Source of the DNA: Spirosoma oryzicola
Lineage (GTDB): Bacteria; Bacteroidota; Bacteroidia; Cytophagales; Spirosomataceae
Assembly (NCBI RefSeq): GCF_021233055.1
Contig: NZ_CP089538.1
Span: forward strand, 5,649,069-5,713,068
DNA length: 64,000 nucleotides
Direction of reading: 5' to 3'
Part shown: one piece after another, positions 1 through 64,000 of the stretch
How the letters are laid out: every line of letters starts with the position of its first letter
How positions within the stretch are numbered: the stretch's first letter is position 1
The notes under the pieces: model-generated
The model's database searches: none
Told to the model about the DNA's origin: nothing
Seen by the model: only the letters and a program-made list of their open reading frames with translations
Translations under genes and position numbers: made by a program

Positions 1-218
1 ACTCGAGCCGGATCTACACGTAACAGATACCCTCCTCCTTTTCCTTTCTGGCTTTGGAGGATTCCGTGGTTACGTAGCTCCAGCAGAATCGCTTCTAAAA
101 ACTTTTTAGGAATGTTTTCTTTGGCTGAGATATAGGAAATCAGGACAGGGCCTTTTCCAAACTCTTCAGTCAAAACTTTGAGGGCCTTAATCGCGTACTT
201 GGCTTTTTTTGAAATCAT
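1..218 (-). CDS. Rrf2-family transcriptional regulator, N-terminal part (cut by window edge)
   Basis: The minus-strand frame opens at an ATG at 216-218 and runs off the left edge after about 72 codons. It starts MISKKAKYAIKALKVLTEEF and continues through the winged helix-turn-helix, including the KKFLEAILLELR recognition-helix region and the glycine-rich wing GKGGGYLL. This is the standard layout of Rrf2 proteins such as IscR and NsrR, which are usually 130-150 residues long. The C-terminal half, where the Fe-S or effector cysteines would lie, is outside the window, so the sensed signal cannot be told. Known of the family: dimeric DNA-binding repressors or activators that often respond to Fe-S status, nitric oxide or cysteine. 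Confidence 0.85.
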   Translation of the reverse strand, partial: MISKKAKYAIKALKVLTEEFGKGPVLISYISAKENIPKKFLEAILLELRNHGILQSQKGKGGGYLLRVDPAR

Positions 219-610
219 CTGTTACGGTAACTTAGGAGTTGAACAACACTATATACTGAGGCAAAATCGGTCCACAAACTTGCAGCAGCTTGTAAGAAAA
301 TAGAAGCTATTGAGCTAGTCGTTACGCTTTTCGAGGCTTAAACAAACGTTATACTGCCTGCATTTCTGTCCCAACGCCAAGCCCTTCTTATAACGCTCAA
401 TAAACTTAATTGGGTGTTAGACGCGCTTTTGACCCCTAGGTAACGAAATATGTAGATTATCTATAACTATTCGTCACCTTTTGCCTGCAATGTGCAAAAT
501 CTTACCATCATATGAGTATTCCACCCACTAGAAATAGTTGATTAATTTATTTTCCGCGTGATAACCCACTATTTATCAGCAGTATTACCCACTCAACTGA
601 TCCGTAACAA

Positions 611-640
611 GAAAAAAGCCGGTGCAAAGCCCCGGCCCTT
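611..640 (-). terminator. Rho-independent terminator of the TonB-receptor operon
   Basis: On the minus strand a GCCGG/CCGGC stem closes a short loop and is followed by TTTTTTC. It lies about 40 nt past the stop codon of the beta-helix lipoprotein gene. The rest of 219-675 holds no convincing ORF, repeat or RNA. Confidence 0.7.
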
Positions 641-675
641 TCATGCGACACCAATATGAAATTATAGAATGAAGG

Positions 676-2376
676 CTATTGATCGTAGTTCGTATTCTGC
701 GGATCGAAGTTGGTCCAACCCGTCAGCCAGTTCTCGGTGTTGAACGCACCCCGGTAGGGAGCAGAGACGAAGAACGAGTCGGATAGTTTACCACCGGTAA
801 CTGCGTTGGCCGATGTCAGCAACGGAGAACCTGAACCAGGAACGAAGTTTGGCGAGGTCAGGCTAAAGCTATTTGCATTGAGCAGTAGCGAAGCCAGATC
901 CGTAGATGCGATAACGGTATTTTTACGAGCGGCTAGTGAGAAATAAGCGCTAGCCTGATCATTGGTGATGTTACCAGCACCCCGAACCGCCGTTAGCGAG
1001 TTAGCAACCGTAATGCCCTGTACTTCCAGGCTACCGTTGTTAGCGTTGTTGAGCGTACCGGTTGTGGTTCCGTCCAGACGAAGTCCCTCAGGCCAGCCAA
1101 CAAACACTGAGTTGATAACGCTGATAGCCGTGTTGCGACGCAGGTGCATAGCCGACTGATATGGACCGCTACCGCCCGAACTCGATGTCGATGCATTACT
1201 TGGCGTACCGCTCGTTACGAAGCTGCTGAAGTTAGCAAAAATAGGCTGTGTAAGCGGCAGACCATTGTTCGCCGACAAAGCAACACCACCCGCGTTTTCG
1301 CCAGAGTTGAAGTTGTCCGACTCAAAGCAGTTTGAACCCGATTGGTCAGCTACCTGCGGATTGCGCAACGACACGCCAAACTGTACTTTACCGGTGTAAC
1401 CCCAGTCCGTATCGAAATCATCGTCGAAACCACGGTAAGCAACCAGATATTTTGCGTTAACCGTACCACCGAACCACTCGTACGAGTCGTCACCGCTGTA
1501 AGAAACCTGTACGTGATCGATGGTCGTACCCGATCCTACGCCGTACATGGTTAATCCGTTGATCTCGCTGTTTGCTTCGTTTGTCAGAGCTATACCACCA
1601 AATTCGATACGCACGTACCGGAGCGTACCCGAGTTGTCAGTCGGCTCGTTGAACGCACCTAGCTGAATACCGATACCACCTTCTGCTGCCTGGCTGGCTG
1701 GACGGTTGTGTGGCGCTCTACCGATAAGAACGATACCACCCCAGTCACCGTAATTGCGTGATCCAGCCGCGCGATTGGATGTGAAAACGATAGGTTGCTG
1801 TGCCGTACCCGACGCTTCTACACGTCCACCCTGCTCAACGATGAGCGTACCACCTTTTTTGGAACCGGTTGGATCTTCGTCAACGGTACCGCCTTTAATA
1901 ATCGTACCAGGCTGGATCGTTACGACCACACCCGATTTTATGTTAACAAAACCTCTGAGCAGATACACATTTCCAGCTGTCCAAGTTTCACTGGCCGTGA
2001 TGCTTCCGGCCTTCGTCACAACGGGTTTTGAACTAATCGTGAACGCAGGTCCCTGTGCTGATTGACCATTGGCTGTAACCGAAACTGGCGAACCGGCGCT
2101 GGCGGGTACAACAACCGATAACTGCGTTGATGAAGCGGCAACAACCGAAGCCGAAACAGCGCCAAACGTTACCGTGTTGCTGGCCGGAGTTGCGTTGAAA
2201 TTGGTACCGGTAAGCACAACGGTTGTTCCGACAGGTGCCGACGTTGGGCTGATAGACGTAATGCTGAGCACCGGAGCGGGGGAATCGTCGTTCTTACAGG
2301 ACGAAATAAAGACGATCAGTCCTGCTACTAACGTCAACAGGCTTCCCCACCGAATGAGCTGATTCATAACTAACAT
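676..2376 (-). CDS. IPT/TIG-domain beta-helix surface lipoprotein paired with a TonB receptor
   Basis: A 566-residue lipoprotein. A hydrophobic signal ends in the lipobox ISSC near residue 27, and the next residues KNDDS are acidic, like the Bacteroidota lipoprotein export signal, so it is probably surface-exposed. Residues about 35-110 form an IPT/TIG immunoglobulin-like fold (SITSISPTSAPVGTTVVLTG). The rest is rich in short G/N/T turns and repeats of the type xxVTIQPGTIIKGG, typical of a right-handed parallel beta-helix. It lies 32 nt downstream of the TonB-dependent receptor on the same strand, so the two are almost surely one operon. By analogy with SusD-type partners it may capture the ligand for the receptor, but it is not SusD-like in sequence. 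An in-frame ATG at 2367 is an equally good start. Confidence 0.75.
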   Translation of the reverse strand: MLVMNQLIRWGSLLTLVAGLIVFISSCKNDDSPAPVLSITSISPTSAPVGTTVVLTGTNFNATPASNTVTFGAVSASVVAASSTQLSVVVPASAGSPVSVTANGQSAQGPAFTISSKPVVTKAGSITASETWTAGNVYLLRGFVNIKSGVVVTIQPGTIIKGGTVDEDPTGSKKGGTLIVEQGGRVEASGTAQQPIVFTSNRAAGSRNYGDWGGIVLIGRAPHNRPASQAAEGGIGIQLGAFNEPTDNSGTLRYVRIEFGGIALTNEANSEINGLTMYGVGSGTTIDHVQVSYSGDDSYEWFGGTVNAKYLVAYRGFDDDFDTDWGYTGKVQFGVSLRNPQVADQSGSNCFESDNFNSGENAGGVALSANNGLPLTQPIFANFSSFVTSGTPSNASTSSSGGSGPYQSAMHLRRNTAISVINSVFVGWPEGLRLDGTTTGTLNNANNGSLEVQGITVANSLTAVRGAGNITNDQASAYFSLAARKNTVIASTDLASLLLNANSFSLTSPNFVPGSGSPLLTSANAVTGGKLSDSFFVSAPYRGAFNTENWLTGWTNFDPQNTNYDQ

Positions 2377-2408
2377 TGATTTGGTTTATAAAAGGCAATT
2401 GGAAAACA

Positions 2409-5297
2409 TTAGGGAACAATCGTGCGACGGCCAAAGGTGTAAACACCGGTCAGCGTAACGTACTGGCCACGACGGAAGCGACGGAAAACCTGATCGGCAC
2501 CAACGGTTTGCGACGTAAGGTCTTTGCCGATTTTGCCATCGCCGTTGAAATCCTGAGCGAATCGGGTTGCCTGATTCAGAATATCCTGAACGCCTAGCCG
2601 CAATTCGATTTTTTGGTTGAACGTCTTGCTGATGTTCAGGTCAATCGCATGACGGGGAAGTTCATAGATCGTCGGGTTGTTACGCGTACCTACGGCAAAG
2701 ATGCGTGGGCCGTAAACGTTGTACAGTACGTTCCACTGTAGTCCCGTGTTTGGCTCCTGATAGTATACCCCGGCGTTGATCAGGTATGGCGATTGGCTTG
2801 CCAGTGGCCGTTCGCGGTCGGCCAAATCTTTCAGCGGTACATCAACAACGGTTGAGGTTGCATCTGGAGCCCGGACGAAGTCACCCAGCGTTACGCGGCT
2901 GTTGATGAGTGATCCGTTGGCAACAACCTGAAGATTCTGGAGGAATTTGCTCCCTGACTGCTGGAAACCTTTACGAATTTCTACTTCGACACCGTAGTTA
3001 CGAGCCGTCGGAGCATTGATGAAGGAATAGCTAAAACCGTTACCCGTTGGGAGCAGGAAGCTTTCGATCGGATTGCGGAAATGCTTGTAAAAACCGGTAA
3101 CCGAAATCAGTTCGTTAGGGCTTGGGTAAAATTCCCACTTCAAATCAACGTTCTGAACCGTAGCAGTCGTCAGTTCGGTATTACCCGTAACAACGGCCAG
3201 CAGGTTGAAGTCAAAGTATTGGAAAGGAGCTAACTCGCGTAGTTCGGGTCGGTTCACGGTAGCCGAGTAAGCCAGTCGTACGTTATGCCGGTCGTTAAGC
3301 TTGTGCGTAATATTGATCGATGGTAGTGGACTAAAAATCGCCCGGTTTACCAACTGCCGGTCAACACCCATGCGCTGGCTTTGCAATCCCTGCACGTTGT
3401 ATTCGCCCCGTAAGCCTAGCGTTACATTGGTGCGAGCGCTCAGGTTGATGTCACCACTGACATAAGCAGCACCGTAGGTATTGCTTCCCTGGTATGAATC
3501 AAAATCAGACGTACCATCCAGCAATGACAGTCCGCCGGGCTGACCGCTTACGTTCGTTGGCGAGAAGATTGAGCCAATCGGTTGCTGCTGCACGATAGCG
3601 CCGTCGCTGGCTGATCCGGGAATACTGTTGTAGCCGTAAAAACGAGCCGAATAGTCACGAACGCGCCGTTCGCCGTAGATACCGGCCCGTATGTGGCTAG
3701 GCTCCCGATCCGTTGGATTGCCAAACGTATGATCGTAATTGCTAATTAACGAAACAGTCTGCTCATTCAGCTTCGAGTAGAACCGACCTACGTCAATCGG
3801 GTTCGGTGATAGCGGAGTTACGAGGGTGTATGGTCCATTTTCGCCACTGTTCAACGGAGCCTGGTAGCGAGCACGTTTCCAGTCAGGTTCCCAACGGCCC
3901 GAATAGCCATAACCGGCAATCCAGTTAAGCTTTGTCAGTTCATTTAACTGATGCTCACCCGAAACCTGCGTCGTAGCGATACTACGGTTTTCGAACCGTT
4001 GCGAATAACTGCGGATATCGGCGTTTGAATCAAAGTTTTGACCCTGCCGAACAACGGTTTCCTGATTGCCCAGTTGGTTGAAGAGCGTTTTCCATTCGAG
4101 CGTGAACGCTGGCGAAAAGCGCAGCGACCAGTTATGAAGCAGTCCCAACCGCGACTGCCGGGCGAAGCTGGCGTCGCTGTACGATTGGTTGACTGCATTA
4201 GCAACCGCTCCGTTTTCGTACACGCGGAAATCAATGTCGGTCGCTTGGTTCGTCATGCTGTAGTTGACGCTGGTCAGGTTACTGATCTGAACATTGCCGA
4301 CATCAAACCGACGACCTGTGTTAAGCGCAAAACGTACATCGGGCATAACCGTGACGTTCGTTAACCCCCATGAATTAGGAAGCAAACGCGCATAAGCCGC
4401 GCGCTGTGGAGCACCCAGCGCGTTAAAATCGCCGGAACGTGTTGGGAAACTCGTTGGTACAGTCTGATTAGCTGACCATAACCCTAATGCACTCAAGCCA
4501 CCCCGGTCGTGGGATTGTACCTGCTGGCCAGTTGTGCCGGGACGGTAGCCGAACGTTAAGCCAACATCAAAGAAGTTATTGCTTGGACGACGCTTCGTGT
4601 AGATTTTTACGATACCGCCCGCAAAATCGCCGGGCAATTCAGCCGAACCCGACTTGTAGACAATCATCCGGTCAAGGATGTTGCTTGGAATAATATCAAA
4701 GGAGAAGGAACGGGTTTCTACTTCCGTCGATGGGGCGATTACGTCGTTGATCAGGACGGAGTTGTAGCGAGAGCCCAATCCTCTGATCAGAACGAAACGA
4801 TTGTCGAGGATACTGACACCCGGTACCCGGCGAATGGCCGCTGCGGCATCGCGGTCCTGCGACTTCTGAATCTGGGCTGCCGAAATACCGACGGCCAGCG
4901 CTTTGATTTGCTTGATCTCGGTAATAACGGCTACTTCCGTATTTGTAGCGCGGTTTGCCCGGACAACAACTTCCTGAAGCGATTTTCCTTCTTCGTCCAG
5001 TTCCGTTTCGATAGCGGTCGTGTTTCCAGACTCTACCCGAACGTTTGGAATTTCTTTGGTTTGATAGGATATGTACGAGATAACTACTTTCTGCGTACCG
5101 GCGGGAACATTGGCGATTGAGAAACCTCCTTCTACGTCAGTGGTACCACCCAGTTGGGTTCCGTCAATCCGGATTGTACAGCCAATTAAGGCTTCTTTGG
5201 TTTTACTGTCTTTAATGGTACCCCTGACGGTACCTGTCTGCGCCAGAACGGCGGTCGACAAGAGTGATAGTAGAAATAAGAATACGTTACGTTTCAT
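2409..5297 (-). CDS. TonB-dependent outer-membrane receptor with N-terminal carboxypeptidase-like domain
   Basis: 962 residues. The signal peptide (residues 1-19, ending VLAQ) is followed by a carboxypeptidase-regulatory-like beta-sandwich (about 20-105), a TonB plug domain (about 125-235, with PGVSILDNRFVLIRGLGSRY and LPGDFAGGIVKIYTKR) and a C-terminal 22-strand barrel. It would import a scarce ligand across the outer membrane using TonB-ExbBD energy. The substrate cannot be read from the sequence. It is larger than a siderophore receptor but lacks the SusC TonB-box signature, and its partner is a beta-helix lipoprotein rather than SusD. The upstream promoter carries tandem 11-nt boxes of PhoB/OmpR type, so uptake of phosphate esters or another PhoB-controlled substrate is a reasonable guess, not a demonstrated role. 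Confidence 0.88.
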   Translation of the reverse strand: MKRNVFLFLLSLLSTAVLAQTGTVRGTIKDSKTKEALIGCTIRIDGTQLGGTTDVEGGFSIANVPAGTQKVVISYISYQTKEIPNVRVESGNTTAIETELDEEGKSLQEVVVRANRATNTEVAVITEIKQIKALAVGISAAQIQKSQDRDAAAAIRRVPGVSILDNRFVLIRGLGSRYNSVLINDVIAPSTEVETRSFSFDIIPSNILDRMIVYKSGSAELPGDFAGGIVKIYTKRRPSNNFFDVGLTFGYRPGTTGQQVQSHDRGGLSALGLWSANQTVPTSFPTRSGDFNALGAPQRAAYARLLPNSWGLTNVTVMPDVRFALNTGRRFDVGNVQISNLTSVNYSMTNQATDIDFRVYENGAVANAVNQSYSDASFARQSRLGLLHNWSLRFSPAFTLEWKTLFNQLGNQETVVRQGQNFDSNADIRSYSQRFENRSIATTQVSGEHQLNELTKLNWIAGYGYSGRWEPDWKRARYQAPLNSGENGPYTLVTPLSPNPIDVGRFYSKLNEQTVSLISNYDHTFGNPTDREPSHIRAGIYGERRVRDYSARFYGYNSIPGSASDGAIVQQQPIGSIFSPTNVSGQPGGLSLLDGTSDFDSYQGSNTYGAAYVSGDINLSARTNVTLGLRGEYNVQGLQSQRMGVDRQLVNRAIFSPLPSINITHKLNDRHNVRLAYSATVNRPELRELAPFQYFDFNLLAVVTGNTELTTATVQNVDLKWEFYPSPNELISVTGFYKHFRNPIESFLLPTGNGFSYSFINAPTARNYGVEVEIRKGFQQSGSKFLQNLQVVANGSLINSRVTLGDFVRAPDATSTVVDVPLKDLADRERPLASQSPYLINAGVYYQEPNTGLQWNVLYNVYGPRIFAVGTRNNPTIYELPRHAIDLNISKTFNQKIELRLGVQDILNQATRFAQDFNGDGKIGKDLTSQTVGADQVFRRFRRGQYVTLTGVYTFGRRTIVP

Positions 5298-5328
5298 ATT
5301 GGTTTTTTGGAGTCGCTTATAAGCGTCG

Positions 5329-5391
5329 CAAAACTACCAGCCCAATATTACGCCAACATTACGCCAATGTTACGCTTGGGTTACATTTACC
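5329..5391 (-). promoter_or_regulatory. Promoter of the TonB-receptor operon with four tandem 11-nt operator boxes
   Basis: On the plus strand TTACG/TTACA begins at 5348, 5359, 5370 and 5381, an exact 11-nt period. On the coding strand the units read GTAACCCAAGC, GTAACATTGGC, GTAATGTTGGC and GTAATATTGGG. Immediately downstream in the direction of the operon, the minus strand has TAGTTTTG (5336-5329), a match to the Bacteroidota -7 element TAnnTTTG. The last box is about 11 nt from the -7 element and takes the place of the -33 element. Eleven-nt direct repeats at this position are the known binding pattern of PhoB/PhoP/OmpR-type response regulators. Confidence 0.65.
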
Positions 5392-5417
5392 CGTCTACGT
5401 AACCTGTTAGTAGACAG

Positions 5418-5449
5418 AATCTTAACCATTCCTTAACACGATTAAGATT
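5418..5449. repeat. 8-bp perfect inverted repeat containing two 11-nt-spaced CTTAAC boxes
   Basis: AATCTTAA at 5418-5425 and TTAAGATT at 5442-5449 form a perfect inverted repeat with 16 nt between them. CTTAACC at 5421 and CTTAACA at 5432 lie 11 nt apart. It sits between the M14 peptidase gene and the TonB-receptor promoter. It could be a second operator or the end of the upstream transcript; there is no T-run to support a terminator. Confidence 0.4.
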
Positions 5450-5510
5450 ATTCTGCCGATGCCAGAGGATAGTTTATAATAAAGTGGATTATTAAATTTT
5501 TAGCGCTTGA

Positions 5511-6932
5511 TTATTCGGCTATGCCGTTACACCGTTTACCTGACTCGTCAATAGTATCGCCCCAGAACCCGTTGACAAACTGGTATATAATCTGATTGTC
5601 TTTCAGCAACAGGAAAGTCGGAATCTGGTCAATAGCAAGGGGTTGCGCGGGCAGATCGCCTTCGTATAGTAAGTGAACCGGATGCTGAGGGTACCAATCG
5701 TCAGGCTTCTGTCGAACCTTGAATACAGAGATCCCCTCGCGTCTAAGCGACACAGCATCAAGCTGTTGCAAGTCGGCAGCAGAGTTTAAGGGTTCGGCGT
5801 ATACATGAGCTGGAACAAGCGTTAAGCCCGTTGCATCAATTTCATTTAATCCATGAAATGTTGACAGGTCACCAATGTCGTCGATGACGCTTTTGTAGCG
5901 AAACCCACCGTTGCTGGTGTTGATTTCATTGTGAAAAATTCCGACATCTACCGTAACCGCCTGACCCTCCCGAACAACGGTTGCATTGCGAATAAGTACA
6001 TCAAAGAGTAGGCGTCCGTTTTCGGGAATGCGTTGGTAATCGGCGGTATCTTCCCGTTTATACGAACCATCGGCAATCGCTTTCAACGCCGTCAGGATAG
6101 CCACAAAATTCAGCCGCCGGATAATCATCTTCTCAACGTCACCTTTATAGCCGCCCGATTCAACCAAAACGAGCGTCGTTCCCCACTTTTGAATATTATC
6201 ACCGAAAGCCCTCGGTTCAAACTCATCATCAAAGCGACCTACCTGCCCCGGTACGAATTGCTGCACAACCTGGTTCATACCTACAATGAGTTGCATGGAT
6301 CGCTCGCGAACTTCGTTGACATTCCGTTCTTCGTTGTAAGCTGTCGCCAGAAATGACATAACGGCCTGCTTTCCCGTCTTTCCTACACTGTACCGGGGAT
6401 TTTGATCGTGGAGATTAAACCCAACCAGTGGCTGTAAGGTCTGTTGCAGCTTCTTCAGCAAAGCTCCCTCCGGCGTTTGTAGCCGCAGCGCATCCCGGTT
6501 CATATCAATGTCCGTCGCGGTACGACGCTGAAACCGTTCGGCTCCGTCCGGATTGAGCATGGGTACGAAGTAAAGGGTCGTGTTGGCTAAGACTACTTCC
6601 CGAAAGTCATCGAACCCATCATCGCTGGCCTTTAGAAAGTTAAAAATATCAAACAAAGCCATTGTTGCCGTTGCTTCATCGCCGTGCATCTGCGACCATA
6701 GCAGTACTTTATGAGTACCCGTTCCAGCCTTGACCTGATGAATGGACCGCTTCTCCAAAGATTCGCCAATCTGGCTAACCTCAAACGGTGTCTGACCGCT
6801 GAGTGAGTTGAGCAGCGGTACAATGTCTTTGTGTTTGAAGCGACGGTGTAGTAAGGTTTGTTCCTTGTATGTATCGTGCGCATCGTGCAGGCGACGCGCT
6901 ATAGTCTGATCTTGTGAGGCAATTGAAGTCAT
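5511..6932 (-). CDS. M14-family zinc carboxypeptidase
   Basis: 473 residues. The catalytic domain fills roughly residues 30-290. The zinc motif is HGDE (H83, E86), the third ligand is probably the His of NLHDQN near residue 175, and LVESGG near residue 257 supplies the catalytic glutamate. NPDGAERFQRR and DMNRD are also typical of M14 enzymes. The last 180 residues are an additional beta-rich domain I do not recognise. There is no signal peptide or membrane segment, so the enzyme appears cytoplasmic or is exported by an unknown route. Known of the family: metal-dependent removal of C-terminal residues from peptides or amidated substrates. It is transcribed toward the TonB operon but is 213 nt away and probably separate. 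Confidence 0.8.
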   Translation of the reverse strand: MTSIASQDQTIARRLHDAHDTYKEQTLLHRRFKHKDIVPLLNSLSGQTPFEVSQIGESLEKRSIHQVKAGTGTHKVLLWSQMHGDEATATMALFDIFNFLKASDDGFDDFREVVLANTTLYFVPMLNPDGAERFQRRTATDIDMNRDALRLQTPEGALLKKLQQTLQPLVGFNLHDQNPRYSVGKTGKQAVMSFLATAYNEERNVNEVRERSMQLIVGMNQVVQQFVPGQVGRFDDEFEPRAFGDNIQKWGTTLVLVESGGYKGDVEKMIIRRLNFVAILTALKAIADGSYKREDTADYQRIPENGRLLFDVLIRNATVVREGQAVTVDVGIFHNEINTSNGGFRYKSVIDDIGDLSTFHGLNEIDATGLTLVPAHVYAEPLNSAADLQQLDAVSLRREGISVFKVRQKPDDWYPQHPVHLLYEGDLPAQPLAIDQIPTFLLLKDNQIIYQFVNGFWGDTIDESGKRCNGIAE

Positions 6933-7004
6933 TAGCCGAAAGAAACCCTTGTAAATTTCCGTGTAAGAAAGCTTTTCCTACAGACGATCTGTAGGCTATC
7001 CAGT

Positions 7005-7394
7005 TCATAATTTCTGACCAACCAATAAACCTCCGGTTGAAGCCAGCAGGCACAATACTACGTTCAAGCCGATGTTGAGCAGTGCAACACCCATCCGACC
7101 ATTTTGCAGCAGCAGAACGGTATCGTTACTAAAACTAGAGAACGTGCTCAACCCTCCACAGAAACCAACACCGATCAGCAAGCGCATATCTTCGCCGGTC
7201 GTGCGCCCCAACGCCCAGCCCACTACAGCTCCCAGAACAGCACTTGCTACTATATTAACGAGTAGGATAGCGATTGGAAACGGTGAACCAGATAACGTTG
7301 CCGGAACAAACCGTCCAGCGAGGTAGCGTACCAGACTACCGATTCCGCCACCGGCAAATACCAGCACGTAAGGATGCGTGAGGAGGGTTCTCAT
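7005..7394 (-). CDS. crcB: Fluoride exporter CrcB/FluC
   Basis: 129 residues with four hydrophobic segments, the usual size for a single-domain Fluc channel. The diagnostic motif GGLSTFSSF lies near residue 78, and the N-terminal AGGGIGSLVRYLAGR is also characteristic. FluC channels work as dual-topology homodimers that let fluoride leave the cytoplasm. The reading frame is open further upstream, but the ATG at 7392-7394 (MRTLLTHPYV) is the natural start: the extra upstream residues are hydrophilic and unlike the family. It is divergent from the amino-acid permease, with 129 nt between the two starts. I see no fluoride riboswitch in that gap. Confidence 0.92.
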   Translation of the reverse strand: MRTLLTHPYVLVFAGGGIGSLVRYLAGRFVPATLSGSPFPIAILLVNIVASAVLGAVVGWALGRTTGEDMRLLIGVGFCGGLSTFSSFSNDTVLLLQNGRMGVALLNIGLNVVLCLLASTGGLLVGQKL

Positions 7395-7523
7395 GCGAGC
7401 AAACTTACAAAAAATCACCCATGCGTTGCGACAAGCGGGCAATCTGTTCATTTCAGCCACTTTTTCGCTATCATTGTAGGATAACCTACCTCGACGAACC
7501 GAAACGTTGTTTTCCGCCAACCT

Positions 7524-8828
7524 ATGGCTCAAAACCAATTAAAAAAACTGTTAGGCGTCGGCTTCGGCGTGGCCGTAACCATCGGCGGAACAATTGGCAC
7601 CGGCATTTTGCGAAAACCAGGTCCTATTGCTCAAGATGTTGGAAATCCTTCTTTGATTATTGCCGTCTGGCTTGTTGTTGGCTTATACGCGCTTATCGGT
7701 TCTTTATCCGTCATGGAGTTGGGAACTATGCTACCCAAAGCCGGAGCCTGGTACGTATACGCCCGCCGGGCGTTTGGCAATTACGCCGGTTTTATCATTG
7801 GCATCAGCAGCTGGCTCGGTAGCGTTTCGGCGATGGCCTTCGGTGCAGCGGTTATGAGTGAGTACATCGGCCTGCTTTCTCCTTCGTTGGTCGATCACCA
7901 AAAACTAATCGCTGTTAGCATTTTGGTGGCTTTCGTCGCCTTTCACTCCGTTGGTGTTCGTCTGGCGAGTCGGGCGCAGGAGGTTATGAGCGTGCTGAAA
8001 GCCGTTGGCTTACTCGCTTTTGTTATCGTTTGTTTCGCTGTAACGCCTGATACGAACACAACCCTTTCGACGGACACGGTTCGACCACTGGCCGAGGGCG
8101 GTATCTGGCTGGGTATTTTAGCGGCTTTACAATCCGTTTTCTACACCTACGACGGCTGGCATACGGCGGCTTATTTTACGGAGGAAGATGTAGATCCTAG
8201 TCGTAATCTACCCCGGTCTATGATCAGTGGGGTCTTGTTAATTATTGGCATTTACATTCTGGTCAATCTGGCGTTGTTGTATGTGCTGCCCATATCGACG
8301 CTGGCGGGCTCGAAGCTACCGGCGGCAGATGCGGTTCAGCTATTATTTGGACCGGGGAGCGCGCAGGTTGTGACGTTCCTGCTGATGATTTCCATTATGG
8401 GTATTATCAACGCCCAGATTATGTTTAATCCACGCGTCATTTTCGCGATGGGACGCGATGGGTTGTTTTTTCAGTTCGTTACAAAGGTTAATGACGGTGG
8501 TACACCCATCAACGCTACCATTCTGACCGCTTTGGCGTCGATCCTGCTGATTCTGACCAATACCTATAGCAAACTATCGGATATAGCGACGTTTTTCTTT
8601 GTGCTATGCTACGCGGCAAGCTTTGCCGCACTGATTCGCTTACGGCAAACGGAGCCAGAATTACCGCGACCGGTCCGTGCATGGGGTTACCCGTTTACAA
8701 CCTGGTCCCTACTGATTGCATCGCTGGCATTTCTGATCGGTGTCGTTATTGGTGATTTTTCCAGCAGCTTGTACGCGATTGGCTTTATCGCCGTGAGCTA
8801 CCCGATTTACAAACTGGTTATTCGCTGA
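7524..8828 (+). CDS. APC-family amino-acid permease
   Basis: 434 residues and about 12 hydrophobic segments. The first helix carries the APC signature (VTIGGTIGTGILRKPG), where the unwound GxG segment binds the carboxylate of the amino-acid substrate. YTYDGWHTAAYFTEED in the helix 6 region is the L-type/AAT-type variant. This would be an inner-membrane proton- or exchange-driven amino-acid transporter; the substrate cannot be inferred. Its 3' end faces the PBP4 gene, and a large hairpin repeat separates the two stops. Confidence 0.88.
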   Translation: MAQNQLKKLLGVGFGVAVTIGGTIGTGILRKPGPIAQDVGNPSLIIAVWLVVGLYALIGSLSVMELGTMLPKAGAWYVYARRAFGNYAGFIIGISSWLGSVSAMAFGAAVMSEYIGLLSPSLVDHQKLIAVSILVAFVAFHSVGVRLASRAQEVMSVLKAVGLLAFVIVCFAVTPDTNTTLSTDTVRPLAEGGIWLGILAALQSVFYTYDGWHTAAYFTEEDVDPSRNLPRSMISGVLLIIGIYILVNLALLYVLPISTLAGSKLPAADAVQLLFGPGSAQVVTFLLMISIMGIINAQIMFNPRVIFAMGRDGLFFQFVTKVNDGGTPINATILTALASILLILTNTYSKLSDIATFFFVLCYAASFAALIRLRQTEPELPRPVRAWGYPFTTWSLLIASLAFLIGVVIGDFSSSLYAIGFIAVSYPIYKLVIR

Positions 8829-8836
8829 TGAGTGAT

Positions 8837-8906
8837 TTGCTGTGGATTTATAGATTCATACGCCGTATCTCCAAGACACGGCGTACGATCTACAAATTCA
8901 CAGCAA
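8837..8906. repeat. Convergent-intergenic palindromic element, family A copy 1
   Basis: A near-complete 70-nt inverted repeat between two convergent genes. The outer arms are TTGCTGTG and CACAGCAA, continuing inward with few mismatches. The core at 8858-8885 is ATACGCCGTATCT, loop CCA, AGACACGGCGTA. A second copy with the same core but unrelated outer arms lies at 45434-45498. It may act as a bidirectional transcript end, although it has no T-run. Confidence 0.7.
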
Positions 8907-8917
8907 GTCAACTAACC

Positions 8918-10201
8918 TCAAAACTGATCATGGATTATTCTTAGCAATTCGGCTGTCCGGCGTCGCATTTCACTGACAGGCTGCGTAAAGTTATTATGCA
9001 TGATACTGAAATACAGCGTCCGATTTCGTTTTGCCAACACGTAGCCGCTCAGGTTATAAACACCACTCATGGAACCTGACTTTGCGAAAATGTACGGCTT
9101 TTCGGTAGTGGTGATAGAACGTAACGTACCCGACTGACCAGCGGACGGCAACAGCGCGAACAGCCGTTTCTGCGGTACTTTGGCCGCGATTTTTTTAAGC
9201 AAATCAACGAGCGTGTTCGGCGTAAAGAGATTATAGCGCGATAAGCCAGAACCATCTACCCATTTTGCCGATGGAGCGGGATAACGCAAACTATCAGCAA
9301 CCCGTCGCAATTCAGTCAGCGGCTCTAGTTGACTGGGTTGTCGCTCGGCAGACGCCATGAAAAGTACTTGCTCGGCAAACTGGTTATCGCTTACCTGCAA
9401 CATTCGTTTGTACAGTGAATCGGTCGATGTACCCCGCACCAGTTGCGCATCCAGCGACACCGGCACGTTAACTACCGTTATCGGATGATGGAGCGTATCT
9501 GCCAGCAATTGAGCCGCTAACTGGGGCGACCACCGAAACGGAACGTCCTGCCGACTTGGTCGGACACTTGCGGATCGGATAAACTGGTTGCTAAACTCAG
9601 ACCGCCGTACGTTCGGACTGGCCTGATCAGTAACCCGAACGCTATCGGCAAACCGGCGAGGACTCACCATACCGTTTTTGAAACGCGCAACGTTGCCAAA
9701 AAGAGGTAACGAAGCCAGTTCAGGCGAATAATCATCGTTGTAGTCATCCCAGGCCCAGCCCGCTCCAAAACGCGGGCCGTTGTAGTTAGCCGCCGAAAAA
9801 TACAATTGTTCCGGTCGGTTCCGCAGAAAAGCCAGTAGCGTTGTATCCGGCAAATCAGGGTGTAGCAAAAGCGGATTACCCGTTCCCCAAAAAATCAGTG
9901 AATCGCCTTGGGTCGTACCTTTTCGAATGCTGTAGCGAAACGCCGGTAGCGAATCGGGCAATGACAAAAGCCCAGCGTAGAAGCTAAACAGCTTTGTGTT
10001 CGACGCGGGGATAAACGGCTTGTCGGCATTATGCTGAATCAACATCCGTTGCTTGCCGGGATCGTACAAGGCGACACCCGTAAAATGATCGGTGTACGCA
10101 GGCTTGGTACGAAGATCACGCGTGATGCGCCGAGCCGGTGAACAGTTCAGCAGCAAACCAACGCAGAAAAGCAGTAGAGCCGTTTTTTTGAACATAGTCA
10201 T
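8918..10201 (-). CDS. dacB: D-alanyl-D-alanine carboxypeptidase/endopeptidase, PBP4 (S13) type
   Basis: 427 residues. The N-terminal hydrophobic segment ends in a lipobox-like LLNC (C20), so this is probably a periplasmic lipoprotein. The three penicillin-binding motifs are in order: SNTK (S67 nucleophile, K70), SDN in VSDNQFAEQ near residue 271, and KSGSM near residue 374 (a KTG variant). The wide gap between motifs 1 and 2 matches the S13/PBP4 class with its inserted domains. These enzymes trim D-Ala from peptidoglycan stems or cut cross-links during wall remodelling. Stand-alone gene. Confidence 0.88.
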   Translation of the reverse strand: MTMFKKTALLLFCVGLLLNCSPARRITRDLRTKPAYTDHFTGVALYDPGKQRMLIQHNADKPFIPASNTKLFSFYAGLLSLPDSLPAFRYSIRKGTTQGDSLIFWGTGNPLLLHPDLPDTTLLAFLRNRPEQLYFSAANYNGPRFGAGWAWDDYNDDYSPELASLPLFGNVARFKNGMVSPRRFADSVRVTDQASPNVRRSEFSNQFIRSASVRPSRQDVPFRWSPQLAAQLLADTLHHPITVVNVPVSLDAQLVRGTSTDSLYKRMLQVSDNQFAEQVLFMASAERQPSQLEPLTELRRVADSLRYPAPSAKWVDGSGLSRYNLFTPNTLVDLLKKIAAKVPQKRLFALLPSAGQSGTLRSITTTEKPYIFAKSGSMSGVYNLSGYVLAKRNRTLYFSIMHNNFTQPVSEMRRRTAELLRIIHDQF

Positions 10202-10261
10202 GCGTGCAGGACTCAGCTTATCGTGTTAACAGCGATCAACCGAATTCGGTAAATCGACGGA

Positions 10262-12937
10262 CTAACGCGCAATAATAACTTTTTGCGTCAGTACCGATTC
10301 GCCCGTTTGCAGCTTCAGAAAATAGATACCCATTGGCAACTGGCTCATGTCTACTTGTTCGCTCAGCTTTCTGCCACTTACTTTTAGCTTCAGTTGCCGC
10401 AACATCTGCCCGGTGGCACCAGTAATCGACAAGCCTACTTCACTAACAGGCTTGATTAGCTCCGCTTCCAGTTGAACACCACCGCTACTGATCGGATTCG
10501 GGTAAACAGAAAATGTACCCGCGCTAATTGGCTCGTTCGCCAGTACGGGCGGTGCGGGCACCTGAATCTGCAAATTGTCGATGGCCCAGCCCCAGCCGTG
10601 CGCCAGTTGATCAGCGAAAAGTCGGAAGCGGATCAACACCTGGTCATTCGCTTTGAAATTGCCGTTACTCAGTAGCGAAAACTCGTGCCGTTTGTAAAGC
10701 GCGGGCGTACCAACTGTAGCAGAATTAGTCTCTTGGGCCGTTGCGCCCTTGACAAGATTGTTGTTGTAGGCCGCGTACCAGTTGTACTGATTGTTTGAAT
10801 TGTAACCCGTCAGGAAAGGCTTCCAGGTACGTCCGTTATCGCTCGATCCTTCTACAACCACGTAATCATAAAAGCCTGACTTGCCGAATTCACTACCCGC
10901 GTCGCTTGGCTCGACCAATACGATCTCGTCAAAACGCATTACGGCGCTATCCGGATTGGTCTTGATTCTGACCGGAGCGAGCAGCACATATTCGTAGTTG
11001 CTTTGCGCTTTAAAATCGGACCCGTTCTGATACGGGTGCTCCGAATGAATGGCAGGATCAGCGAAACCCGACGGAGTAGCTATACCAAATCGATACCCCG
11101 CAAAGTCGGCGGCAGCGCTGGCGTCCTGAAAGGTATTGACATAGCGATCAACAGGTACTTTAGGCGCTACGACGGTTAGTTCATAAAAGCCCGTCTTCGG
11201 ACTGACGGTCTGATTTTTTGCGCGCGATGCATCACGCGCTACGATTCGATACGTGATTTTATCACCGGCTTTCAGCGAATTTGCCGGAAAAACGATTCGA
11301 TTGCTGTAGATGCTATCATAGGGTGTACCATCAACCGTAAATGCACCGAGAACCAGTGGAAGTTTTGGCTGATTAACACCATTAACTTGATAATCTATAT
11401 AAACAGAATCAATATTCGTGTTTACATAGGCTACACTTCGATCATCCGATATACCAGCGTTAACCGGCAAACTATCGGCTACGGCGGGGTTGAAAATGAA
11501 GTTTTTGGTCGGGCTATAGGTAATGGTAGGTGGTACGTTGTCTGGGCCGAAACGTACGTTGTGAAGATCCTGTACATTGTTAGGCAGCTTACCCGGATTG
11601 GTGAACGTTCGTCCAGATGCATCCTGCACCCGGAAGTAATACCAGATGTCGCCTTTAGCAACGCTGGCGGGCATTGTGTACGTGTACGTCGATGTACTTC
11701 CCGCTACCAGCGTCGGCGTTATGGCAGTGAAGGCCGTGTCCGTGGCGGTAGGTGCCGATTTCCGATAAAGCAACCGCACAGAACCCGGCGTTAGCAGGGT
11801 ATCGCTGACAACCGTAACCCGAAAAACGGCGTCTTTATCGTCTTCAGTACTAGCCAGCTTTTTGTGCAACAGCGACGTAGTTTTCCATTCGATATCTTCC
11901 AGGAAACTCAGAACCAGCGGGCCGGGCGAGTGAATGGCTTCAGCATTCGCAATCTTCGGAGTCATTAATGAATTTATATCGCTTCGAGCATAGGTTGTTT
12001 CGTCTAAGTGATACAAACTAGACCCTCTGTCAAAGACGGACGGCGCGTACAACTTGGCACGCGTACCAGTCTTTTTGCGTAGAATCGGGCCGTTCAAAAA
12101 CAGATTGTCGCCCGTTAGCTGCCGGAATAGCTGGATTGAATTATCGGGAAATGTCGTCGTTTCGGCAACCAGCCGTTGCCCCTGATTAGTTTCGATAAAG
12201 TGATCGAACACCGACGAATAAGGACTTGTCAGGTAAGTTCCGCTGGTTCCTTCCGAGCCGAAATAACCAATGAAACCAAGGCCATGACCTATCTCGTGTA
12301 AAACGACCGTCACCAGATCGCTTTGTCCGGCGGGTGTTCGCTGGTCTATGCCGTAATACCAGTTGTTGTTCTGGTTAAAATCGGCTTTGATGTCTGGAAC
12401 AGTAGGGCTGTTCAGTTCACGACGGGCTATCTTCTCAGCCAGCGCAATCGGGTACAATCCGTAGGCCTTCTGTGCTCCGCCCGAATCTAATTCAAAACCC
12501 GCCCGGATCTCAGCCGGACCAGCCGAACCAAGTACACCCCGGCTTTGCGAAACCCAGTTGGCCTGAATACGAATAGGAACAGGCGATGAAATAAGCGTAC
12601 TCCAGATGTCAACCGCGTATTGAAAGGCTTTTTGCGCTTCGGGCGTAAACCCGTTGTACGTAACGAGGAAGGTTGCGGTAGCCGCTTTCCGTAGGTTTGG
12701 ATTCTGGCGAGCCCGTAGAAACGCTTCGGGAGGAGCGATCTGCGTAAAGGCGTTCTGTTCAGATTTATAGCAAATGGTTTTGGGGGCAGCATGGTCCATC
12801 CGGAGTTTTCGCACAAACTGTTCGTAGACGCCTGACCCCTTTGGTATTTGCTGGGCCACCGCCGAATTTGCCAGCAGCGAACCGACCAGCGCTGTACCAA
12901 TCGCGAGGACGCGTACTGATGTTACCCCTAAACGCAT
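10262..12937 (-). CDS. T9SS-exported zinc metalloprotease with HEIGH motif
   Basis: 891 residues from the ATG at 12935-12937. This start places a normal signal peptide (MRLGVTSVRVLAIGTALVGS, cleavage after ANSAVAQ) at the N-terminus; the longer frame to 13027 adds 30 non-signal residues. VLHEIGHGLGF with H214, E215 and H218 is a metzincin/gluzincin-type zinc site with a third ligand expected downstream. The middle holds beta-sandwich domains resembling fibronectin/CUB-like folds. The last 80 residues are a type A T9SS sorting domain (SVYPNPISSGG, MGIYFLKLQ, QKVIIAR at the end). It should be secreted or attached to the cell surface. The substrate is unknown. Confidence 0.82.
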   Translation of the reverse strand: MRLGVTSVRVLAIGTALVGSLLANSAVAQQIPKGSGVYEQFVRKLRMDHAAPKTICYKSEQNAFTQIAPPEAFLRARQNPNLRKAATATFLVTYNGFTPEAQKAFQYAVDIWSTLISSPVPIRIQANWVSQSRGVLGSAGPAEIRAGFELDSGGAQKAYGLYPIALAEKIARRELNSPTVPDIKADFNQNNNWYYGIDQRTPAGQSDLVTVVLHEIGHGLGFIGYFGSEGTSGTYLTSPYSSVFDHFIETNQGQRLVAETTTFPDNSIQLFRQLTGDNLFLNGPILRKKTGTRAKLYAPSVFDRGSSLYHLDETTYARSDINSLMTPKIANAEAIHSPGPLVLSFLEDIEWKTTSLLHKKLASTEDDKDAVFRVTVVSDTLLTPGSVRLLYRKSAPTATDTAFTAITPTLVAGSTSTYTYTMPASVAKGDIWYYFRVQDASGRTFTNPGKLPNNVQDLHNVRFGPDNVPPTITYSPTKNFIFNPAVADSLPVNAGISDDRSVAYVNTNIDSVYIDYQVNGVNQPKLPLVLGAFTVDGTPYDSIYSNRIVFPANSLKAGDKITYRIVARDASRAKNQTVSPKTGFYELTVVAPKVPVDRYVNTFQDASAAADFAGYRFGIATPSGFADPAIHSEHPYQNGSDFKAQSNYEYVLLAPVRIKTNPDSAVMRFDEIVLVEPSDAGSEFGKSGFYDYVVVEGSSDNGRTWKPFLTGYNSNNQYNWYAAYNNNLVKGATAQETNSATVGTPALYKRHEFSLLSNGNFKANDQVLIRFRLFADQLAHGWGWAIDNLQIQVPAPPVLANEPISAGTFSVYPNPISSGGVQLEAELIKPVSEVGLSITGATGQMLRQLKLKVSGRKLSEQVDMSQLPMGIYFLKLQTGESVLTQKVIIAR

Positions 12938-13078
12938 GAGAGCAATAAAATTAAAGTCAATAATCTGCTTTTGGATTGATGAACGATCTGGTCTATACCC
13001 TGGCATAGGGGCCAAAACATAAGACACGTACCGCAGGTGTATATTATTTGATCAATACCTGACGCCTTAAAACAAACG

Positions 13079-13123
13079 TTCCTACTGTTGTGATGACTAA
13101 AGTAGCCACCACAACAGTAGGAA
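13079..13123 (-). terminator. Hairpin after msrB, probable terminator
   Basis: TTCCTACTGTTGTG (13079-13092) pairs with CACAACAGTAGGAA (13110-13123), a perfect 14-bp stem. On the minus strand it follows the msrB stop and leads into GTTTGTTTTAAG, so the T-run is weak. Confidence 0.55.
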
Positions 13124-13154
13124 CAAAAATGATTTCTTCCTTTTTCTCCTGAAT

Positions 13155-13562
13155 TTATTCTGTATCGACCGTTCGTTTGAGGACCAGTGATACCGAGTTG
13201 AGGCAGTACCGCATACCCGTTGGCGGGGGACCATCGTTAAAGACGTGGCCGAGGTGCGCGTCACAAACGTTGCACAAGACCTCGATGCGGAACATCCCGT
13301 AACTGTAGTCTTTTTCCAGCCGAATGCGCTCTTCTTCGATTGGCTCTGTAAAACTAGGCCAGCCGGTTCCCGATTCGAATTTTGTTTTGGATTCGAATAA
13401 CTCCGTACCACAACAGACACACGCGTACACACCGGGGTCGTGCGCTTCGCAGTACTCACCCGAAAAAGCACGCTCCGTTCCTTTACCACGGGCCACCCGA
13501 TATTGCTCTGGCGTCAGGATGCGACGCCACTCTTCGTCCGTTTTAATAACCTTCTGAATCAT
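13155..13562 (-). CDS. msrB: Peptide-methionine (R)-S-oxide reductase MsrB
   Basis: 135 residues, full length for the family. It reduces the R epimer of methionine sulfoxide in proteins, using thioredoxin. The structural zinc ligands are two CxxC pairs (C48/C51 and C97/C100). The catalytic cysteine is C120 in RYCLNS, preceded by GTGWPSF and AHLGHVFNDGP, which are family hallmarks. There is no signal peptide, so it is cytoplasmic. Stand-alone gene, divergent from recQ. Confidence 0.95.
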   Translation of the reverse strand: MIQKVIKTDEEWRRILTPEQYRVARGKGTERAFSGEYCEAHDPGVYACVCCGTELFESKTKFESGTGWPSFTEPIEEERIRLEKDYSYGMFRIEVLCNVCDAHLGHVFNDGPPPTGMRYCLNSVSLVLKRTVDTE

Positions 13563-13719
13563 ACTAGTTTCTGCGTTTACCTGACCATTTCCTTGCCAAC
13601 GTAAACCATCATACTAACTGATTTGTCTTTTCTACGCTGTAAATTCGCATACACAATCTTGTTCTATGACTTCTGGCTCGTTCCAAAAGTTGTGAACTGA
13701 CATTTAGAAACGATTCACC

Positions 13720-15645
13720 GTGACTGTTCGACAGATTTTACAGCAATTTTGGGGATACACTTCGTTCCGGCCTTTGCAGGAGGAGATCGTCAATACTGTG
13801 CTGGAGCGGCAGGATGCGCTGGTTTTGATGCCAACAGGCGGTGGTAAGTCGATCTGCTTTCAGGTGCCGACATTGGCCATGAAGGGCGTCTGCATCGTTG
13901 TGACCCCGTTGATTGCCCTGATGAAAGATCAGGTCGAACAGTTACGCAAGCGAGGAATTCCGGCGTCTGCTATTTACTCCGGCATGCATTACCGCGAGAT
14001 AGACACGGCACTCGACAACTGCATCTACGGCAATACCAAATTTCTGTACGTTTCGCCCGAACGGTTGCGAACCGAAATTGTCATCGAGCGGGTAAAGCAG
14101 ATGACCGTGTGTCTGCTGGCCGTTGATGAAGCGCACTGCATTTCAGCCTGGGGGTATGATTTTCGTCCTCCATACCTGCAAATCGCGGAGTTTCGTGAGC
14201 TTATTCCCGATACACCTGTTATCGCCCTGACCGCATCGGCAACGCCCGACGTTCAAGCCGATATTCAGGAAAAACTAGTTCTACACGGCCCCGACGGTGG
14301 CCCCCCTGCGGTCTTTCGGCAGACGTTTGCCCGGCCCAACCTGTCTTATTCTGCCGTTCTGGAAGAAAGTAAAGAGTCACGGCTGTTCAAGATCTTGCAG
14401 AATGTGCCGGGTTGCGGCATTGTCTACGTACGCAGCCGTCGGCAAACACAGCAGATAGCCCAGACGCTTTACCGGCAGGGCATCTCGGCGGATTTTTATC
14501 ACGCTGGCCTGAGTACGCAGCAACGCGCTGAAAAGCAGGACGCCTGGATTCAGAACCGCACGCGCGTTATGGTAGCCACCAATGCGTTCGGTATGGGGAT
14601 CGACAAGCCCGACGTGCGGGTTGTGGTGCATCTTGATGTGCCTGACTCGCTCGAAGCCTACTATCAGGAAGCCGGACGAGCAGGACGCGACGGGCAAAAA
14701 GCCTACGCGGTTATGCTGTACACACGGAATGATCTGGAAAACCTGCGCTACCGAACCGAGCAATTGTACCAGCCGGTCGATATGCTGCGTCGCGTGTATC
14801 AGGCGCTGGCTAATTACACCGCTGTGCCCGTTGGCGGGGGGCAGTTCAGCAGTTATGATTTCGACCTGCACACGTTTACGCACACGTTTAACTTACCTGC
14901 TCAGGAAACGCACTACGCGCTCAAGCAACTTCAACTGGAAGGGTTGATTCAGCTCAACGAAAATTATTTCCACCCCTCCCGCATGATCATGGTACTGGAT
15001 AATCGTCAATTGTACGAGTTTCAGGTGCTGAACTCCCGATTTGATTCCTTCCTGAAACTCATTCTGCGCATGTACGGTGGCGAGGTATTCACTGATTTCA
15101 TTACGATTTCGGAGTCGGCGCTGGCGCGTGCCTATCTGGTCAATCAGGATGAGGTTGTTACGTTGCTGGAACAGCTTCATCAGCGAAACGTGCTGGTTTA
15201 CGAGAAGCAGAAAGACAAGCCCCAGCTAACGTTCCTGACCCCCCGCTTCGATGCGCCAACGCTTCCGGTCAACACCCAGGAGTTGAACCGACGCAAGGAG
15301 TTGGCCCTGCGAAAAGTACAGGCCGCAACGATTTATGTTGAGCATCCGACGCAATGCCGTACCCGACTATTACAAGCCTACTTCGGCGAGAAGCCGGGCG
15401 AAGCCTGTGGTATCTGCGACAACTGCATTAAAAAGCGTAAGAGTCACGAGGTGGGAGCGTCGGTGGTGCGCAAACAGGTTCGGGAGTACGTTGCGATGGC
15501 GAATGGTCCGGGCATATCCCCGAAACAATTGGCTCATTATTTTTCGCAAGCCGACGCTGATGCACTCGCTCAGACGTTGAAACAAATGCTGGCTGAAGAA
15601 GAAATCCGGTACACCAAAAGTGGCAATCTGACCCTAAATCAATAG
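13720..15645 (+). CDS. recQ: RecQ-type ATP-dependent DNA helicase
   Basis: 641 residues. The start is GTG; no closer ATG fits the conserved N-terminus (ILQQFWGYTSFRPLQEEIV). Motif I is GGGKS (K43), motif II DEAHCISAWG near residue 140, and motif VI QEAGRAGRDG. The RecQ zinc-binding subdomain begins with a cysteine at residue 546 and ends ACGICDNC. RecQ unwinds 3'-tailed DNA in recombination and fork repair. The region after the zinc domain is a short winged-helix-like tail, with no clear HRDC domain. Bacteroidota often carry more than one RecQ paralogue, so this may not be the main one. Confidence 0.9.
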   Translation: MTVRQILQQFWGYTSFRPLQEEIVNTVLERQDALVLMPTGGGKSICFQVPTLAMKGVCIVVTPLIALMKDQVEQLRKRGIPASAIYSGMHYREIDTALDNCIYGNTKFLYVSPERLRTEIVIERVKQMTVCLLAVDEAHCISAWGYDFRPPYLQIAEFRELIPDTPVIALTASATPDVQADIQEKLVLHGPDGGPPAVFRQTFARPNLSYSAVLEESKESRLFKILQNVPGCGIVYVRSRRQTQQIAQTLYRQGISADFYHAGLSTQQRAEKQDAWIQNRTRVMVATNAFGMGIDKPDVRVVVHLDVPDSLEAYYQEAGRAGRDGQKAYAVMLYTRNDLENLRYRTEQLYQPVDMLRRVYQALANYTAVPVGGGQFSSYDFDLHTFTHTFNLPAQETHYALKQLQLEGLIQLNENYFHPSRMIMVLDNRQLYEFQVLNSRFDSFLKLILRMYGGEVFTDFITISESALARAYLVNQDEVVTLLEQLHQRNVLVYEKQKDKPQLTFLTPRFDAPTLPVNTQELNRRKELALRKVQAATIYVEHPTQCRTRLLQAYFGEKPGEACGICDNCIKKRKSHEVGASVVRKQVREYVAMANGPGISPKQLAHYFSQADADALAQTLKQMLAEEEIRYTKSGNLTLNQ

Positions 15646-15815
15646 CGCGAGGTACGTTTTTCCTTTGTCAATAGTCCCTGCTGTGCTCCCATCCGTCCCT
15701 CAGGTTGTAATTTATCCCAAAAGCGCGCTCTTCGTCCCTTTGATTTGCGATGGAGTTCGACGGCGAATTATGTTTGTCCTGTCGAACAAAAACAAACCCT
15801 TATTTATCATATCCC

Positions 15816-16271
15816 ATGAAAAACCTTATCCCTACTCTCGCTTTGTTGATCAGTGTATTATCAAACGCGTTTGCAACAACCACAACTCCTACCAAACCAA
15901 CCTCTGAGACGGCCACACATAAACTAACCGTCACGATCACGCAGGTCAACAAGCGGACTGGCAAGCTATACGTAGGGCTGGCAACCGATGAGGCTACCTT
16001 CAAAGGAACATCAGCAGAAACCAAAGCGGTTGACGTTCCCCCATCCGGCGAAATCACCGTAACATTCGATAACCTGCCCGAAGGTCGTTATGCCGTGCGC
16101 GTTTATCAGGATTTGAACGATAACAAAAAGATGGATTTTTCGGGTCAGATGCCTACTGAGCCATTTGGATTCTCGAACGTAGCTATGCTTATGGGACCCC
16201 CTAACTTCGATCAAAGCTCGTTTGATTTGAATGAAAGCAAAGCCGTGAAAATTATCATGATGGAGATGTAA
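15816..16271 (+). CDS. Secreted DUF2141 protein
   Basis: 151 residues from the ATG at 15816, which gives a clean signal peptide (MKNLIPTLALLISVLSNAFA). An upstream in-frame ATG at 15750 adds a hydrophilic, non-signal extension and is not favoured. The mature part is a small beta-sandwich with LPEGRYAVRVYQDLNDNKKMD and EPFGFSNVAM, the pattern of DUF2141 proteins. These are periplasmic or extracellular and of unknown function. A terminator follows. Confidence 0.8.
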   Translation: MKNLIPTLALLISVLSNAFATTTTPTKPTSETATHKLTVTITQVNKRTGKLYVGLATDEATFKGTSAETKAVDVPPSGEITVTFDNLPEGRYAVRVYQDLNDNKKMDFSGQMPTEPFGFSNVAMLMGPPNFDQSSFDLNESKAVKIIMMEM

Positions 16272-16326
16272 TCAACAGGCTTCTATCCGCATCAAATCAT
16301 TCTTACCCCGTACAATCGAGGGGCGA

Positions 16327-16360
16327 AAAGTCATCCGGCAATTGGATGACTTTTTTGTTT
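16327..16360 (+). terminator. Rho-independent terminator after the DUF2141 gene
   Basis: AAAGTCATCC and GGATGACTTT form a 10-bp stem around a 7-nt loop, followed by a T-rich run. Confidence 0.85.
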
Positions 16361-16435
16361 ATCAACAAAATGACACAACAGGCCGTTACCTAACCTTAAC
16401 TACATGTTACTACAGTAAATTTACTCAACGCTATT

Positions 16436-17302
16436 ATGGAACAAACGGAATTTCGGCCTCAGTCTGAAGAGATTTCAGGCCAGCAACTTCCCTACCCAGC
16501 CCGGCAGTCCGACATGGACCCGGCCCCCGACAGCGATCTCTCCAATTATAAGCCCGCTGGCAAGCTTACCGATAAGGTAGCCATCATCACAGGAGCCGAT
16601 TCTGGCATTGGCCGGGCCGTAGCCATTGCCTTCGCAATGGAAGGTGCCGATGTTGCCGTCGTCTACAACGAAAACACCGACGATGCCAAATACACCCAAC
16701 GGATTGTTGAAAGCAAGGGCCGGTCGTGCCTACTCATCAAAGCCGACGTGCGGGATTCAGCAGCCTGTCAGAACGCTGTGCAGCAAACCGTTGATCGGTA
16801 TGGTAAGCTCAACATTCTGATCAACAATGCAGCCTATCAAATGGCGCAGGAGTCGATTGAGGACATCACCGAAGAACAGTTTCGCCGGACCTTCGAGACC
16901 AACATCTTTGGGTATTTCTTCATGGCCAAAGCGGCTTTACCTCATCTGCACGAAGGCGACGCTATTGTCAATACGGGTAGTATCGTTGGCATTGTCGGCA
17001 ATCCAATCCTGCTCGATTATACAGCGACGAAAGGTGCAATTCACGCGTTCACCAAATCGCTGGCGATTCAGCTAGGCAAGCGTAAAATCCGCGTAAACTG
17101 CGTTGCACCCGGCCCCGTCTGGACGCCCAATATTCCGGCAACAATGCCAGAAGATGAAGTCAAAAACTTTGGGCATGAAGTAGCGCTTGCCCGTCCCGGA
17201 CAACCCGAAGAGCTGGCTCCCGCCTACGTATTGCTGGCATCCAGCGAGGGTAGTTTTATGACGGGCAGTATTGTGGAAGTTACGGGCGGCAAACTCGGAT
17301 AA
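16436..17302 (+). CDS. SDR-family oxidoreductase, general-stress type
   Basis: 288 residues. A roughly 40-residue hydrophilic N-terminal extension precedes the Rossmann fold, as in the YghA/GSP39-like branch of short-chain dehydrogenases. The cofactor motif is TGADSGIG, NNAA lies near residue 130, and the catalytic YxxxK is in DYTATKG. It probably uses NAD(P)H to reduce or oxidise an alcohol or aldehyde; the substrate is unknown. It heads a five-gene same-strand run with a GMC oxidoreductase and a glycosidase, which fits sugar or polyol oxidation. Confidence 0.85.
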   Translation: MEQTEFRPQSEEISGQQLPYPARQSDMDPAPDSDLSNYKPAGKLTDKVAIITGADSGIGRAVAIAFAMEGADVAVVYNENTDDAKYTQRIVESKGRSCLLIKADVRDSAACQNAVQQTVDRYGKLNILINNAAYQMAQESIEDITEEQFRRTFETNIFGYFFMAKAALPHLHEGDAIVNTGSIVGIVGNPILLDYTATKGAIHAFTKSLAIQLGKRKIRVNCVAPGPVWTPNIPATMPEDEVKNFGHEVALARPGQPEELAPAYVLLASSEGSFMTGSIVEVTGGKLG

Positions 17303-17360
17303 ATCCGACACCGGTATGCTTTAGTAGCTTCCAGCGTGCATTCATCTAACACAACTAATC

Positions 17361-17963
17361 ATGCACTTCCATTATCCGCCGGGCACCGTCCGGGCGCTGC
17401 TCAATACGAACGAGGTTACCGAAGCGACTCGCCAGGCCTTACTGGAACGGCTCAACGCCCTTCCTCGCCAGCCTACCTTCTTCTCAAACGATGAATTTGT
17501 CTTACTCCAGGCGATCTGTGATCGATTGATTCCCCAGGATGATCGCCCGGAGCCTGTTCGCATTGCCGATAGTATCGACGAACGGCTTTCGCAAAACAAA
17601 GCCAACGGCTGGCGTTACGATATAATGCCGAACGATGGCGACGCGTATAAGCTCGGCTTGCAGGGTATCAATGAAAGTGCCATGATCCTCCATCAACAGC
17701 CTTTTCTTAGCCTGTCGGGTGATCAGCAGGATGAGGTTCTGAAGGCGGTGCAGGAGATGGAAGCCCCCGGAAAAACGTGGGAACAGCTACCTGCGGACCG
17801 TTTTTTTGAGGAACTGCTGGCCGAAGCGGTCGAACAGTACTACAGTCACCCACTGGCGCAAGAGGAAATTGGCTATGTCGGTATGGCTGATACCCAAACC
17901 TGGAAACGAATCGGCCTAAACCAACTGGAAGATCGTGAGCCAAGAGCCGTGAACGGCGAATAA
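17361..17963 (+). CDS. Gluconate 2-dehydrogenase subunit 3-like protein
   Basis: 200 residues. The helical region around LLQAICDRLIPQDD and the overall size match the gluconate 2-dehydrogenase subunit 3 family, the small partner of GMC-type flavoprotein dehydrogenases. The GMC gene starts 62 nt downstream. Unlike many homologues it has no Tat or Sec signal, so this pair appears cytoplasmic, or exported as a complex by an unseen route. Confidence 0.8.
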   Translation: MHFHYPPGTVRALLNTNEVTEATRQALLERLNALPRQPTFFSNDEFVLLQAICDRLIPQDDRPEPVRIADSIDERLSQNKANGWRYDIMPNDGDAYKLGLQGINESAMILHQQPFLSLSGDQQDEVLKAVQEMEAPGKTWEQLPADRFFEELLAEAVEQYYSHPLAQEEIGYVGMADTQTWKRIGLNQLEDREPRAVNGE

Positions 17964-18025
17964 GTCAACTACTGAGAACGTATAGCCGTGATTAATCACG
18001 GCTATTTCTTACTATTCATGCAACA

Positions 18026-19564
18026 ATGCCTTACAAAACATCTGATATTGTCGATGCCGTCGTCATCGGGACGGGGGCGGGTGGCGCTCCTTTGCTGGCC
18101 CGCCTGGCAAAAGCAGGTCTGAAAGTCGTCGCGCTGGAAGCCGGTAAGCACTGGAACCCGGCCCAGGATTTTCCAACCGACGAGAAAGCCCAGGATAAGC
18201 TGTTCTGGAACGACGAACGCTTAAGCGCGGGAAACGACCCACTTCCTTTTGGCAACAACAATTCGGGCACGGGTGTCGGTGGATCAACGCTTCATTACAC
18301 GGCTTACACACCGCGTGTTCACCCTGATGACCTGCGGATTCGAAGCGAGTTTGGCGTTGGCGCGGACTGGCCCATTGGCTTCGATCAGATCGAATCTTAT
18401 TACGACGAGATTGAACACTTTATTGGCGTTTCCGGCCCATCGTTTTACCCCTGGGGCCCGGCGCGTAAACGTTCGTATCCCCTGGGCCCACTCCCAATAA
18501 ACGGTGCAGGCCAACTGATGGAGCGCGGCTGTGCAGAAGTAGGCATCAGAACTTCTCCGGCGGCTAACGCAGCGCTGTCGGCAGGTTACTATCAGGAGGG
18601 TGTCGGCCACCGGCCCGGTTGCGCCAACCGAGGATTTTGCCAGGCAGGTTGTAACATCGGCGCAAAAGCCAGTATGGATGTGACGTACATCCCTCTGGCC
18701 ATGCATTACGGAGCCGAAATTCGGCCAGAAAGTTTTGTTACTCACCTCGTTAAAAACGATGCGGGCAAAATCAGTGAGGTCGTCTACATCCGAAACGGGC
18801 AGGAAGAGCGGCAACGGTGCCGGTACGTCTTTCTGTGCGCGGGTACCATCGAGACCGCCCGTTTACTGCTCATGAACGGTCTGGCCAACAGCAGCGGTCA
18901 GGTTGGTCGTAACGTTATGGCCCATACTGGTCTCCAAATCTGGGGTGAATTTGACGAAGATGTGCGTCCGTACAAAGGCATTCCCGGCGCGTTGATTTCG
19001 GAGGATATGCATCGGCCAAAGGATGCTGATTTCGTGGGCGGTTACCTCCTTCAGTCCATTGGTGTTATGCCCGTTACGTATATAAGCCAGATGGCGCGGG
19101 GCCGGGGCCTTTGGGGACAGGAGTTGAAACGGGCCGCGTCGGCTTACAACCACATGGCAGGCATCAATATTTTGGGCGATTGCCTGCCCTATGAGCATAA
19201 CTACATGGAACTGTCGGACGAGAAAGACAGCCGGGGTTTACCCAAGCCACGCGTTTATTTCTCCAATGGCGAAAGCGAAGAGCGAATGACAGCGCATGCT
19301 GACAAAGTTATGCGCGATATATGGGCGGCAGCCGGAGCTAAAAACATGTGGGCTTTTCCGCGTAACGCGCACGTAATTGGCACTTGCCGCATGGGGAATG
19401 ATCCCGATACCGCCGTTGTAAACGCCGATGGTCAATCCTTCGATATTCCAAATTTATACATCAGTGATAATTCAACCTTTCCGAGTGCTCTAAGCGTCAA
19501 TCCAGCGTTGACGATCATGGCATTGTCATTGCGGACAGCGGATCGGTTTCTGGCTCAGGGTTAA
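18026..19564 (+). CDS. GMC-family FAD-dependent oxidoreductase
   Basis: 512 residues. The FAD-binding Rossmann motif VVIGTGAGGAPLLARLAKAG is at the N-terminus, followed by the GMC motif NNSGTGVGGSTLHY near residue 80. The C-terminal GMC domain has HVIGTCRMG and NPALTIMALSLRTAD, where the active-site His/Asn pair is expected. CANRGFCQAGC is cysteine-rich and resembles the alpha subunit of membrane gluconate or sorbitol dehydrogenases. Together with the preceding subunit-3-like protein it should oxidise a sugar or polyol. No cytochrome c subunit gene follows, so the electron acceptor is unclear. Confidence 0.85.
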   Translation: MPYKTSDIVDAVVIGTGAGGAPLLARLAKAGLKVVALEAGKHWNPAQDFPTDEKAQDKLFWNDERLSAGNDPLPFGNNNSGTGVGGSTLHYTAYTPRVHPDDLRIRSEFGVGADWPIGFDQIESYYDEIEHFIGVSGPSFYPWGPARKRSYPLGPLPINGAGQLMERGCAEVGIRTSPAANAALSAGYYQEGVGHRPGCANRGFCQAGCNIGAKASMDVTYIPLAMHYGAEIRPESFVTHLVKNDAGKISEVVYIRNGQEERQRCRYVFLCAGTIETARLLLMNGLANSSGQVGRNVMAHTGLQIWGEFDEDVRPYKGIPGALISEDMHRPKDADFVGGYLLQSIGVMPVTYISQMARGRGLWGQELKRAASAYNHMAGINILGDCLPYEHNYMELSDEKDSRGLPKPRVYFSNGESEERMTAHADKVMRDIWAAAGAKNMWAFPRNAHVIGTCRMGNDPDTAVVNADGQSFDIPNLYISDNSTFPSALSVNPALTIMALSLRTADRFLAQG

Positions 19565-19645
19565 TTCTTCCGGCGTTCCGCTAAGGCGAATCAACCATCG
19601 GGTCAAACGCGTACAATAAACTAGTGCACTAAATCTATCAACGTT

Positions 19646-20986
19646 ATGAGTCAGGGAAGTTTTTTAGGAATTATAAAAAAGAAATTTGGCGACGGCAATT
19701 ATGACGGCGACCAATTTGGGGGCGCTGGCGGCCACGATGGCAGCGGCCTCCCGGTGGACAATCCCAGTAATTTTATGTTTGCAACGGGTATTGAATGTTC
19801 GTACCCAACCATTGAACATGGCAAAGTTCGACGCGACCAGCTGAGAGAGTGTGGTCATTACGATCGCTGGAAGGAGGATTTAGGGCTTGTCAAAGAGATG
19901 GGGTTAAAGGTGCTCCGGTACGGTCTGCCCTATTACAGTATTCATCTGGGTCCGGGTAAGTATGACTGGAGCTTTGCCGATGTGGTCATGGCCGAAATGA
20001 AGAAGCTAGGCATAACGCCCATCCTTGATCTTTTACATTTTGGTCTACCTGACTGGATTGGTAATTTTCAGAACCCTGAACTGCCTATTCACTTTGCCGA
20101 ATACGCCGAGGCTGTTGCTAAACGGTATCCCTGGGTCCGGTATTACACGCCCGTCAATGAGATTTACGTCACCGCCCGCATCAGCGGTAAGGACGGGATC
20201 TGGAATGAGCAGTTGAAAACAGACAAGGGCTTTGTTACGGCGCTTAAGCACTGCGCAGCCGCCAGTATCATGGCCAATCAGCAGATTGCCAAACACCGGA
20301 ATGATGTTGTCATCGTTCAAAGTGAAAGTGCGGAGTACACGCACGAGCTTTGCGCAACACCTTCTCCCCAGACCGATTTAGAAAACGAACTACGCTTTTT
20401 GTCGCTTGATCTGCTGTACGCGAATCCACCCTCGGCAACGGTTGCGATGTACATGATGGACAACGGATTGACCCGAAAAGAATATGACTGGTTTATGGCT
20501 GGTAAACCGCCGGGCTATCAGATCATGGGCAACGATTATTACGGGCGAAACGAACGCATCAAGCTTCCAGATGGCTCCATCAAAACGTCGATGGATGTTT
20601 TGGGTTGGTACGAAATTACCCGAGACTACTACGAACGCTACCGGATGCCGGTCATGCATACGGAAACAAACGTATTTGAAGCGGATCAGGCACCAATCTG
20701 GCTTTATAAGCAGTGGGTTGGTATCATGCGCATGCGTCGCGATGGGGTTCCCGTACTCGGCTTTACGTGGTATAGCTTGATCGATCAGATTGACTGGGAT
20801 ATACAATTGGCAGCCGTCAAGAACAATGTCAATGCTTGCGGTCTGTATGACCTTGATCGGAAGCCTCGTCCAGTAGCTGAAGCCTACAAAAACCTGTTGA
20901 AAGAGTTCGGCCAGATTACGATTGTTCCTTACGGTGAAATGCTTGAGATGACTGATCAACCCGCCAGACTCAAAACCCAGGTTTAG
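19646..20986 (+). CDS. Family 1-like glycoside hydrolase (clan GH-A)
   Basis: 446 residues forming a TIM barrel. The acid/base glutamate is in TPVNEIY (E172), and the nucleophile is probably E340 in HTETN, followed by a WYSLIDQIDWD segment typical of GH1 beta-glucosidases. There is no signal peptide. The first 40 residues are glycine- and aspartate-rich and look like a flexible extension. It would hydrolyse a beta-linked sugar in the cytoplasm and may feed the neighbouring oxidoreductases. A divergent GH-A subfamily is also possible. Confidence 0.75.
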   Translation: MSQGSFLGIIKKKFGDGNYDGDQFGGAGGHDGSGLPVDNPSNFMFATGIECSYPTIEHGKVRRDQLRECGHYDRWKEDLGLVKEMGLKVLRYGLPYYSIHLGPGKYDWSFADVVMAEMKKLGITPILDLLHFGLPDWIGNFQNPELPIHFAEYAEAVAKRYPWVRYYTPVNEIYVTARISGKDGIWNEQLKTDKGFVTALKHCAAASIMANQQIAKHRNDVVIVQSESAEYTHELCATPSPQTDLENELRFLSLDLLYANPPSATVAMYMMDNGLTRKEYDWFMAGKPPGYQIMGNDYYGRNERIKLPDGSIKTSMDVLGWYEITRDYYERYRMPVMHTETNVFEADQAPIWLYKQWVGIMRMRRDGVPVLGFTWYSLIDQIDWDIQLAAVKNNVNACGLYDLDRKPRPVAEAYKNLLKEFGQITIVPYGEMLEMTDQPARLKTQV

Positions 20987-21031
20987 TATTCCCTCCAGGG
21001 TCGGGCTACACCTTGATCTAACTCTATCATC

Positions 21032-21805
21032 ATGCGTATTTCTGTCAACGGTACTCACTTGAATGTACTGGAACAAGGAAGCGGGCCATTGACGCTCGTT
21101 TTCATGCATTATTTCGGCGGCTCGGCACTGGAATGGCAGACGGTCATGGACCAGTTAGCCAATCAATACCGTTGCATCGCCGTTGACCTACGAGGTTGCG
21201 GAGATTCTGACGCGCCAGAGACGGGCTACTCCGTCGATACAATGGCCGACGACATGGCTGACTTAATTCAGGCGTTACACATAAAAAGTTATGTGTTGAT
21301 TGGTCATTCGATGAGCGGTAAAGTAGCGCTGGCGCTCGCTGCCCGTCAGCCAGTTGGCTTACGGAAGTTAGTGTTGTCGTCACCGTCTCCCCCTGTGCCG
21401 GAGCCTATTCCAGACGATGAGCGGCAAAAATTGCTGCAAGGCTACGGACAACGTTCGTCTGCCCAACAGACGATGAAAAACATTACAGCGGCCAGCGTAT
21501 CGAAAGCTATTCAGGAGCAGATCATTGCCGACGACCTACGAACATCAAAACCGGCCTGGGATGCTTGGTTGCTGGAAGGCAGCAAGGAAGATATCTCGGA
21601 AAGAATGGCTGACGTGTCAATACCCGTTTCGATCATCGTTGGTGCCGACGACCGCGCTTTACCGCCCGACGTGCAGGACAAACTGGTGTTGCCTTACGTA
21701 AGACACGCAACCGTCGAAGTCGTTGACGGAGCGGGTCATTTACTGCCTTGGGAAGCTCCCGAGACGCTAACCACCTTTATTCAGAAAAAAATAGCGGATG
21801 TTTAG
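21032..21805 (+). CDS. Alpha/beta-hydrolase
   Basis: 257 residues. The nucleophile elbow is GHSMSG (Ser near residue 93). The oxyanion region HYFGGSALEW is near residue 27, the acid is probably Asp in IVGADDRALPP, and the catalytic His is in GAGHLLPWE. It has no signal peptide and a minimal lid, like haloperoxidase/esterase members. Last gene of the 16.4-21.8 kb run; substrate unknown. Confidence 0.85.
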   Translation: MRISVNGTHLNVLEQGSGPLTLVFMHYFGGSALEWQTVMDQLANQYRCIAVDLRGCGDSDAPETGYSVDTMADDMADLIQALHIKSYVLIGHSMSGKVALALAARQPVGLRKLVLSSPSPPVPEPIPDDERQKLLQGYGQRSSAQQTMKNITAASVSKAIQEQIIADDLRTSKPAWDAWLLEGSKEDISERMADVSIPVSIIVGADDRALPPDVQDKLVLPYVRHATVEVVDGAGHLLPWEAPETLTTFIQKKIADV

Positions 21806-21825
21806 CAACGTAAAAACAAAGGTTT

Positions 21826-21833
21826 TATATTTG
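21826..21833 (+). promoter_or_regulatory. -7 promoter element of the tRNA-Pro gene
   Basis: TATATTTG fits the Bacteroidota -7 consensus TAnnTTTG and lies 11 nt before the tRNA 5' end, correct for a tRNA promoter. Confidence 0.6.
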
Positions 21834-21844
21834 TGCTTTCTCTT

Positions 21845-21937
21845 TGGGGTGTAGCGCAGTCTGGTAGCGCGCTACGTTCGGGACGTAGAGGTCGTGGCTG
21901 GTGCGCCGGTGCGATTCGAATCCCGCCACCCCGACCA
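21845..21937 (+). tRNA. tRNA-Pro (anticodon CGG) with an unusual 16-nt expansion before the T loop
   Basis: Acceptor TGGGGTG (21845-21851) pairs with CACCCCG (21927-21933); discriminator A and an encoded CCA follow. The D stem is GCGC/GCGC, the anticodon stem CTACG/CGTAG, and the loop TTCGGGA gives anticodon CGG at 21879-21881. The T loop TTCGAAT and 3' stem strand CCCGC are normal. The 5' T-stem strand is not: after AGGTC, GTGG is interrupted by 16 extra nt made of two near-identical 8-mers, CTGGTGCG and CCGGTGCG. Total length is 93 nt rather than about 77. It could be a functional tRNA with a long variable region (then T stem GTGCG with one C:C mismatch) or a damaged gene. Confidence 0.75.
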
Positions 21938-21963
21938 CACAAGTGGTTTTGAATCGTTCGCTG

Positions 21964-21995
21964 TTGACCAACAAATAAACGACGGTGAATACAAT
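21964..21995 (+). promoter_or_regulatory. Probable promoter of the trp operon
   Basis: TTGACC (21964-21969) and TACAATTAG (from 21990) are separated by 20 nt, the spacing usual for Bacteroidota -33/-7 promoters. The expected start near 22002 places the transcript about 24 nt before the trp leader peptide. Confidence 0.5.
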
Positions 21996-22025
21996 TAGAA
22001 AGCAATGAATAACTCGGTAAATAAC

Positions 22026-22061
22026 ATGATTTGGTGGTGGCACTCTTCTCATTGGGGATGA
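22026..22061 (+). CDS. trpL: trp operon leader peptide (MIWWWHSSHWG)
   Basis: An 11-codon ORF that encodes four tryptophans, three of them consecutive (22032-22040), then stops with TGA at 22059-22061. Random 11-residue peptides almost never hold four Trp. It lies 110 nt before trpE and is followed by alternative RNA hairpins ending in a terminator. Its role is to sense charged tRNA-Trp: a ribosome stalls on the Trp codons when tryptophan is scarce. Confidence 0.85.
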   Translation: MIWWWHSSHWG

Positions 22062-22128
22062 GGGTTGCCGCTATTGTTATTTGTCAATAGATTTACAAGG
22101 CTCACCGTCATCCCGGTGGGCTTTTTTT
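22036..22128 (+). promoter_or_regulatory. Ribosome-mediated transcription attenuator of the trp operon
   Basis: Three exclusive pairings are visible. Pause hairpin 1:2 joins GTGGCA (22037-22042, overlapping the Trp codons) to TGCCGC (22066-22071). Antiterminator 2:3 joins GGGATGA (22055-22061, overlapping the leader stop) to TCATCCC (22108-22114), extended by GGT/ACC after one mismatch. Terminator 3:4 joins the strand 22097-22107 to 22114-22124 (11 bp around the loop TCATCC) followed by TTTTTTT. A ribosome stalled at the Trp codons frees segment 2 and favours antitermination; one that reaches the stop codon covers segment 2 and lets the terminator form. Confidence 0.85.
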
Positions 22129-22171
22129 ATGCCCTTGTCCAACCAAACGTGCACTCCTAACAAAATAGATT

Positions 22172-23623
22172 ATGGAAACCCTTACCGCCACTACCTACCG
22201 CGTTGTCAGCCGTCATAAACGGATGCTGGCCGACATTATCACGCCCGTTAGCATCTACCTGCGCATCCGGGACCGCTTTCTAAATAGCATCTTGCTCGAA
22301 AGCTCCGATTATCACGGCAACGATAACAGCTTTTCGTACATCGCTTTTGACCCAATTGCCCAGTTTACCTACGACCGAAATAACGGGCCGCTGGGAAAGC
22401 TAACGGTCAAAATGCCAGCCGAAGACGAGCTGGTACGTGAACTGTCGGAGCCGAAAGCGATGCTAGACGCGCTTGAGCAGTTTAAAAACAGTTTTCAGCA
22501 CGAGAAAGCACCGTTTCCGTTCATCACCAACGGCTTGTTTGGCTATTTTGGCTACCCGGCTGTGCAAAGCTTTGAAGATATTAATCTTCACGCCCCCATT
22601 CCGACTGAAAACCAGATTCCGGCAGCCGTCTTCTCTGTTTATCGCTACGTGCTGGCAATCAATCATTTTAAAGATGAGTTGTATCTGTTCGAGCACAGCT
22701 ATCTTCGTGACGGCGAGGCACAGCCAGACAGTACCCTCGATTACATCAGCGATCTGATCACGGGTCGCAACTATCCGACGTACTCCTTTAGCCCAGCCGG
22801 TCCTGAACAATCGAACTTCACCGACGATGAGTTCCGGGCGGTTATCCAGAAAGGCAAAGATCACTGCCAGCGGGGTGATGTGTTTCAGATCGTTTTGTCG
22901 CGACGCTTTTCTACACCATTCGTGGGCGACGAATTTAACGTTTACCGGTCGCTGCGATCGCTGAACCCCTCTCCCTATCTGTTCTATTTTGACTACGGCA
23001 ATTATAAGCTGTTTGGCTCCTCGCCCGAATCGCAAATCGTTGTCAAAGACCGGAAAGCTACCATCTATCCTATTGCTGGCACGTTCCGCCGTACGGGTGA
23101 CGACCTCCGCGACGCAGAATTAGCCCAGAAGCTGTACGATGATCCAAAAGAATCCGCCGAGCACGTTATGCTGGTCGATCTGGCTCGCAACGATCTTAGC
23201 CGTAACTGCGATGTTGTCAAAGTCGAAACCTTTAAAGAGGTTCAGTACTATTCGCACGTTATCCACCTTGTTTCGAAAGTTGTGGGTGATCTGACCGAAT
23301 CAGCTGATCCGCTGCAAATCGTCGCCGAAACCTTCCCCGCCGGGACCCTGTCAGGTGCGCCAAAACACATGGCAATGCAACTCATCGACCGCTATGAAAA
23401 CCTCAGCCGTAGTTTTTATTCAGGCAGCATCGGCTACATGGGTTTCGACGGTGAGTTCAATCACTGCATCATGATTCGCACGTTTATGAGCAAAGACAAT
23501 ACGCTGTATTATCAGGCCGGAGCGGGTGTTGTTGCCAAGTCGGTCGTTGAAAGCGAATTGCAGGAAGTGCATAACAAACTGGCCGCCCTGCGTATGGCCA
23601 TCGAGCAAGCTAAAACCCTGTAA
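22172..23623 (+). CDS. trpE: Anthranilate synthase component I
   Basis: 483 residues. Converts chorismate plus ammonia or glutamine to anthranilate, the first step of tryptophan synthesis. The N-terminal LLESSDYHGNDN corresponds to the LLES tryptophan feedback-inhibition site. The C-terminal chorismate-binding domain has GDVFQIVLSRRF, PIAGTFRRTG, VDLARNDLSR and FPAGTLSGAPK. It partners with TrpG, encoded 68 nt downstream. The gap holds a palindromic repeat that begins at the trpE stop codon. Confidence 0.96.
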   Translation: METLTATTYRVVSRHKRMLADIITPVSIYLRIRDRFLNSILLESSDYHGNDNSFSYIAFDPIAQFTYDRNNGPLGKLTVKMPAEDELVRELSEPKAMLDALEQFKNSFQHEKAPFPFITNGLFGYFGYPAVQSFEDINLHAPIPTENQIPAAVFSVYRYVLAINHFKDELYLFEHSYLRDGEAQPDSTLDYISDLITGRNYPTYSFSPAGPEQSNFTDDEFRAVIQKGKDHCQRGDVFQIVLSRRFSTPFVGDEFNVYRSLRSLNPSPYLFYFDYGNYKLFGSSPESQIVVKDRKATIYPIAGTFRRTGDDLRDAELAQKLYDDPKESAEHVMLVDLARNDLSRNCDVVKVETFKEVQYYSHVIHLVSKVVGDLTESADPLQIVAETFPAGTLSGAPKHMAMQLIDRYENLSRSFYSGSIGYMGFDGEFNHCIMIRTFMSKDNTLYYQAGAGVVAKSVVESELQEVHNKLAALRMAIEQAKTL

Positions 23624-23690
23624 CGCGGATACTCTATCCGCATTGACGTGTCAATATTCATTTAACCAGCGGACATCCTGTCCGCGTTAC
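23621..23690. repeat. Paired-hairpin (REP-doublet-like) element, family B copy 1
   Basis: Two small hairpins, GCGGATA-ctc-TATCCGC (23625-23641) and GCGGACA-tcc-TGTCCGC (23669-23685), lie inside a longer inverted repeat, TAACGCGGA...TCCGCGTTA. The element fills the trpE-trpG gap and shares its first three bases with the trpE stop. A diverged second copy lies between trpB and trpA. Confidence 0.75.
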
Positions 23691-23691
23691 T

Positions 23692-24258
23692 ATGAAACTT
23701 CTAGTCTTAGATAACTACGATTCATTCACCTACAACCTCGTTTATATTCTGAGGGAGTTAGGACTTCGGCCCGACGTGATCCGAAATAACAAAATAGCGC
23801 TGGACGCGGTCGATCAGTACGATAAAATTCTGCTTTCGCCGGGGCCGGGCATTCCGTCCGAGGCCGGTATTATGCAGGACCTGATCACTGAATACGGGGC
23901 TAGCAAAAGCATACTGGGCATCTGCCTGGGTCATCAGGGAATTGGTGAAGCGTACGGCTCCCGATTGGAAAATCTGGGCGATGTGCTACACGGCGTAGCT
24001 CACCGCGCAACCGTTACGGACCGCTCAGAAAAACTGTTTGCCGACATTCCCGAAGAACTGACCGTTGGCCGCTATCACTCATGGACGGTTGTACCGGATT
24101 CGATGCCTGCCGATTTGCGTGTCACCGCCGTAGATGAGCAGGGCCGCGTTATGGGACTAGCCCATACCCGTTTCGACGTACGGGGCTTACAGTTTCACCC
24201 CGAGTCAGTACTAACTGAGAATGGCGTGAAGATGATTCAGAATTGGTTATCCGCATGA
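23692..24258 (+). CDS. trpG: Anthranilate synthase component II (glutamine amidotransferase)
   Basis: 188 residues, class I amidotransferase. The catalytic Cys is in LGICLGHQGIGEAYG, and the His/Glu pair is in LQFHPESVLTENG. It supplies ammonia from glutamine to TrpE. Its TGA overlaps the start of the next gene by the four bases ATGA, which implies translational coupling. Confidence 0.95.
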   Translation: MKLLVLDNYDSFTYNLVYILRELGLRPDVIRNNKIALDAVDQYDKILLSPGPGIPSEAGIMQDLITEYGASKSILGICLGHQGIGEAYGSRLENLGDVLHGVAHRATVTDRSEKLFADIPEELTVGRYHSWTVVPDSMPADLRVTAVDEQGRVMGLAHTRFDVRGLQFHPESVLTENGVKMIQNWLSA

Positions 24259-24932
24259 AACTCGACCATGTCGTTCCCTGGGGCCGTACGCGGAGCGAGT
24301 ATGTAAACATGTTTACGCTTACGGATGCCGATTTGGCAAAGAAAATTCTCGGCATCGGAGACGGCCCTGCCAGTTTTAATGCAGAAATGACAGCCGACGG
24401 TTATTCGGTTACGTCCATCGACCCAATTTATGCGTTCTCGGCGGAACAGCTGAAAACACGCATCAGCGATACGTATGACGTTGTCATGAAGCAAATGCAA
24501 ACCAATGCGGAGCACTACAACTGGACTGCTTTCCGGGATGTTGACGAGCTAGGTCGGGAACGGATGCGCGCCATGAACCAATTTCTGTACGATTATGAAG
24601 AAGGAAAACAACAGGGCCGTTACCAAACAGGCTCCTTACCGGTGTTACCTTTCCAGAATCGTTCCTTTGGTTTAGCGCTTTGTTCGCATTTGCTTTTTCT
24701 GTATTCGGATCAGTTGTCCGAGTCATTTCATCTGGCAGCGATACAGGAACTAATTCGGGTAGCCGACGAGGTTCGCATTTTTCCGCTGGTGTCGTTGAAT
24801 GGTCAGTTGTCGCCTTATCTGGATCGAGTGTTGGTCTACTGTAAGGCTGCTGGCATCCGGTCCGAAATAGAAAGCGTTAATTACCACTTTCAGAAAGGAG
24901 CTTTTCAAGTATTGCGCCTTACGTCTAATTAG
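24255..24932 (+). CDS. SAM-dependent methyltransferase-like protein inside the trp operon
   Basis: 225 residues from the ATG at 24255 that overlaps the trpG stop; an upstream TTG frame is not needed. Near the N-terminus, LGIGDGPASFNAEM followed by VTSIDPIYAF resembles motif I and the acidic loop of Rossmann methyltransferases. The later LPFQNRSFGLALCSHLLFLYS resembles motif IV. The central ERMRAMNQFLYDYEEGKQ is unusual. The gene has no known part in tryptophan synthesis, yet it lies between trpG and trpD (6-nt gap) and should be co-regulated with them. Substrate and function unknown. Confidence 0.7.
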   Translation: MKLDHVVPWGRTRSEYVNMFTLTDADLAKKILGIGDGPASFNAEMTADGYSVTSIDPIYAFSAEQLKTRISDTYDVVMKQMQTNAEHYNWTAFRDVDELGRERMRAMNQFLYDYEEGKQQGRYQTGSLPVLPFQNRSFGLALCSHLLFLYSDQLSESFHLAAIQELIRVADEVRIFPLVSLNGQLSPYLDRVLVYCKAAGIRSEIESVNYHFQKGAFQVLRLTSN

Positions 24933-24938
24933 TGTATA

Positions 24939-25925
24939 ATGAAAGACATTCTTAATCACCTGTTTGAACACAAATTTCTCACCAAAGATCAGGCTCGGCA
25001 GGTATTGCTGGGCATCGGGCGAGGAGAATACAACGCAGCTCAGATTGCTTCCTTCCTGACGGTTTACATGATGCGAAGCATCCGTTTGGAAGAACTGGAA
25101 GGCTTCCGGGATGCGATGCTTGAGCTTTGTCTGCCGGTTGACCTGGACGCTTACGACCCAATGGATCTTTGCGGTACGGGGGGCGACGGAAAGGATACGT
25201 TTAACATATCAACGTTGTCGTCTTTTGTTGTGGCTGGAGCCGGGCAGTGCGTTGCCAAGCATGGTAACCACGGTGTATCATCGCTCGTTGGCTCTTCGAC
25301 AGTTATGGAACGACTCGGATACCGGTTTACAAACGATGTTGGGGAGTTACAGCGGAAAATGGAAACCGCCGGAATCTGCTTTTTACATGCGCCCCTGTTC
25401 CACCCGGCAATGAAGAATGTAGCCCCCATCCGGAAGGACTTGGGCGTGAAGACATTTTTCAATGTCCTGGGTCCAATGATTAATCCGGCAAAGCCTCAAA
25501 AACAGCTCGTTGGCGTATTCAACCTTGAATTGGCGCGATTATATGCGTACCTTTATCAGCAAAGCGACAAACGATTTATGATCCTTCACGCGCTGGATGG
25601 TTACGACGAGATTTCGTTGACCGGTGCGTTTAAGGTTATCAGCAATCAAACGGAGCAGGTTCTTGAGCCTGAGCAGCTAGGAATGAGTCTATTAACGGCT
25701 GAATCGCTAGCAGGAGGGCAAACACTCGATGAGTCGGCTCAGATTTTTATGAACGTGCTGAACAACGAAGCAACATCCGCTCAGAAACAGGCCGTTCTGG
25801 CCAATTCGGCAATGGCGCTGCTAGCGGCTGGACGAGCCACTAGTCGGGAAGAGGCTGTAGCTTTAGCCCGCGAATCGTTGGAAAGCAAAAAGGCATTGGC
25901 GTGTTTTAAGAAATTGATCAATTAG
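24939..25925 (+). CDS. trpD: Anthranilate phosphoribosyltransferase
   Basis: 328 residues. Transfers phosphoribose from PRPP to anthranilate. The PRPP site is DLCGTGGDGKDTFNIST, followed by KHGNHGVSS and the anthranilate-binding HAPLFHPAMKNVAPIRKDLG. Full length. The next gene, trpC, starts 105 nt later. Confidence 0.95.
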   Translation: MKDILNHLFEHKFLTKDQARQVLLGIGRGEYNAAQIASFLTVYMMRSIRLEELEGFRDAMLELCLPVDLDAYDPMDLCGTGGDGKDTFNISTLSSFVVAGAGQCVAKHGNHGVSSLVGSSTVMERLGYRFTNDVGELQRKMETAGICFLHAPLFHPAMKNVAPIRKDLGVKTFFNVLGPMINPAKPQKQLVGVFNLELARLYAYLYQQSDKRFMILHALDGYDEISLTGAFKVISNQTEQVLEPEQLGMSLLTAESLAGGQTLDESAQIFMNVLNNEATSAQKQAVLANSAMALLAAGRATSREEAVALARESLESKKALACFKKLIN

Positions 25926-26030
25926 AAAAAGTCATTCGTAGTCATCGCTGTTCTGCATTGGTTTAAACAAAGACCGAGTATATCAGACAAAGCATGACAC
26001 GGCGTAAATGACAACGACGACGCACAGCAG

Positions 26031-26843
26031 ATGACGATTCTTGACGAAATCATTGCACAAAAGCGAATTGAAGTAGAGCAGCGCAAAGCGGCCACGCCAA
26101 TATCTGCACTGGAACAAATGCCGGATTTCAAACGGCAGCCTTTATCCGCGCGGGAAGCCATTCAAGGATTAAATTCGACGGGTATTATTGCTGAATTCAA
26201 GCGCAAATCCCCGTCAAAAGGTATTATTAATGACCGTGCCGATGTAGCAGCAACCACGCAGGGATATGTGCAGGCTGGAGCCGCTGTGCTGTCGGTGCTG
26301 ACCGACGAACCTTTTTTTGGCGGAACTCCCGCCGACTTGCAAGCCGCTCGGTTGGCTAACCCATCTACGCCGATCCTTCGTAAAGATTTCGTTATCGATC
26401 TGTACCAGCTGATTGAGGCCAAAGCCTGGGGAGCCGATCTGGTCCTGCTGATTGCGTCCTGCCTGACTTCCGCAGAAGTTGCCGAGCTGAGCCAGGAAGC
26501 ACAGAACCTTGGCCTGCAAGTCCTTCTTGAGGTTCATGACGAAGACGAGTTGGATCAAACACTTACGCACACTGTTGATCTGGTAGGCGTCAATAATCGT
26601 AATCTCAAAACCTTTACGACATCCATCGACACGTCATTACGCCTTGTTGAGCGCATTCCCGACACGTTTGCGAAGATAACGGAAAGTGGTCTGCACGACG
26701 CCGAAACGATGCACACGTTGTTTCGAGCGGGTTTCGATGGCTTCCTGATTGGCGAAGCTTTCATGAAAACCGCCGATCCAGCCGCAGCCTTACGTTCTAT
26801 AGTAACCGACTTTACTTCACGTATACCCACCTTTGCAAACTAA
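26031..26843 (+). CDS. trpC: Indole-3-glycerol-phosphate synthase
   Basis: 270 residues, TIM barrel. The signature EFKRKSPSKG holds the substrate-binding lysine; the catalytic Lys is probably in PILRKDFVID, and LVGVNNRNLKTF and ITESGL are also conserved. It closes the indole ring from CdRP. It is a single-function protein, with trpF encoded separately 8 nt downstream. Confidence 0.95.
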   Translation: MTILDEIIAQKRIEVEQRKAATPISALEQMPDFKRQPLSAREAIQGLNSTGIIAEFKRKSPSKGIINDRADVAATTQGYVQAGAAVLSVLTDEPFFGGTPADLQAARLANPSTPILRKDFVIDLYQLIEAKAWGADLVLLIASCLTSAEVAELSQEAQNLGLQVLLEVHDEDELDQTLTHTVDLVGVNNRNLKTFTTSIDTSLRLVERIPDTFAKITESGLHDAETMHTLFRAGFDGFLIGEAFMKTADPAAALRSIVTDFTSRIPTFAN

Positions 26844-26851
26844 TTTACGTC

Positions 26852-27496
26852 ATGAAAATTAAAGTGTGCGGTCTGAGAGACGCTGAGAACCTGAAAGAGA
26901 TTGCCGCCCTTGGTCCTGACTTTGTCGGATTTATTTTCTACGATCAATCACCCCGGTTTGTAGGCGATGAACTAAGCGAGGAAGTAGTAAAAGCACTGCC
27001 ACGGTCTATTCGGAAAGTAGGTGTGTTTGTCAACGCCAGTCCCGATTTTATTCTGCGTACTGTCAAGAAGTACGATTTTCAATACGTTCAGCTTCATGGC
27101 AACGAAACACCGGAATACTGCCGGAGCCTGCGCAACCGGGGAATAAGCCTGATCAAAGCCTTTCGGGTTGACAACTCGTTCAATTTCTCGATGCTTAACA
27201 ATTACAAAGCACACTGCGATTTCTTTCTGTTCGACGCTAAAGGTGATCAACCGGGTGGTAACGGCATCACCTTCGACTGGAGCATTCTGAGCCGCTACGA
27301 CAACGAAAAGCCTTTCTTTATCAGCGGAGGCATTGGTCTTGATAACCTCGATCAGCTGTCAGCTTTGAAAGGAATGAAGTTGTATGGCGTCGATGTCAAC
27401 AGCCAGGTGGAGATTGCGCCCGGTGTCAAAGACGTGGCAAAAGTCAAAGAGCTGATCAATCGGCTGCGCCCCATCGAAGAAGAAGAGACGGTATAA
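26852..27496 (+). CDS. trpF: Phosphoribosylanthranilate isomerase
   Basis: 214 residues, TIM barrel. The catalytic general base is Cys in KVCGLRD (C6), and the general acid Asp is in FLFDAKGD. The phosphate site is FISGGIGLDN...GVDVNSQVE, where the common DVNSGVE reads DVNSQVE, one substitution at a usually conserved glycine. Full length. Confidence 0.93.
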   Translation: MKIKVCGLRDAENLKEIAALGPDFVGFIFYDQSPRFVGDELSEEVVKALPRSIRKVGVFVNASPDFILRTVKKYDFQYVQLHGNETPEYCRSLRNRGISLIKAFRVDNSFNFSMLNNYKAHCDFFLFDAKGDQPGGNGITFDWSILSRYDNEKPFFISGGIGLDNLDQLSALKGMKLYGVDVNSQVEIAPGVKDVAKVKELINRLRPIEEEETV

Positions 27497-27721
27497 ACAC
27501 AGATTGATTACCCAACTATACTGACACACGCATCCGCCAACGTCCTACCTGCTGAACACTTATTTTTTGTGCTGGCCCCTTAATTCCAGGGGGCGGGGTA
27601 ACCTATTAATTCTTTTTTCTGTTCTCGCTTAAAAAGTAGCAATGGTTGACTGATTCCTGAAGATACTTGCCGACTCGGCGTCCATCTTCGTCTTTGTTCA
27701 TACCGGTTAATTACTCACTTT

Positions 27722-28921
27722 ATGCAAACCACGCTTGAACCAACTACCTCTTTTGAGGTATCCGATAAAGGCTTTTACGGTCATTTTGGTGGCGCATTCA
27801 TCCCTGAAATGCTTTACCCAAATGTCGAAGAGCTGCGGCAGAACTATCTTCAGATCATTGCCGACCCTGCTTTTCAGGCCGAATTCTGGCAGTTGCTCGA
27901 AGATTATGTCGGGCGTCCAACTCCGCTCTTCTTAGCCAAACGGCTATCCGAGAAACTAGGCGCGACCATTTACCTCAAGCGGGAAGATCTTTGCCACACG
28001 GGAGCGCACAAGGTGAATAATACCATTGGGCAAATTCTGGTGGCGCAGCGGCTTGGTAAAAAGCGTATCGTCGCCGAAACCGGGGCAGGTCAGCATGGGG
28101 TTGCAACCGCTACTGTTTGCGCGCTGATGGGTCTGGAATGTATCGTCTACATGGGCAGCATCGACATGGAGCGGCAAAAGCCCAACGTTGATCGGATGCG
28201 GATGCTGGGTGCTACCGTCATACCGGCCAGATCAGGCAGCCAGACCTTAAAAGACGCCACCAACGAAGCCATGCGCCACTGGATCAATAATCCGGTAGAT
28301 ACCCATTACATCATCGGTTCCGTTGTTGGCCCGCACCCATACCCGGATATGGTCGCGCGGTTTCAATCGGTTATCTCGCAGGAGGTCAAGAAACAATTGC
28401 TGGCGAAAACTGGCACCCAAAACCCAGATTACGTAGTAGCCTGCGTGGGTGGCGGTAGCAATGCAGCCGGTGCCTTCTTCCATTATCTGAACGAACCATC
28501 GGTTCGGTTGGTCGCAGCCGAAGCCGCTGGCCAGGGCGTTAGCTCGGGGCATTCAGCCGCAACGACAGCACTTGGCAAACCGGGGGTCTTACACGGAAGC
28601 CGGACCATTCTGATGCAAACAGAAGACGGCCAGGTCGTTGAGCCTTATTCGATTTCAGCGGGATTGGATTATCCGGGAATTGGCCCTCTTCACGCTCATT
28701 TGTTTGATTCAGGACGCGGTGATTTTTACGCCATCACGGACGACGAAGCTTTACAGGCCGGTTTTCAACTCAGTAAACTTGAAGGCATTATTCCCGCGCT
28801 GGAATCGGCTCATGCGCTGGCCGCTCTCGAAAAAATGAACCTCAAGTCCGACGATGTCGTCGTCGTTTGTCTGTCGGGGAGAGGTGATAAAGACCTAGCA
28901 ACCTACTCAAAACATTTATAG
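27722..28921 (+). CDS. trpB: Tryptophan synthase beta chain
   Basis: 399 residues. Condenses indole and serine. The PLP lysine is in [11 protein letters not shown], the phosphate loop is [12 protein letters not shown], and the ammonium/COMM-like region is AETGAGQHG. It belongs to the standard TrpB1 class that pairs with TrpA. The 225-nt gap from trpF holds a GC-rich hairpin near 27575-27594 but no ORF. Confidence 0.96.
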
Positions 28922-28925
28922 CCCA

Positions 28926-28997
28926 TAGCGCGAACAGCTTGTCCGCCTGGTTGTCAGATCAACTAGTATTTAACTACGGGCAAACTGTTCGCGTTAC
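28926..28997. repeat. Paired-hairpin element, family B copy 2
   Basis: It aligns end to end with the element at 23621-23690, including the termini (TAGCGCG... and ...TTCGCGTTAC) and the internal ATTTAAC. GCGAACAG (28930-28937) and CTGTTCGC (28985-28992) form the outer inverted repeat. A further fragment TCCGCGTTACGG lies at 29037-29048, just before the trpA start. The hairpins are less perfect than in copy 1, so this copy looks older. Confidence 0.7.
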
Positions 28998-29049
28998 GGC
29001 ACTACGCTATAAATCACTCCAACTACTGCTATTCCATCCGCGTTACGGT

Positions 29050-29841
29050 ATGATACAGGAATTAACCCAGAACCGCATCACCGACTTGTTCGCGCACAAA
29101 AGCGAACGGCTGTTAAACGTTTATTTTACCGCTGGCTTTCCGGAGCTGACCGATACGCGAACCATTCTGCGCGGTCTGGAGGCTGCTGGTGTCGATTTGG
29201 TTGAGATCGGTATGCCTTATTCCGATCCCGTTGCCGATGGCGAAACGATTCAGCAGAGTAACGGCAAAGCCCTGGACAACGGCATGTCCATTAAAGCGCT
29301 ATTCGACCAGTTGGCCGGCTGCCGCAGTGAAATCACGGTTCCTATTTTGCTGATGGGTTATGTTAATCCCATTTTGCAGTTCGGCGTAGCTAATTTTTGC
29401 AAAAAGTGCCAAGAAGTAGGCGTAGACGGAGTCATTCTCCCGGATTTGCCTCTCGATTTGTATCTGGCCGAATACGCTTCTGTTTTCCGGGAATACGGGA
29501 TTCTAAACGTCCATTTGATCACTCCGCAGACTTCGGAAAGCCGGATTCGGTACATCGACGAAGAATCGGACGGATTTATTTACATGGTTTCATCGGCCAG
29601 CATAACCGGCTCGGTTCAGGGTATTAGTGATCCGATGCGCGCTTATTTTGAGCGTATTCAATCTATGAACCTTCGCAATCCGCGTCTGATTGGATTTGGC
29701 ATCAACAACCACGAAACGTTCGATACGGCCAGTCAATACGCCAATGGAGCCATTGTTGGTAGCGCGTTTATCCGGCATCTGCAAGAAAAAGGAACCTCCG
29801 CCGAGAGCATTCAAGCGTTTGTGCAGACGATTCGCGCTTAG
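29050..29841 (+). CDS. trpA: Tryptophan synthase alpha chain
   Basis: 263 residues from the ATG at 29050. A longer frame from a TTG at 28939 only reads through the repeat element and is rejected. Catalytic Glu and Asp are in VDLVEIGMPYSDPVADG. The phosphate site uses IGFGINN and GAIVGSAF. It cleaves indole-3-glycerol phosphate and channels indole to TrpB. Confidence 0.95.
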   Translation: MIQELTQNRITDLFAHKSERLLNVYFTAGFPELTDTRTILRGLEAAGVDLVEIGMPYSDPVADGETIQQSNGKALDNGMSIKALFDQLAGCRSEITVPILLMGYVNPILQFGVANFCKKCQEVGVDGVILPDLPLDLYLAEYASVFREYGILNVHLITPQTSESRIRYIDEESDGFIYMVSSASITGSVQGISDPMRAYFERIQSMNLRNPRLIGFGINNHETFDTASQYANGAIVGSAFIRHLQEKGTSAESIQAFVQTIRA

Positions 29842-29846
29842 CGGCT

Positions 29847-29854
29847 TACCTTTG
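29847..29854 (+). promoter_or_regulatory. Possible -7 promoter element just before hisIE
   Basis: TACCTTTG matches TAnnTTTG and ends 4 nt before the hisIE ATG at 29859. If active it would start a leaderless or near-leaderless message. There is no clear -33 element inside the trpA 3' end, so it may be chance. Confidence 0.3.
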
Positions 29855-29858
29855 TAGC

Positions 29859-30467
29859 ATGAATGCTGAGATAAACTTTGACAAATCGCCCGACGGTCTA
29901 ATCCCTGCCGTCATTCAGGATGCCGAAACCGGTAAAGTACTGATGTTGGGCTACATGAATCGTGAAGCCTACGACAAAACGGTTACTGAACAGGTTGTGA
30001 CTTTTTTTAGTCGGAGCAAGCAGCGGCTGTGGACGAAGGGCGAAACCTCCAATAACTTTCTGCACGTTCGCGAAATGCTGGTTGATTGCGATGGTGACAC
30101 GTTGCTCATCAAGGCCAATCCAGCCGGGCCAGTCTGCCACACAGGTGCCGACACTTGCTTTGAGGAAGTCAATCAAGGCAAAGGACAGTTTCTGAACTAC
30201 CTCCAAGGCATTATTCACGACCGAAAAATTAATCCTTCCGAAAAATCATACACGACAACGCTGTTTAATCGGGGAGTTAACAAGATTGCGCAGAAAGTAG
30301 GTGAGGAGGCCGTCGAATTGGTTATTGAAGCGAAAGACGATAACGACGATCTTTTCAAAGGCGAAGCGGCTGATCTTCTCTTCCATTTTCTGGTTCTGCT
30401 CGAACAGAAAAACATGAGTTTGGACGACATCGTGGCCGTTTTACAGTCTCGTCATCAAAAACAATAG
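29859..30467 (+). CDS. hisIE: Bifunctional phosphoribosyl-AMP cyclohydrolase / phosphoribosyl-ATP pyrophosphatase
   Basis: 202 residues with two fused domains. The N-terminal HisI part has WTKGETSNNFLHV, DCDGDTLL and the metal-binding CHTGADTCFEE. The C-terminal HisE part has EKSYTTTLFNRG and KVGEEAVELVIEAKD. It catalyses steps 2 and 3 of histidine synthesis. It starts 17 nt after trpA and so may be the last gene of the trp transcript, an unexpected place for a his gene. The HisI-HisE fusion itself is common. Confidence 0.94.
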   Translation: MNAEINFDKSPDGLIPAVIQDAETGKVLMLGYMNREAYDKTVTEQVVTFFSRSKQRLWTKGETSNNFLHVREMLVDCDGDTLLIKANPAGPVCHTGADTCFEEVNQGKGQFLNYLQGIIHDRKINPSEKSYTTTLFNRGVNKIAQKVGEEAVELVIEAKDDNDDLFKGEAADLLFHFLVLLEQKNMSLDDIVAVLQSRHQKQ

Positions 30468-30553
30468 ATTCGGGTTTGCGGTTTGCTTTTCGACGTGTTC
30501 GGTCATTGTTGTAATGCCTGAGTGACGTTGCTCACCAAACACAAACTCTATTT

Positions 30554-30889
30554 ATGGGACTGATTATTCGTATTCTTATTAGCGCAGTAGCAGTTTACGT
30601 TGCTAGCTTGTTTATTCCAGGGATTTCTGTAACGGGAGGAGCCGGAACGTACTTGGTTATTGCCATTGTCCTGGGCTTGTTGAACGCCTTCGTTAAACCG
30701 ATCCTGACAGTGTTGACAATCCCTATTACGATTCTGACGCTGGGGCTCTTTTTGATCGTCATTAACGTCCTGATGGTTTACCTGGCTTCTTCTCTAGTCA
30801 GCGGTTTTCACGTCTCCGGCTTTATTGCGGCTTTCTTGTTCAGTATTGTCGTATCGTTAGTAACGTCTTTGCTGGACGCCATCGTTTAG
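30554..30889 (+). CDS. Small four-helix membrane protein (phage-holin-family/YvlD-like)
   Basis: 111 residues, nearly all hydrophobic, with four predicted transmembrane segments and the conserved LGLLNAFVKPILTVLTIPITILTLGL split by a short loop. This is the widespread chromosomal family annotated as phage holin family or DUF360-like. It has no lysis module beside it, so it should not be read as a sign of a prophage. Function unknown. Confidence 0.8.
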   Translation: MGLIIRILISAVAVYVASLFIPGISVTGGAGTYLVIAIVLGLLNAFVKPILTVLTIPITILTLGLFLIVINVLMVYLASSLVSGFHVSGFIAAFLFSIVVSLVTSLLDAIV

Positions 30890-30902
30890 CCAGCCGGGTT
30901 TT

Positions 30903-30940
30903 AGAATGTCATATGCCGCGCGTATGACATTCTTTTTTTA
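30903..30940 (+). terminator. Rho-independent terminator
   Basis: AGAATGTCATA and TATGACATTCT form an 11-bp stem followed by TTTTTTT, just after the small membrane protein gene. Confidence 0.88.
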
Positions 30941-30963
30941 TCCATTCAACTGCCTACCTCCCA

Positions 30964-31338
30964 ATGACTTTCATCGAGACTCCCAACGCGCCTAAACCCG
31001 GTGGACATTATTCACAGGCTGTCGTACACGGCGACCTAGTGTTTATATCGGGTATTCTGCCGATCACGCCTTCCGGCGAAAAGCTCACTGAGGCTACTGT
31101 TCTGGAACAAATGCAGCAGGTTTTAAAAAACCTAGACGCTATTCTGGAAGCGGCTGGTAGCACCCGCGAAAAAGTCCTGAAAGTAACCGTTTTTATAGCC
31201 GATATGGAGGCTTGGGGGCCCGTCAATCAACTCTACACCCACTTTTTCGGCGATCATCGCCCAGCCCGATCCATCGTGCCCGTCTTACCACTACATTACG
31301 GTTTCGGTATCGAGCTAGAGGCCGTTGCTATTGTTTAA
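30964..31338 (+). CDS. RidA-family enamine/imine deaminase
   Basis: 124 residues, standard Rid (YjgF) size. GGHYSQAVVHGDLVFISG at the start and RPARSIVPV near residue 100 are present; the Arg in the latter binds the carboxylate in active RidA proteins. It removes reactive 2-aminoacrylate-type intermediates made by PLP enzymes. No signal peptide. Stand-alone. Confidence 0.88.
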   Translation: MTFIETPNAPKPGGHYSQAVVHGDLVFISGILPITPSGEKLTEATVLEQMQQVLKNLDAILEAAGSTREKVLKVTVFIADMEAWGPVNQLYTHFFGDHRPARSIVPVLPLHYGFGIELEAVAIV

Positions 31339-31366
31339 GACAAACGGAACCGGCTTGTCACAAGGC

Positions 31367-31786
31367 TTACTTAGCCTGATCTACGTAAAGACAATAATCA
31401 CCCGACTCAATAAGCAGTTTACCATCAAACGCGTGGTTATAAAGATAAGCCCAACAGTCAATTGACTTTCCGTTGAACAAAACGGGTACAATAACTCTAA
31501 GGTATTCAGTGGGTGGTTCAAAGGCAGGTCCAACTCCTTCGTAGTAATCCAAATACGTCAGAATCGTTTCCTTGTTTTTCTGAATATCAAACACACTTCC
31601 CAGCACTTCCGTTGAATCACTGTGCTGAAGCACAGCGCCCGGATAACTGCCTAAATCGAACAGCCGACCGGGAAACGATCCTTCGCCCACGTATTGAGCA
31701 CGCTGACGGAGGTATTGGGCAAATGCATTGTCAAAGTTTGGCCGCAACGTACCGTATACAAAGAGGAAATCACAGGTATCAATCAT
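31367..31786 (-). CDS. Gamma-glutamylcyclotransferase-like protein
   Basis: 139 residues. FLFVYGTLRPN at the N-terminus is the YGxLR substrate-binding loop, and the catalytic glutamate is probably in LDYYEGV near residue 68. The C-terminal CWAYLYN is typical. Family members form 5-oxoproline from gamma-glutamyl compounds. The 3' end converges on ridA with a 28-nt gap. Confidence 0.82.
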   Translation of the reverse strand: MIDTCDFLFVYGTLRPNFDNAFAQYLRQRAQYVGEGSFPGRLFDLGSYPGAVLQHSDSTEVLGSVFDIQKNKETILTYLDYYEGVGPAFEPPTEYLRVIVPVLFNGKSIDCWAYLYNHAFDGKLLIESGDYCLYVDQAK

Positions 31787-31867
31787 AAAAAGCTAAATAA
31801 TAGATTTTTAGGCAGTTTTGCGACTATCGGCACCAAATTTGCGTTATTGACGAAACAGGTTGAGGCT

Positions 31868-32074
31868 ATGAAAAAGACGAAATTACTTCTACTAACCTCT
31901 GTATCAGTATTGATGCTAGAGATTCCTCTCGAGACAATGGCTTTTTCTGGTAAGAATACAGCCGAAACAACTGCGATAGGTCGTAAACGTAAAGGGTATA
32001 AACCCAAGCGGGGTGGCTTATTCAACACGGGTTTATTCCGCAAAAAAAACCCGTGCGGATGTCCAAATCATTAA
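31868..32074 (+). CDS. Short cationic secreted protein with terminal CGCPNH
   Basis: 68 residues from the ATG at 31868. The signal-like N-terminus MKKTKLLLLTSVSVLMLEIP is followed by a mature part rich in Lys, Arg and Gly (GRKRKGYKPKRGGLFNTGLF) and ending RKKNPCGCPNH. The two closely spaced Cys could bind metal or form a disulfide. A good terminator follows, which supports a real gene. I do not recognise a named family; similar small Cys-ending secreted proteins may occur in Cytophagales. Confidence 0.65.
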   Translation: MKKTKLLLLTSVSVLMLEIPLETMAFSGKNTAETTAIGRKRKGYKPKRGGLFNTGLFRKKNPCGCPNH

Positions 32075-32109
32075 GCAAACATTAAGAAATTGTATTTATG
32101 ATATACATA

Positions 32110-32132
32110 GGCCCCTCTGCGGGCCTTTTTTC
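32110..32132 (+). terminator. Rho-independent terminator of the short secreted-protein gene
   Basis: GGCCC-ctctgc-GGGCC followed by TTTTTTCG, 36 nt after the stop codon. Confidence 0.85.
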
Positions 32133-32175
32133 GTTTTATTAGTTGTAAAATTCTGTGTTTCAGCGTAAAATTTCG

Positions 32176-32183
32176 TATCTTTG
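32176..32183 (+). promoter_or_regulatory. -7 promoter element of typA
   Basis: TATCTTTG matches TAnnTTTG and lies 107 nt before the typA start, downstream of the preceding terminator. The -33 region is not clear. Confidence 0.55.
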
Positions 32184-32289
32184 CAACCAAATTGACTGTC
32201 TGAACTGCGATTTGTGTGATTGGGAAATTACGCTGCTTTGGATCAATCCAGTTCATCAGGCAATCAACAGACTCACAGTTTAGAACTGT

Positions 32290-34104
32290 ATGCAATCAAT
32301 TCGTAACATAGCAATTATCGCCCACGTTGACCACGGCAAAACGACACTGGTTGACAAAATTATTCACGCGTCTAAGCTCTTTAGAGAGAACCAGGAATTT
32401 GGTGATCTGATTCTCGACAACAACGACTTGGAGCGCGAGCGGGGTATCACGATCGTTTCCAAGAACGTATCGGTTCGGTACAAAGACGTTAAAATCAACA
32501 TCATCGATACGCCGGGCCACAGTGACTTCGGCGGTGAGGTAGAGCGCGTACTGAAAATGGCCGACGGCGTTTGCTTGCTGGTCGATGCATTCGAAGGCGC
32601 CATGCCGCAAACCCGTTTCGTACTGAGCAAAGCGCTTTCGTTGGGCCTGAAGCCGATCGTAATCGTTAACAAAGTCGACAAGGAAAACTGCCGCCCCGAA
32701 GAAGTACACGAAGAGGTTTTTGACCTGATGTTCAACCTTGGCGCAACGGAAGATCAGCTCGACTTCCCAACCGTTTATGGTTCGTCGAAACAGGGCTGGA
32801 TGGGTCCGGACTGGAAGAATCCAACCGACAATATCACTTACCTGCTCGACACGATCGTCAGTACGATTCCGGCGGCCCCTGTTAACGAAGGAAAGCCGCA
32901 GATGCAGATTACGTCGCTTGATTATTCGGCGTTCGTAGGTCGTATTGCGATTGGTCGTGTGCACCGGGGAACGCTGAAAGAAGGTGCCAATATGGCGCTT
33001 GTAAAAGCGGACGGTTCGATCAAAAAAGTGCGGATTAAAGAGCTGCACACGTTTGAAGGACTTGGTAAAAACAAAGTAACCGAAGTACAGTGCGGTGATA
33101 TCTGCGCCGTAACGGGTCTGGAAGAATTCGAGATTGGTGATACGCTCACCGACGCTGAAACGCCAGAAGCACTGGAACGGATTGCCGTTGATGAGCCGAC
33201 GATGAACATGCTGTTCACGATCAACAACTCGCCATTCTTCGGTAAGGAGGGTAAGTTCGTGACCTCGCGTCACCTGCGCGATCGGCTTTACAAAGAAATT
33301 GAAAAGAACTTGGCGCTGCGCGTAGAACCTACCGATAGCGAAGACCGCTTCCTTGTCTATGGCCGGGGTATTCTTCACTTGTCTGTACTGATCGAAACGA
33401 TGCGTCGTGAAGGATACGAATTACAGGTAGGACAGCCACAGGTTCTGTACAAAGAAGACGATAAAGGACAGCGGTTAGAGCCGGTCGAAACACTCGTGGT
33501 CGACGTACCTGAAGAGACCGCCGGTAAAGTAATCGAACTGGCTACGCAACGGAAAGGGGAACTCTTGATCATGGAGCCGAAAGGTGACCTGCAACACCTC
33601 GAATTTGAAATTCCGTCGCGGGGCCTGATCGGTCTGCGTTCAAACGTGCTGACAGCAACCTTCGGTGAAGCGGTGATGTCGCACCGGTTTAAAGAGTATC
33701 AGCCTTACAAAGGACCAATCCCTGAGCGGATCAACGGCTCACTGATCTCTATGACCAGCGGGGTGGCTACGGCTTATTCGATTGATAAACTTCAGGACCG
33801 GGGTATCTTCTTTGTTGAGCCTGGCGATGAGATCTACACGGGTATGGTTATCGGTGAACATAACCGCCAAAATGATATCGTGGTGAACGTAATGACGGCC
33901 AAGCAATTGACCAACATGCGGGCATCTGGATCGGACAGCAACGTGAAAATTGCGCCGAAGGTATCGTTCTCGCTTGAAGAGTCTATGGAGTATATTCAGA
34001 AAGATGAGTATCTAGAGGTTACACCGAAAGCGATGCGCATCCGGAAAATTTATCTGGACGAAAACGAGCGGAAACGTAACGCTAGCAAATTCGAGATGGC
34101 TTAA
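32290..34104 (+). CDS. typA: Ribosome-associated translational GTPase TypA/BipA
   Basis: 604 residues. The G1 loop is AHVDHGKTT; switch II is DTPGHSDFGGEVERVL, and the NKVD specificity motif is present. EF-G-like domains follow, then the C-terminal domain unique to BipA (RGLIGLRSNVLTATFGEAVMSH split by turns). It binds the 70S ribosome and supports 50S assembly and growth under cold or other stress. It has its own promoter and a strong terminator. Confidence 0.96.
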   Translation: MQSIRNIAIIAHVDHGKTTLVDKIIHASKLFRENQEFGDLILDNNDLERERGITIVSKNVSVRYKDVKINIIDTPGHSDFGGEVERVLKMADGVCLLVDAFEGAMPQTRFVLSKALSLGLKPIVIVNKVDKENCRPEEVHEEVFDLMFNLGATEDQLDFPTVYGSSKQGWMGPDWKNPTDNITYLLDTIVSTIPAAPVNEGKPQMQITSLDYSAFVGRIAIGRVHRGTLKEGANMALVKADGSIKKVRIKELHTFEGLGKNKVTEVQCGDICAVTGLEEFEIGDTLTDAETPEALERIAVDEPTMNMLFTINNSPFFGKEGKFVTSRHLRDRLYKEIEKNLALRVEPTDSEDRFLVYGRGILHLSVLIETMRREGYELQVGQPQVLYKEDDKGQRLEPVETLVVDVPEETAGKVIELATQRKGELLIMEPKGDLQHLEFEIPSRGLIGLRSNVLTATFGEAVMSHRFKEYQPYKGPIPERINGSLISMTSGVATAYSIDKLQDRGIFFVEPGDEIYTGMVIGEHNRQNDIVVNVMTAKQLTNMRASGSDSNVKIAPKVSFSLEESMEYIQKDEYLEVTPKAMRIRKIYLDENERKRNASKFEMA

Positions 34105-34141
34105 TACAATAGCCTCGTCGGTGTTTCGTCTGACGGCCAAC

Positions 34142-34175
34142 AAAAAAGCCCCGCTGAATTCAGCGGGGCTTTTTT
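34142..34175. terminator. Bidirectional terminator between typA and the converging membrane-protein gene
   Basis: A perfect palindrome, AAAAAAGCCCCGCTG...CAGCGGGGCTTTTTT, with T-runs on both strands; it can serve both converging genes. Confidence 0.92.
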
Positions 34176-34188
34176 GTTGATCTATCAC

Positions 34189-34599
34189 TCAGGAAGGTTT
34201 CACAAGCCGGAATGCTGCCGTTTGCTTGATATCCTCTGAAATGGTGATGGGTGTTGTTGAATAGCCGGGATTTGTTTGCGCTGCTTTTGCTGTGACATAC
34301 TCTGTCTGCCGGTGAATATGACGATATCCAGCGACAAAAAGTGTCACACCAACTACAACCATAGCCGTTTTTCTCATAATGTATTTTAAATCGCTCCAAG
34401 AAGGAATTTTGTTCGAGAACTCGATGGGTTGAGGTATCTCAGTAGTTATTGTATCGACAAACTCTTCGTCCATACTTGCTGACAAAGTAGCTACGGCCTG
34501 TGAATTTTGCTTAACGGGAACGACGCTCCAGTTGTCCTGCTGATGTGAATGCCAATATCCAGACTCCATATTTCTTTTGTGCATTAACTCTAAGCTCAT
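34189..34599 (-). CDS. Small single-pass membrane protein, function unknown
   Basis: 136 residues from the ATG at 34597-34599 (MSLELMHKRNMESGYWHSHQ). This start has a GGAGG about 10 nt upstream, a rare clear Shine-Dalgarno here; the frame is open to 34653 without a better site. One hydrophobic segment, MVVVGVTLFVAGY, lies after about 75 polar residues, so the N-terminus is probably cytoplasmic and the last 40 residues outside. It resembles no family I know. Regulatory membrane proteins of sigma/anti-sigma systems have a similar outline, but no HTH or anti-sigma motif is visible. Confidence 0.55.
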   Translation of the reverse strand: MSLELMHKRNMESGYWHSHQQDNWSVVPVKQNSQAVATLSASMDEEFVDTITTEIPQPIEFSNKIPSWSDLKYIMRKTAMVVVGVTLFVAGYRHIHRQTEYVTAKAAQTNPGYSTTPITISEDIKQTAAFRLVKPS

Positions 34600-34833
34600 T
34601 CTTAAACGTCCTCCGCTTCGAGGCAATAAAACGAACCTTGTTCTTCTAACCAATCAGAACTTATTTTTCGGAAAACAAACAGGGTACAAAGTAACCGATT
34701 CCTAAAAATAATTTCTTATTAAAGTGGCATTTCGGAATGTATACCGGAACATACAACTTCACAAAGGCGAAAATTGTTAAATCAATTTGCCTCGTGTACC
34801 CTCTAAGACGAAGAATATTCATTTGGTCATCAT

Positions 34834-35412
34834 TTAAAATGAAATTCCTAGCCTAAGATTCATTCGGTTGTATGTTCGCGTCTCATGCTTAGCTAGTTCA
34901 TTCCAGAAAAGTGGTTTTTCTACATCCGCTTCCTGACGCTTATAGCTAAGTGACATGACAAAATTGGTGCTAGTAGGCTTACCTATTCGAAAACCAACTC
35001 CCGGCGCAATGACCAATCCGCCAGACGTTTTGTAACCGGAAGGATCTTCATTTAGCCAGGTGAAGCCCCAACCCGAATCTAAACTTGTAAAAACGCGCAG
35101 ATTTTTCTGCCCTGGCCGCACCAGGTCATAACGTATTCCTACACAGACAGGTGTAAATAAGGCGGAACTGTACCAGTCGATACCAACAGTTCCACCAATG
35201 GCTAGTTTAGGGTTCAGCTGAACGCCATTAAACGTCTGAGCGGTAAGATTAGCCCGTTTCTTCACGGACTCGTTGAACTGATTACCGTATCGAACTTGGC
35301 CCAGCGAAATACCTATTTCTGTCATGTTCGTAAAAACAGGCTTGAACGGTTCGGTTTGGCCAAATGCTCCTATGGGCATCAGGCCCAGCAGTAATAATAC
35401 TGTCTTTCTCAT
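34834..35412 (-). CDS. Outer-membrane beta-barrel protein
   Basis: 192 residues. The signal peptide MRKTVLLLLGLMPIGAFGQ is followed by alternating amphipathic strands (GISLGQVRYGNQ, LAIGGTVGIDWY, NFVMSLSYKRQ), and the chain ends in F (LRLGISF), as outer-membrane barrels do. Its start is 13 nt after the stop of the LVIVD-repeat lipoprotein gene, so they form an operon. The size suggests an 8-stranded barrel. Function unknown. Confidence 0.72.
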   Translation of the reverse strand: MRKTVLLLLGLMPIGAFGQTEPFKPVFTNMTEIGISLGQVRYGNQFNESVKKRANLTAQTFNGVQLNPKLAIGGTVGIDWYSSALFTPVCVGIRYDLVRPGQKNLRVFTSLDSGWGFTWLNEDPSGYKTSGGLVIAPGVGFRIGKPTSTNFVMSLSYKRQEADVEKPLFWNELAKHETRTYNRMNLRLGISF

Positions 35413-35425
35413 AGCAAAGAGCGGT

Positions 35426-36700
35426 TTAGTAAGGTCGTTTGACCGCTATTTTGCTAAGCTGACGTAACTGAGACGGATTGGTATAATCGAACTGATAAAG
35501 TCCGTCGCGACCAATCATCAACAAGGTTTTTTGAAGCGGAATTACATCATAAGCATTCATATCCGTTAGATGTTCCAGCTGTTTGATATCCGTTGCCGAT
35601 TGCGCGTTGAACGTTTTCAGACCGTTTGCGCCTTCACAAATAAAGAGATTCGGAAAATCGACACCCAAACCGTGCGGATTCTGCATAGGATAGCTTTTTA
35701 GCAGACGAGGATTTGTCAGGCTACTGATGTCAATCACATCCAACTGATTGGTGAATCCTCCGCATTGTGTCCCGTTTCGCAGTGTTACGTAGGCAATGTT
35801 ATCGTTGACCACGACAGGGTCACAGACACGAGCGTGCTCGAACGTAGACAAACGAGTAGGGTTCGCGGGATTGGCGTTATCGTAAATATGCATCCCGGTT
35901 TGCGAACCGATAAACAATTTGTCTTTGTACGGAAAGATTGTTTCTATACCCCAGCCCAGATTAATACGATTACGTGCCGCAGGTTTGGCTGCATTCTGAA
36001 TATCGAACAGTTGTAGATCCGACTGGCTTACGGTGTACAGGAAATTATCGTACAGGGCGAAGCGCGCCATCGATCCTGACGTACCGTTTGTATTAGGTGC
36101 CGGCGAACTAAGCGAGCCAGCATTCGCAAACCCGTCAAAAAAAACGCAGTTAGGACAGCTACTCCATTGCCCTACGGCATCGCAATCTGTTTTGACAGTC
36201 TCAGTTACGTACTCAACCCGTTGATCGCTTAGGGATACGTTCTGCGTATTGACGACCCAGGATCCACCCTCGAATTGTCCGTTCGTAAACACGGATTCGA
36301 CCCGGCTGACTTCACGCGGTTGGGCCGGATCGCTGATGTCAAAAGCGACCAGATCCATGTAGCTATCGGCGTAGAGAATATTGTTGCGAACAGCCATATC
36401 ACCATTGCCCGGAATGCGTAAGAACGCTATTTGACGTGGCGATTCGGGATTGCGGTTATCAATTAAGTGAATACCTTCCTTGACTTCATTAATAAACAGA
36501 TAGCCGTCTTTGGTATAAATTTTACCCGGTTTTTGCAGCGTGCGGGCTTCTTCAACACGTACGCCTTCGCGAACCTGACGAAGCGTGAGTGTGATCGGTA
36601 CGAACCGTTTGACCGTACGCGTTTCTTCGCATTTATCGGTACAACTGGTCAGTAATAAAGCAGGGAATGCCCATAGGAAGAGTAAAGGGTTAACTTTCAT
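35426..36700 (-). CDS. LVIVD-repeat lipoprotein
   Basis: 424 residues. The lipobox LLTSC lies near residue 19. At least five LVIVD-type beta-propeller blades can be seen, for example GIHLIDNRNPESPRQIAFLR, LVAFDISDPAQPREVSRV, LQLFDIQNAAKPAARNRI, MHIYDNANPANPTRLSTF and LDVIDISSLTNPRLLKSY. These repeats form surface or periplasmic propellers of unknown binding role. A cysteine cluster (CDAVGQWSSCPNC) sits in a loop between blades. First gene of a two-gene operon with the barrel protein. Confidence 0.82.
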   Translation of the reverse strand: MKVNPLLFLWAFPALLLTSCTDKCEETRTVKRFVPITLTLRQVREGVRVEEARTLQKPGKIYTKDGYLFINEVKEGIHLIDNRNPESPRQIAFLRIPGNGDMAVRNNILYADSYMDLVAFDISDPAQPREVSRVESVFTNGQFEGGSWVVNTQNVSLSDQRVEYVTETVKTDCDAVGQWSSCPNCVFFDGFANAGSLSSPAPNTNGTSGSMARFALYDNFLYTVSQSDLQLFDIQNAAKPAARNRINLGWGIETIFPYKDKLFIGSQTGMHIYDNANPANPTRLSTFEHARVCDPVVVNDNIAYVTLRNGTQCGGFTNQLDVIDISSLTNPRLLKSYPMQNPHGLGVDFPNLFICEGANGLKTFNAQSATDIKQLEHLTDMNAYDVIPLQKTLLMIGRDGLYQFDYTNPSQLRQLSKIAVKRPY

Positions 36701-36771
36701 AGGCTTAAGGTGTTTGGATTTATCACTAAGACCCTCAAATCATTGAAAGCGTTGCCAGATAGCAAAAATAA

Positions 36772-36804
36772 ATTGCCCGGCTGTCTTGATTACGGCCGGG
36801 CAAT
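36772..36804 (-). terminator. Hairpin ending the sigma-serpin operon, probable terminator
   Basis: ATTGCCCGGC and GCCGGGCAAT form a 10-bp stem; on the minus strand it is followed by TTATTTTTG. It lies 94 nt past the last lipoprotein gene. The same T-rich stretch contains TATTTTTG (36770-36763), a possible -7 element for the LVIVD operon. Confidence 0.6.
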
Positions 36805-36897
36805 ATTGGTCTTACACAAAAAGTTGACAAAAAGTACGCAAGATTTATTGGTCAATAATGCCTTCCGATTTCTAAGCCATAACTGACTAACCAACCT

Positions 36898-37317
36898 TTA
36901 ACGACTGTATTCGTAAGTAGACCCGTCGGCGATAACCGCACCCCGGGGACCACGTTCCGAAAGAATTAGTTTACTACCCGCTAATCGAAACGATTGCTGG
37001 GTTGAATCGGCGCGAAAATAAATCAGTCCTTCTGAACTGCTGCTGCCTGGATAAACAGCGGAATAGTCACTTGTCTGAACAGGAATTCCATTTCTTGTCT
37101 GCCTATACTTACCGTTTAAAAAGGATAATGATTCCGTATAGCCAGCTTCGGCAGGCGTGACCGTCTTTTGCGTCAATCCGTACGTGATCCTGGTTAGATT
37201 CCAGTCACCAACAAACGGTGATTCGGGCGGAGGCACACAGCCACACGTTCGCTTTTCGCAACTCAACACCAATAAGAAAAGACAAACAACAAACGAGACT
37301 CTCTGCAAGCGCTTCAT
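36898..37317 (-). CDS. Small lipoprotein, function unknown
   Basis: 139 residues from the ATG at 37315-37317, which gives the signal MKRLQRVSFVVCLFLLVLSC. The longer frame starts in the previous gene and lacks a signal. The mature part begins CEKRTCGCVPPPE and has a compact beta-rich, lipocalin-like outline (FVGDWNLTRITYG). Its start is 4 nt after the preceding stop. Last gene of the operon headed by the ECF sigma factor. Confidence 0.6.
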   Translation of the reverse strand: MKRLQRVSFVVCLFLLVLSCEKRTCGCVPPPESPFVGDWNLTRITYGLTQKTVTPAEAGYTESLSFLNGKYRQTRNGIPVQTSDYSAVYPGSSSSEGLIYFRADSTQQSFRLAGSKLILSERGPRGAVIADGSTYEYSR

Positions 37318-37321
37318 ACTA

Positions 37322-37762
37322 CTATAGCTTTTTATACACGAGCACGCCAGATTTGGCGCCACCGTGAAAAAGGTGAATTCTGTTTTCCGTCGGCGATTCG
37401 AACCGCACTACTGTTTTCAGATTGGCGAGATAGCTTTCCTCAAACTGCATGGCAGCGGCCGATCCTGCTTTTTCGGTACGCACGACTTCGTTGATCTGCA
37501 TAGTTCCATCGACGGTGGCGAACATGCGTGCAGTATATGTGTTGACCGAAGACTGACCATTTATAATGAACGGCGTTATGTCGATTGGTGGATTGTTGTT
37601 ATCGTACGTAAAGGTTAAAGTAACGGCATACGACGAGTCAGGTTCGATCAGCTGCCACGTACCGACCAATTTTGCCAAACTTGGTGGGACAACATGTTCC
37701 CGTTTACCGCATCCTGCCAGCATGAGCAGGATCACAAAAGCCATTAATTGTCTACGCTTCAT
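37322..37762 (-). CDS. Small lipoprotein with lipocalin-like outline
   Basis: 146 residues with lipobox MLAGC near residue 18. LAKLVGTWQLIEPDSSYAVTL resembles the opening strand of lipocalin-like/META-type domains. Its ATG overlaps the TGA of the serpin gene by 4 nt (37759-37762), so it is translated with the serpin. It shares the same layout as the following lipoprotein and the two may be distant paralogues. Confidence 0.62.
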   Translation of the reverse strand: MKRRQLMAFVILLMLAGCGKREHVVPPSLAKLVGTWQLIEPDSSYAVTLTFTYDNNNPPIDITPFIINGQSSVNTYTARMFATVDGTMQINEVVRTEKAGSAAAMQFEESYLANLKTVVRFESPTENRIHLFHGGAKSGVLVYKKL

Positions 37763-39006
37763 GAATTTGTTTTTGTTGGATCGGCGATTTTTCCAACAAA
37801 TAACACGGTTCCCGACGATTTTTCGTGAATAACAAACACAAATGGCCGATCACAGAGCTTCGGCATCGGTATCGACGTTGTTGATACACCGCCCGTGGTA
37901 ACCGCAGCAGCTTCCGTGCCTTTCTCGTCAACGGCTACAAACGTATTCTGCTTCACGAAGCTAAGCGTCAATCCACCGGTTGGATTCATTTTTGTAAAGT
38001 CAGCCCGGTCGGTGAAGGCGGTAGGCATCCCCATTGCGCTCAACACGTCATTTAAGTTGACTTCGTAAGTCAAGGTAAATTTTGGCAGTCCTAAATCAAG
38101 CGAACTAGTCACCATGTCTTTTTGCAACTGACTCCAATCCGAACCGCTAAAGCTCGTCAGAAGTGCGTCGGCAGACGTTGTCTCGGCGGGGAGCAAGACC
38201 GTCATGGCAAATTTGTCGGCACCGTACGGTAGCTCAAAGGCTGAATAGGTAGGTCGAAACGCCTGCCGGACAATTGTATTTTGCCGCATCATACGCACCG
38301 TTGTCTCACCACCCGACGCCAGTTTGAACGGCGCATCGATTGTCTGTTCGGTCTTGAACTGGCTTTTCCAGTCACCTTTGAAATAAAGCGCATTCAGCAG
38401 AAACATGACGTTATCGGGCTGAATCTGATCGATAACCTTTGGGATTCTACCGTTTGTTTTCTCGCTGGCCCAGCCGTTGATTTTACCGACCGTAGCCGGA
38501 TCGTCGAAATTTTGGGCGAATACTTCGGCTTTAAACGTATTTTTCAGCACATCCTGAAACGAGTTAGCTACCGAGAAGCTGTTCCGATACCAAACTGAAT
38601 TTGCCAGCGCCAACGTTACTTTGGGATCCACCAGCGGCAAGTTTTCCATAAGGTTCTGATAGGTCTGGTTCGCTTCGGCCAGTGTCTGAGCATCCAGATT
38701 CAAGGCTTTCTGGATCTCCTGAGCGGTTGTTCCATTAGCCCCGTTCAAGATCATACCGAGCGCGATATGCAGACTCAACGGAGAAATAAAAACGTTTTTA
38801 GCCGATCCTTCCTTTGCATTCACCTGCTTCGCCAAATCAAACGCAAACTGGGTAGTCTTGTTGGCAAACGGAGCCGACACTCGTAGTTCACCTGTAGGCG
38901 TGGTTTCACCGGGTGAAGGCGACATACTACTGTTCTGACAACTAATAGCCGTCAGTAGAACACTAGCGGTAACGACGGTCAGTGTTGAAAAAAAGTTAGT
39001 TTTCAT
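37759..39006 (-). CDS. Serpin lipoprotein (protease inhibitor)
   Basis: 415 residues. The lipobox TAISC (C23) makes it a lipoprotein of the outer membrane or cell surface. The serpin fold follows: NVFISPLSLHIALGMILNGA, LLNALYFKGDW, FELPYG, and the C-terminal RPFVFVIHEKSSGTVLFVGK. The reactive-centre hinge EKGTEAAAVT (from about residue 361) has the small-residue pattern of inhibitory serpins, so the loop can probably insert. The scissile bond is expected in GGVSTTSIPMP; the P1 residue cannot be fixed. It probably protects the cell surface from serine or cysteine proteases. Fourth gene of the sigma-factor operon. Confidence 0.9.
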   Translation of the reverse strand: MKTNFFSTLTVVTASVLLTAISCQNSSMSPSPGETTPTGELRVSAPFANKTTQFAFDLAKQVNAKEGSAKNVFISPLSLHIALGMILNGANGTTAQEIQKALNLDAQTLAEANQTYQNLMENLPLVDPKVTLALANSVWYRNSFSVANSFQDVLKNTFKAEVFAQNFDDPATVGKINGWASEKTNGRIPKVIDQIQPDNVMFLLNALYFKGDWKSQFKTEQTIDAPFKLASGGETTVRMMRQNTIVRQAFRPTYSAFELPYGADKFAMTVLLPAETTSADALLTSFSGSDWSQLQKDMVTSSLDLGLPKFTLTYEVNLNDVLSAMGMPTAFTDRADFTKMNPTGGLTLSFVKQNTFVAVDEKGTEAAAVTTGGVSTTSIPMPKLCDRPFVFVIHEKSSGTVLFVGKIADPTKTNS

Positions 39007-39078
39007 AACGGAGTTAGCGATTTACGTTCAGGCTGATTGCTTGCCTTAAATAGCAATAGCTGTCAGCCTAAACAAGGT

Positions 39079-39549
39079 TTACGGACATTCTTTGTAGGCG
39101 GCTCGCTGTGCTCGTAAAGCCTCAACGAGCGATTCAAATCCGGGAATGGTGCCGTTGTATTCGAACGTAATGCGGTGGGACTTGTCACCGGATTGAAGCT
39201 CTATGTATTCAGCTCCTCCGTCTGCACAGTCGGGACACCCCAATCGCTCGGGTTGCTCACTGAAGTTTTCAAGATTTGCCAACGCTTTTAACGCGTTCCA
39301 GTCCGTCTGGCTGATGGTTGACTGACACGTTTTTTCGGGATTCTGTGGCGGCTTACGCGATTCCTTTTGGGTAAGCGTAACAGCAGTACCCCTAAACGTA
39401 TAGTCTCTGACACAGTATCCGACACAGAATCCAAACGATGTACCGGTACGGATAATTAAATCGTCGGCTGTAGGTGTATCTTCGGGAGAAACAGTCGTAC
39501 AACCGATCAGTGCCGCCAGGAGCAGCATATTGATCACACGGAGTTTCAT
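39079..39549 (-). CDS. Small cysteine-rich lipoprotein
   Basis: 156 residues from the ATG at 39547-39549; the frame also opens at a TTG 6 nt upstream. The lipobox ALIGC is near residue 17. The mature part has paired cysteines, FCVGYC and CPDC, that may form disulfides or bind metal. It lies 11 nt after the membrane-anchored barrel gene and 72 nt before the serpin. Not a family I can name with certainty. Confidence 0.6.
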   Translation of the reverse strand: MKLRVINMLLLAALIGCTTVSPEDTPTADDLIIRTGTSFGFCVGYCVRDYTFRGTAVTLTQKESRKPPQNPEKTCQSTISQTDWNALKALANLENFSEQPERLGCPDCADGGAEYIELQSGDKSHRITFEYNGTIPGFESLVEALRAQRAAYKECP

Positions 39550-39560
39550 AATCAAGTGGG

Positions 39561-41159
39561 TTAGAAGTGGTAATCAAGACCAAAACTCATCCCTGCCGAA
39601 GTCGGCGAACTCTCTACCTGCGACTCGGAGCGGGTACCTACCCCTAATGAGGGTTGATACATACCTGCCAACGACGCCGACCAACGACGTGATGGACGAT
39701 ACCGGAAACGAGCTCCCATCGTCGCGGCCAAAGCCAACGGACGATATACGCCGTCTTTTCCGGTAATGACCAGCTCATCACCGATTGTGTTACGCACAAA
39801 AATATTCGTCAGCAAACCACCTAGCAGAGCCATGCTCAACCGCTTACGGGGCCGAAGCTGATAACCGATCTGAACCGGCACCTGAACGTACTCGTAGTTG
39901 TTGGCTATATCCTGCTGATGACGAGCATCGTACGCCTGAAAATTACTGGCGGACACACTGCTGTAATTACCGACAGGTGCACTGTTCATCACATCCGCGG
40001 CTACGTTGTTCGCACTATTCCGAACCGCATTTACGTACAGATTACCCGCTGTTGCGTTACGATTCGCACTCTGCAACAGATCGCTTACCATGCTCATACC
40101 TACTTGGTTGGGACTTTGCACCGTCGAATGACCAGCCAGATAGCCAACTCCCGACTCAACGGACCATCGTTCGGTCAATTGAACCCCGGCTCCAGCCTGA
40201 TAAGCGACCGAAAAATTCGCCCGACTGTTGATTGACGGTTGATTGGCGTTAGCCGATGCCGTAAACATAGCTGGCTGAGCCGAGCGAATGGCTACAGACG
40301 GATTAAACGAACTCGGCATCATACTGACAGACGCCCAAACCTCTTTGGACTCGTGCTTTGGTTTCACCACATCCGGCTCCACTGACAGTTCAGCCGGTCG
40401 AAACCACACAATGCGGTGTATTTCGTCCAGCGACCGTAACCGCATTGGACGGAAAGCTAATTGCTCAATCTGACTGACATACAATGCATCCGTTTCATCA
40501 TGGCCGATAGCAGTAGCCACTGCGGCTCTATTGACAGTGGCGGCAAATGCCCGGTTCTCCGTTGACGAAATAGCAACAGCCCGCGCGGAACCCGTCGGCA
40601 TTGCCTGTGAACGTAACATGGGCTCAGCCTCCGGTAGATGCTCTTTAGCTTGATAACTCATCCGTTGAGTCAATAGCTGATCCTCGGTAATTGTTACGGA
40701 AGGTTCCGTTGACGGCTTATTTGCTAAGCTTCCTGTTGGTGCGGAATGCTTTGGCTGCCTCCCAGCAACGGCTTCTGGCGCTACTGACGGCTTTTCATCA
40801 CTCTCTGTTGCGGACAAACTTTGTTGGTTGTCCGGTGCTGTTAGGTGCTGTTCGTGCGGGGCCGCTTTCGGCTGATGAGCGATTTGCGAGTTCGTCGATT
40901 GCGTTCCGGTTAGCCACCAGCCTACCAGTAGTAAAGCCAGCGCAGCGGCAATACCAGCACCCCAGGTAAAGGACTTTGACGCAAGCAGCCCTGCTCCCCA
41001 GAGAGGTAGAATTTTTGGGTTCTTTGATTCATCCAACCGGTGTTCAATAGCGTCCCACACACGAGGTGGCGGGGCTTCCGAGGCTTCGTCAAAAGCCTTT
41101 CGCCAGAAATCATCCGGTATGTTTTTTTCTAATTCGTCCATCTCATTAGTATTGCTCAC
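39561..41159 (-). CDS. Membrane-anchored protein with C-terminal outer-membrane barrel, probable anti-sigma partner
   Basis: 532 residues. The first 60 (DELEKNIPDDFWRKAFDEAS, PPRVWDAIEHRLDE) are acidic and helical, as in cytoplasmic anti-sigma domains. One transmembrane helix lies at about 65-85 (WGAGIAAALALLLVGWWLTG). A long Ser/Thr/Ala/Pro-rich linker (about 86-290) follows, and then a segment with beta-barrel features (GVQLTERWSVESGVGYLAG, VQIGYQLRPRKRLSMALLGG) ending in F (GLDYHF). Its ATG overlaps the sigma-factor stop by 4 nt. It may span both membranes and report envelope state to the sigma factor. That role is inferred. Confidence 0.68.
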   Translation of the reverse strand: MSNTNEMDELEKNIPDDFWRKAFDEASEAPPPRVWDAIEHRLDESKNPKILPLWGAGLLASKSFTWGAGIAAALALLLVGWWLTGTQSTNSQIAHQPKAAPHEQHLTAPDNQQSLSATESDEKPSVAPEAVAGRQPKHSAPTGSLANKPSTEPSVTITEDQLLTQRMSYQAKEHLPEAEPMLRSQAMPTGSARAVAISSTENRAFAATVNRAAVATAIGHDETDALYVSQIEQLAFRPMRLRSLDEIHRIVWFRPAELSVEPDVVKPKHESKEVWASVSMMPSSFNPSVAIRSAQPAMFTASANANQPSINSRANFSVAYQAGAGVQLTERWSVESGVGYLAGHSTVQSPNQVGMSMVSDLLQSANRNATAGNLYVNAVRNSANNVAADVMNSAPVGNYSSVSASNFQAYDARHQQDIANNYEYVQVPVQIGYQLRPRKRLSMALLGGLLTNIFVRNTIGDELVITGKDGVYRPLALAATMGARFRYRPSRRWSASLAGMYQPSLGVGTRSESQVESSPTSAGMSFGLDYHF

Positions 41160-41725
41160 AAAGGGCGGTCTACGGTAGGAAGTCCGTCAGCAAACCGCTT
41201 GTCCGATTGTAGTTTTTGTTGTAAGAGGCTCCGCGCGCGGGAGTACTGTGATTTCGACGTTCCTTCAGCAATGTCCAGCATCTCGGCAATTTCGGGATGG
41301 TTATACCCTTCGATTGCGTACAGGTTGAATACGGTTCTACAACCAGCCGGTAGTTCTTGAATTAGTTGTAGTAGATATTGATAATTCAGTGTTGGTAAAC
41401 TTTCGTCGGGCTGGGGCAGGACCGGAGCTAAATCCTGTATGTCAGCCGTATTTTCCCACGGTTTTAATTTCCGTAAATGTTTAAGCGCTGTATTGATAAC
41501 AATTCGCTTCAACCAGGCCTCCAATGGGCATTCGAATCGGAACGAATCAATGTGTTTGTAAATCTTAACAAACGCATCCTGCAATACATCCTCCGCTTCG
41601 TCAGGATCACGAACGTACCGTTTGCAGACGACAAAGAGCTTTCCGGCAAACCGCTCATAGAGCTGTCGCTGCACAATTCGGTCCTGTCGTCGGCATCCTT
41701 CGACTAGTGCGTATTCATCCTGCAT
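41156..41725 (-). CDS. ECF-type RNA polymerase sigma factor
   Basis: 189 residues. Region 2 (YERFAGKLFVVCKRYVRDPDEAEDVLQDAFVKIY, read in parts) contains the -10-binding helix. Region 4 (LPAGCRTVFNLYAIEGYNHPEIAEML and TSKSQYSRARSLLQQKL) is the -35 HTH. There is no N-terminal region 1. It is coupled by a 4-nt overlap to the barrel/anti-sigma-like gene and leads a six-gene run with the serpin. It likely autoregulates this operon. Confidence 0.92.
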   Translation of the reverse strand: MQDEYALVEGCRRQDRIVQRQLYERFAGKLFVVCKRYVRDPDEAEDVLQDAFVKIYKHIDSFRFECPLEAWLKRIVINTALKHLRKLKPWENTADIQDLAPVLPQPDESLPTLNYQYLLQLIQELPAGCRTVFNLYAIEGYNHPEIAEMLDIAEGTSKSQYSRARSLLQQKLQSDKRFADGLPTVDRPL

Positions 41726-42139
41726 ATCACGTTGACAACCTAAAAGACTCTATTCCTTAAGAAACAGTTGGAAGAGCAGAAAAATTTTTTGGCATTTAGT
41801 AAAAAAGCCAGTTAGCGCTATGATAAATACTATTCACCCGTTAAGTTAATAAATGTACCTTTGGAAAAACTTAGTTGTTAAATAAATCGTAAATCTCTGT
41901 ATAGTAAACAGACTATTACCTCAAGTTACTTGTTTGTAACACTGACCGAGGCCGTAGCGAGTTGGCTTGATTTATGACTGGCGTCTGCAAGTAGTCGATT
42001 AACTTGACAGGTGCGACACAATGTTGATTATCCGGGTTAGTTACCAATCGAAGGAGCTGTACCAGAACGAAACCGTATTGTACAGTACCATGAACACGTA
42101 CATGACCTTTCGATTCTGACCTGCGTAGCGAGTGATTTT
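41726..42139. other. Long divergent intergenic region with a -7 promoter element
   Basis: 414 nt between the sigma factor (minus) and the dehydrogenase-cytochrome gene (plus). TACCTTTG at 41856-41863 on the plus strand matches TAnnTTTG and could start a transcript with a leader of about 270 nt. A 32-residue frame at 42021-42119 lacks support. No RNA family or strong hairpin is recognised. Confidence 0.4.
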
Positions 42140-45100
42140 ATGAGAACAACCTTATCTCTTTCGGCTGGACCATTTGTCCTGACGACAGCTTGTTTGCTTT
42201 ATCTATTTGGACAGTTTATTCAACGGCCTACGCCTGCATCGCCTTCCTCTGGCAACGAACCTACTCAACAACGCAATTCTTTCGTTCGTGACGATTCGAG
42301 TGCGCTGTATCTTTCCGACGACCTTGAAGCGACGCTGTGGGCTGAAGCACCAATGTTTCGTAACCCTACCAACATGGACATCGACGTTAGGGGTAGGGTC
42401 TGGGTAACAGAGGCCGTTAATTTTCGCCAATTCAATAACAAATCAGAGAACCGGCTCAGTCATCCCGATGGTGAACGGATCATGATCCTGGAAGACAAAA
42501 ACGGCGATGGCAAGGCTGATGACAGCAAAGTGTTTGTGCAGGACCCGGATCTGGTGTCACCGCTTGGCATCGCTGTTATCGGTAACAAAGTCATTGTTTC
42601 CTGTTCACCAAACATCGTCGTTTATACCGATGAGAACGGCGATGACAAACCCGACCATAAAGAGATCTTACTAAAAGGTTTCGGTGGTTTGGATCACGAC
42701 CACGGTCTTCATGCTCTCGTCGCCGGACCGGATGGCAAGTATTATTTTACCGTAGGCAATGCCGGTCCGCATACCGTAGCCGACAAGGAAGGCTGGACAC
42801 TTCGTTCGGGCAGTTTGTTCGTTGGTGGATCGCCTTATAACAAGATTAATCACGGCAAGCAGATCAGCGATGATGGACGCGTATGGACGGGTGGTATGAC
42901 ATTGCGTGTCAATCCGGATGGTTCTGGCCTGAAAGTGATGGCGCATAACTTTCGCAATAGCTACGAAACGGCTCTCGATTCCTACGGCAACATGTGGCAG
43001 GCTGACAACGACGACGAAGTGATGGCCTGTCGAACGAGTTGGCTTATGGAAGGAGCGAACGCTGGCTTTTTCAGCGCAGACGGTACTCGTTCCTGGCAGG
43101 GTGACAAGCGTCCCGGCCAAACGGCATCGACTGCTCACTGGCACCAGGAAGATCCGGGTGTTATGCCTTCAGGTGATATTACCGGAGCAGGATCACCGAC
43201 GGGTCTGGTTGTGTACGAAGGTGATGAACTGGGCGCGCAATACCGGGGATTGTTGCTAGGTGCCGATGCCGGTCGCAATGCGGTTTTTGCCTACCGACCT
43301 GAGCCTTGGGGGGCAGGCTACCGAATACCTCGTACTGATTTTCTTAGCAGCGTTCCCAAAACGGATGATAACTACAAGTGGAACAAAGCCGAGAAAGATC
43401 CCCGCAAGTGGTTCCGACCCAGTGATGTAGCCGTTGGGCCAGACGGTGCTATTTACATTACCGACTGGTATGATCCCGTTGTTGGTGGGCATCAAATGCA
43501 GGACACTAAAGGGTACGGTCGTATCTATCGTATAACGCCAAAGGGTAAACGCCTAAGAACGCCAAAAATCGATCTTAAAACGACGCAAGGACAGATCGCG
43601 GCTTTATTAAACCCCGCCGTTAACGTACGGACGCTCGGCTTCGACGCGTTGCAGGAGCAGGGTGACAAGGTCGTTGAGCCAGTGCTCGCGTTACTGACTT
43701 CGCCAAACCCGTATCATCGGGCACGGGCCATTTTTCTGCTGGCTCAACTCGGTCCTGAAGGACAGTTTGAAGTGGAACGTCTGCTAAAAGCACCGGATGC
43801 ACCCGTACGTATTACGGCATTGCGGGCATTGCGGAGCATTACACCCGAAAATTCAAAATCAAACCCAACGCTCACCGCTTCCCAACAAGCCCTCTTACCC
43901 TTGCTGGGCAACCTGTCAAGTGATCCAAGCGCAGCTGTTCGGCGCGAAGTTGCGGTTGCCCTGCGCGACATTCCCTACAATGAGTGTCGGTTAACACTCC
44001 TTAATCTGGCCAAGGGTTACGATGGACGAGATCGTTTTTACCTGACAGCGCTAGGGGAGGCCGCCGATGGTAAAGAAGAAGCTTTATTTGCGGATATGCT
44101 CCAGACAATGCCCAAAGATCCGCTCGAATGGGATCAGCGTACGGCCAATCTGGTTTGGGAACTTCACCCCGCTTCGGCAGTTGCATTGCTGAAAAAACGA
44201 GCTGAAGCACAAACGCTCACAACAGAAGCCCGTCGGCAAGCCATTACCACGCTTGGCTTCATCAAGACCCAGGCAGCCGCTAACACAATGGTCGAACTGA
44301 CAAAATCATCTGATAAAGCAATTGATGACGAAGCTACGTATTGGGTCGGTTTTCGGCGAAGCAACGATTGGGCAACGTTCCTCAATTGGAAAGAATTGGC
44401 ACCCGTAGTAGCGGCTTCAACGACATCAGACCAGAAACTGCTTGATAAACGGCAGCAGCTACTTAGTGATAATATTTCGGAGAATGAAAAGCGGAAGATC
44501 GCCGTCGAACTGTCACGGGATGCCGAGGGAGCCAGAATCTTAATTGACCTGGCAGCGGAGAAAAAACTGTCAGAAGAGTTGATCAAAGCAGCCGGGCCCG
44601 GTATTCGGACCAACAAGGATCAGGAAGTTCGGACACTTGGTAAAGTAGATTTCCCTTGGAAGCGGCCAACGACAACCACGTCAACACCGAAATCGATTTC
44701 GCAGCCGGTTTCGGAACAAGCCACATCGACCAAACCTACCTCTCAGGTAGCGGTTGAACCGACCGTTTCAACAAAGGCAGTGGTTGAAGCCACTACCGAA
44801 CGAAACGTACCGACCAAACCAGACACTCAACTAGTTGTGGAGCGTAGCGCACCAGCAAAGCCAGCAACTCGGCCTGTTGTAGAGCAACCTACATCGCCAA
44901 AACCCGCTCCGCCAGCCGTTGCTGAACAAACGGCGTCAACAAAGCCATCGGGTCCTGAACCGACGGCGGTTAAACCGGCTAAAGTAGCAAGGGCGGATGC
45001 TTCGACCGCCAAAATAGCGATGCTCTCCGGCGATACCAAGGCGGGCAAAAGTCTGTTTAAAGCGATGTGTGCAACTTGCCATCGGTACAGCCAGCAGGGT

Positions 45101-45433
45101 ACCGACGTTGGACCTGACCTGACGCAGGTTCACCAGAAATTCGACAAAAGTGGTTTGCTTGATGCCATCATTCACCCAAGCGCGGGCATTGCCTTTGGCT
45201 ACGAGCCCTGGCTTATTACCACGAAAGGCGGGCAAACGTATTACGGTTTCCTGGTCAGCGATGGATCACAAGCCATCGTTATCAAAGGCATCAAAGGTCA
45301 GCAGCATACCATTCCGACCAATCAGGTGGCATCCCGCCGTCAATACAAAACCAGCCTGATGCCAGAACCTTCTTCAATGGGTTTAAGCGATCAGCAAGTT
45401 GCCGATATAACGGCTTTTTTGTTGAAGCAGTAA
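42140..45433 (+). CDS. Glucose/sorbosone-dehydrogenase-like, HEAT-repeat and cytochrome c fusion protein
   Basis: 1097 residues. After an N-terminal signal or anchor (about 1-30), residues about 50-480 form a beta-propeller dehydrogenase-like domain (MDIDVRGRVWVTEAVNFR, VGPDGAIYITDWYDPVVGG), of the kind called PVC-type membrane-bound dehydrogenase. Residues about 490-830 are HEAT-like helical repeats. Residues about 845-960 are a low-complexity Thr/Pro/Lys/Val/Glu linker with recurring VEQ..S.KP units. The C-terminal domain binds heme c through CATCH (C977, C980, H981), with a distal Met expected in LMPEPSSMG. It is periplasmic. Substrate unknown; electrons would leave through the heme. Confidence 0.82.
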   Translation: MRTTLSLSAGPFVLTTACLLYLFGQFIQRPTPASPSSGNEPTQQRNSFVRDDSSALYLSDDLEATLWAEAPMFRNPTNMDIDVRGRVWVTEAVNFRQFNNKSENRLSHPDGERIMILEDKNGDGKADDSKVFVQDPDLVSPLGIAVIGNKVIVSCSPNIVVYTDENGDDKPDHKEILLKGFGGLDHDHGLHALVAGPDGKYYFTVGNAGPHTVADKEGWTLRSGSLFVGGSPYNKINHGKQISDDGRVWTGGMTLRVNPDGSGLKVMAHNFRNSYETALDSYGNMWQADNDDEVMACRTSWLMEGANAGFFSADGTRSWQGDKRPGQTASTAHWHQEDPGVMPSGDITGAGSPTGLVVYEGDELGAQYRGLLLGADAGRNAVFAYRPEPWGAGYRIPRTDFLSSVPKTDDNYKWNKAEKDPRKWFRPSDVAVGPDGAIYITDWYDPVVGGHQMQDTKGYGRIYRITPKGKRLRTPKIDLKTTQGQIAALLNPAVNVRTLGFDALQEQGDKVVEPVLALLTSPNPYHRARAIFLLAQLGPEGQFEVERLLKAPDAPVRITALRALRSITPENSKSNPTLTASQQALLPLLGNLSSDPSAAVRREVAVALRDIPYNECRLTLLNLAKGYDGRDRFYLTALGEAADGKEEALFADMLQTMPKDPLEWDQRTANLVWELHPASAVALLKKRAEAQTLTTEARRQAITTLGFIKTQAAANTMVELTKSSDKAIDDEATYWVGFRRSNDWATFLNWKELAPVVAASTTSDQKLLDKRQQLLSDNISENEKRKIAVELSRDAEGARILIDLAAEKKLSEELIKAAGPGIRTNKDQEVRTLGKVDFPWKRPTTTTSTPKSISQPVSEQATSTKPTSQVAVEPTVSTKAVVEATTERNVPTKPDTQLVVERSAPAKPATRPVVEQPTSPKPAPPAVAEQTASTKPSGPEPTAVKPAKVARADASTAKIAMLSGDTKAGKSLFKAMCATCHRYSQQGTDVGPDLTQVHQKFDKSGLLDAIIHPSAGIAFGYEPWLITTKGGQTYYGFLVSDGSQAIVIKGIKGQQHTIPTNQVASRRQYKTSLMPEPSSMGLSDQQVADITAFLLKQ

Positions 45434-45498
45434 GTTTGGTGCAGGGTTCTTATACGCCATATCTTCGAGACATGGCGTATAAGAACCCTACACCAAAC
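45434..45498. repeat. Convergent-intergenic palindromic element, family A copy 2
   Basis: It begins at the base after the stop codon and is a 65-nt near-perfect hairpin. The outer stem is GTTTGGTG/CACCAAAC, then AGGGTTCTTATACGCCAT pairs with its complement. The core at 45452-45479 (ATACGCCATATCT, loop TCG, AGACATGGCGTA) matches copy 1 at 24 of 28 positions; two of the differences form a compensatory G:C to A:T pair. It lies 26 nt before the stop of the converging cyclophilin gene. Confidence 0.75.
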
Positions 45499-45524
45499 CC
45501 TCACCGCCAAACTTTTAACCCATC

Positions 45525-46106
45525 TCACTTCACTGCGTAGCCGAGCTTTTTCAATTCACCAGCTGTCAGGTTAATTACGTTGACATCAAGTTTTATCGGT
45601 GATAGTGGCGTATTTGTCGAGTCGGTCTTCACGGCGACAATCGCGTCTACTACGTCCATTCCTTTGAAAACCTGCCCAAAAACCGTGTACTTATCGTCGA
45701 GACGGTGTTCGCCTTTTTTGTTCTGTACAATGTAGAACTGGCAACCTGCCGATAGCATTTCCGGGTTACCGTCGCGTCCGGCTCCCACCGCTCCGTAAAC
45801 GTGCCGGATCGTTGGTCGAAATTCTGGTTTCAGTAGGTACGGCGAATCAGCAAAACCAGCCGGTGTATCCGGGCAACCACCCTGCGCGACAAAATTTTTG
45901 ATCACCCGGTTAAATGTCAGCGTATCCCAATAATTCTGGTTAGCTAGCTTAACAAAACTGGCTTTGTGAGTGGGTGTCTCGTCGTACAGCCAAAAGAGAA
46001 TTTCGCCCATACTGGTTTTAATCTGCCCAACCGGATAGGTCTTTGGTGGCTTCGGCGGTGCGGAAAATGACAGGATGTAGGCGATTAGAAGAACGAACGT
46101 TGGCAT
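45525..46106 (-). CDS. Secreted cyclophilin-type peptidyl-prolyl isomerase
   Basis: 193 residues. The signal-like N-terminus MPTFVLLIAYILSFSAPP is followed by the cyclophilin fold: FVKLANQNYWDTLTFNRVIKNFVAQGGCP and YTVFGQVFKGMDVVDAI. The active-site Arg/Phe pair is in FNRVIKNF, and the GAVGAGRDGNPE segment replaces the usual GSLSMAN-type stretch. It isomerises X-Pro bonds during folding of periplasmic proteins. Stand-alone. Confidence 0.88.
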   Translation of the reverse strand: MPTFVLLIAYILSFSAPPKPPKTYPVGQIKTSMGEILFWLYDETPTHKASFVKLANQNYWDTLTFNRVIKNFVAQGGCPDTPAGFADSPYLLKPEFRPTIRHVYGAVGAGRDGNPEMLSAGCQFYIVQNKKGEHRLDDKYTVFGQVFKGMDVVDAIVAVKTDSTNTPLSPIKLDVNVINLTAGELKKLGYAVK

Positions 46107-46268
46107 TGCAGTAAAAGGAGAGAAGTTAGCGAATCACAATGGCTTTAAATGTACGCAACTAAAAACAGCTATTAAACCATTTGACTTAAATCAGAATCAT
46201 AGTTACAAATGTTGTGGAAAGACAACCGGATTTTCATCGATCCCAACGACCCACTTACGCTGTAAACT

Positions 46269-49200
46269 ATGAATCCCATTCTGACATTGTTTTTTGTCTT
46301 CGTTGCTCTGGCTGCTTCCGCCCAGAAGAATTTAAACACTCCTGCTAACCCTCCAGACTACGCCCGCGATTGGAAACGGGCTGATTCACTGGCGGCTAAA
46401 GGGCTACCCAAATCAGCACTCAGCATTGCGAACCGAATCTATAAGGAGGCTAAAACTACGCGTAATTATCCGCAGCTAGCCAAAGCCGCTATGCACCGGA
46501 TGATCTTTCGCAGCTATTCGGATGAAGACGCTTATGTCGAACTCGTTCAATCCATCGAGGCTGACATTCGTGATACACCCGAGCCGTCGAAGTCGGTATT
46601 GGGATCAGTATTAGCCGATGTTTACTGGCAATATTTTCAGCAAAACCGTTATAAATTTTATAACCGGACTCCGATTAGTCAGCCTACAAGCAAGCGGGGT
46701 AAACAAGGTTCGGTATCAGTAACGACAACAAAAATTGCCGACACTACCGCTGATTTCAGGACCTGGGATGCGCAGCGGCTCGTCGGTGCTGTAACCCAGT
46801 TGTATCTAGCTTCAGTGCAGCAAAAAAACCTTTTGCAAAAGACGCCGATAGCGGCTTTCGATGCCCTGTTGGACAAAGGAGATGCTGATACGCGTCCGCT
46901 TCGGCCAACGCTATACGACCTGCTGGCGCACCGAGCCATTTCCTTTTTTGAGAATACAGAGCCTGATCTGCTGAAGCCGATTTTTAAATTCGAGTTGAAT
47001 CAGCCTGACTACTTCGCCAATGCCGATGCGTTTGCGAAGCTGACTATTCAGAGTCGTGATTCATTATCGGGCCGTTATCAGGCCCTGCGTTTGTACCAGC
47101 ACTTACTGGCGTTCCACCTGACAGACGCAAACCCAATCGCGCTGGCCGATGCTGACGCCTTGCGGTTGGCCTTCGTCTATCAGCATAGCGTTGTACCCAA
47201 TAAAGATTCGCTGTACCGCCAAACGCTCGATCAACAAATCGTTCGTTACAAGAATCAACCAGCAGAGGCCATCTATGGCTACCAGCTCGCACAATTTTTA
47301 GTGAACCAGGGACAATCGGTCCGTCCGTTAGACGATACTGATTCCGCCGACGACTCAACTAACGAAAGCCCTTACCGTTGGAACAAAAAACAAGCCGCGG
47401 ATATCTGCCGGGACCTCATCAAGCGCTTTCCAGCAACGACTTCTAGTCAGCAGGCAAGCGTACTACTAAACCGGCTTTTACAGTCTTCTTTTTCACTACA
47501 GGTAGAACAGGTAAACGCACCCGAGCAAGCTTTCCGAGCCCTTGTGAGCTACCAAAACGCTTCTAAAATCACCTATCGGATTGTGCGGCTGAGCGTTACA
47601 GAACTCGAAACAAGTCGTATCAATATGGGTGAAGACAGCCAGCAAAAGAAATACACTGCCTGGTTAAAACGTCCTGTTGTTGCTGAGAAATCCGTGATGC
47701 TACCCGACGACGGCGATCTGAACCAACATACCGTTGAAATTCCATTGGCGGGCTTACCAACCGGCCAATACGCGGTACTAGCGACCTCCGCTGATAAGTT
47801 CAGCGAGAAAACAGAATCGGTTCAGTACACCGTTTTTTCCGTTTCCAAACTCAGCTACTTACTACAACCTATATACAGCGGAGGCTCTCGCCAGCAAGTC
47901 ATAGTCACCAATCGACTGACGGGTGCGCCATTGCCGAACGTAGCCGTTACCGTAGTGGAAATCGAAAGACAGAAGGCTACCGGTAGCCTACAATCCCGCC
48001 GAACGGATGCAAATGGGATCGCTTCATTCGACAAAGCAGAAATGCCCGTTCAGAACGCTTTCGCTCATCAGCTTACAGACGGATCGGACACGTTGTTTTC
48101 GGATCGCCAGTACCATAATCGGTTTACGAACGAGCAAGCTCCAGCCCAATCGCAAACGTACACAAAGCTGTTTACCGACCGGGCTATTTACCGGCCAGGG
48201 CAGTTGATTTACGTGAAAGGACTGGTCTACGAAGGCAAACCAAACCAATACGGGGTCATTTCAAACCGGGAGGTTGCCATTGAGCTCATCGATCAAAATG
48301 GCGAACGGGTTTCGAAACAAACGCTGAAAACAAACGAGTTTGGTACGTTTGCGTGTAGCTTCACGGCCCCCGTGGGTAAACTGTCCGGCCAGATGTCGAT
48401 TCAGACTGCTTTTGGCTCGGCTAGTATTCGCGTTGAGGAATATAAGCGGCCCACGTTCGAGGTTAAGATCGATCCAATTAAGCAACCCTTCAAACTAGGC
48501 CAGACCGTCACGCTGACGGCGGACGCAAAAACATTTTCCGGAGCGGTCGTTGATGGCGCTGCCGTTCGCTATCGGGTTGTGCGGAAACTACAGCAACGTT
48601 GGCTGTGGTACGCCCGAATTGGTGGTCCACGCAATGAGAACCAAACCGAGATTGCCAACGGTACTGCTCAAACCGACGCAAACGGCAACGTAGCAATCAC
48701 GTTCGACGCTACTCCCGACCGTGAAAAGTCCCGTCAGGATAATCCGGTTTTCGAGTTCGACGTTACCATCGACGTTACGGACCGGGCGGGCGAGACGCGC
48801 AGCGCAACGCAAACGCTTCGCATCGGCTATACCGCTTTGCAAGCCGAATTGACGGTTCCGGAACAGGTAGAAAAAGACAAGCCAGTGACGGTTCCCGTTA
48901 AAATCACCAACCAAGCCGGGCAAACTGTAGCCGCGAAGGGCCAGCTGACGATTTACAAACTACAGTCGCCAACGAAGTTTCTCCGCAACCGGCTTTGGAA
49001 TCGTCCGGATCGGCAGTTGTTGAGCCGAGCCGAGTTTGAACGGTTGTTTCCCAATGACCTGTATAGTAACGAAAATGATCCACGCTCTTGGAAAAAGGGC
49101 CCCGCTGTGCAACAACAGGCAATCACGACACCAACGGATTCACTCGTCAAACTCAATCTGGCTAATTTTACTGCCGGGGAGTATGTAGCCGAACTGACCG

Positions 49201-52200
49201 TTACTGATTCGGCTGGCGAGGCCACAAAAGATCGATCCTTCTTCACCGTTATCGATGAAAAAAATCCGGTTGCCTCCGTACGGCCAGAGGGCTGGTTGCA
49301 GGTGCGGAAAGCGACGGCGATACCGGGCGAAGAAGCTGTTTTCTGGGTGGGCACAGACCAAAGCTGGGTACGCATGATCGTCGAGCAGGACCATGCTGTC
49401 GTCCGAGAAGAATGGATTAAAACAGAGAGAGGTCCCCGACGGGTTGCTTTACCCGTAACGGAACAACAGCGCGGTGGATTTGCCGTACACTTCACCATGA
49501 TACAAAACGGTCGGCTGTACCAGAAGTCGCAGGTAATTGCGGTTCCGTTTACCAACAAGCAGTTGACAATCGAAACACAAACGTTTCGTAACAAACTCAA
49601 ACCCGGCCAACAGGAGGAATGGACGCTAAAAATTAACGGACTTGACAACGTACCTGCCGAACTGGTAGCTACGCTATACGACGCATCCCTGGATGCATTT
49701 GCCCCGCTGGAATGGCCAACGTCGTTTTATCAACCTTACTTTCCTGTGTTTTACGGCTGGCAATCGGGTGCGTTTAGCATACAGTACAGTAACGGCCTGC
49801 GCTATCCTTCTCGTCTATTGGTGGATGACGTTATCAGGCATTACGATCAGCTAAGCTGGCTGGGTTACCAGTTCTCACCCAGCGGCAATCGTCCGTTCGT
49901 GCGTGTAACACCCGCTGAGTCAGAAATTATTCGAGCAACGGTTCGTCGAGTGGGTAAAGTCATTAGTGGTACCGTAAAATTCAAAGCGGGATCGGGCGTT
50001 CCGGGTGTCAACGTGTTGATAAAAGGGACGACTACCGGAGCCGTTACGGACGAAAAAGGCCAGTTCTCTATTTCAACCGATTCAGCCAGCCAAGACGTAA
50101 CGCTGGTGTTTTCCACGGTTGGTTATGTAACGAACGAAGTAATCCTCAAGCAAAAAGCGGTATCATTCCAGATGAAGCCCGACGCGCGTTCACTAAATGA
50201 AGTGGCGGTAGTTGGTTACGGAAGAACACTAGCTAGAAAGGGAATGGTCGCTGGCGCACCGGCAGAAGCTATATTTGATGCCGCTGCGCCTGCATCCGCT
50301 GAACTCAAACGCAGCGATTTTTCTCAGAGCGCGGTCAGCGAGCCTACTACGAAGGCAGAGCCCATCAACCCCCGCCGAAATTTCAACGAAACGGCTTTCT
50401 TTATTCCACAAGTAAAGACTGATGAACAGGGAAAGGTTGTGCTGAAGTTTACGATGCCCGAAGCGCTCACGCGTTGGCGTTTGCTGGCGTTTGCGCACAC
50501 GAAAGACTTAAAAACGGGTACGTTAGAGCGGGAAATCATTACTCAAAAGGAATTGATGATTACGGCCAATGCACCCCGGTTTTTCCGGGAAGGTGATACC
50601 ATCCGCGTAACGGCTCGTATCAATAACCTAACCGATAAGCCGATGTCGGTACTAGCAAGTCTTAACTTGTCCGACGCGTTAACGGGTGAGCCCATCACTC
50701 AGCAACTTATGCGTACAAGCCCACAAACATCGTTTAGCGTGGCGGCTGGTCAGGGGCAAGCGGTTGGCTGGACGCTTATTGTTCCAAAGGGTCTGGAAAC
50801 GGTAACCTGTCGCTTAACGGCTCAATCCGGTTCGTTTACCGATGGCGAAGAGTTTACGGTTCCTGTAATGCCCAACCGGATGCTTGTCACGGACACACAA
50901 CCGTTCTGGGTGAATGGGTCGGAGACGAAGGAGTTTAAGCTTAAAGCGTTGACTAACCTCAATCCGGAGTTACCCGTTCAGCACGAGCGACTAACCGTAG
51001 AGGTTACCAGCAACCCAAGCTGGTACGCCCTACAAGCGTTACCTTATTTAATGGAATACAGCTACGAATGTGCCGAACAGTTGTTCAGTCGGTTGTACGC
51101 CAATAGTCTTGCGGTTCACATCGTCAACAGCAAGCCATCATTCAAGCAGGTCATAGCCGAGTGGCAGAAAAATCCGCCAAAAAATCCTTTGCAGGCGAAC
51201 GAAGAACTGCGGTCCATTGCGCTGGAGAACTCACCCTGGCTGGCCGACGCACGATCGGAAGCGGCTCGGCAGGCGCAACTAGGCCAACTCTTCGACCAAA
51301 ACCGGATGACGACCGATCAGGAACAGACGCTCGAAAAGCTCCGTCAGTTGCAGACAAGTGAGGGCGGTTTCCGGTGGTTTGGCGGTATGGAACCCAGTCT
51401 GTCGATGACGCTGCATGTATTAGGTGGCTTTGGCCATTTGCAGAAATTAGGCGTTCGTTTTCCAGAAGCGCTTCAATCCGAGCTAAACGAGATGCAAGTC
51501 AATGCAGTCCGCTACGTCGATGCCGAGATGAAACGCCTGGTAGAGGAACAGAAGAAAACGAAAGCTAACCTGTCCTGGGACTTTTCAGCCGCTCAGTACC
51601 TCTACGCACGAAGCTTTTATATGGACAAGCCAGTAGACAAGGCCTTGCTGACTTATCTAAAACAGCGGGTAGCCGATAACTGGCTCAAACAAAGTCTGCA
51701 AGGACAGGCACTTTCCGCCATGGCTTTGCATCGGTTTGGTGATACTCAAACGGCGGATAACATTCTGCGTTCGCTGCTCGAACGGACGCGCCATTCAGAC
51801 GAACTCGGTACTTACTGGCCTGACAATAAAAGTGGTATGTTCTGGTACCAGACACCAATCGAAACGCAGGCGTACTTGATTGAGGCTTTTGACGAGATCA
51901 AGCAGGATCGTACCCTTGTGGATACCATGAAACGCTGGCTCCTGCGGCAAAAGCAGACCCAGTCGTGGTCATCAACAAAAGCAACGACGGAAGCCGTCTA
52001 CGCCTTGTTGCTGCGCGGCACCGACTGGCTCGATACAAAGCCCGGTACCCAGGTTAGTTTAGGTGGTCAGCCCATTGAAAATCGGGTTACCAAAACAGAA
52101 GCGATTACGGGTTATCAGAAAGTGACCTACGCTGCCGCTGAAATAAAACCCGAAATGGGCATTATCCAGATCACAAAAAAAGCTGCCGGTCCAGCCTGGG

Positions 52201-52679
52201 GAGCTTTGTACTGGCAGCACTTCGAACCACTCGACCGGGTTATGCCGGGTAGTGCGGGGCTATCGGTTCAGAAAACGTTGTACGTACAGCATGATTCGCC
52301 AACGGGTCCAATCATCGACCCCGTGACACCCCAAACGTCGCTTAAGCCGGGCGATCTGATCAAGGTTCGACTGATTTTAAAAACGGACCGGGCAATGGAA
52401 TACGTTCATTTGAAAGATGGTCGTGCCTCAGGTTTCGAACCAACAGCGGCTTTGTCAGGCTACAAGTACCAGAATGGATTGGGTTACTACGAATCGCCCC
52501 GTGATGCTAGTACTGACTTCTTTCTAAGCTACGTCCCGGTAGGAACTCACGTATTCGAATATGATTTGCGGGTAGCCCAAACCGGTGATTTCTCGGCAGG
52601 TGTAGCTACTGTTCAATGCTTCTACGCGCCTGAGTTTTCGGCCCACTCAGCGGGCGAGCGGGTTAAAGTGAAACCGTAG
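46269..52679 (+). CDS. Alpha-2-macroglobulin-family protein with embedded carboxypeptidase-like domain
   Basis: 2136 residues. The signal peptide is MNPILTLFFVFVALAASAQ, with no lipobox. Residues about 20-420 are a helical N-terminal region. MG2-type macroglobulin domains follow (TDRAIYRPGQLIYVKGLVYE, VEEYKRPTFEVKI). At about 1225-1315 a carboxypeptidase-regulatory-like domain is inserted (ISGTVKFKAGSGVPGVNVLI), ending LNEVAVVGYG, a signature of SusC-type receptors. The A2M core (FFIPQVKTDEQGKVVLKFTM) leads to the thioester motif CAEQ (C1601-Q1604) and the helical thioester domain. It is expected to trap attacking proteases covalently in the periplasm or at the surface. Confidence 0.88.
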   Translation: MNPILTLFFVFVALAASAQKNLNTPANPPDYARDWKRADSLAAKGLPKSALSIANRIYKEAKTTRNYPQLAKAAMHRMIFRSYSDEDAYVELVQSIEADIRDTPEPSKSVLGSVLADVYWQYFQQNRYKFYNRTPISQPTSKRGKQGSVSVTTTKIADTTADFRTWDAQRLVGAVTQLYLASVQQKNLLQKTPIAAFDALLDKGDADTRPLRPTLYDLLAHRAISFFENTEPDLLKPIFKFELNQPDYFANADAFAKLTIQSRDSLSGRYQALRLYQHLLAFHLTDANPIALADADALRLAFVYQHSVVPNKDSLYRQTLDQQIVRYKNQPAEAIYGYQLAQFLVNQGQSVRPLDDTDSADDSTNESPYRWNKKQAADICRDLIKRFPATTSSQQASVLLNRLLQSSFSLQVEQVNAPEQAFRALVSYQNASKITYRIVRLSVTELETSRINMGEDSQQKKYTAWLKRPVVAEKSVMLPDDGDLNQHTVEIPLAGLPTGQYAVLATSADKFSEKTESVQYTVFSVSKLSYLLQPIYSGGSRQQVIVTNRLTGAPLPNVAVTVVEIERQKATGSLQSRRTDANGIASFDKAEMPVQNAFAHQLTDGSDTLFSDRQYHNRFTNEQAPAQSQTYTKLFTDRAIYRPGQLIYVKGLVYEGKPNQYGVISNREVAIELIDQNGERVSKQTLKTNEFGTFACSFTAPVGKLSGQMSIQTAFGSASIRVEEYKRPTFEVKIDPIKQPFKLGQTVTLTADAKTFSGAVVDGAAVRYRVVRKLQQRWLWYARIGGPRNENQTEIANGTAQTDANGNVAITFDATPDREKSRQDNPVFEFDVTIDVTDRAGETRSATQTLRIGYTALQAELTVPEQVEKDKPVTVPVKITNQAGQTVAAKGQLTIYKLQSPTKFLRNRLWNRPDRQLLSRAEFERLFPNDLYSNENDPRSWKKGPAVQQQAITTPTDSLVKLNLANFTAGEYVAELTVTDSAGEATKDRSFFTVIDEKNPVASVRPEGWLQVRKATAIPGEEAVFWVGTDQSWVRMIVEQDHAVVREEWIKTERGPRRVALPVTEQQRGGFAVHFTMIQNGRLYQKSQVIAVPFTNKQLTIETQTFRNKLKPGQQEEWTLKINGLDNVPAELVATLYDASLDAFAPLEWPTSFYQPYFPVFYGWQSGAFSIQYSNGLRYPSRLLVDDVIRHYDQLSWLGYQFSPSGNRPFVRVTPAESEIIRATVRRVGKVISGTVKFKAGSGVPGVNVLIKGTTTGAVTDEKGQFSISTDSASQDVTLVFSTVGYVTNEVILKQKAVSFQMKPDARSLNEVAVVGYGRTLARKGMVAGAPAEAIFDAAAPASAELKRSDFSQSAVSEPTTKAEPINPRRNFNETAFFIPQVKTDEQGKVVLKFTMPEALTRWRLLAFAHTKDLKTGTLEREIITQKELMITANAPRFFREGDTIRVTARINNLTDKPMSVLASLNLSDALTGEPITQQLMRTSPQTSFSVAAGQGQAVGWTLIVPKGLETVTCRLTAQSGSFTDGEEFTVPVMPNRMLVTDTQPFWVNGSETKEFKLKALTNLNPELPVQHERLTVEVTSNPSWYALQALPYLMEYSYECAEQLFSRLYANSLAVHIVNSKPSFKQVIAEWQKNPPKNPLQANEELRSIALENSPWLADARSEAARQAQLGQLFDQNRMTTDQEQTLEKLRQLQTSEGGFRWFGGMEPSLSMTLHVLGGFGHLQKLGVRFPEALQSELNEMQVNAVRYVDAEMKRLVEEQKKTKANLSWDFSAAQYLYARSFYMDKPVDKALLTYLKQRVADNWLKQSLQGQALSAMALHRFGDTQTADNILRSLLERTRHSDELGTYWPDNKSGMFWYQTPIETQAYLIEAFDEIKQDRTLVDTMKRWLLRQKQTQSWSSTKATTEAVYALLLRGTDWLDTKPGTQVSLGGQPIENRVTKTEAITGYQKVTYAAAEIKPEMGIIQITKKAAGPAWGALYWQHFEPLDRVMPGSAGLSVQKTLYVQHDSPTGPIIDPVTPQTSLKPGDLIKVRLILKTDRAMEYVHLKDGRASGFEPTAALSGYKYQNGLGYYESPRDASTDFFLSYVPVGTHVFEYDLRVAQTGDFSAGVATVQCFYAPEFSAHSAGERVKVKP

Positions 52680-52701
52680 TAAACCATTGTGTTATCAACA
52701 A

Positions 52702-52741
52702 ACAAAAAAGCATGACCTTGCGAGAGATCATGCTTTTTTGT
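52702..52741. terminator. Bidirectional terminator after the alpha-2-macroglobulin gene
   Basis: AAAAAAGCATGA and TCATGCTTTTTT form the stem, with T-runs on both strands, between two converging genes. Confidence 0.88.
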
Positions 52742-52755
52742 TTACTATGCTATTC

Positions 52756-53073
52756 TTATCTGGGCCCTCGACTACGTCCACCACCGCGATAACCACCATT
52801 ATTAAAGCCACTACGCGCATTTGGACTATTATAACGGGGGGATGAATAGTAACGAGGAGACGAGTAACGCGGGCGAACGACAACCGGCGGTCTTGTGACC
52901 ACTACAGGCGGACGGTAATAACCGTAGGGTCGGTAACCGTAGCCGTACCCATAGTTATAGTAAGGGCGAGGAGCATACCCCGGACCTGTGCTTACATAAG
53001 AAGGACCACAACTTGCCATCAGAACGACCAACAAACCAGCCGTCAGTAAAGGCATTCGTTTTATCGTTTTCAT
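52756..53073 (-). CDS. Tyr/Pro/Arg-rich small lipoprotein
   Basis: 105 residues. The lipobox LMASC lies near residue 22. The mature chain is low-complexity: YNYGYGYGYRPYGYYRPP, then VVV.RPP repeats, then SSPRYYSSPRYNSP, and a Gly/Arg-rich end (GGYRGGGRSRGPR). Such chains are probably unfolded and may bind the cell wall, nucleic acid or polysaccharide. I know no named family. A similar protein is encoded next to it. Confidence 0.6.
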   Translation of the reverse strand: MKTIKRMPLLTAGLLVVLMASCGPSYVSTGPGYAPRPYYNYGYGYGYRPYGYYRPPVVVTRPPVVVRPRYSSPRYYSSPRYNSPNARSGFNNGGYRGGGRSRGPR

Positions 53074-53178
53074 GATTTCTGTTTACTGTTTTGTTATTGA
53101 ACCATCTGTTTATCATTTGGTTCGAAAAGCTTTATTGACAAAGAACCTTTCGAAATCAGCGTCGGGTTACGCATCCAC

Positions 53179-53619
53179 CTACCAACGACGCCAGCCGTGC
53201 CCAGCCCATCCTCCGCGAGATCGATACCCATAACTAGGGTAGGGACGAACAATAACAGGCGCAGGTGACACTAAAACCGGTGGCGGAACGACGATAACAC
53301 GTGGAGGCACCACCACTACCGGAGGCTGTCCAACAACGGGTGGATAAGGTCGCCCATATTGGTCATAGCGACTATAAGGACTGGGAGCAGGACAATTTGG
53401 ATCATAGCCATTCCTGTTCGGGTATGTTTGTCCATAGCCGTTCGGATAATTTTGGTTAGGGTAATTTTGGCTATTAGGATACCCGTTTGGATAATTTTGG
53501 TCGTAACCGTTGTTCGGGTAGCTTCGATCATAACCAGGACCGTACCCTTGCCCAAAACTGACAGTAGCTATGCTTAACAAAAGCCCAGCTACTCCTGCAA
53601 TCAACCTTGTTGTTTTCAT
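53179..53619 (-). CDS. Secreted Tyr-Pro-Asn-repeat protein
   Basis: 146 residues. The signal peptide ends SFGQG, then six or more YPN units (NYPNGYPNSQNYPNQNYPNG), a PPVVVVPP-type proline/valine block, and an aromatic/basic end (GGWAGHGWRRW). The arrangement, Tyr-rich then PPVVV then an Arg-rich tail, matches the adjacent lipoprotein, which suggests a shared origin. Function unknown. Confidence 0.6.
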   Translation of the reverse strand: MKTTRLIAGVAGLLLSIATVSFGQGYGPGYDRSYPNNGYDQNYPNGYPNSQNYPNQNYPNGYGQTYPNRNGYDPNCPAPSPYSRYDQYGRPYPPVVGQPPVVVVPPRVIVVPPPVLVSPAPVIVRPYPSYGYRSRGGWAGHGWRRW

Positions 53620-53712
53620 CGCTATGGTAGGTTTTACCCAATTTACTCATTAGACTAAATTCACCTGCCAGCGTTTAATTGAAAACGGCTGTCATTCGGT
53701 TAAAGTATAATT

Positions 53713-53748
53713 AAAAAGCCTGACCGCATAGTTACGGTCAGGCTTTTT
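53713..53748 (-). terminator. Rho-independent terminator after the dienelactone hydrolase gene
   Basis: AAAAAGCCTGACCG and CGGTCAGGCTTTTT form a 14-bp stem with T-runs on both strands. Confidence 0.88.
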
Positions 53749-53769
53749 AGTGATCAGAAATACAACTAA

Positions 53770-54639
53770 TTAGGCTTTCAATTTATTTTTCAGGTAGCCC
53801 AGCGCCAGTTTGTACGCATCAGCGGCTGCTTCTTTGTTGTAAACCGGATTGCTTGGGTTGGCAAAACCGTGACCAGCATCGTACATTTTTACGGTTACTT
53901 TTTCACCCGCCTTCTCCATGTTTTTCTCGAATTCTTTTACCGATTCAGGCGAGATCCCTTTGTCCTGACTACCGAAAATACCCAATACATCAGTATCGAG
54001 CGTTTTTAGTTTGTCAACATCCTGCTCCGGACGACCGTAGTACATCACGCATCCTTTAGCCCGATTGCCTTCCAGCATGGCCGATTGCAACGACAGCATA
54101 CCCCCAAAGCACCAGCCGACGCTAGCGAACTCAGCTTTTGGACCTGCGTAGGCAATGGCCCCTTTCATAATGCTGCTAAGCCGGTCCTTGCTGGCTGCCT
54201 GCATCAGCTTTCCGGCTTCGGCGGGTTCGGTAGCCACTTTACCGTCATACATATCGACCGCCAGTACGTTCACGTCTTTGAGATCGTTGTAGAACGTTTC
54301 TGACTGCTGCTTAATATTGTCGTTCAGGCCCCACCACTCCTGGTAAACCAGAAGCCATTTATTGGAGGGCTTTTTTGATTTTAGCAGAAACCCATTAGCC
54401 GACTGACCGTCGGGTGTTGAGAATTTAACCATCTCGCCTGCACCCGTATACGTAAAGGGTAGGGGCGCTTCGTGCAAACGCTGGAAAGCTGGATCGGCAG
54501 CCATCGCCGACATATCATTCCCACTAGTGTGGCAGACAGGAATCGTTGCGGCTTCCTGCTTAGCCAATGGGAGCCCCGGAATAAACCAGGAATAGATCGA
54601 CATAAAAAAGGAAAGTCCAGTAATGAAAACGATTTTCAT
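53770..54639 (-). CDS. Dienelactone-hydrolase-family protein, probably exported
   Basis: 289 residues. A hydrophobic N-terminus (MKIVFITGLSFFMSIYSWFI) suggests export. The nucleophile is cysteine in GWCFGG, the acid is in FGSQDKGISPE, and the His is in MYDAGHGFANP, completing the Cys-Asp-His triad of dienelactone hydrolases. In such proteins the physiological substrate is seldom dienelactone; broader esterase or carboxylester roles are likely. It is separated from the metallophosphoesterase gene by a terminator. Confidence 0.85.
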   Translation of the reverse strand: MKIVFITGLSFFMSIYSWFIPGLPLAKQEAATIPVCHTSGNDMSAMAADPAFQRLHEAPLPFTYTGAGEMVKFSTPDGQSANGFLLKSKKPSNKWLLVYQEWWGLNDNIKQQSETFYNDLKDVNVLAVDMYDGKVATEPAEAGKLMQAASKDRLSSIMKGAIAYAGPKAEFASVGWCFGGMLSLQSAMLEGNRAKGCVMYYGRPEQDVDKLKTLDTDVLGIFGSQDKGISPESVKEFEKNMEKAGEKVTVKMYDAGHGFANPSNPVYNKEAAADAYKLALGYLKNKLKA

Positions 54640-54710
54640 GTGTTTGGTGATTGGTTATTGAAATTGTCGAGATAACGGAATGAGTAAGTGATTGGTTAGC
54701 ACCCGATACA

Positions 54711-54757
54711 CAAAAGGAGCAGATTGAGCGCTTAATGCGGCCAATTTACTCCTTTTG
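54711..54757 (-). terminator. Imperfect hairpin after the metallophosphoesterase gene
   Basis: CAAAAGGAG (54711-54719) and CTCCTTTTG (54749-54757) pair across a partly paired loop; the minus strand then reads TTTTG. A weaker terminator than the others. Confidence 0.5.
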
Positions 54758-54770
54758 ATTGTTTGATTGA

Positions 54771-56066
54771 TTAAGCTTTGATTAACTCGAAGATCGTAAT
54801 CTCGGGCAAAATACCTACCCGGCCTGGATAGCCGATGTAGCCATATCCTCTGTTGACGTATAAGCGCTGGTCACCTTCCTGATAGAGTCCTGCCCACTGC
54901 TTATAGAAATACTGCGCCGGACTCCAACGGACATCTCCCAGGTCAACGCCGAACTGCGCGCCATGCGTGTGACCGCTGAATTGAACGTCGATATCCGGAT
55001 ATTTAGGGCGCACCTCCGCATCCCAGTGGGTTGGATCGTGCGACAAAAGTAATTTGACCGGGTAATCTTCGGCACCGCTGTACGCTTTAGCGAGGTTACC
55101 AGCCCGCAGTGCCGCAGGACCAAAACCAAGGTTCTGAACACCAATCAATGCGATTTTATCGCCATTCTGTTCGAGAATTTTGTTCTCGTCCATCATAATA
55201 TTCCAGCCCATCTGTTTGTGAGCAGCTACGACATTCAGCACGTTCTGTCGCTCCGCCTGTGCGCTCGGCCAGGCTACGTATTTCCCGTAGTCGTGGTTAC
55301 CAAGCGTCGAATAAACACCTAATGGTGCTTTGACCTTATCGAAAATATTGATAAACTCATTTACTTCTTCGGCGCGGCTATTGACCAGATCACCGGTAAA
55401 AAAGACAAGATCCGGCTTCTGGTTCAGAAGCAAATCAACTCCTCCGCGCACTGCGGTCCGGTTAAAGAAACTTCCGGTGTGAATGTCCGAAATTTGAGCG
55501 ATGGTCATACCGTTGAAACCCGAGGGTAGGTTTTTCATCGGTAATTTGATCCGGCGGACGCGGTAATCGTGAGCGCCCGACAAGATTCCCCACGTAAAGC
55601 CAACCAAGGGGACTGCTCCAACAACCAAGGCCGTTTTCATCAGGAAGTCAGACCGGGAAATCGCGTCGGAGGGCGTTGTTCCATTCGGTGCAATGGTTTC
55701 GCGCGTGTTTTCGACCACTGCTTCCCGAACTTCGGGTTTGTAAAAAAAGGAAACAACCCAGCGGAAAAGCCGTCCAAGATCATCGATAAAAAGGATGAGA
55801 ACGGCGAAGATCTTCGAGAAGTACGGAATGGCAATACTTGCCCACAAAAACGTCCGTGTATTTTTTCCAATCGAATCGGGTGGCATGTACTGCAACACGA
55901 CGTATAGCAGCAGCGAAAGCACGGTGAAGCCCCAGAAAATGATTGTGATAATTCGCTGGGTGCTTTCAGAAGCCGAACGGCTCAGCGTTTTAATGGCCTG
56001 CCATACGTACCAGTCGATCAACAGCATGAACGCTGGCAGGGCAAACAAGAAGGCAGCACGATTCAT
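54771..56066 (-). CDS. Membrane metallophosphoesterase
   Basis: 431 residues. Four hydrophobic segments in the first 160 residues are followed by a calcineurin-like domain. The metal ligands are in ISDIHTGSF (D, H), GDLVNSR (D), GNHDYG (N, H), LSHDPTHW (H) and SGHTHGAQFG (H, H). The active site is expected on the periplasmic or cytoplasmic face close to the membrane, as in YkuE/LpxI-type enzymes that act on lipids or undecaprenyl substrates; the actual substrate is unknown. Confidence 0.87.
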   Translation of the reverse strand: MNRAAFLFALPAFMLLIDWYVWQAIKTLSRSASESTQRIITIIFWGFTVLSLLLYVVLQYMPPDSIGKNTRTFLWASIAIPYFSKIFAVLILFIDDLGRLFRWVVSFFYKPEVREAVVENTRETIAPNGTTPSDAISRSDFLMKTALVVGAVPLVGFTWGILSGAHDYRVRRIKLPMKNLPSGFNGMTIAQISDIHTGSFFNRTAVRGGVDLLLNQKPDLVFFTGDLVNSRAEEVNEFINIFDKVKAPLGVYSTLGNHDYGKYVAWPSAQAERQNVLNVVAAHKQMGWNIMMDENKILEQNGDKIALIGVQNLGFGPAALRAGNLAKAYSGAEDYPVKLLLSHDPTHWDAEVRPKYPDIDVQFSGHTHGAQFGVDLGDVRWSPAQYFYKQWAGLYQEGDQRLYVNRGYGYIGYPGRVGILPEITIFELIKA

Positions 56067-56114
56067 AAGATTGCTAATGGATATAGGTCAACTTGGTTGA
56101 CGAGATAATAGTTT

Positions 56115-56168
56115 AAAAAAGAAACCAGCAACGAACACGCTTTGGCTTTGGTGTTCATTACTGGTTTC
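56115..56168 (-). terminator. Terminator of the RND efflux operon
   Basis: GAAACCAG (56121-56128) and CTGGTTTC (56161-56168), continued inward by GAACAC/GTGTTC, form a long stem; the minus strand then has TTTTTT. Confidence 0.8.
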
Positions 56169-56186
56169 TTTCATAGAATCGAAAAG

Positions 56187-59100
56187 TTAGGCTAATTCCT
56201 CTTCCAACTGTGCTTTACGTTCCAGAGCAGGGTCTTTTTTGCCGAAGTACTTCATCCGGACGCGCTCATTGATCCAGTATAAACACGGTACAATCACGAG
56301 CGTAAGTACCGTTGAGAATGTTAGACCGTAAATAATCGTCCAGGCCAGAATATTCCAGAATACAGAGCTGTCGCCACCGATTACCAGATGCGGATTAAAG
56401 TCACGGAAAAGCGTCACAAAATCAACCGTCAAGCCGAACGCGAGCGGAATCAGACCAAGTACAGCGGCTGACGCAGTTAGCAATACGGGCGTAAGACGAA
56501 TCCCACCCGCATCAATGATCGCTTCGCGCAGGGGAACGCCCCGACCGCGCAACTCTTCAATAAATTCGATGAGCAGAATCCCGTTTTTCACCACGATACC
56601 CGCCAGCGCGATAATACCGACGCCCGACATGATAACCGAGAAAGACTTACCTGTAATCACAAAGCCCAGCAACACACCAATCAGCGACAGCAGGATGGTT
56701 ACGAAAATAATCAGCGGCTTGACGACGGAGTTGAACTGGGTCGCGAGAATCAGGTAAATCAATAGGATAGCGATACCAAAAGCTGAAACCAGGAAGTTCA
56801 TCGACTCCTGCTGATCTTCCTGTTCACCACCCATCTTAATGGTGTAGCCATTCGGTACTTCCATTTCCTGCACAACATTCTGAATCTGAGCCACAATTTC
56901 GTTCGCGTTGTAACCCGGCACTACATCGGAACTTAACGTAACGATCCGCTCCTGATTTTTGCGGTTGATCTGGCTGAATGTTGTCGAATAGTTGATGTTT
57001 GCCACTGACGTGATCGGAACCTGCCGTAATTGTCCACCCGCTGCCATGTCGCGGTATACGATGTTCAAACTCAGGAGCCGGTCAATCTGGCTACGGTCAT
57101 CCGGTTTCAGACGAACCATGATTGGATATTCGTCTTTCGCATCCCGGAACTTCGACACTTCCAGCCCGAATAACGCCGTACGAATCGCCAAAGCGACCTG
57201 ACCCGACGAAATACCTTCCCGTTCGGCTTTGTCGCGATTGATATCGACGACAATTTCGGGCTTGTTCGTGATCAGATCCGATTTCAACTGGTCGATTCCT
57301 TTGATACCCGCCTGACTGATTTTCTGCCGAACTTTCGTTTCCAGCGTTCTCAGTTCGTTGAAATCGTCACCGGCTATTTCGATAGCGATTGGCTTACCCG
57401 TTGGTGGTCCGTTGGCTTCGCGTTCTACCGAAATCTCCGTACCAGGAATGCCGTTCATCGCTACCCGGACTTTAGCCAACAGCGAATCCGTCGAAATGCC
57501 TTCCCGCTCTTCGTTACCTTTGAACGCAATGGTCACCTTCGATTTTTGTGGCGTAGCGGCCCGGTCGGGGTTTTGCGGATCACCCGCGTTTTTACCGACA
57601 TTGGAAATTACCGAGTTGACAATATCCGTCGCGTGGTTCTGGTCGAGGACTTTAAACACCCGTTTCTCGATTACTTTCGTTACCGAATCCGTTACGCGAG
57701 CGTCGGTACCTACCGGCATTACGTTATAGACGTAGATATAGTCTGGCTCTCCGCTGGGAAAGAAAATAACTTTGGGCTGCGCAATACCGGTGATAAAGAA
57801 AGTAGCAATCAGTAAACCGAAGGCCGCGATTACCGCAAACACAGGCCGCCAACCCGTCAGCACCCACGAAATAAGTCGGCGATAACCGTTTTTCAACGCG
57901 GGCAACAGCCGCTCCTGAAACGGTACAATCAGTCTTGGCGTCAGGACATAGTGATTGAAGACGTACAGGATGATTAACAGAACGAATAAATTGCCGATAC
58001 CCCGGTCTATGACGTAGCCGATACCGGCTAGTACGGTCATAATGATCAGTGGACGCTTAATTTCCGCAAAACTCTGCTTGTCTTCGTGGTTGTCATCTTC
58101 ATGCCGTTTCATAAACGTGACGGCAAAAACGGGGTTGATCACATACGCCACGAACAACGATGCAAACAACGTCAGGATCAGCGTCAGGGGCAGAAACTTC
58201 ATAAACTCACCGACAATGCCCGGCCAGAACAACAGCGGAAAGAAGGGCGCAATGGTCGTCAGCGTTCCCGAAAATACGGGCACAAACACTTCGCCCGCTG
58301 CCGCTTTCACCGCCTGTTTGATATCCCAGTCTTTGTTGTCGTTAAACAACCGGTGCGAGTTTTCGATAACTACAATAGCGTCATCAACCACAAGCCCCAG
58401 ACCAAGCAGGAAGGCAAACAGTACAATTGTGTTGAGCGTAAACGCCGTCCCGACTACAGGTCCAATTACCGGCATCAAGACGAAAGCGACCAGCGCCGAC
58501 AAGGGTACCGATAGACCGACGAATATGGCGTCGCGTACACCCATAAAAAACATTAGGACAAGAACAACGAAGATAAATCCCAGGACAACCGTATTGATCA
58601 GGTCATTTACGTTTTCGCGGGTTGGCTCCGACTGATCGGCGGTGATTTTCACGTCCAGTCCCTGCGGAAAGCGGGTTTCTTTATATTCCTCAATCGTTTT
58701 CTCGATGTTATCGGCGGCAGAAATCAGGTTAGCACCCGCCCGTTTGATCACGTTCAGGGTAACAACCGATTTGTTGTTCAACCGGGCGAAATCCTGCTGC
58801 TCCTCAAAATTGTCCGTTACTTCGGCAATATCGCCGAGCCGAACAGTAGCACCCGTTGCCGTTCTGATTTGCAGATTCTGAAGTTGTGTTACGTCCGTAA
58901 ATTCGCCCTTTACGCGGACCGTCCGACGAACGCCGTCAACATTCAGATCGCCACCCGATACGTTAATATTTTCGCCCTGAACCGCCTGTTGAATATCCGA
59001 AAAAGCGAGTCCCGCCGATTGCATCCGGGGTAGATCGACGTTAATCTGAATTTCCCGTTCGAGCGCACCAACGATATCGACACGACGAATTTCGGGCATC

Positions 59101-59621
59101 CCTTCGATTACATCCTGCAAATCTTCGGCGTATTCTTTCAGTTGCTTGAGCGAGAAGTTACCGGCCATGTTGATGTTCATAATCGGAAACTCCGAGAAGT
59201 TCACATCCTGCGCCGTTGGGCCTGCATCCAGTTTTTGGGGCAAATCCGGCTTAGCTTTGTCGATCGCATCCCGAACCCGCTGCAAGGCTTCTGCCGTTTG
59301 AACATCGGGATTGAACTCAACCAATATAACCGATACGTCCTGCAAGGCATTCGACTTAATTCGCTTTACGCCCGAAATCGACTTGAGCTGCTTCTCGATC
59401 TGTTTATTGATCGTGTTCTCAATATCAGCAGGAGCCGTTCCAACGTACACCGTATTGATGTACACCTGCGGAATCTTGATATCCGGGAACTGCTCCTTGG
59501 GTAAGTTATTGTAAACGAACAGCCCACCCAGCGTAATCAGGATCGTGAAGATGTAAATCGCCGTCCGGTTCTCAACGCACCAGTTGGTGAATCCTAAAGT
59601 TTTATACTGTTCAAATTTCAT
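56187..59621 (-). CDS. RND-family efflux pump inner-membrane permease
   Basis: 1144 residues, within the range of RND pumps and somewhat long because of a Bacteroidota-type insert between the first TM block and the second periplasmic part. NWCVENRTAIYIFTILITLG is TM1, and LGLGLVVDDAIVVIEN in TM4 carries the Asp-Asp proton-relay pair. The second half repeats the fold (GIVVKNGILLIEFIEELRGRG). With the adaptor and TolC protein it forms a tripartite pump. It is the last gene of the operon after tetR-tolC-adaptor. Confidence 0.93.
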   Translation of the reverse strand: MKFEQYKTLGFTNWCVENRTAIYIFTILITLGGLFVYNNLPKEQFPDIKIPQVYINTVYVGTAPADIENTINKQIEKQLKSISGVKRIKSNALQDVSVILVEFNPDVQTAEALQRVRDAIDKAKPDLPQKLDAGPTAQDVNFSEFPIMNINMAGNFSLKQLKEYAEDLQDVIEGMPEIRRVDIVGALEREIQINVDLPRMQSAGLAFSDIQQAVQGENINVSGGDLNVDGVRRTVRVKGEFTDVTQLQNLQIRTATGATVRLGDIAEVTDNFEEQQDFARLNNKSVVTLNVIKRAGANLISAADNIEKTIEEYKETRFPQGLDVKITADQSEPTRENVNDLINTVVLGFIFVVLVLMFFMGVRDAIFVGLSVPLSALVAFVLMPVIGPVVGTAFTLNTIVLFAFLLGLGLVVDDAIVVIENSHRLFNDNKDWDIKQAVKAAAGEVFVPVFSGTLTTIAPFFPLLFWPGIVGEFMKFLPLTLILTLFASLFVAYVINPVFAVTFMKRHEDDNHEDKQSFAEIKRPLIIMTVLAGIGYVIDRGIGNLFVLLIILYVFNHYVLTPRLIVPFQERLLPALKNGYRRLISWVLTGWRPVFAVIAAFGLLIATFFITGIAQPKVIFFPSGEPDYIYVYNVMPVGTDARVTDSVTKVIEKRVFKVLDQNHATDIVNSVISNVGKNAGDPQNPDRAATPQKSKVTIAFKGNEEREGISTDSLLAKVRVAMNGIPGTEISVEREANGPPTGKPIAIEIAGDDFNELRTLETKVRQKISQAGIKGIDQLKSDLITNKPEIVVDINRDKAEREGISSGQVALAIRTALFGLEVSKFRDAKDEYPIMVRLKPDDRSQIDRLLSLNIVYRDMAAGGQLRQVPITSVANINYSTTFSQINRKNQERIVTLSSDVVPGYNANEIVAQIQNVVQEMEVPNGYTIKMGGEQEDQQESMNFLVSAFGIAILLIYLILATQFNSVVKPLIIFVTILLSLIGVLLGFVITGKSFSVIMSGVGIIALAGIVVKNGILLIEFIEELRGRGVPLREAIIDAGGIRLTPVLLTASAAVLGLIPLAFGLTVDFVTLFRDFNPHLVIGGDSSVFWNILAWTIIYGLTFSTVLTLVIVPCLYWINERVRMKYFGKKDPALERKAQLEEELA

Positions 59622-59710
59622 GGGAAAATGAGTTTTCAGTTTTCAGTCTATCGCTCTCAGCCGAAGTACCGCATGGTCCGGCATCCGAAAACGGTAAATT
59701 GAACGCTCAC

Positions 59711-60841
59711 TTAAAAATTGATTGGTTGTCCATCAACTAAATCCTGGTAACCGACCGTAACGAGCTGATCACCGGCCTTGAGCCCCTCCGTAACCGCGAT
59801 TTTACCACCGTACGATTCACCGGTTTTCACCGTCCGTGCTTTCGCTACTTTTTTACCACCTTCGTTCACGGCTACGTAAACCAACTGACCATTTTCCGTG
59901 CTCTGAATCAGATTTTGATTGATTACAATGGCATTGCCAACCGTTTTATCATTGATTTTCACCTGAGCCAGCATGTTCGGTTTCAGGCTATTGTCCGATG
60001 GGAGAGGGGCTTCGATGGTAAACGTCCGGCTCAACGGATCTACGGTAGTCGAAACGAAGCTAACGCGTGAGTTCAATTCCCGATTCAAATCCGGAAACCG
60101 GATCATAACGTCATCCCCTTTACGAACACTCCCTGAATACGTATCCGCTACTTTGGCAACAACTTTCAATTGCGACAGGTTAACAACCCGAACCAGTCCG
60201 ACGCCCGGCATAGCCGATTGGCCGATCTTTACGTTGACCTGATCAACAACGCCCGAAATGGGAGAGGTAACCGAGGATTGGCTCAATTGCGCATTAAGCG
60301 TCGAGAGACGACGTTCGAGCGTCTCTTTGTTGTTTTTAGCCTGTAAGTATTGAATCTCGGTACCGATCTGCTGTTTCCAGAGCGCAGCCTGTTTTTCGTA
60401 CACAGTGCTGGCCAGCGATAACTGCGTTTTTACTTCGGCAATTGATTCGCGTAGAAGCTGGTCATCTACTTTAGCAATGACTGAACCAGCGCGTACATTA
60501 TCGCCTTCTTTGACATACACCGCCGTAACGACTCCGCTCGATTTTGGCGAAACCTGTACGTTGTTCTTCGCGTCGATTGTACCTTGTAGCTCAACAAAAT
60601 GACGGAATGTCGTCGCGGTGACGGGCGCTACCGTCACATCTTTAACCCGCGTAACCTCTTCGTTTTTCGGCTCAAGTTTAGCCAGATCGCCTTCCAGCGT
60701 TTTGATCTTCGCGGTCAGCTCCGACTCCTGCTTTTTGAGTTCGGTAAGTTCGTCGCGCTTACCTTGCACATCCGATTTTTTTTCCTGCGAACAAGCCGCC
60801 AACAGGCTCGTTGTTAAGGCAATTGCGTAATATACTTTCAT
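59711..60841 (-). CDS. RND efflux periplasmic adaptor, lipoprotein
   Basis: 376 residues. The lipobox LLAAC ends near C17. A coiled-coil segment follows (ELTEQESELTAKIKTLEGD-like, near residues 30-55), then the biotinyl-lipoyl-like hairpin (PKSSGVVTAVYVKEGDNVRAG), a second coiled coil and a C-terminal barrel-sandwich. It links the permease to TolC. It starts 48 nt after the TolC stop. Confidence 0.9.
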   Translation of the reverse strand: MKVYYAIALTTSLLAACSQEKKSDVQGKRDELTELKKQESELTAKIKTLEGDLAKLEPKNEEVTRVKDVTVAPVTATTFRHFVELQGTIDAKNNVQVSPKSSGVVTAVYVKEGDNVRAGSVIAKVDDQLLRESIAEVKTQLSLASTVYEKQAALWKQQIGTEIQYLQAKNNKETLERRLSTLNAQLSQSSVTSPISGVVDQVNVKIGQSAMPGVGLVRVVNLSQLKVVAKVADTYSGSVRKGDDVMIRFPDLNRELNSRVSFVSTTVDPLSRTFTIEAPLPSDNSLKPNMLAQVKINDKTVGNAIVINQNLIQSTENGQLVYVAVNEGGKKVAKARTVKTGESYGGKIAVTEGLKAGDQLVTVGYQDLVDGQPINF

Positions 60842-60889
60842 CGTAGATATTCTTTTGATAGCGTGTTATTGGGAGAGTGGGTGTAAAAA

Positions 60890-62275
60890 TTACTGTTGTC
60901 CAGTGTATAGTTTACCGCTGGCTTTATCGGCGTCTACCTTGGTTTGTAGGAAGTTGTAGAGCGACACGAAATAGTTGTTCTGTGCTTGCCGGAACGAATT
61001 CTCGGCATCCAAAACTTCAATATTAGAGCCGACGCCTTCCTGATATTTGATCTTGGCTACCCGCGCTACTTCCTTAGCCAGATCAACATTCCGTTGTTGG
61101 GTTCTTAAGGTTTGTAGGCTGTTTCGGAGCGTAACCGACGCCTGCCTGTTTTCCAGATCAATTGAGTTTTTCAGCAGGATGCTACTATTCTGTGCTTTCT
61201 GCAAGGCAAACCGTTTCTGCTGCGCCTGATACTTTTTCTGAAATCCATCGAAAACGGGTACGGAAAGATTAAGACCAACCGTTGCCAGATTAAACCAAGG
61301 CGAGGTAAACAGATGCTGTAACTGATTACGCCCCGTATTGTAGCCGTAATTGGCAAACGCCGACAGGCTTGGGTAATAGCGCTTGGCAACACTCTGGATG
61401 TCGAGATCGGCCAGCTGAATCTGCGACTGCAACGTCGAAAACTCAATCCGTTGATTATAATCAAACTGTTCCGTCGCGGGTTGCGCTGTTGTCCGTTCTA
61501 CCTCTTCGAAGTTAATTTCCTGAATTTGCTCGGTCAAGGCGATGTTATCGTTGATACCAAGGCCCATCTGAAACTTTAGCAGGTAATAGCTCAGCTCCGT
61601 CAGGTTCTGGACGTTCTGTCGTTCCGCTTTCAGGTTATTCACCTGAACTTCAAGCCGACTCACGTCAATTTTTTCGGCAAAACCCTGCTTGTTCAACCCA
61701 ACCGTATTTTGGTAGAGTGTATCGACTCTGCCAATGTTCAGATCCAGCAACTTCAATTGCTGTTCGTTTACGAGCACGCTGTAATAAGCTTTGGCAACCT
61801 GTTCTGCAACGCTTATTTTGGAGGCCATCACGTTCTTTTGTGCTAGTTGCCGATAGGTATCAGCCGCCCGCAGGCCCAACCGGTACGATGCATCAAACAG
61901 AAGCTGATTGAGAGTGCCCGTAAGGCTTCCCGAATAATTGACACCAAATTGTACTGGAACGGCAGGTGCCTCTGGTGAAGCGTTTTGATCGAAAAAGATA
62001 GCGGGCAAAAAGACGCGCTGGATAATCAAGTTATCCGTCATCTGACCGGCAATATTGACCTGAGGTAACGCGGTACCCTTTACTTCCCGAATGCGTGCTT
62101 CGGCGCTCAGAGCGTCCAGTGCCGAGTTCTTGATGTTTATGTTATGATCGACGGCAAACCGAATGGCTTCATTCAGCGAAAATCCCTGTCGATCCTGAGC
62201 TACCAATATACTCGAACTACTCAGCAGACTAAGCAGCCAGATCAGTATCGTCCGCCTGGTATTCGTTGTTATCAT
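60890..62275 (-). CDS. TolC-family outer-membrane efflux protein
   Basis: 461 residues with a signal peptide (about 1-26, ending SILVAQD). Two repeated helical-hairpin halves hold LNEAIRFAVDHNINIKNSAL and YQEGVGSNIEVLDAENSFRQAQNNY, the standard TolC-family motifs. It provides the trans-outer-membrane duct for the pump. The only ATG for a complete signal peptide lies inside the end of the tetR gene, so the two genes overlap by 47 nt. Confidence 0.9.
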   Translation of the reverse strand: MITTNTRRTILIWLLSLLSSSSILVAQDRQGFSLNEAIRFAVDHNINIKNSALDALSAEARIREVKGTALPQVNIAGQMTDNLIIQRVFLPAIFFDQNASPEAPAVPVQFGVNYSGSLTGTLNQLLFDASYRLGLRAADTYRQLAQKNVMASKISVAEQVAKAYYSVLVNEQQLKLLDLNIGRVDTLYQNTVGLNKQGFAEKIDVSRLEVQVNNLKAERQNVQNLTELSYYLLKFQMGLGINDNIALTEQIQEINFEEVERTTAQPATEQFDYNQRIEFSTLQSQIQLADLDIQSVAKRYYPSLSAFANYGYNTGRNQLQHLFTSPWFNLATVGLNLSVPVFDGFQKKYQAQQKRFALQKAQNSSILLKNSIDLENRQASVTLRNSLQTLRTQQRNVDLAKEVARVAKIKYQEGVGSNIEVLDAENSFRQAQNNYFVSLYNFLQTKVDADKASGKLYTGQQ

Positions 62276-62876
62276 ACTTATGGTGGTTAACGTAGTGGTT
62301 GTAATTGATAAATCCTTTTTCGGTTAGCATACCGCGCACAAAATGGTGCGTTAGTTCATGCTGTATTTCCAGCATACTGTACTGATCCGTTGGAAAGATG
62401 TCGCTGTTGAAGGCAAGTTCAATCTGCTCTACCCGAAGGCGAGCCATAATGACGGGATTGATGTCGGGTCTGTATAATCCCTGCGCAACACCTTTTTGAA
62501 TATTTTCGAGTATGGATTGAATAATGCGCTGCTCTTTATACTGTCGAAAAAGCGTGAATGCCTGTGGATAATAGCGCTTAATATCGATCAGTAAGTTGGG
62601 GCTAACTTTATCGGCCTGCTTCTGCATCACCGTCAGCACGTGCAGAATTTCCTCAACGGGGTTATCGGTTTGAATGGCCATACATTCCATTTCTGACTGA
62701 TTTTTAACCATTTTATCAAGCATAACCTGGTATAGAATCTGTTCTTTGTCGGTGAAATGCTGGTAAATGGTCTTTTTAGAAATGCCAAGTTCTTTGGCTA
62801 TATCTTCCATCGTCACAGAACGTACCCCGTATTTCCAAAACAATCGCTCGGCCTCCGCTTGAATCCGCTCCTTCAT
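62229..62876 (-). CDS. TetR-family regulator of the efflux operon
   Basis: 215 residues. The N-terminal HTH reads SVTMEDIAKELGISKKTIYQHF, with DKEQILYQVM following, as in AcrR-like repressors. The C-terminal ligand domain is divergent. It is the first gene of the operon, and an interlocked inverted repeat covers its own promoter, so autoregulation and repression of the pump are expected. Its stop lies inside tolC. Confidence 0.9.
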   Translation of the reverse strand: MKERIQAEAERLFWKYGVRSVTMEDIAKELGISKKTIYQHFTDKEQILYQVMLDKMVKNQSEMECMAIQTDNPVEEILHVLTVMQKQADKVSPNLLIDIKRYYPQAFTLFRQYKEQRIIQSILENIQKGVAQGLYRPDINPVIMARLRVEQIELAFNSDIFPTDQYSMLEIQHELTHHFVRGMLTEKGFINYNHYVNHHKYDNNEYQADDTDLAA

Positions 62877-62900
62877 TATAAAAATTTGAACTTTTACGGG

Positions 62901-62938
62901 GTGAACTCTGGAAACTCAAATATAGTTCACAGTTTCCA
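62901..62938 (-). promoter_or_regulatory. tetR operon promoter with interlocked operator
   Basis: On the minus strand TATATTTG (62924-62917) fits the -7 consensus. Two inverted repeats frame it: GTGAAC (62901-62906) with GTTCAC (62925-62930), and TGGAAACT (62909-62916) with AGTTTCCA (62931-62938). A TetR dimer bound there would block the promoter. Confidence 0.7.
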
Positions 62939-62988
62939 AATTGGCTTTAGTTAAATGATGAACGGCCTAAACAGGGGAGTGAATTACT

Positions 62989-63023
62989 AAAAAAGCCCGA
63001 CGAAATAGGTTTTCGTCGGGCTT
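62989..63023 (-). terminator. Rho-independent terminator of recF
   Basis: AAGCCCGACGAAA and TTTCGTCGGGCTT form a 13-bp stem with TTTTTT on the minus strand, 62 nt past the recF stop. Confidence 0.88.
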
Positions 63024-63084
63024 GCTTATTAGAAACACTTGTTATTCAACCTTAAATAACGGCGAATACGATAGCGGAAAAGTC

Positions 63085-64000
63085 CTATTCACCGATCTGA
63101 AAAAAGCGCACATCAGCCTTAACGCTTGCTAACAATTCACGTGTACGCTCGGGGCGGGCGTCCGTGATAAACAATTGCCCAAAAGCACCTTCGTCCATCA
63201 ATTGAATGAGCTTACCAATACGCCGATCATCGAGCTTGTCGAAAATATCATCGAGCAACAGGATGGGTTTGACGCCTTTTTCGGCTTGCAGATTATTGAA
63301 TTGAGCCAGTTTTAGCGCAATGACGAAGGTTTTCTGCTGACCTTGTGAGCCAAACTTTTTCAACGGTACCGACTCGCCGGAGGTGCTACCGATCATAAAC
63401 GTGTAATCATCTTTGTGAACGCCCATTGTTGTGCGCTGGAGCACCGTATCCCGACGACGAAAATGACGAAATTCCTCGGCAAAGTCGGGATTGCTTACTT
63501 CGGATTCGTAGACGATACTCACCGACTCGCGCCCCTCGCTTAGGTAAGCATAATGCGACCGAAAGCCGGGAAGAAACTCGTCAACAAACTGCTTCCGTCG
63601 GTCATGAATCTTTTGACCAAGTTCTAGTAACGGCGCATCGTAAGTATCGAGCATGTCATTATCGACCTGATTTCGTTCGGCAAACAGCTTCAACAAACTA
63701 TTCCGCTGCTTGAGCACTTGCTGGTACATCAAATAATTACGCAGGTAATCGGCATCGAGCTGCGACAATACCCCGTCGAAGAAATGGCGTCGATCTTCGC
63801 TGTGTTCGCGGACCAGATCGGTATCGTTCGGAGCGACCAGCACAACCGGAAAGCGCCCGATATGTTCGCTGATGCGCTCGTAAGGCTTTTTGTCAGCCAT
63901 CAGCACCTTCCGTTGCCCCCGTTGGAGACTGATGGTGATTTGCACAGCGCGCTCGTGTTCTTCAAAAATCCCGTCGATGATGAAATAGTCAGCGTCGTGC
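63085..64000 (-). CDS. recF: DNA replication and repair protein RecF, C-terminal part (cut by window edge)
   Basis: The open frame continues without a stop to the right edge; a GTG near 63945 is internal, because HDADYFIIDGIFEEHERAVQ is encoded upstream of it. About 305 residues are visible of an expected 360-370. GRFPVVLVAPNDTDLVREHSEDRR is the RecF linker region, GSQGQQKTFVIALKLAQ is the ABC signature helix, and ILLLDDIFDKLDDRR is Walker B with the D-loop. RecF loads RecA at gaps with RecO and RecR. The N-terminal Walker A lies outside the window. Confidence 0.93.
   Translation of the reverse strand, partial: HDADYFIIDGIFEEHERAVQITISLQRGQRKVLMADKKPYERISEHIGRFPVVLVAPNDTDLVREHSEDRRHFFDGVLSQLDADYLRNYLMYQQVLKQRNSLLKLFAERNQVDNDMLDTYDAPLLELGQKIHDRRKQFVDEFLPGFRSHYAYLSEGRESVSIVYESEVSNPDFAEEFRHFRRRDTVLQRTTMGVHKDDYTFMIGSTSGESVPLKKFGSQGQQKTFVIALKLAQFNNLQAEKGVKPILLLDDIFDKLDDRRIGKLIQLMDEGAFGQLFITDARPERTRELLASVKADVRFFQIGE

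Follow-up and report, generated by a model that had tools for sequence, protein, structure and literature searches.

A trp operon attenuator in Spirosoma oryzicola, very likely part of the 3' trailer of a tRNA-Pro(CGG) unit

The trp operon of Escherichia coli is controlled by ribosome-mediated attenuation and also by TrpR, and there is no tRNA gene in its unit. Transcription of tRNA and protein genes together from a tRNA promoter is known from the E. coli thrU-tyrU-glyT-thrT-tufB unit, which the arrangement proposed here resembles in joining tRNA and protein genes in one unit; we know of no ribosome-sensing conditional terminator between the tRNA and the protein gene in that case. Bacteroidetes are said to have been mentioned by Vitreschak in 2004, and to our knowledge no upstream tRNA belongs to the Bacteroid-trp family of Rfam (RF01692). 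Trp leader attenuation is already described for Bacteroidota. The Bacteroid-trp family is listed in Table 1 of PMC2864571, it is discussed in a passage of PMC6414381 as an E. coli-like trp leader in Flavobacterium psychrophilum, and a passage of PMC9723704 notes that, in the same species, amino-acid operons are preceded by leader-peptide attenuation. Little other literature on trp attenuation in Bacteroidetes was found. In a different phylum, trpL (rnTrpL) of Sinorhizobium meliloti, which differs in sequence, is described as attenuating without repression of transcription and as having a leader RNA that starts at the ATG, and the part of this account used here places no tRNA gene in the unit (PMC7298713). 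In the open-licence literature, no paper was found on a trp attenuator linked to a tRNA gene or on the Spirosoma case.

The locus described here lies in a 64,000-nt stretch of the Spirosoma oryzicola genome, which was analysed as a whole and is called the window. It appears to be a variant of the known Bacteroidota switch, and what seems to be new is the position of the trp attenuator behind tRNA-Pro(CGG). Like Bacteroid-trp, it is a Bacteroidota Trp leader that precedes trp genes; the RF01692 model differs in that it ends at the 5' arm of the terminator. In the 261 nt of the window searched, RF01692 scored 26.3 bits (E = 0.51), below its cut-off of 49, and at the gathering score it matched none of 35 distinct loci, mostly from Cytophagales and including that of the window. 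Its matches were in 13 of 20 chosen loci of the class, all 13 in a single family (f20, taken for Flavobacteriaceae) and with WWW leaders. With the enterobacterial Trp_leader (RF00513) the locus shares a leader peptide with Trp codons and the 1:2, 2:3 and 3:4 stems, and this model gave a full-length match of 30.9 bits (E = 1.1e-4 for 261 nt), below the cut-off of 41.

The genes downstream of the attenuator are as follows.
22172 to 23623, forward strand: trpE (best NCBIfam match TIGR00564 trpE_most, E = 2.1e-122; 409.4 bits, below the cut-off of 517.7)
23692 to 30467, forward strand: trpG, an ORF between trpG and trpD, trpD, trpC, trpF, trpB, trpA and hisIE (from the ORF list and NCBIfam)

The original prediction placed the attenuator before a trp operon, and the gene order agrees with this: trpE, the first gene, stands directly downstream and opens a trpE-trpG-ORF-trpD-trpC-trpF-trpB-trpA-hisIE operon that ends at 30467. 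Among the matches listed, the best relatives of TrpE were mostly Spirosoma proteins with 84-91% identity. The ORF between trpG and trpD (24243-24932, read from 24258) had no NCBIfam match; by eye it resembles a methyltransferase, as a candidate only. The trpA ORF as listed (28939-29841) begins at TTG, but its family match covers it only from residue 51 onward, so the actual start probably lies further downstream. A histidine gene, hisIE (29859-30467), follows close behind trpA and ends the trp operon.

Attenuation and repression coexist in E. coli, and the operon might be mainly under another factor, such as a repressor, a TRAP-like protein or a T-box, with the leader persisting as a relic. 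However, the whole genome contained no match to TrpR (PF01371), for which the E. coli and B. subtilis controls were positive, or to TRAP (PF02081), for which the B. subtilis control was positive, and neither a T-box nor any other Rfam leader was found in the window at the gathering cut-off. The strong conservation reported below also speaks against a relic, and we consider control mainly by another factor very unlikely.

The leader itself comprises the following elements.
22005 to 22061, forward strand: trp leader ORF trpL, MNNSVNNMIWWWHSSHWG followed by a stop codon (translated from the sequence, with the start chosen from relatives)
22032 to 22040, forward strand: sensor of three Trp codons in a row, TGGTGGTGG, invariant in the 42-row alignment A2
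22053 to 22055, forward strand: fourth Trp codon, not conserved in the leaders of relatives

Direct reading of 22026-22061 gives ATG ATT TGG TGG TGG CAC TCT TCT CAT TGG GGA TGA, with Trp codons at 22032-22040 and 22053-22055 and the stop codon at 22059-22061. The 11-codon ORF originally described is thus correct in its coordinates, its stop and its four Trp codons, but an in-frame ATG at 22005, which gives an 18-aa leader ORF, had been missed. The codon equivalent to ATG 22026 varies: of the 36 unique Spirosoma-type loci, 5 have AAC instead, but all 36 keep an ATG or GTG 7-10 codons ahead of the first Trp codon. Therefore, the leader ORF probably starts at 22005, and ATG 22026 would be an internal Met. 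As in other ribosome-mediated trp attenuators, a short ORF with clustered Trp codons stands ahead of the trp biosynthesis genes. Leaders with at least four Trp residues are rare, at 6/36 Spirosoma-type loci (one of which, L011, is counted through a Trp in its longer upstream reading) and 1/16 loci of the Fibrella/Rudanella/Larkinella/Arsenicibacter type, so that, judged from the relatives, the fourth Trp codon is outside the conserved leader design. On these counts we rejected a special role for this codon, and the distinct outcome once suggested for a stall there has no evolutionary support.

Three alternative stems were predicted in the leader RNA.
22032 to 22073, forward strand: 1:2 (pause) hairpin in the fold, pairing 22032-22041 with 22064-22073, 22043-22045 with 22060-22062 and 22047-22050 with 22055-22058
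22055 to 22114, forward strand: antiterminator (2:3) in the folds, pairing 22055-22061 with 22108-22114, 22063-22065 with 22104-22106 and 22067-22069 with 22099-22101
22097 to 22128, forward strand: intrinsic terminator (3:4), pairing 22097-22107 with 22114-22124, plus a T tract

The terminator has an 11-bp stem that includes two G-U pairs, with T at 22122-22128, and lies between the leader ORF and the first gene of the operon. It has the most pairs among the 10 terminator-like sites in 21400-30600, a number that is not above shuffles (mean 11.0). The full leader (22026-22128) folds as the 1:2 hairpin plus the terminator with an MFE of -38.2 kcal/mol (z = -3.9; 0/200 shuffles as good). The antiterminator forms once the 3' arm of the terminator is withheld (-28.3, z = -2.0, 10/200 shuffles as good) and likewise once the 5' part of the leader is removed (-27.1, z = -3.7, 0/200 shuffles as good). 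Its replacement of the terminator fold in both truncations is the switch expected of ribosome-mediated attenuation, and the mutually exclusive geometry that had been proposed, with an antiterminator at 22055-22065/22104-22114 and the terminator and T tract where they had been placed, is borne out. From sequence and geometry, a ribosome that has reached the stop codon would mask the 5' arm of the antiterminator, and one stalled at the Trp codons would leave it exposed. The pause hairpin was only partly right: a 1:2 hairpin is present, but its 6-bp register gives way to the longer one given above, which shows some compensatory changes. As the main register, the 6-bp version was rejected, with zero compensatory changes and no measure above shuffles.

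DNA upstream of trpE was collected from relatives and from the order, class and phylum. A WW-containing short ORF followed by a terminator-like hairpin precedes trpE in 192 of 236 loci (180 of the 192 unique), and the remaining 44 lacked leader plus terminator in the same survey; this sample is rich in close relatives, and some loci may come from the same genome. Within 500 nt, a WW ORF occurs on the coding strand in 87 of 125 loci, compared with 3 on the opposite strand, in a set comprising the class and phylum surveys plus four relatives from the order. The leader was also found in 26/35 loci added later from the order and 25/40 added later from the family, among which a few hits (e.g. L277, L304, L329 and L339) look accidental. 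It extends to Bacteroidota classes outside Bacteroidia, where TrpE is only about 40% identical.

The terminator stays paired in every cell (100%) of the alignment of 42 Spirosoma/Fibrella/Rudanella-type sequences, and 3 of its pairs have changed in both strands together (10 cells); for the 24 Dyadobacter-type sequences the figures are 99.3% of cells paired and 4 pairs with such double changes. The antiterminator of the former group is paired in 96.9% of cells, with 2 compensatory cells of 545, and its further pair types, one of five measures, are not above shuffles (127/500 reach the value). Covariation of the antiterminator is weak in this group because the element hardly varies there. In the Dyadobacter-type sequences it is paired in 89.9% of cells and shows 7 compensatory cells; pairs with change (68/500) and further pair types (500/500) are not above shuffles. 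The long register of the 1:2 hairpin is paired in 93.2% of cells, and one pair changes from C-G to U-A in 11/42 sequences; the same two of five measures, pairs with change and further pair types, do not exceed shuffles. No counts were taken from the mixed-genus alignment A1, in which the antiterminator was, by eye, misaligned.

We also performed an alignment-free test, in which the stretch after the Trp run was paired with the 5' arm and loop of the terminator, and partners from mismatched loci and shuffled sequences served as controls. Sequence-identical loci were removed before the duplex, near-leaderless and tRNA or motif counts, and loci more than 90% alike were removed before the duplex and arm-spacing tests. 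For 93 dereplicated loci (11 odd or poor leader calls, loci above L193 and segments longer than 150 nt left out), the mean antiterminator duplex was -16.25 kcal/mol, versus -10.97 for mismatched loci and -10.45 for shuffled sequences; individually, 37/93 duplexes ranked within the top 5% against mismatched partners, and 60/93 did so against shuffles. The 28 loci of other classes (those above L193, with segments longer than 170 nt left out) gave a mean of -16.04 versus -11.34 and -10.85, respectively; here 13/28 duplexes reached the top 5% against mismatched partners and 18/28 against shuffles. The 5' arm of the antiterminator begins a median of 18 nt past the Trp run, and in 85/93 loci it begins within 13-24 nt, compared with 28% in shuffles. 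In E. coli attenuation, an arm at such a spacing is free when the ribosome stalls at Trp and covered by a ribosome at the stop codon. The proposal of leader-peptide attenuation of the trp operon is therefore supported by the conserved WW leader with its terminator, by covariation in the terminator and by the arm spacing, and the alignment upstream of trpE that the original prediction had recommended did recover conserved Trp codons and stems. Judged from the sequence, it is close to certain that the attenuator is real.

The earlier reading had not included a tRNA-Pro gene, the apparent source of the promoter, and it has to be amended in this respect, because the following elements precede the leader.
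21826 to 21833, forward strand: TAnnTTTG match TATATTTG (Bacteroidota -7 promoter element), with transcription predicted to start at about 21838
21844 to 21936, forward strand: tRNA-Pro(CGG) gene called by ARAGORN, 93 nt, enlarged in the T-arm region; putative first element of the trp unit

A passage of PMC9723704 places TAnnTTTG in the primary promoters of Bacteroidota, at -12 to -5 relative to the start site, and the same consensus appears in a passage of PMC7366714. The match at 21826-21833 is the sole exact one within 21701-22200. A tRNA-Pro(CGG) gene lies directly ahead of the leader in most loci of Spirosoma, Fibrisoma, Fibrella, Fibrivirga and Larkinella; two Rudanella-like loci (L051 and L054) share the order, as do three from other genera of the family (L280-L282), which may overlap with other loci in the set. 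Members of the Dyadobacter type in this family do not carry this tRNA ahead of the leader. Among 52 unique loci (36 of the Spirosoma type and 16 of the Fibrella/Rudanella/Larkinella/Arsenicibacter type), 42 had a tRNA-Pro call, 36 of canonical size and 6, including that of the window, enlarged to 91-95 nt; degenerate second copies were seen by eye elsewhere. TAnnTTTG begins 13-19 nt ahead of the tRNA in all 42, and it is kept in all 10 loci without a tRNA call, at 89-140 nt ahead of the first Trp codon. In loci without a call, remnants of the tRNA could be recognized by eye after the motif (L003, L008, L009, L012, L013, L037, L044 and L052), and no trace of a former tRNA was seen by eye in L108 of Arsenicibacter.

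An alternative is that a real attenuator is served by a separate promoter, located between the tRNA and trpL or within them, which would make tRNA-Pro a mere neighbour. The 68 nt between the end of the tRNA and ATG 22005 in the window leave room for part of a promoter, the gap is longer in some relatives, several of which have apparent degenerate tRNA copies, and the promoter could conceivably be of a different type and lie within the tRNA or behind it. TAnnTTTG can also occur by chance: from shuffles, 19.1 of 179 unique loci (one of the 180 being short of upstream sequence) are expected to have the motif in the 250 nt ahead of the leader, against the 142 loci that do. However, the tRNA ends only 12-24 nt from the leader ATG in many loci (e.g. 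L006, L022, L051, L054, L056 and L059-L062), which leaves little room for a second promoter, and TAnnTTTG is absent between the tRNA and the leader in 40/42 loci; in the other two it falls, by eye, within a second and degenerate copy of the tRNA. Together with the motif in all loci without a tRNA call, this makes a separate promoter unlikely. Another alternative holds that the hairpin is just the constitutive terminator of the tRNA-Pro unit, as would be expected downstream of any tRNA gene, and that the Trp-rich ORF is untranslated or not regulatory. We regard this as extremely improbable, given that terminator and WW leader occur together in many Bacteroidota loci with no upstream tRNA call and that antiterminator complementarity and the fixed spacing from the Trp run exceed the controls. 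Since TAnnTTTG precedes the tRNA in 42/42 loci and persists in 10/10 without a call, the attenuator probably doubles as a conditional terminator of the tRNA unit, and co-transcription of tRNA and trp is likely. Taken together, a ribosome-mediated trp attenuator very likely sits in the 3' trailer of the tRNA-Pro(CGG) transcription unit.

The tRNA-Pro(CGG) gene of the window has about 17 extra nt in its T-arm region and an Rfam tRNA score of 40.1 bits, compared with 64-67 bits for the 75-nt copies of relatives, and is probably decaying. When 11 genomes of the genus were searched with an intact tRNA as query, the tRNA was at the trp locus in 4, and the copy of G022 was degenerate (91% identical, with no ARAGORN call). 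In 5/11 genomes (G003, G011, G012, G013 and G023) tRNA-Pro(CGG) was not found, and only Pro tRNAs with TGG and/or GGG were present, with the qualification that G011 is 80% complete and that a very divergent copy would be missed. The tRNA thus seems dispensable while the motif stays ahead of trp; read most simply, the trp operon depends on the promoter of the tRNA.

Outside the clade with the tRNA, TAnnTTTG lies within 60 nt of the leader in 87/127 unique loci, versus 6.24 from shuffles, and the predicted start falls 0-6 nt before the leader ATG in 41/127, versus 1.48 from shuffles; leader starts were set at the leftmost in-frame ATG, and some may be misplaced. These positions suggest that the leader messages in this group are leaderless or nearly so, comparable to the ATG-starting leader RNA of S. 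meliloti. Leaderless mRNAs are uncommon in these bacteria, making up 5.5% of the mapped mRNAs of F. psychrophilum (PMC9723704).

Other stable RNA genes were found near trp leaders. Between the leader terminator and trpE, there is one tRNA-Trp(CCA) gene in G393 and G404 (genus g228; L286 and L287) and there are two in tandem in G417 (genus g229, L302), and each of these genomes has one other tRNA-Trp whose sequence differs from the operon-borne copies. These tRNA-Trp counts come from a relaxed search pattern. As read here, the leader of L302 contains a single Trp codon, and three further g229 loci (L304, L305 and L310) have no tRNA-Trp between leader and trpE. In one locus of the Cytophagales family f14 (L029), a tRNA-Met(CAT) ends 27 nt before the ATG of the trp leader and may have become linked to it independently; in 10 other loci of this family, no tRNA call was made in the 500 nt ahead of trpE (a shorter stretch in two of them). 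In 13/35 distinct loci searched (L051, L052, L054, L059, L060, L063-L065, L068, L070, L071, L084 and L097), trpE is preceded by a 5S rRNA at a distance of a few hundred nt. The contigs concerned are from Larkinella, Dyadobacter and Rudanella-like genomes, that of L059 also has a 23S end, and trp seems to follow an rRNA operon in them. We rejected rRNA promoters as drivers of trp, as a terminator hairpin and TAnnTTTG follow the 5S in the sequences inspected by eye.

In the mechanism that we propose, RNA polymerase would start near 21838 at the tRNA promoter and transcribe tRNA-Pro, trpL and the terminator. When charged tRNA-Trp is ample, the ribosome would reach the stop codon of trpL and mask 22055-22065, the terminator would form, and the transcript would end at about 22128, giving the tRNA plus leader RNA. 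When charged tRNA-Trp is scarce, the ribosome would stall on 22032-22040, 22055-22065 would pair with 22104-22114, and with the antiterminator formed transcription would continue into trpEG...BA-hisIE. We infer translation of the leader, the response to Trp and processing of the tRNA from the shared transcript. The wider reading, which we favour with reasonable though limited confidence, is that in Spirosoma and related genera trp has no promoter of its own and is fed by conditional read-through of tRNA-Pro(CGG), with the attenuator acting as the terminator of the tRNA unit, and that trp holds the captured promoter while the tRNA decays or is lost. In this reading, trp attenuators of Cytophagales can keep tRNA genes on either side, so that in three genomes the tRNA under control of the switch would be of the same kind as the one it senses.

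Attenuation needs a ribosome close behind RNA polymerase, and the leader occurs in several classes; the locus and its relatives therefore support coupling of ribosome and polymerase in Bacteroidota, a phylum whose messages are without Shine-Dalgarno sequences. If the proposal is true, Trp synthesis would be coupled to the transcription of stable RNA through a tRNA promoter that drives an amino-acid operon, and a single start site would supply a tRNA as well as an amino-acid pathway. Loci that have naturally lost the tRNA but kept TAnnTTTG would form a series for a promoter passing from gene to gene, and the tRNA-Trp inside the regulated unit of some relatives suggests a closed loop.
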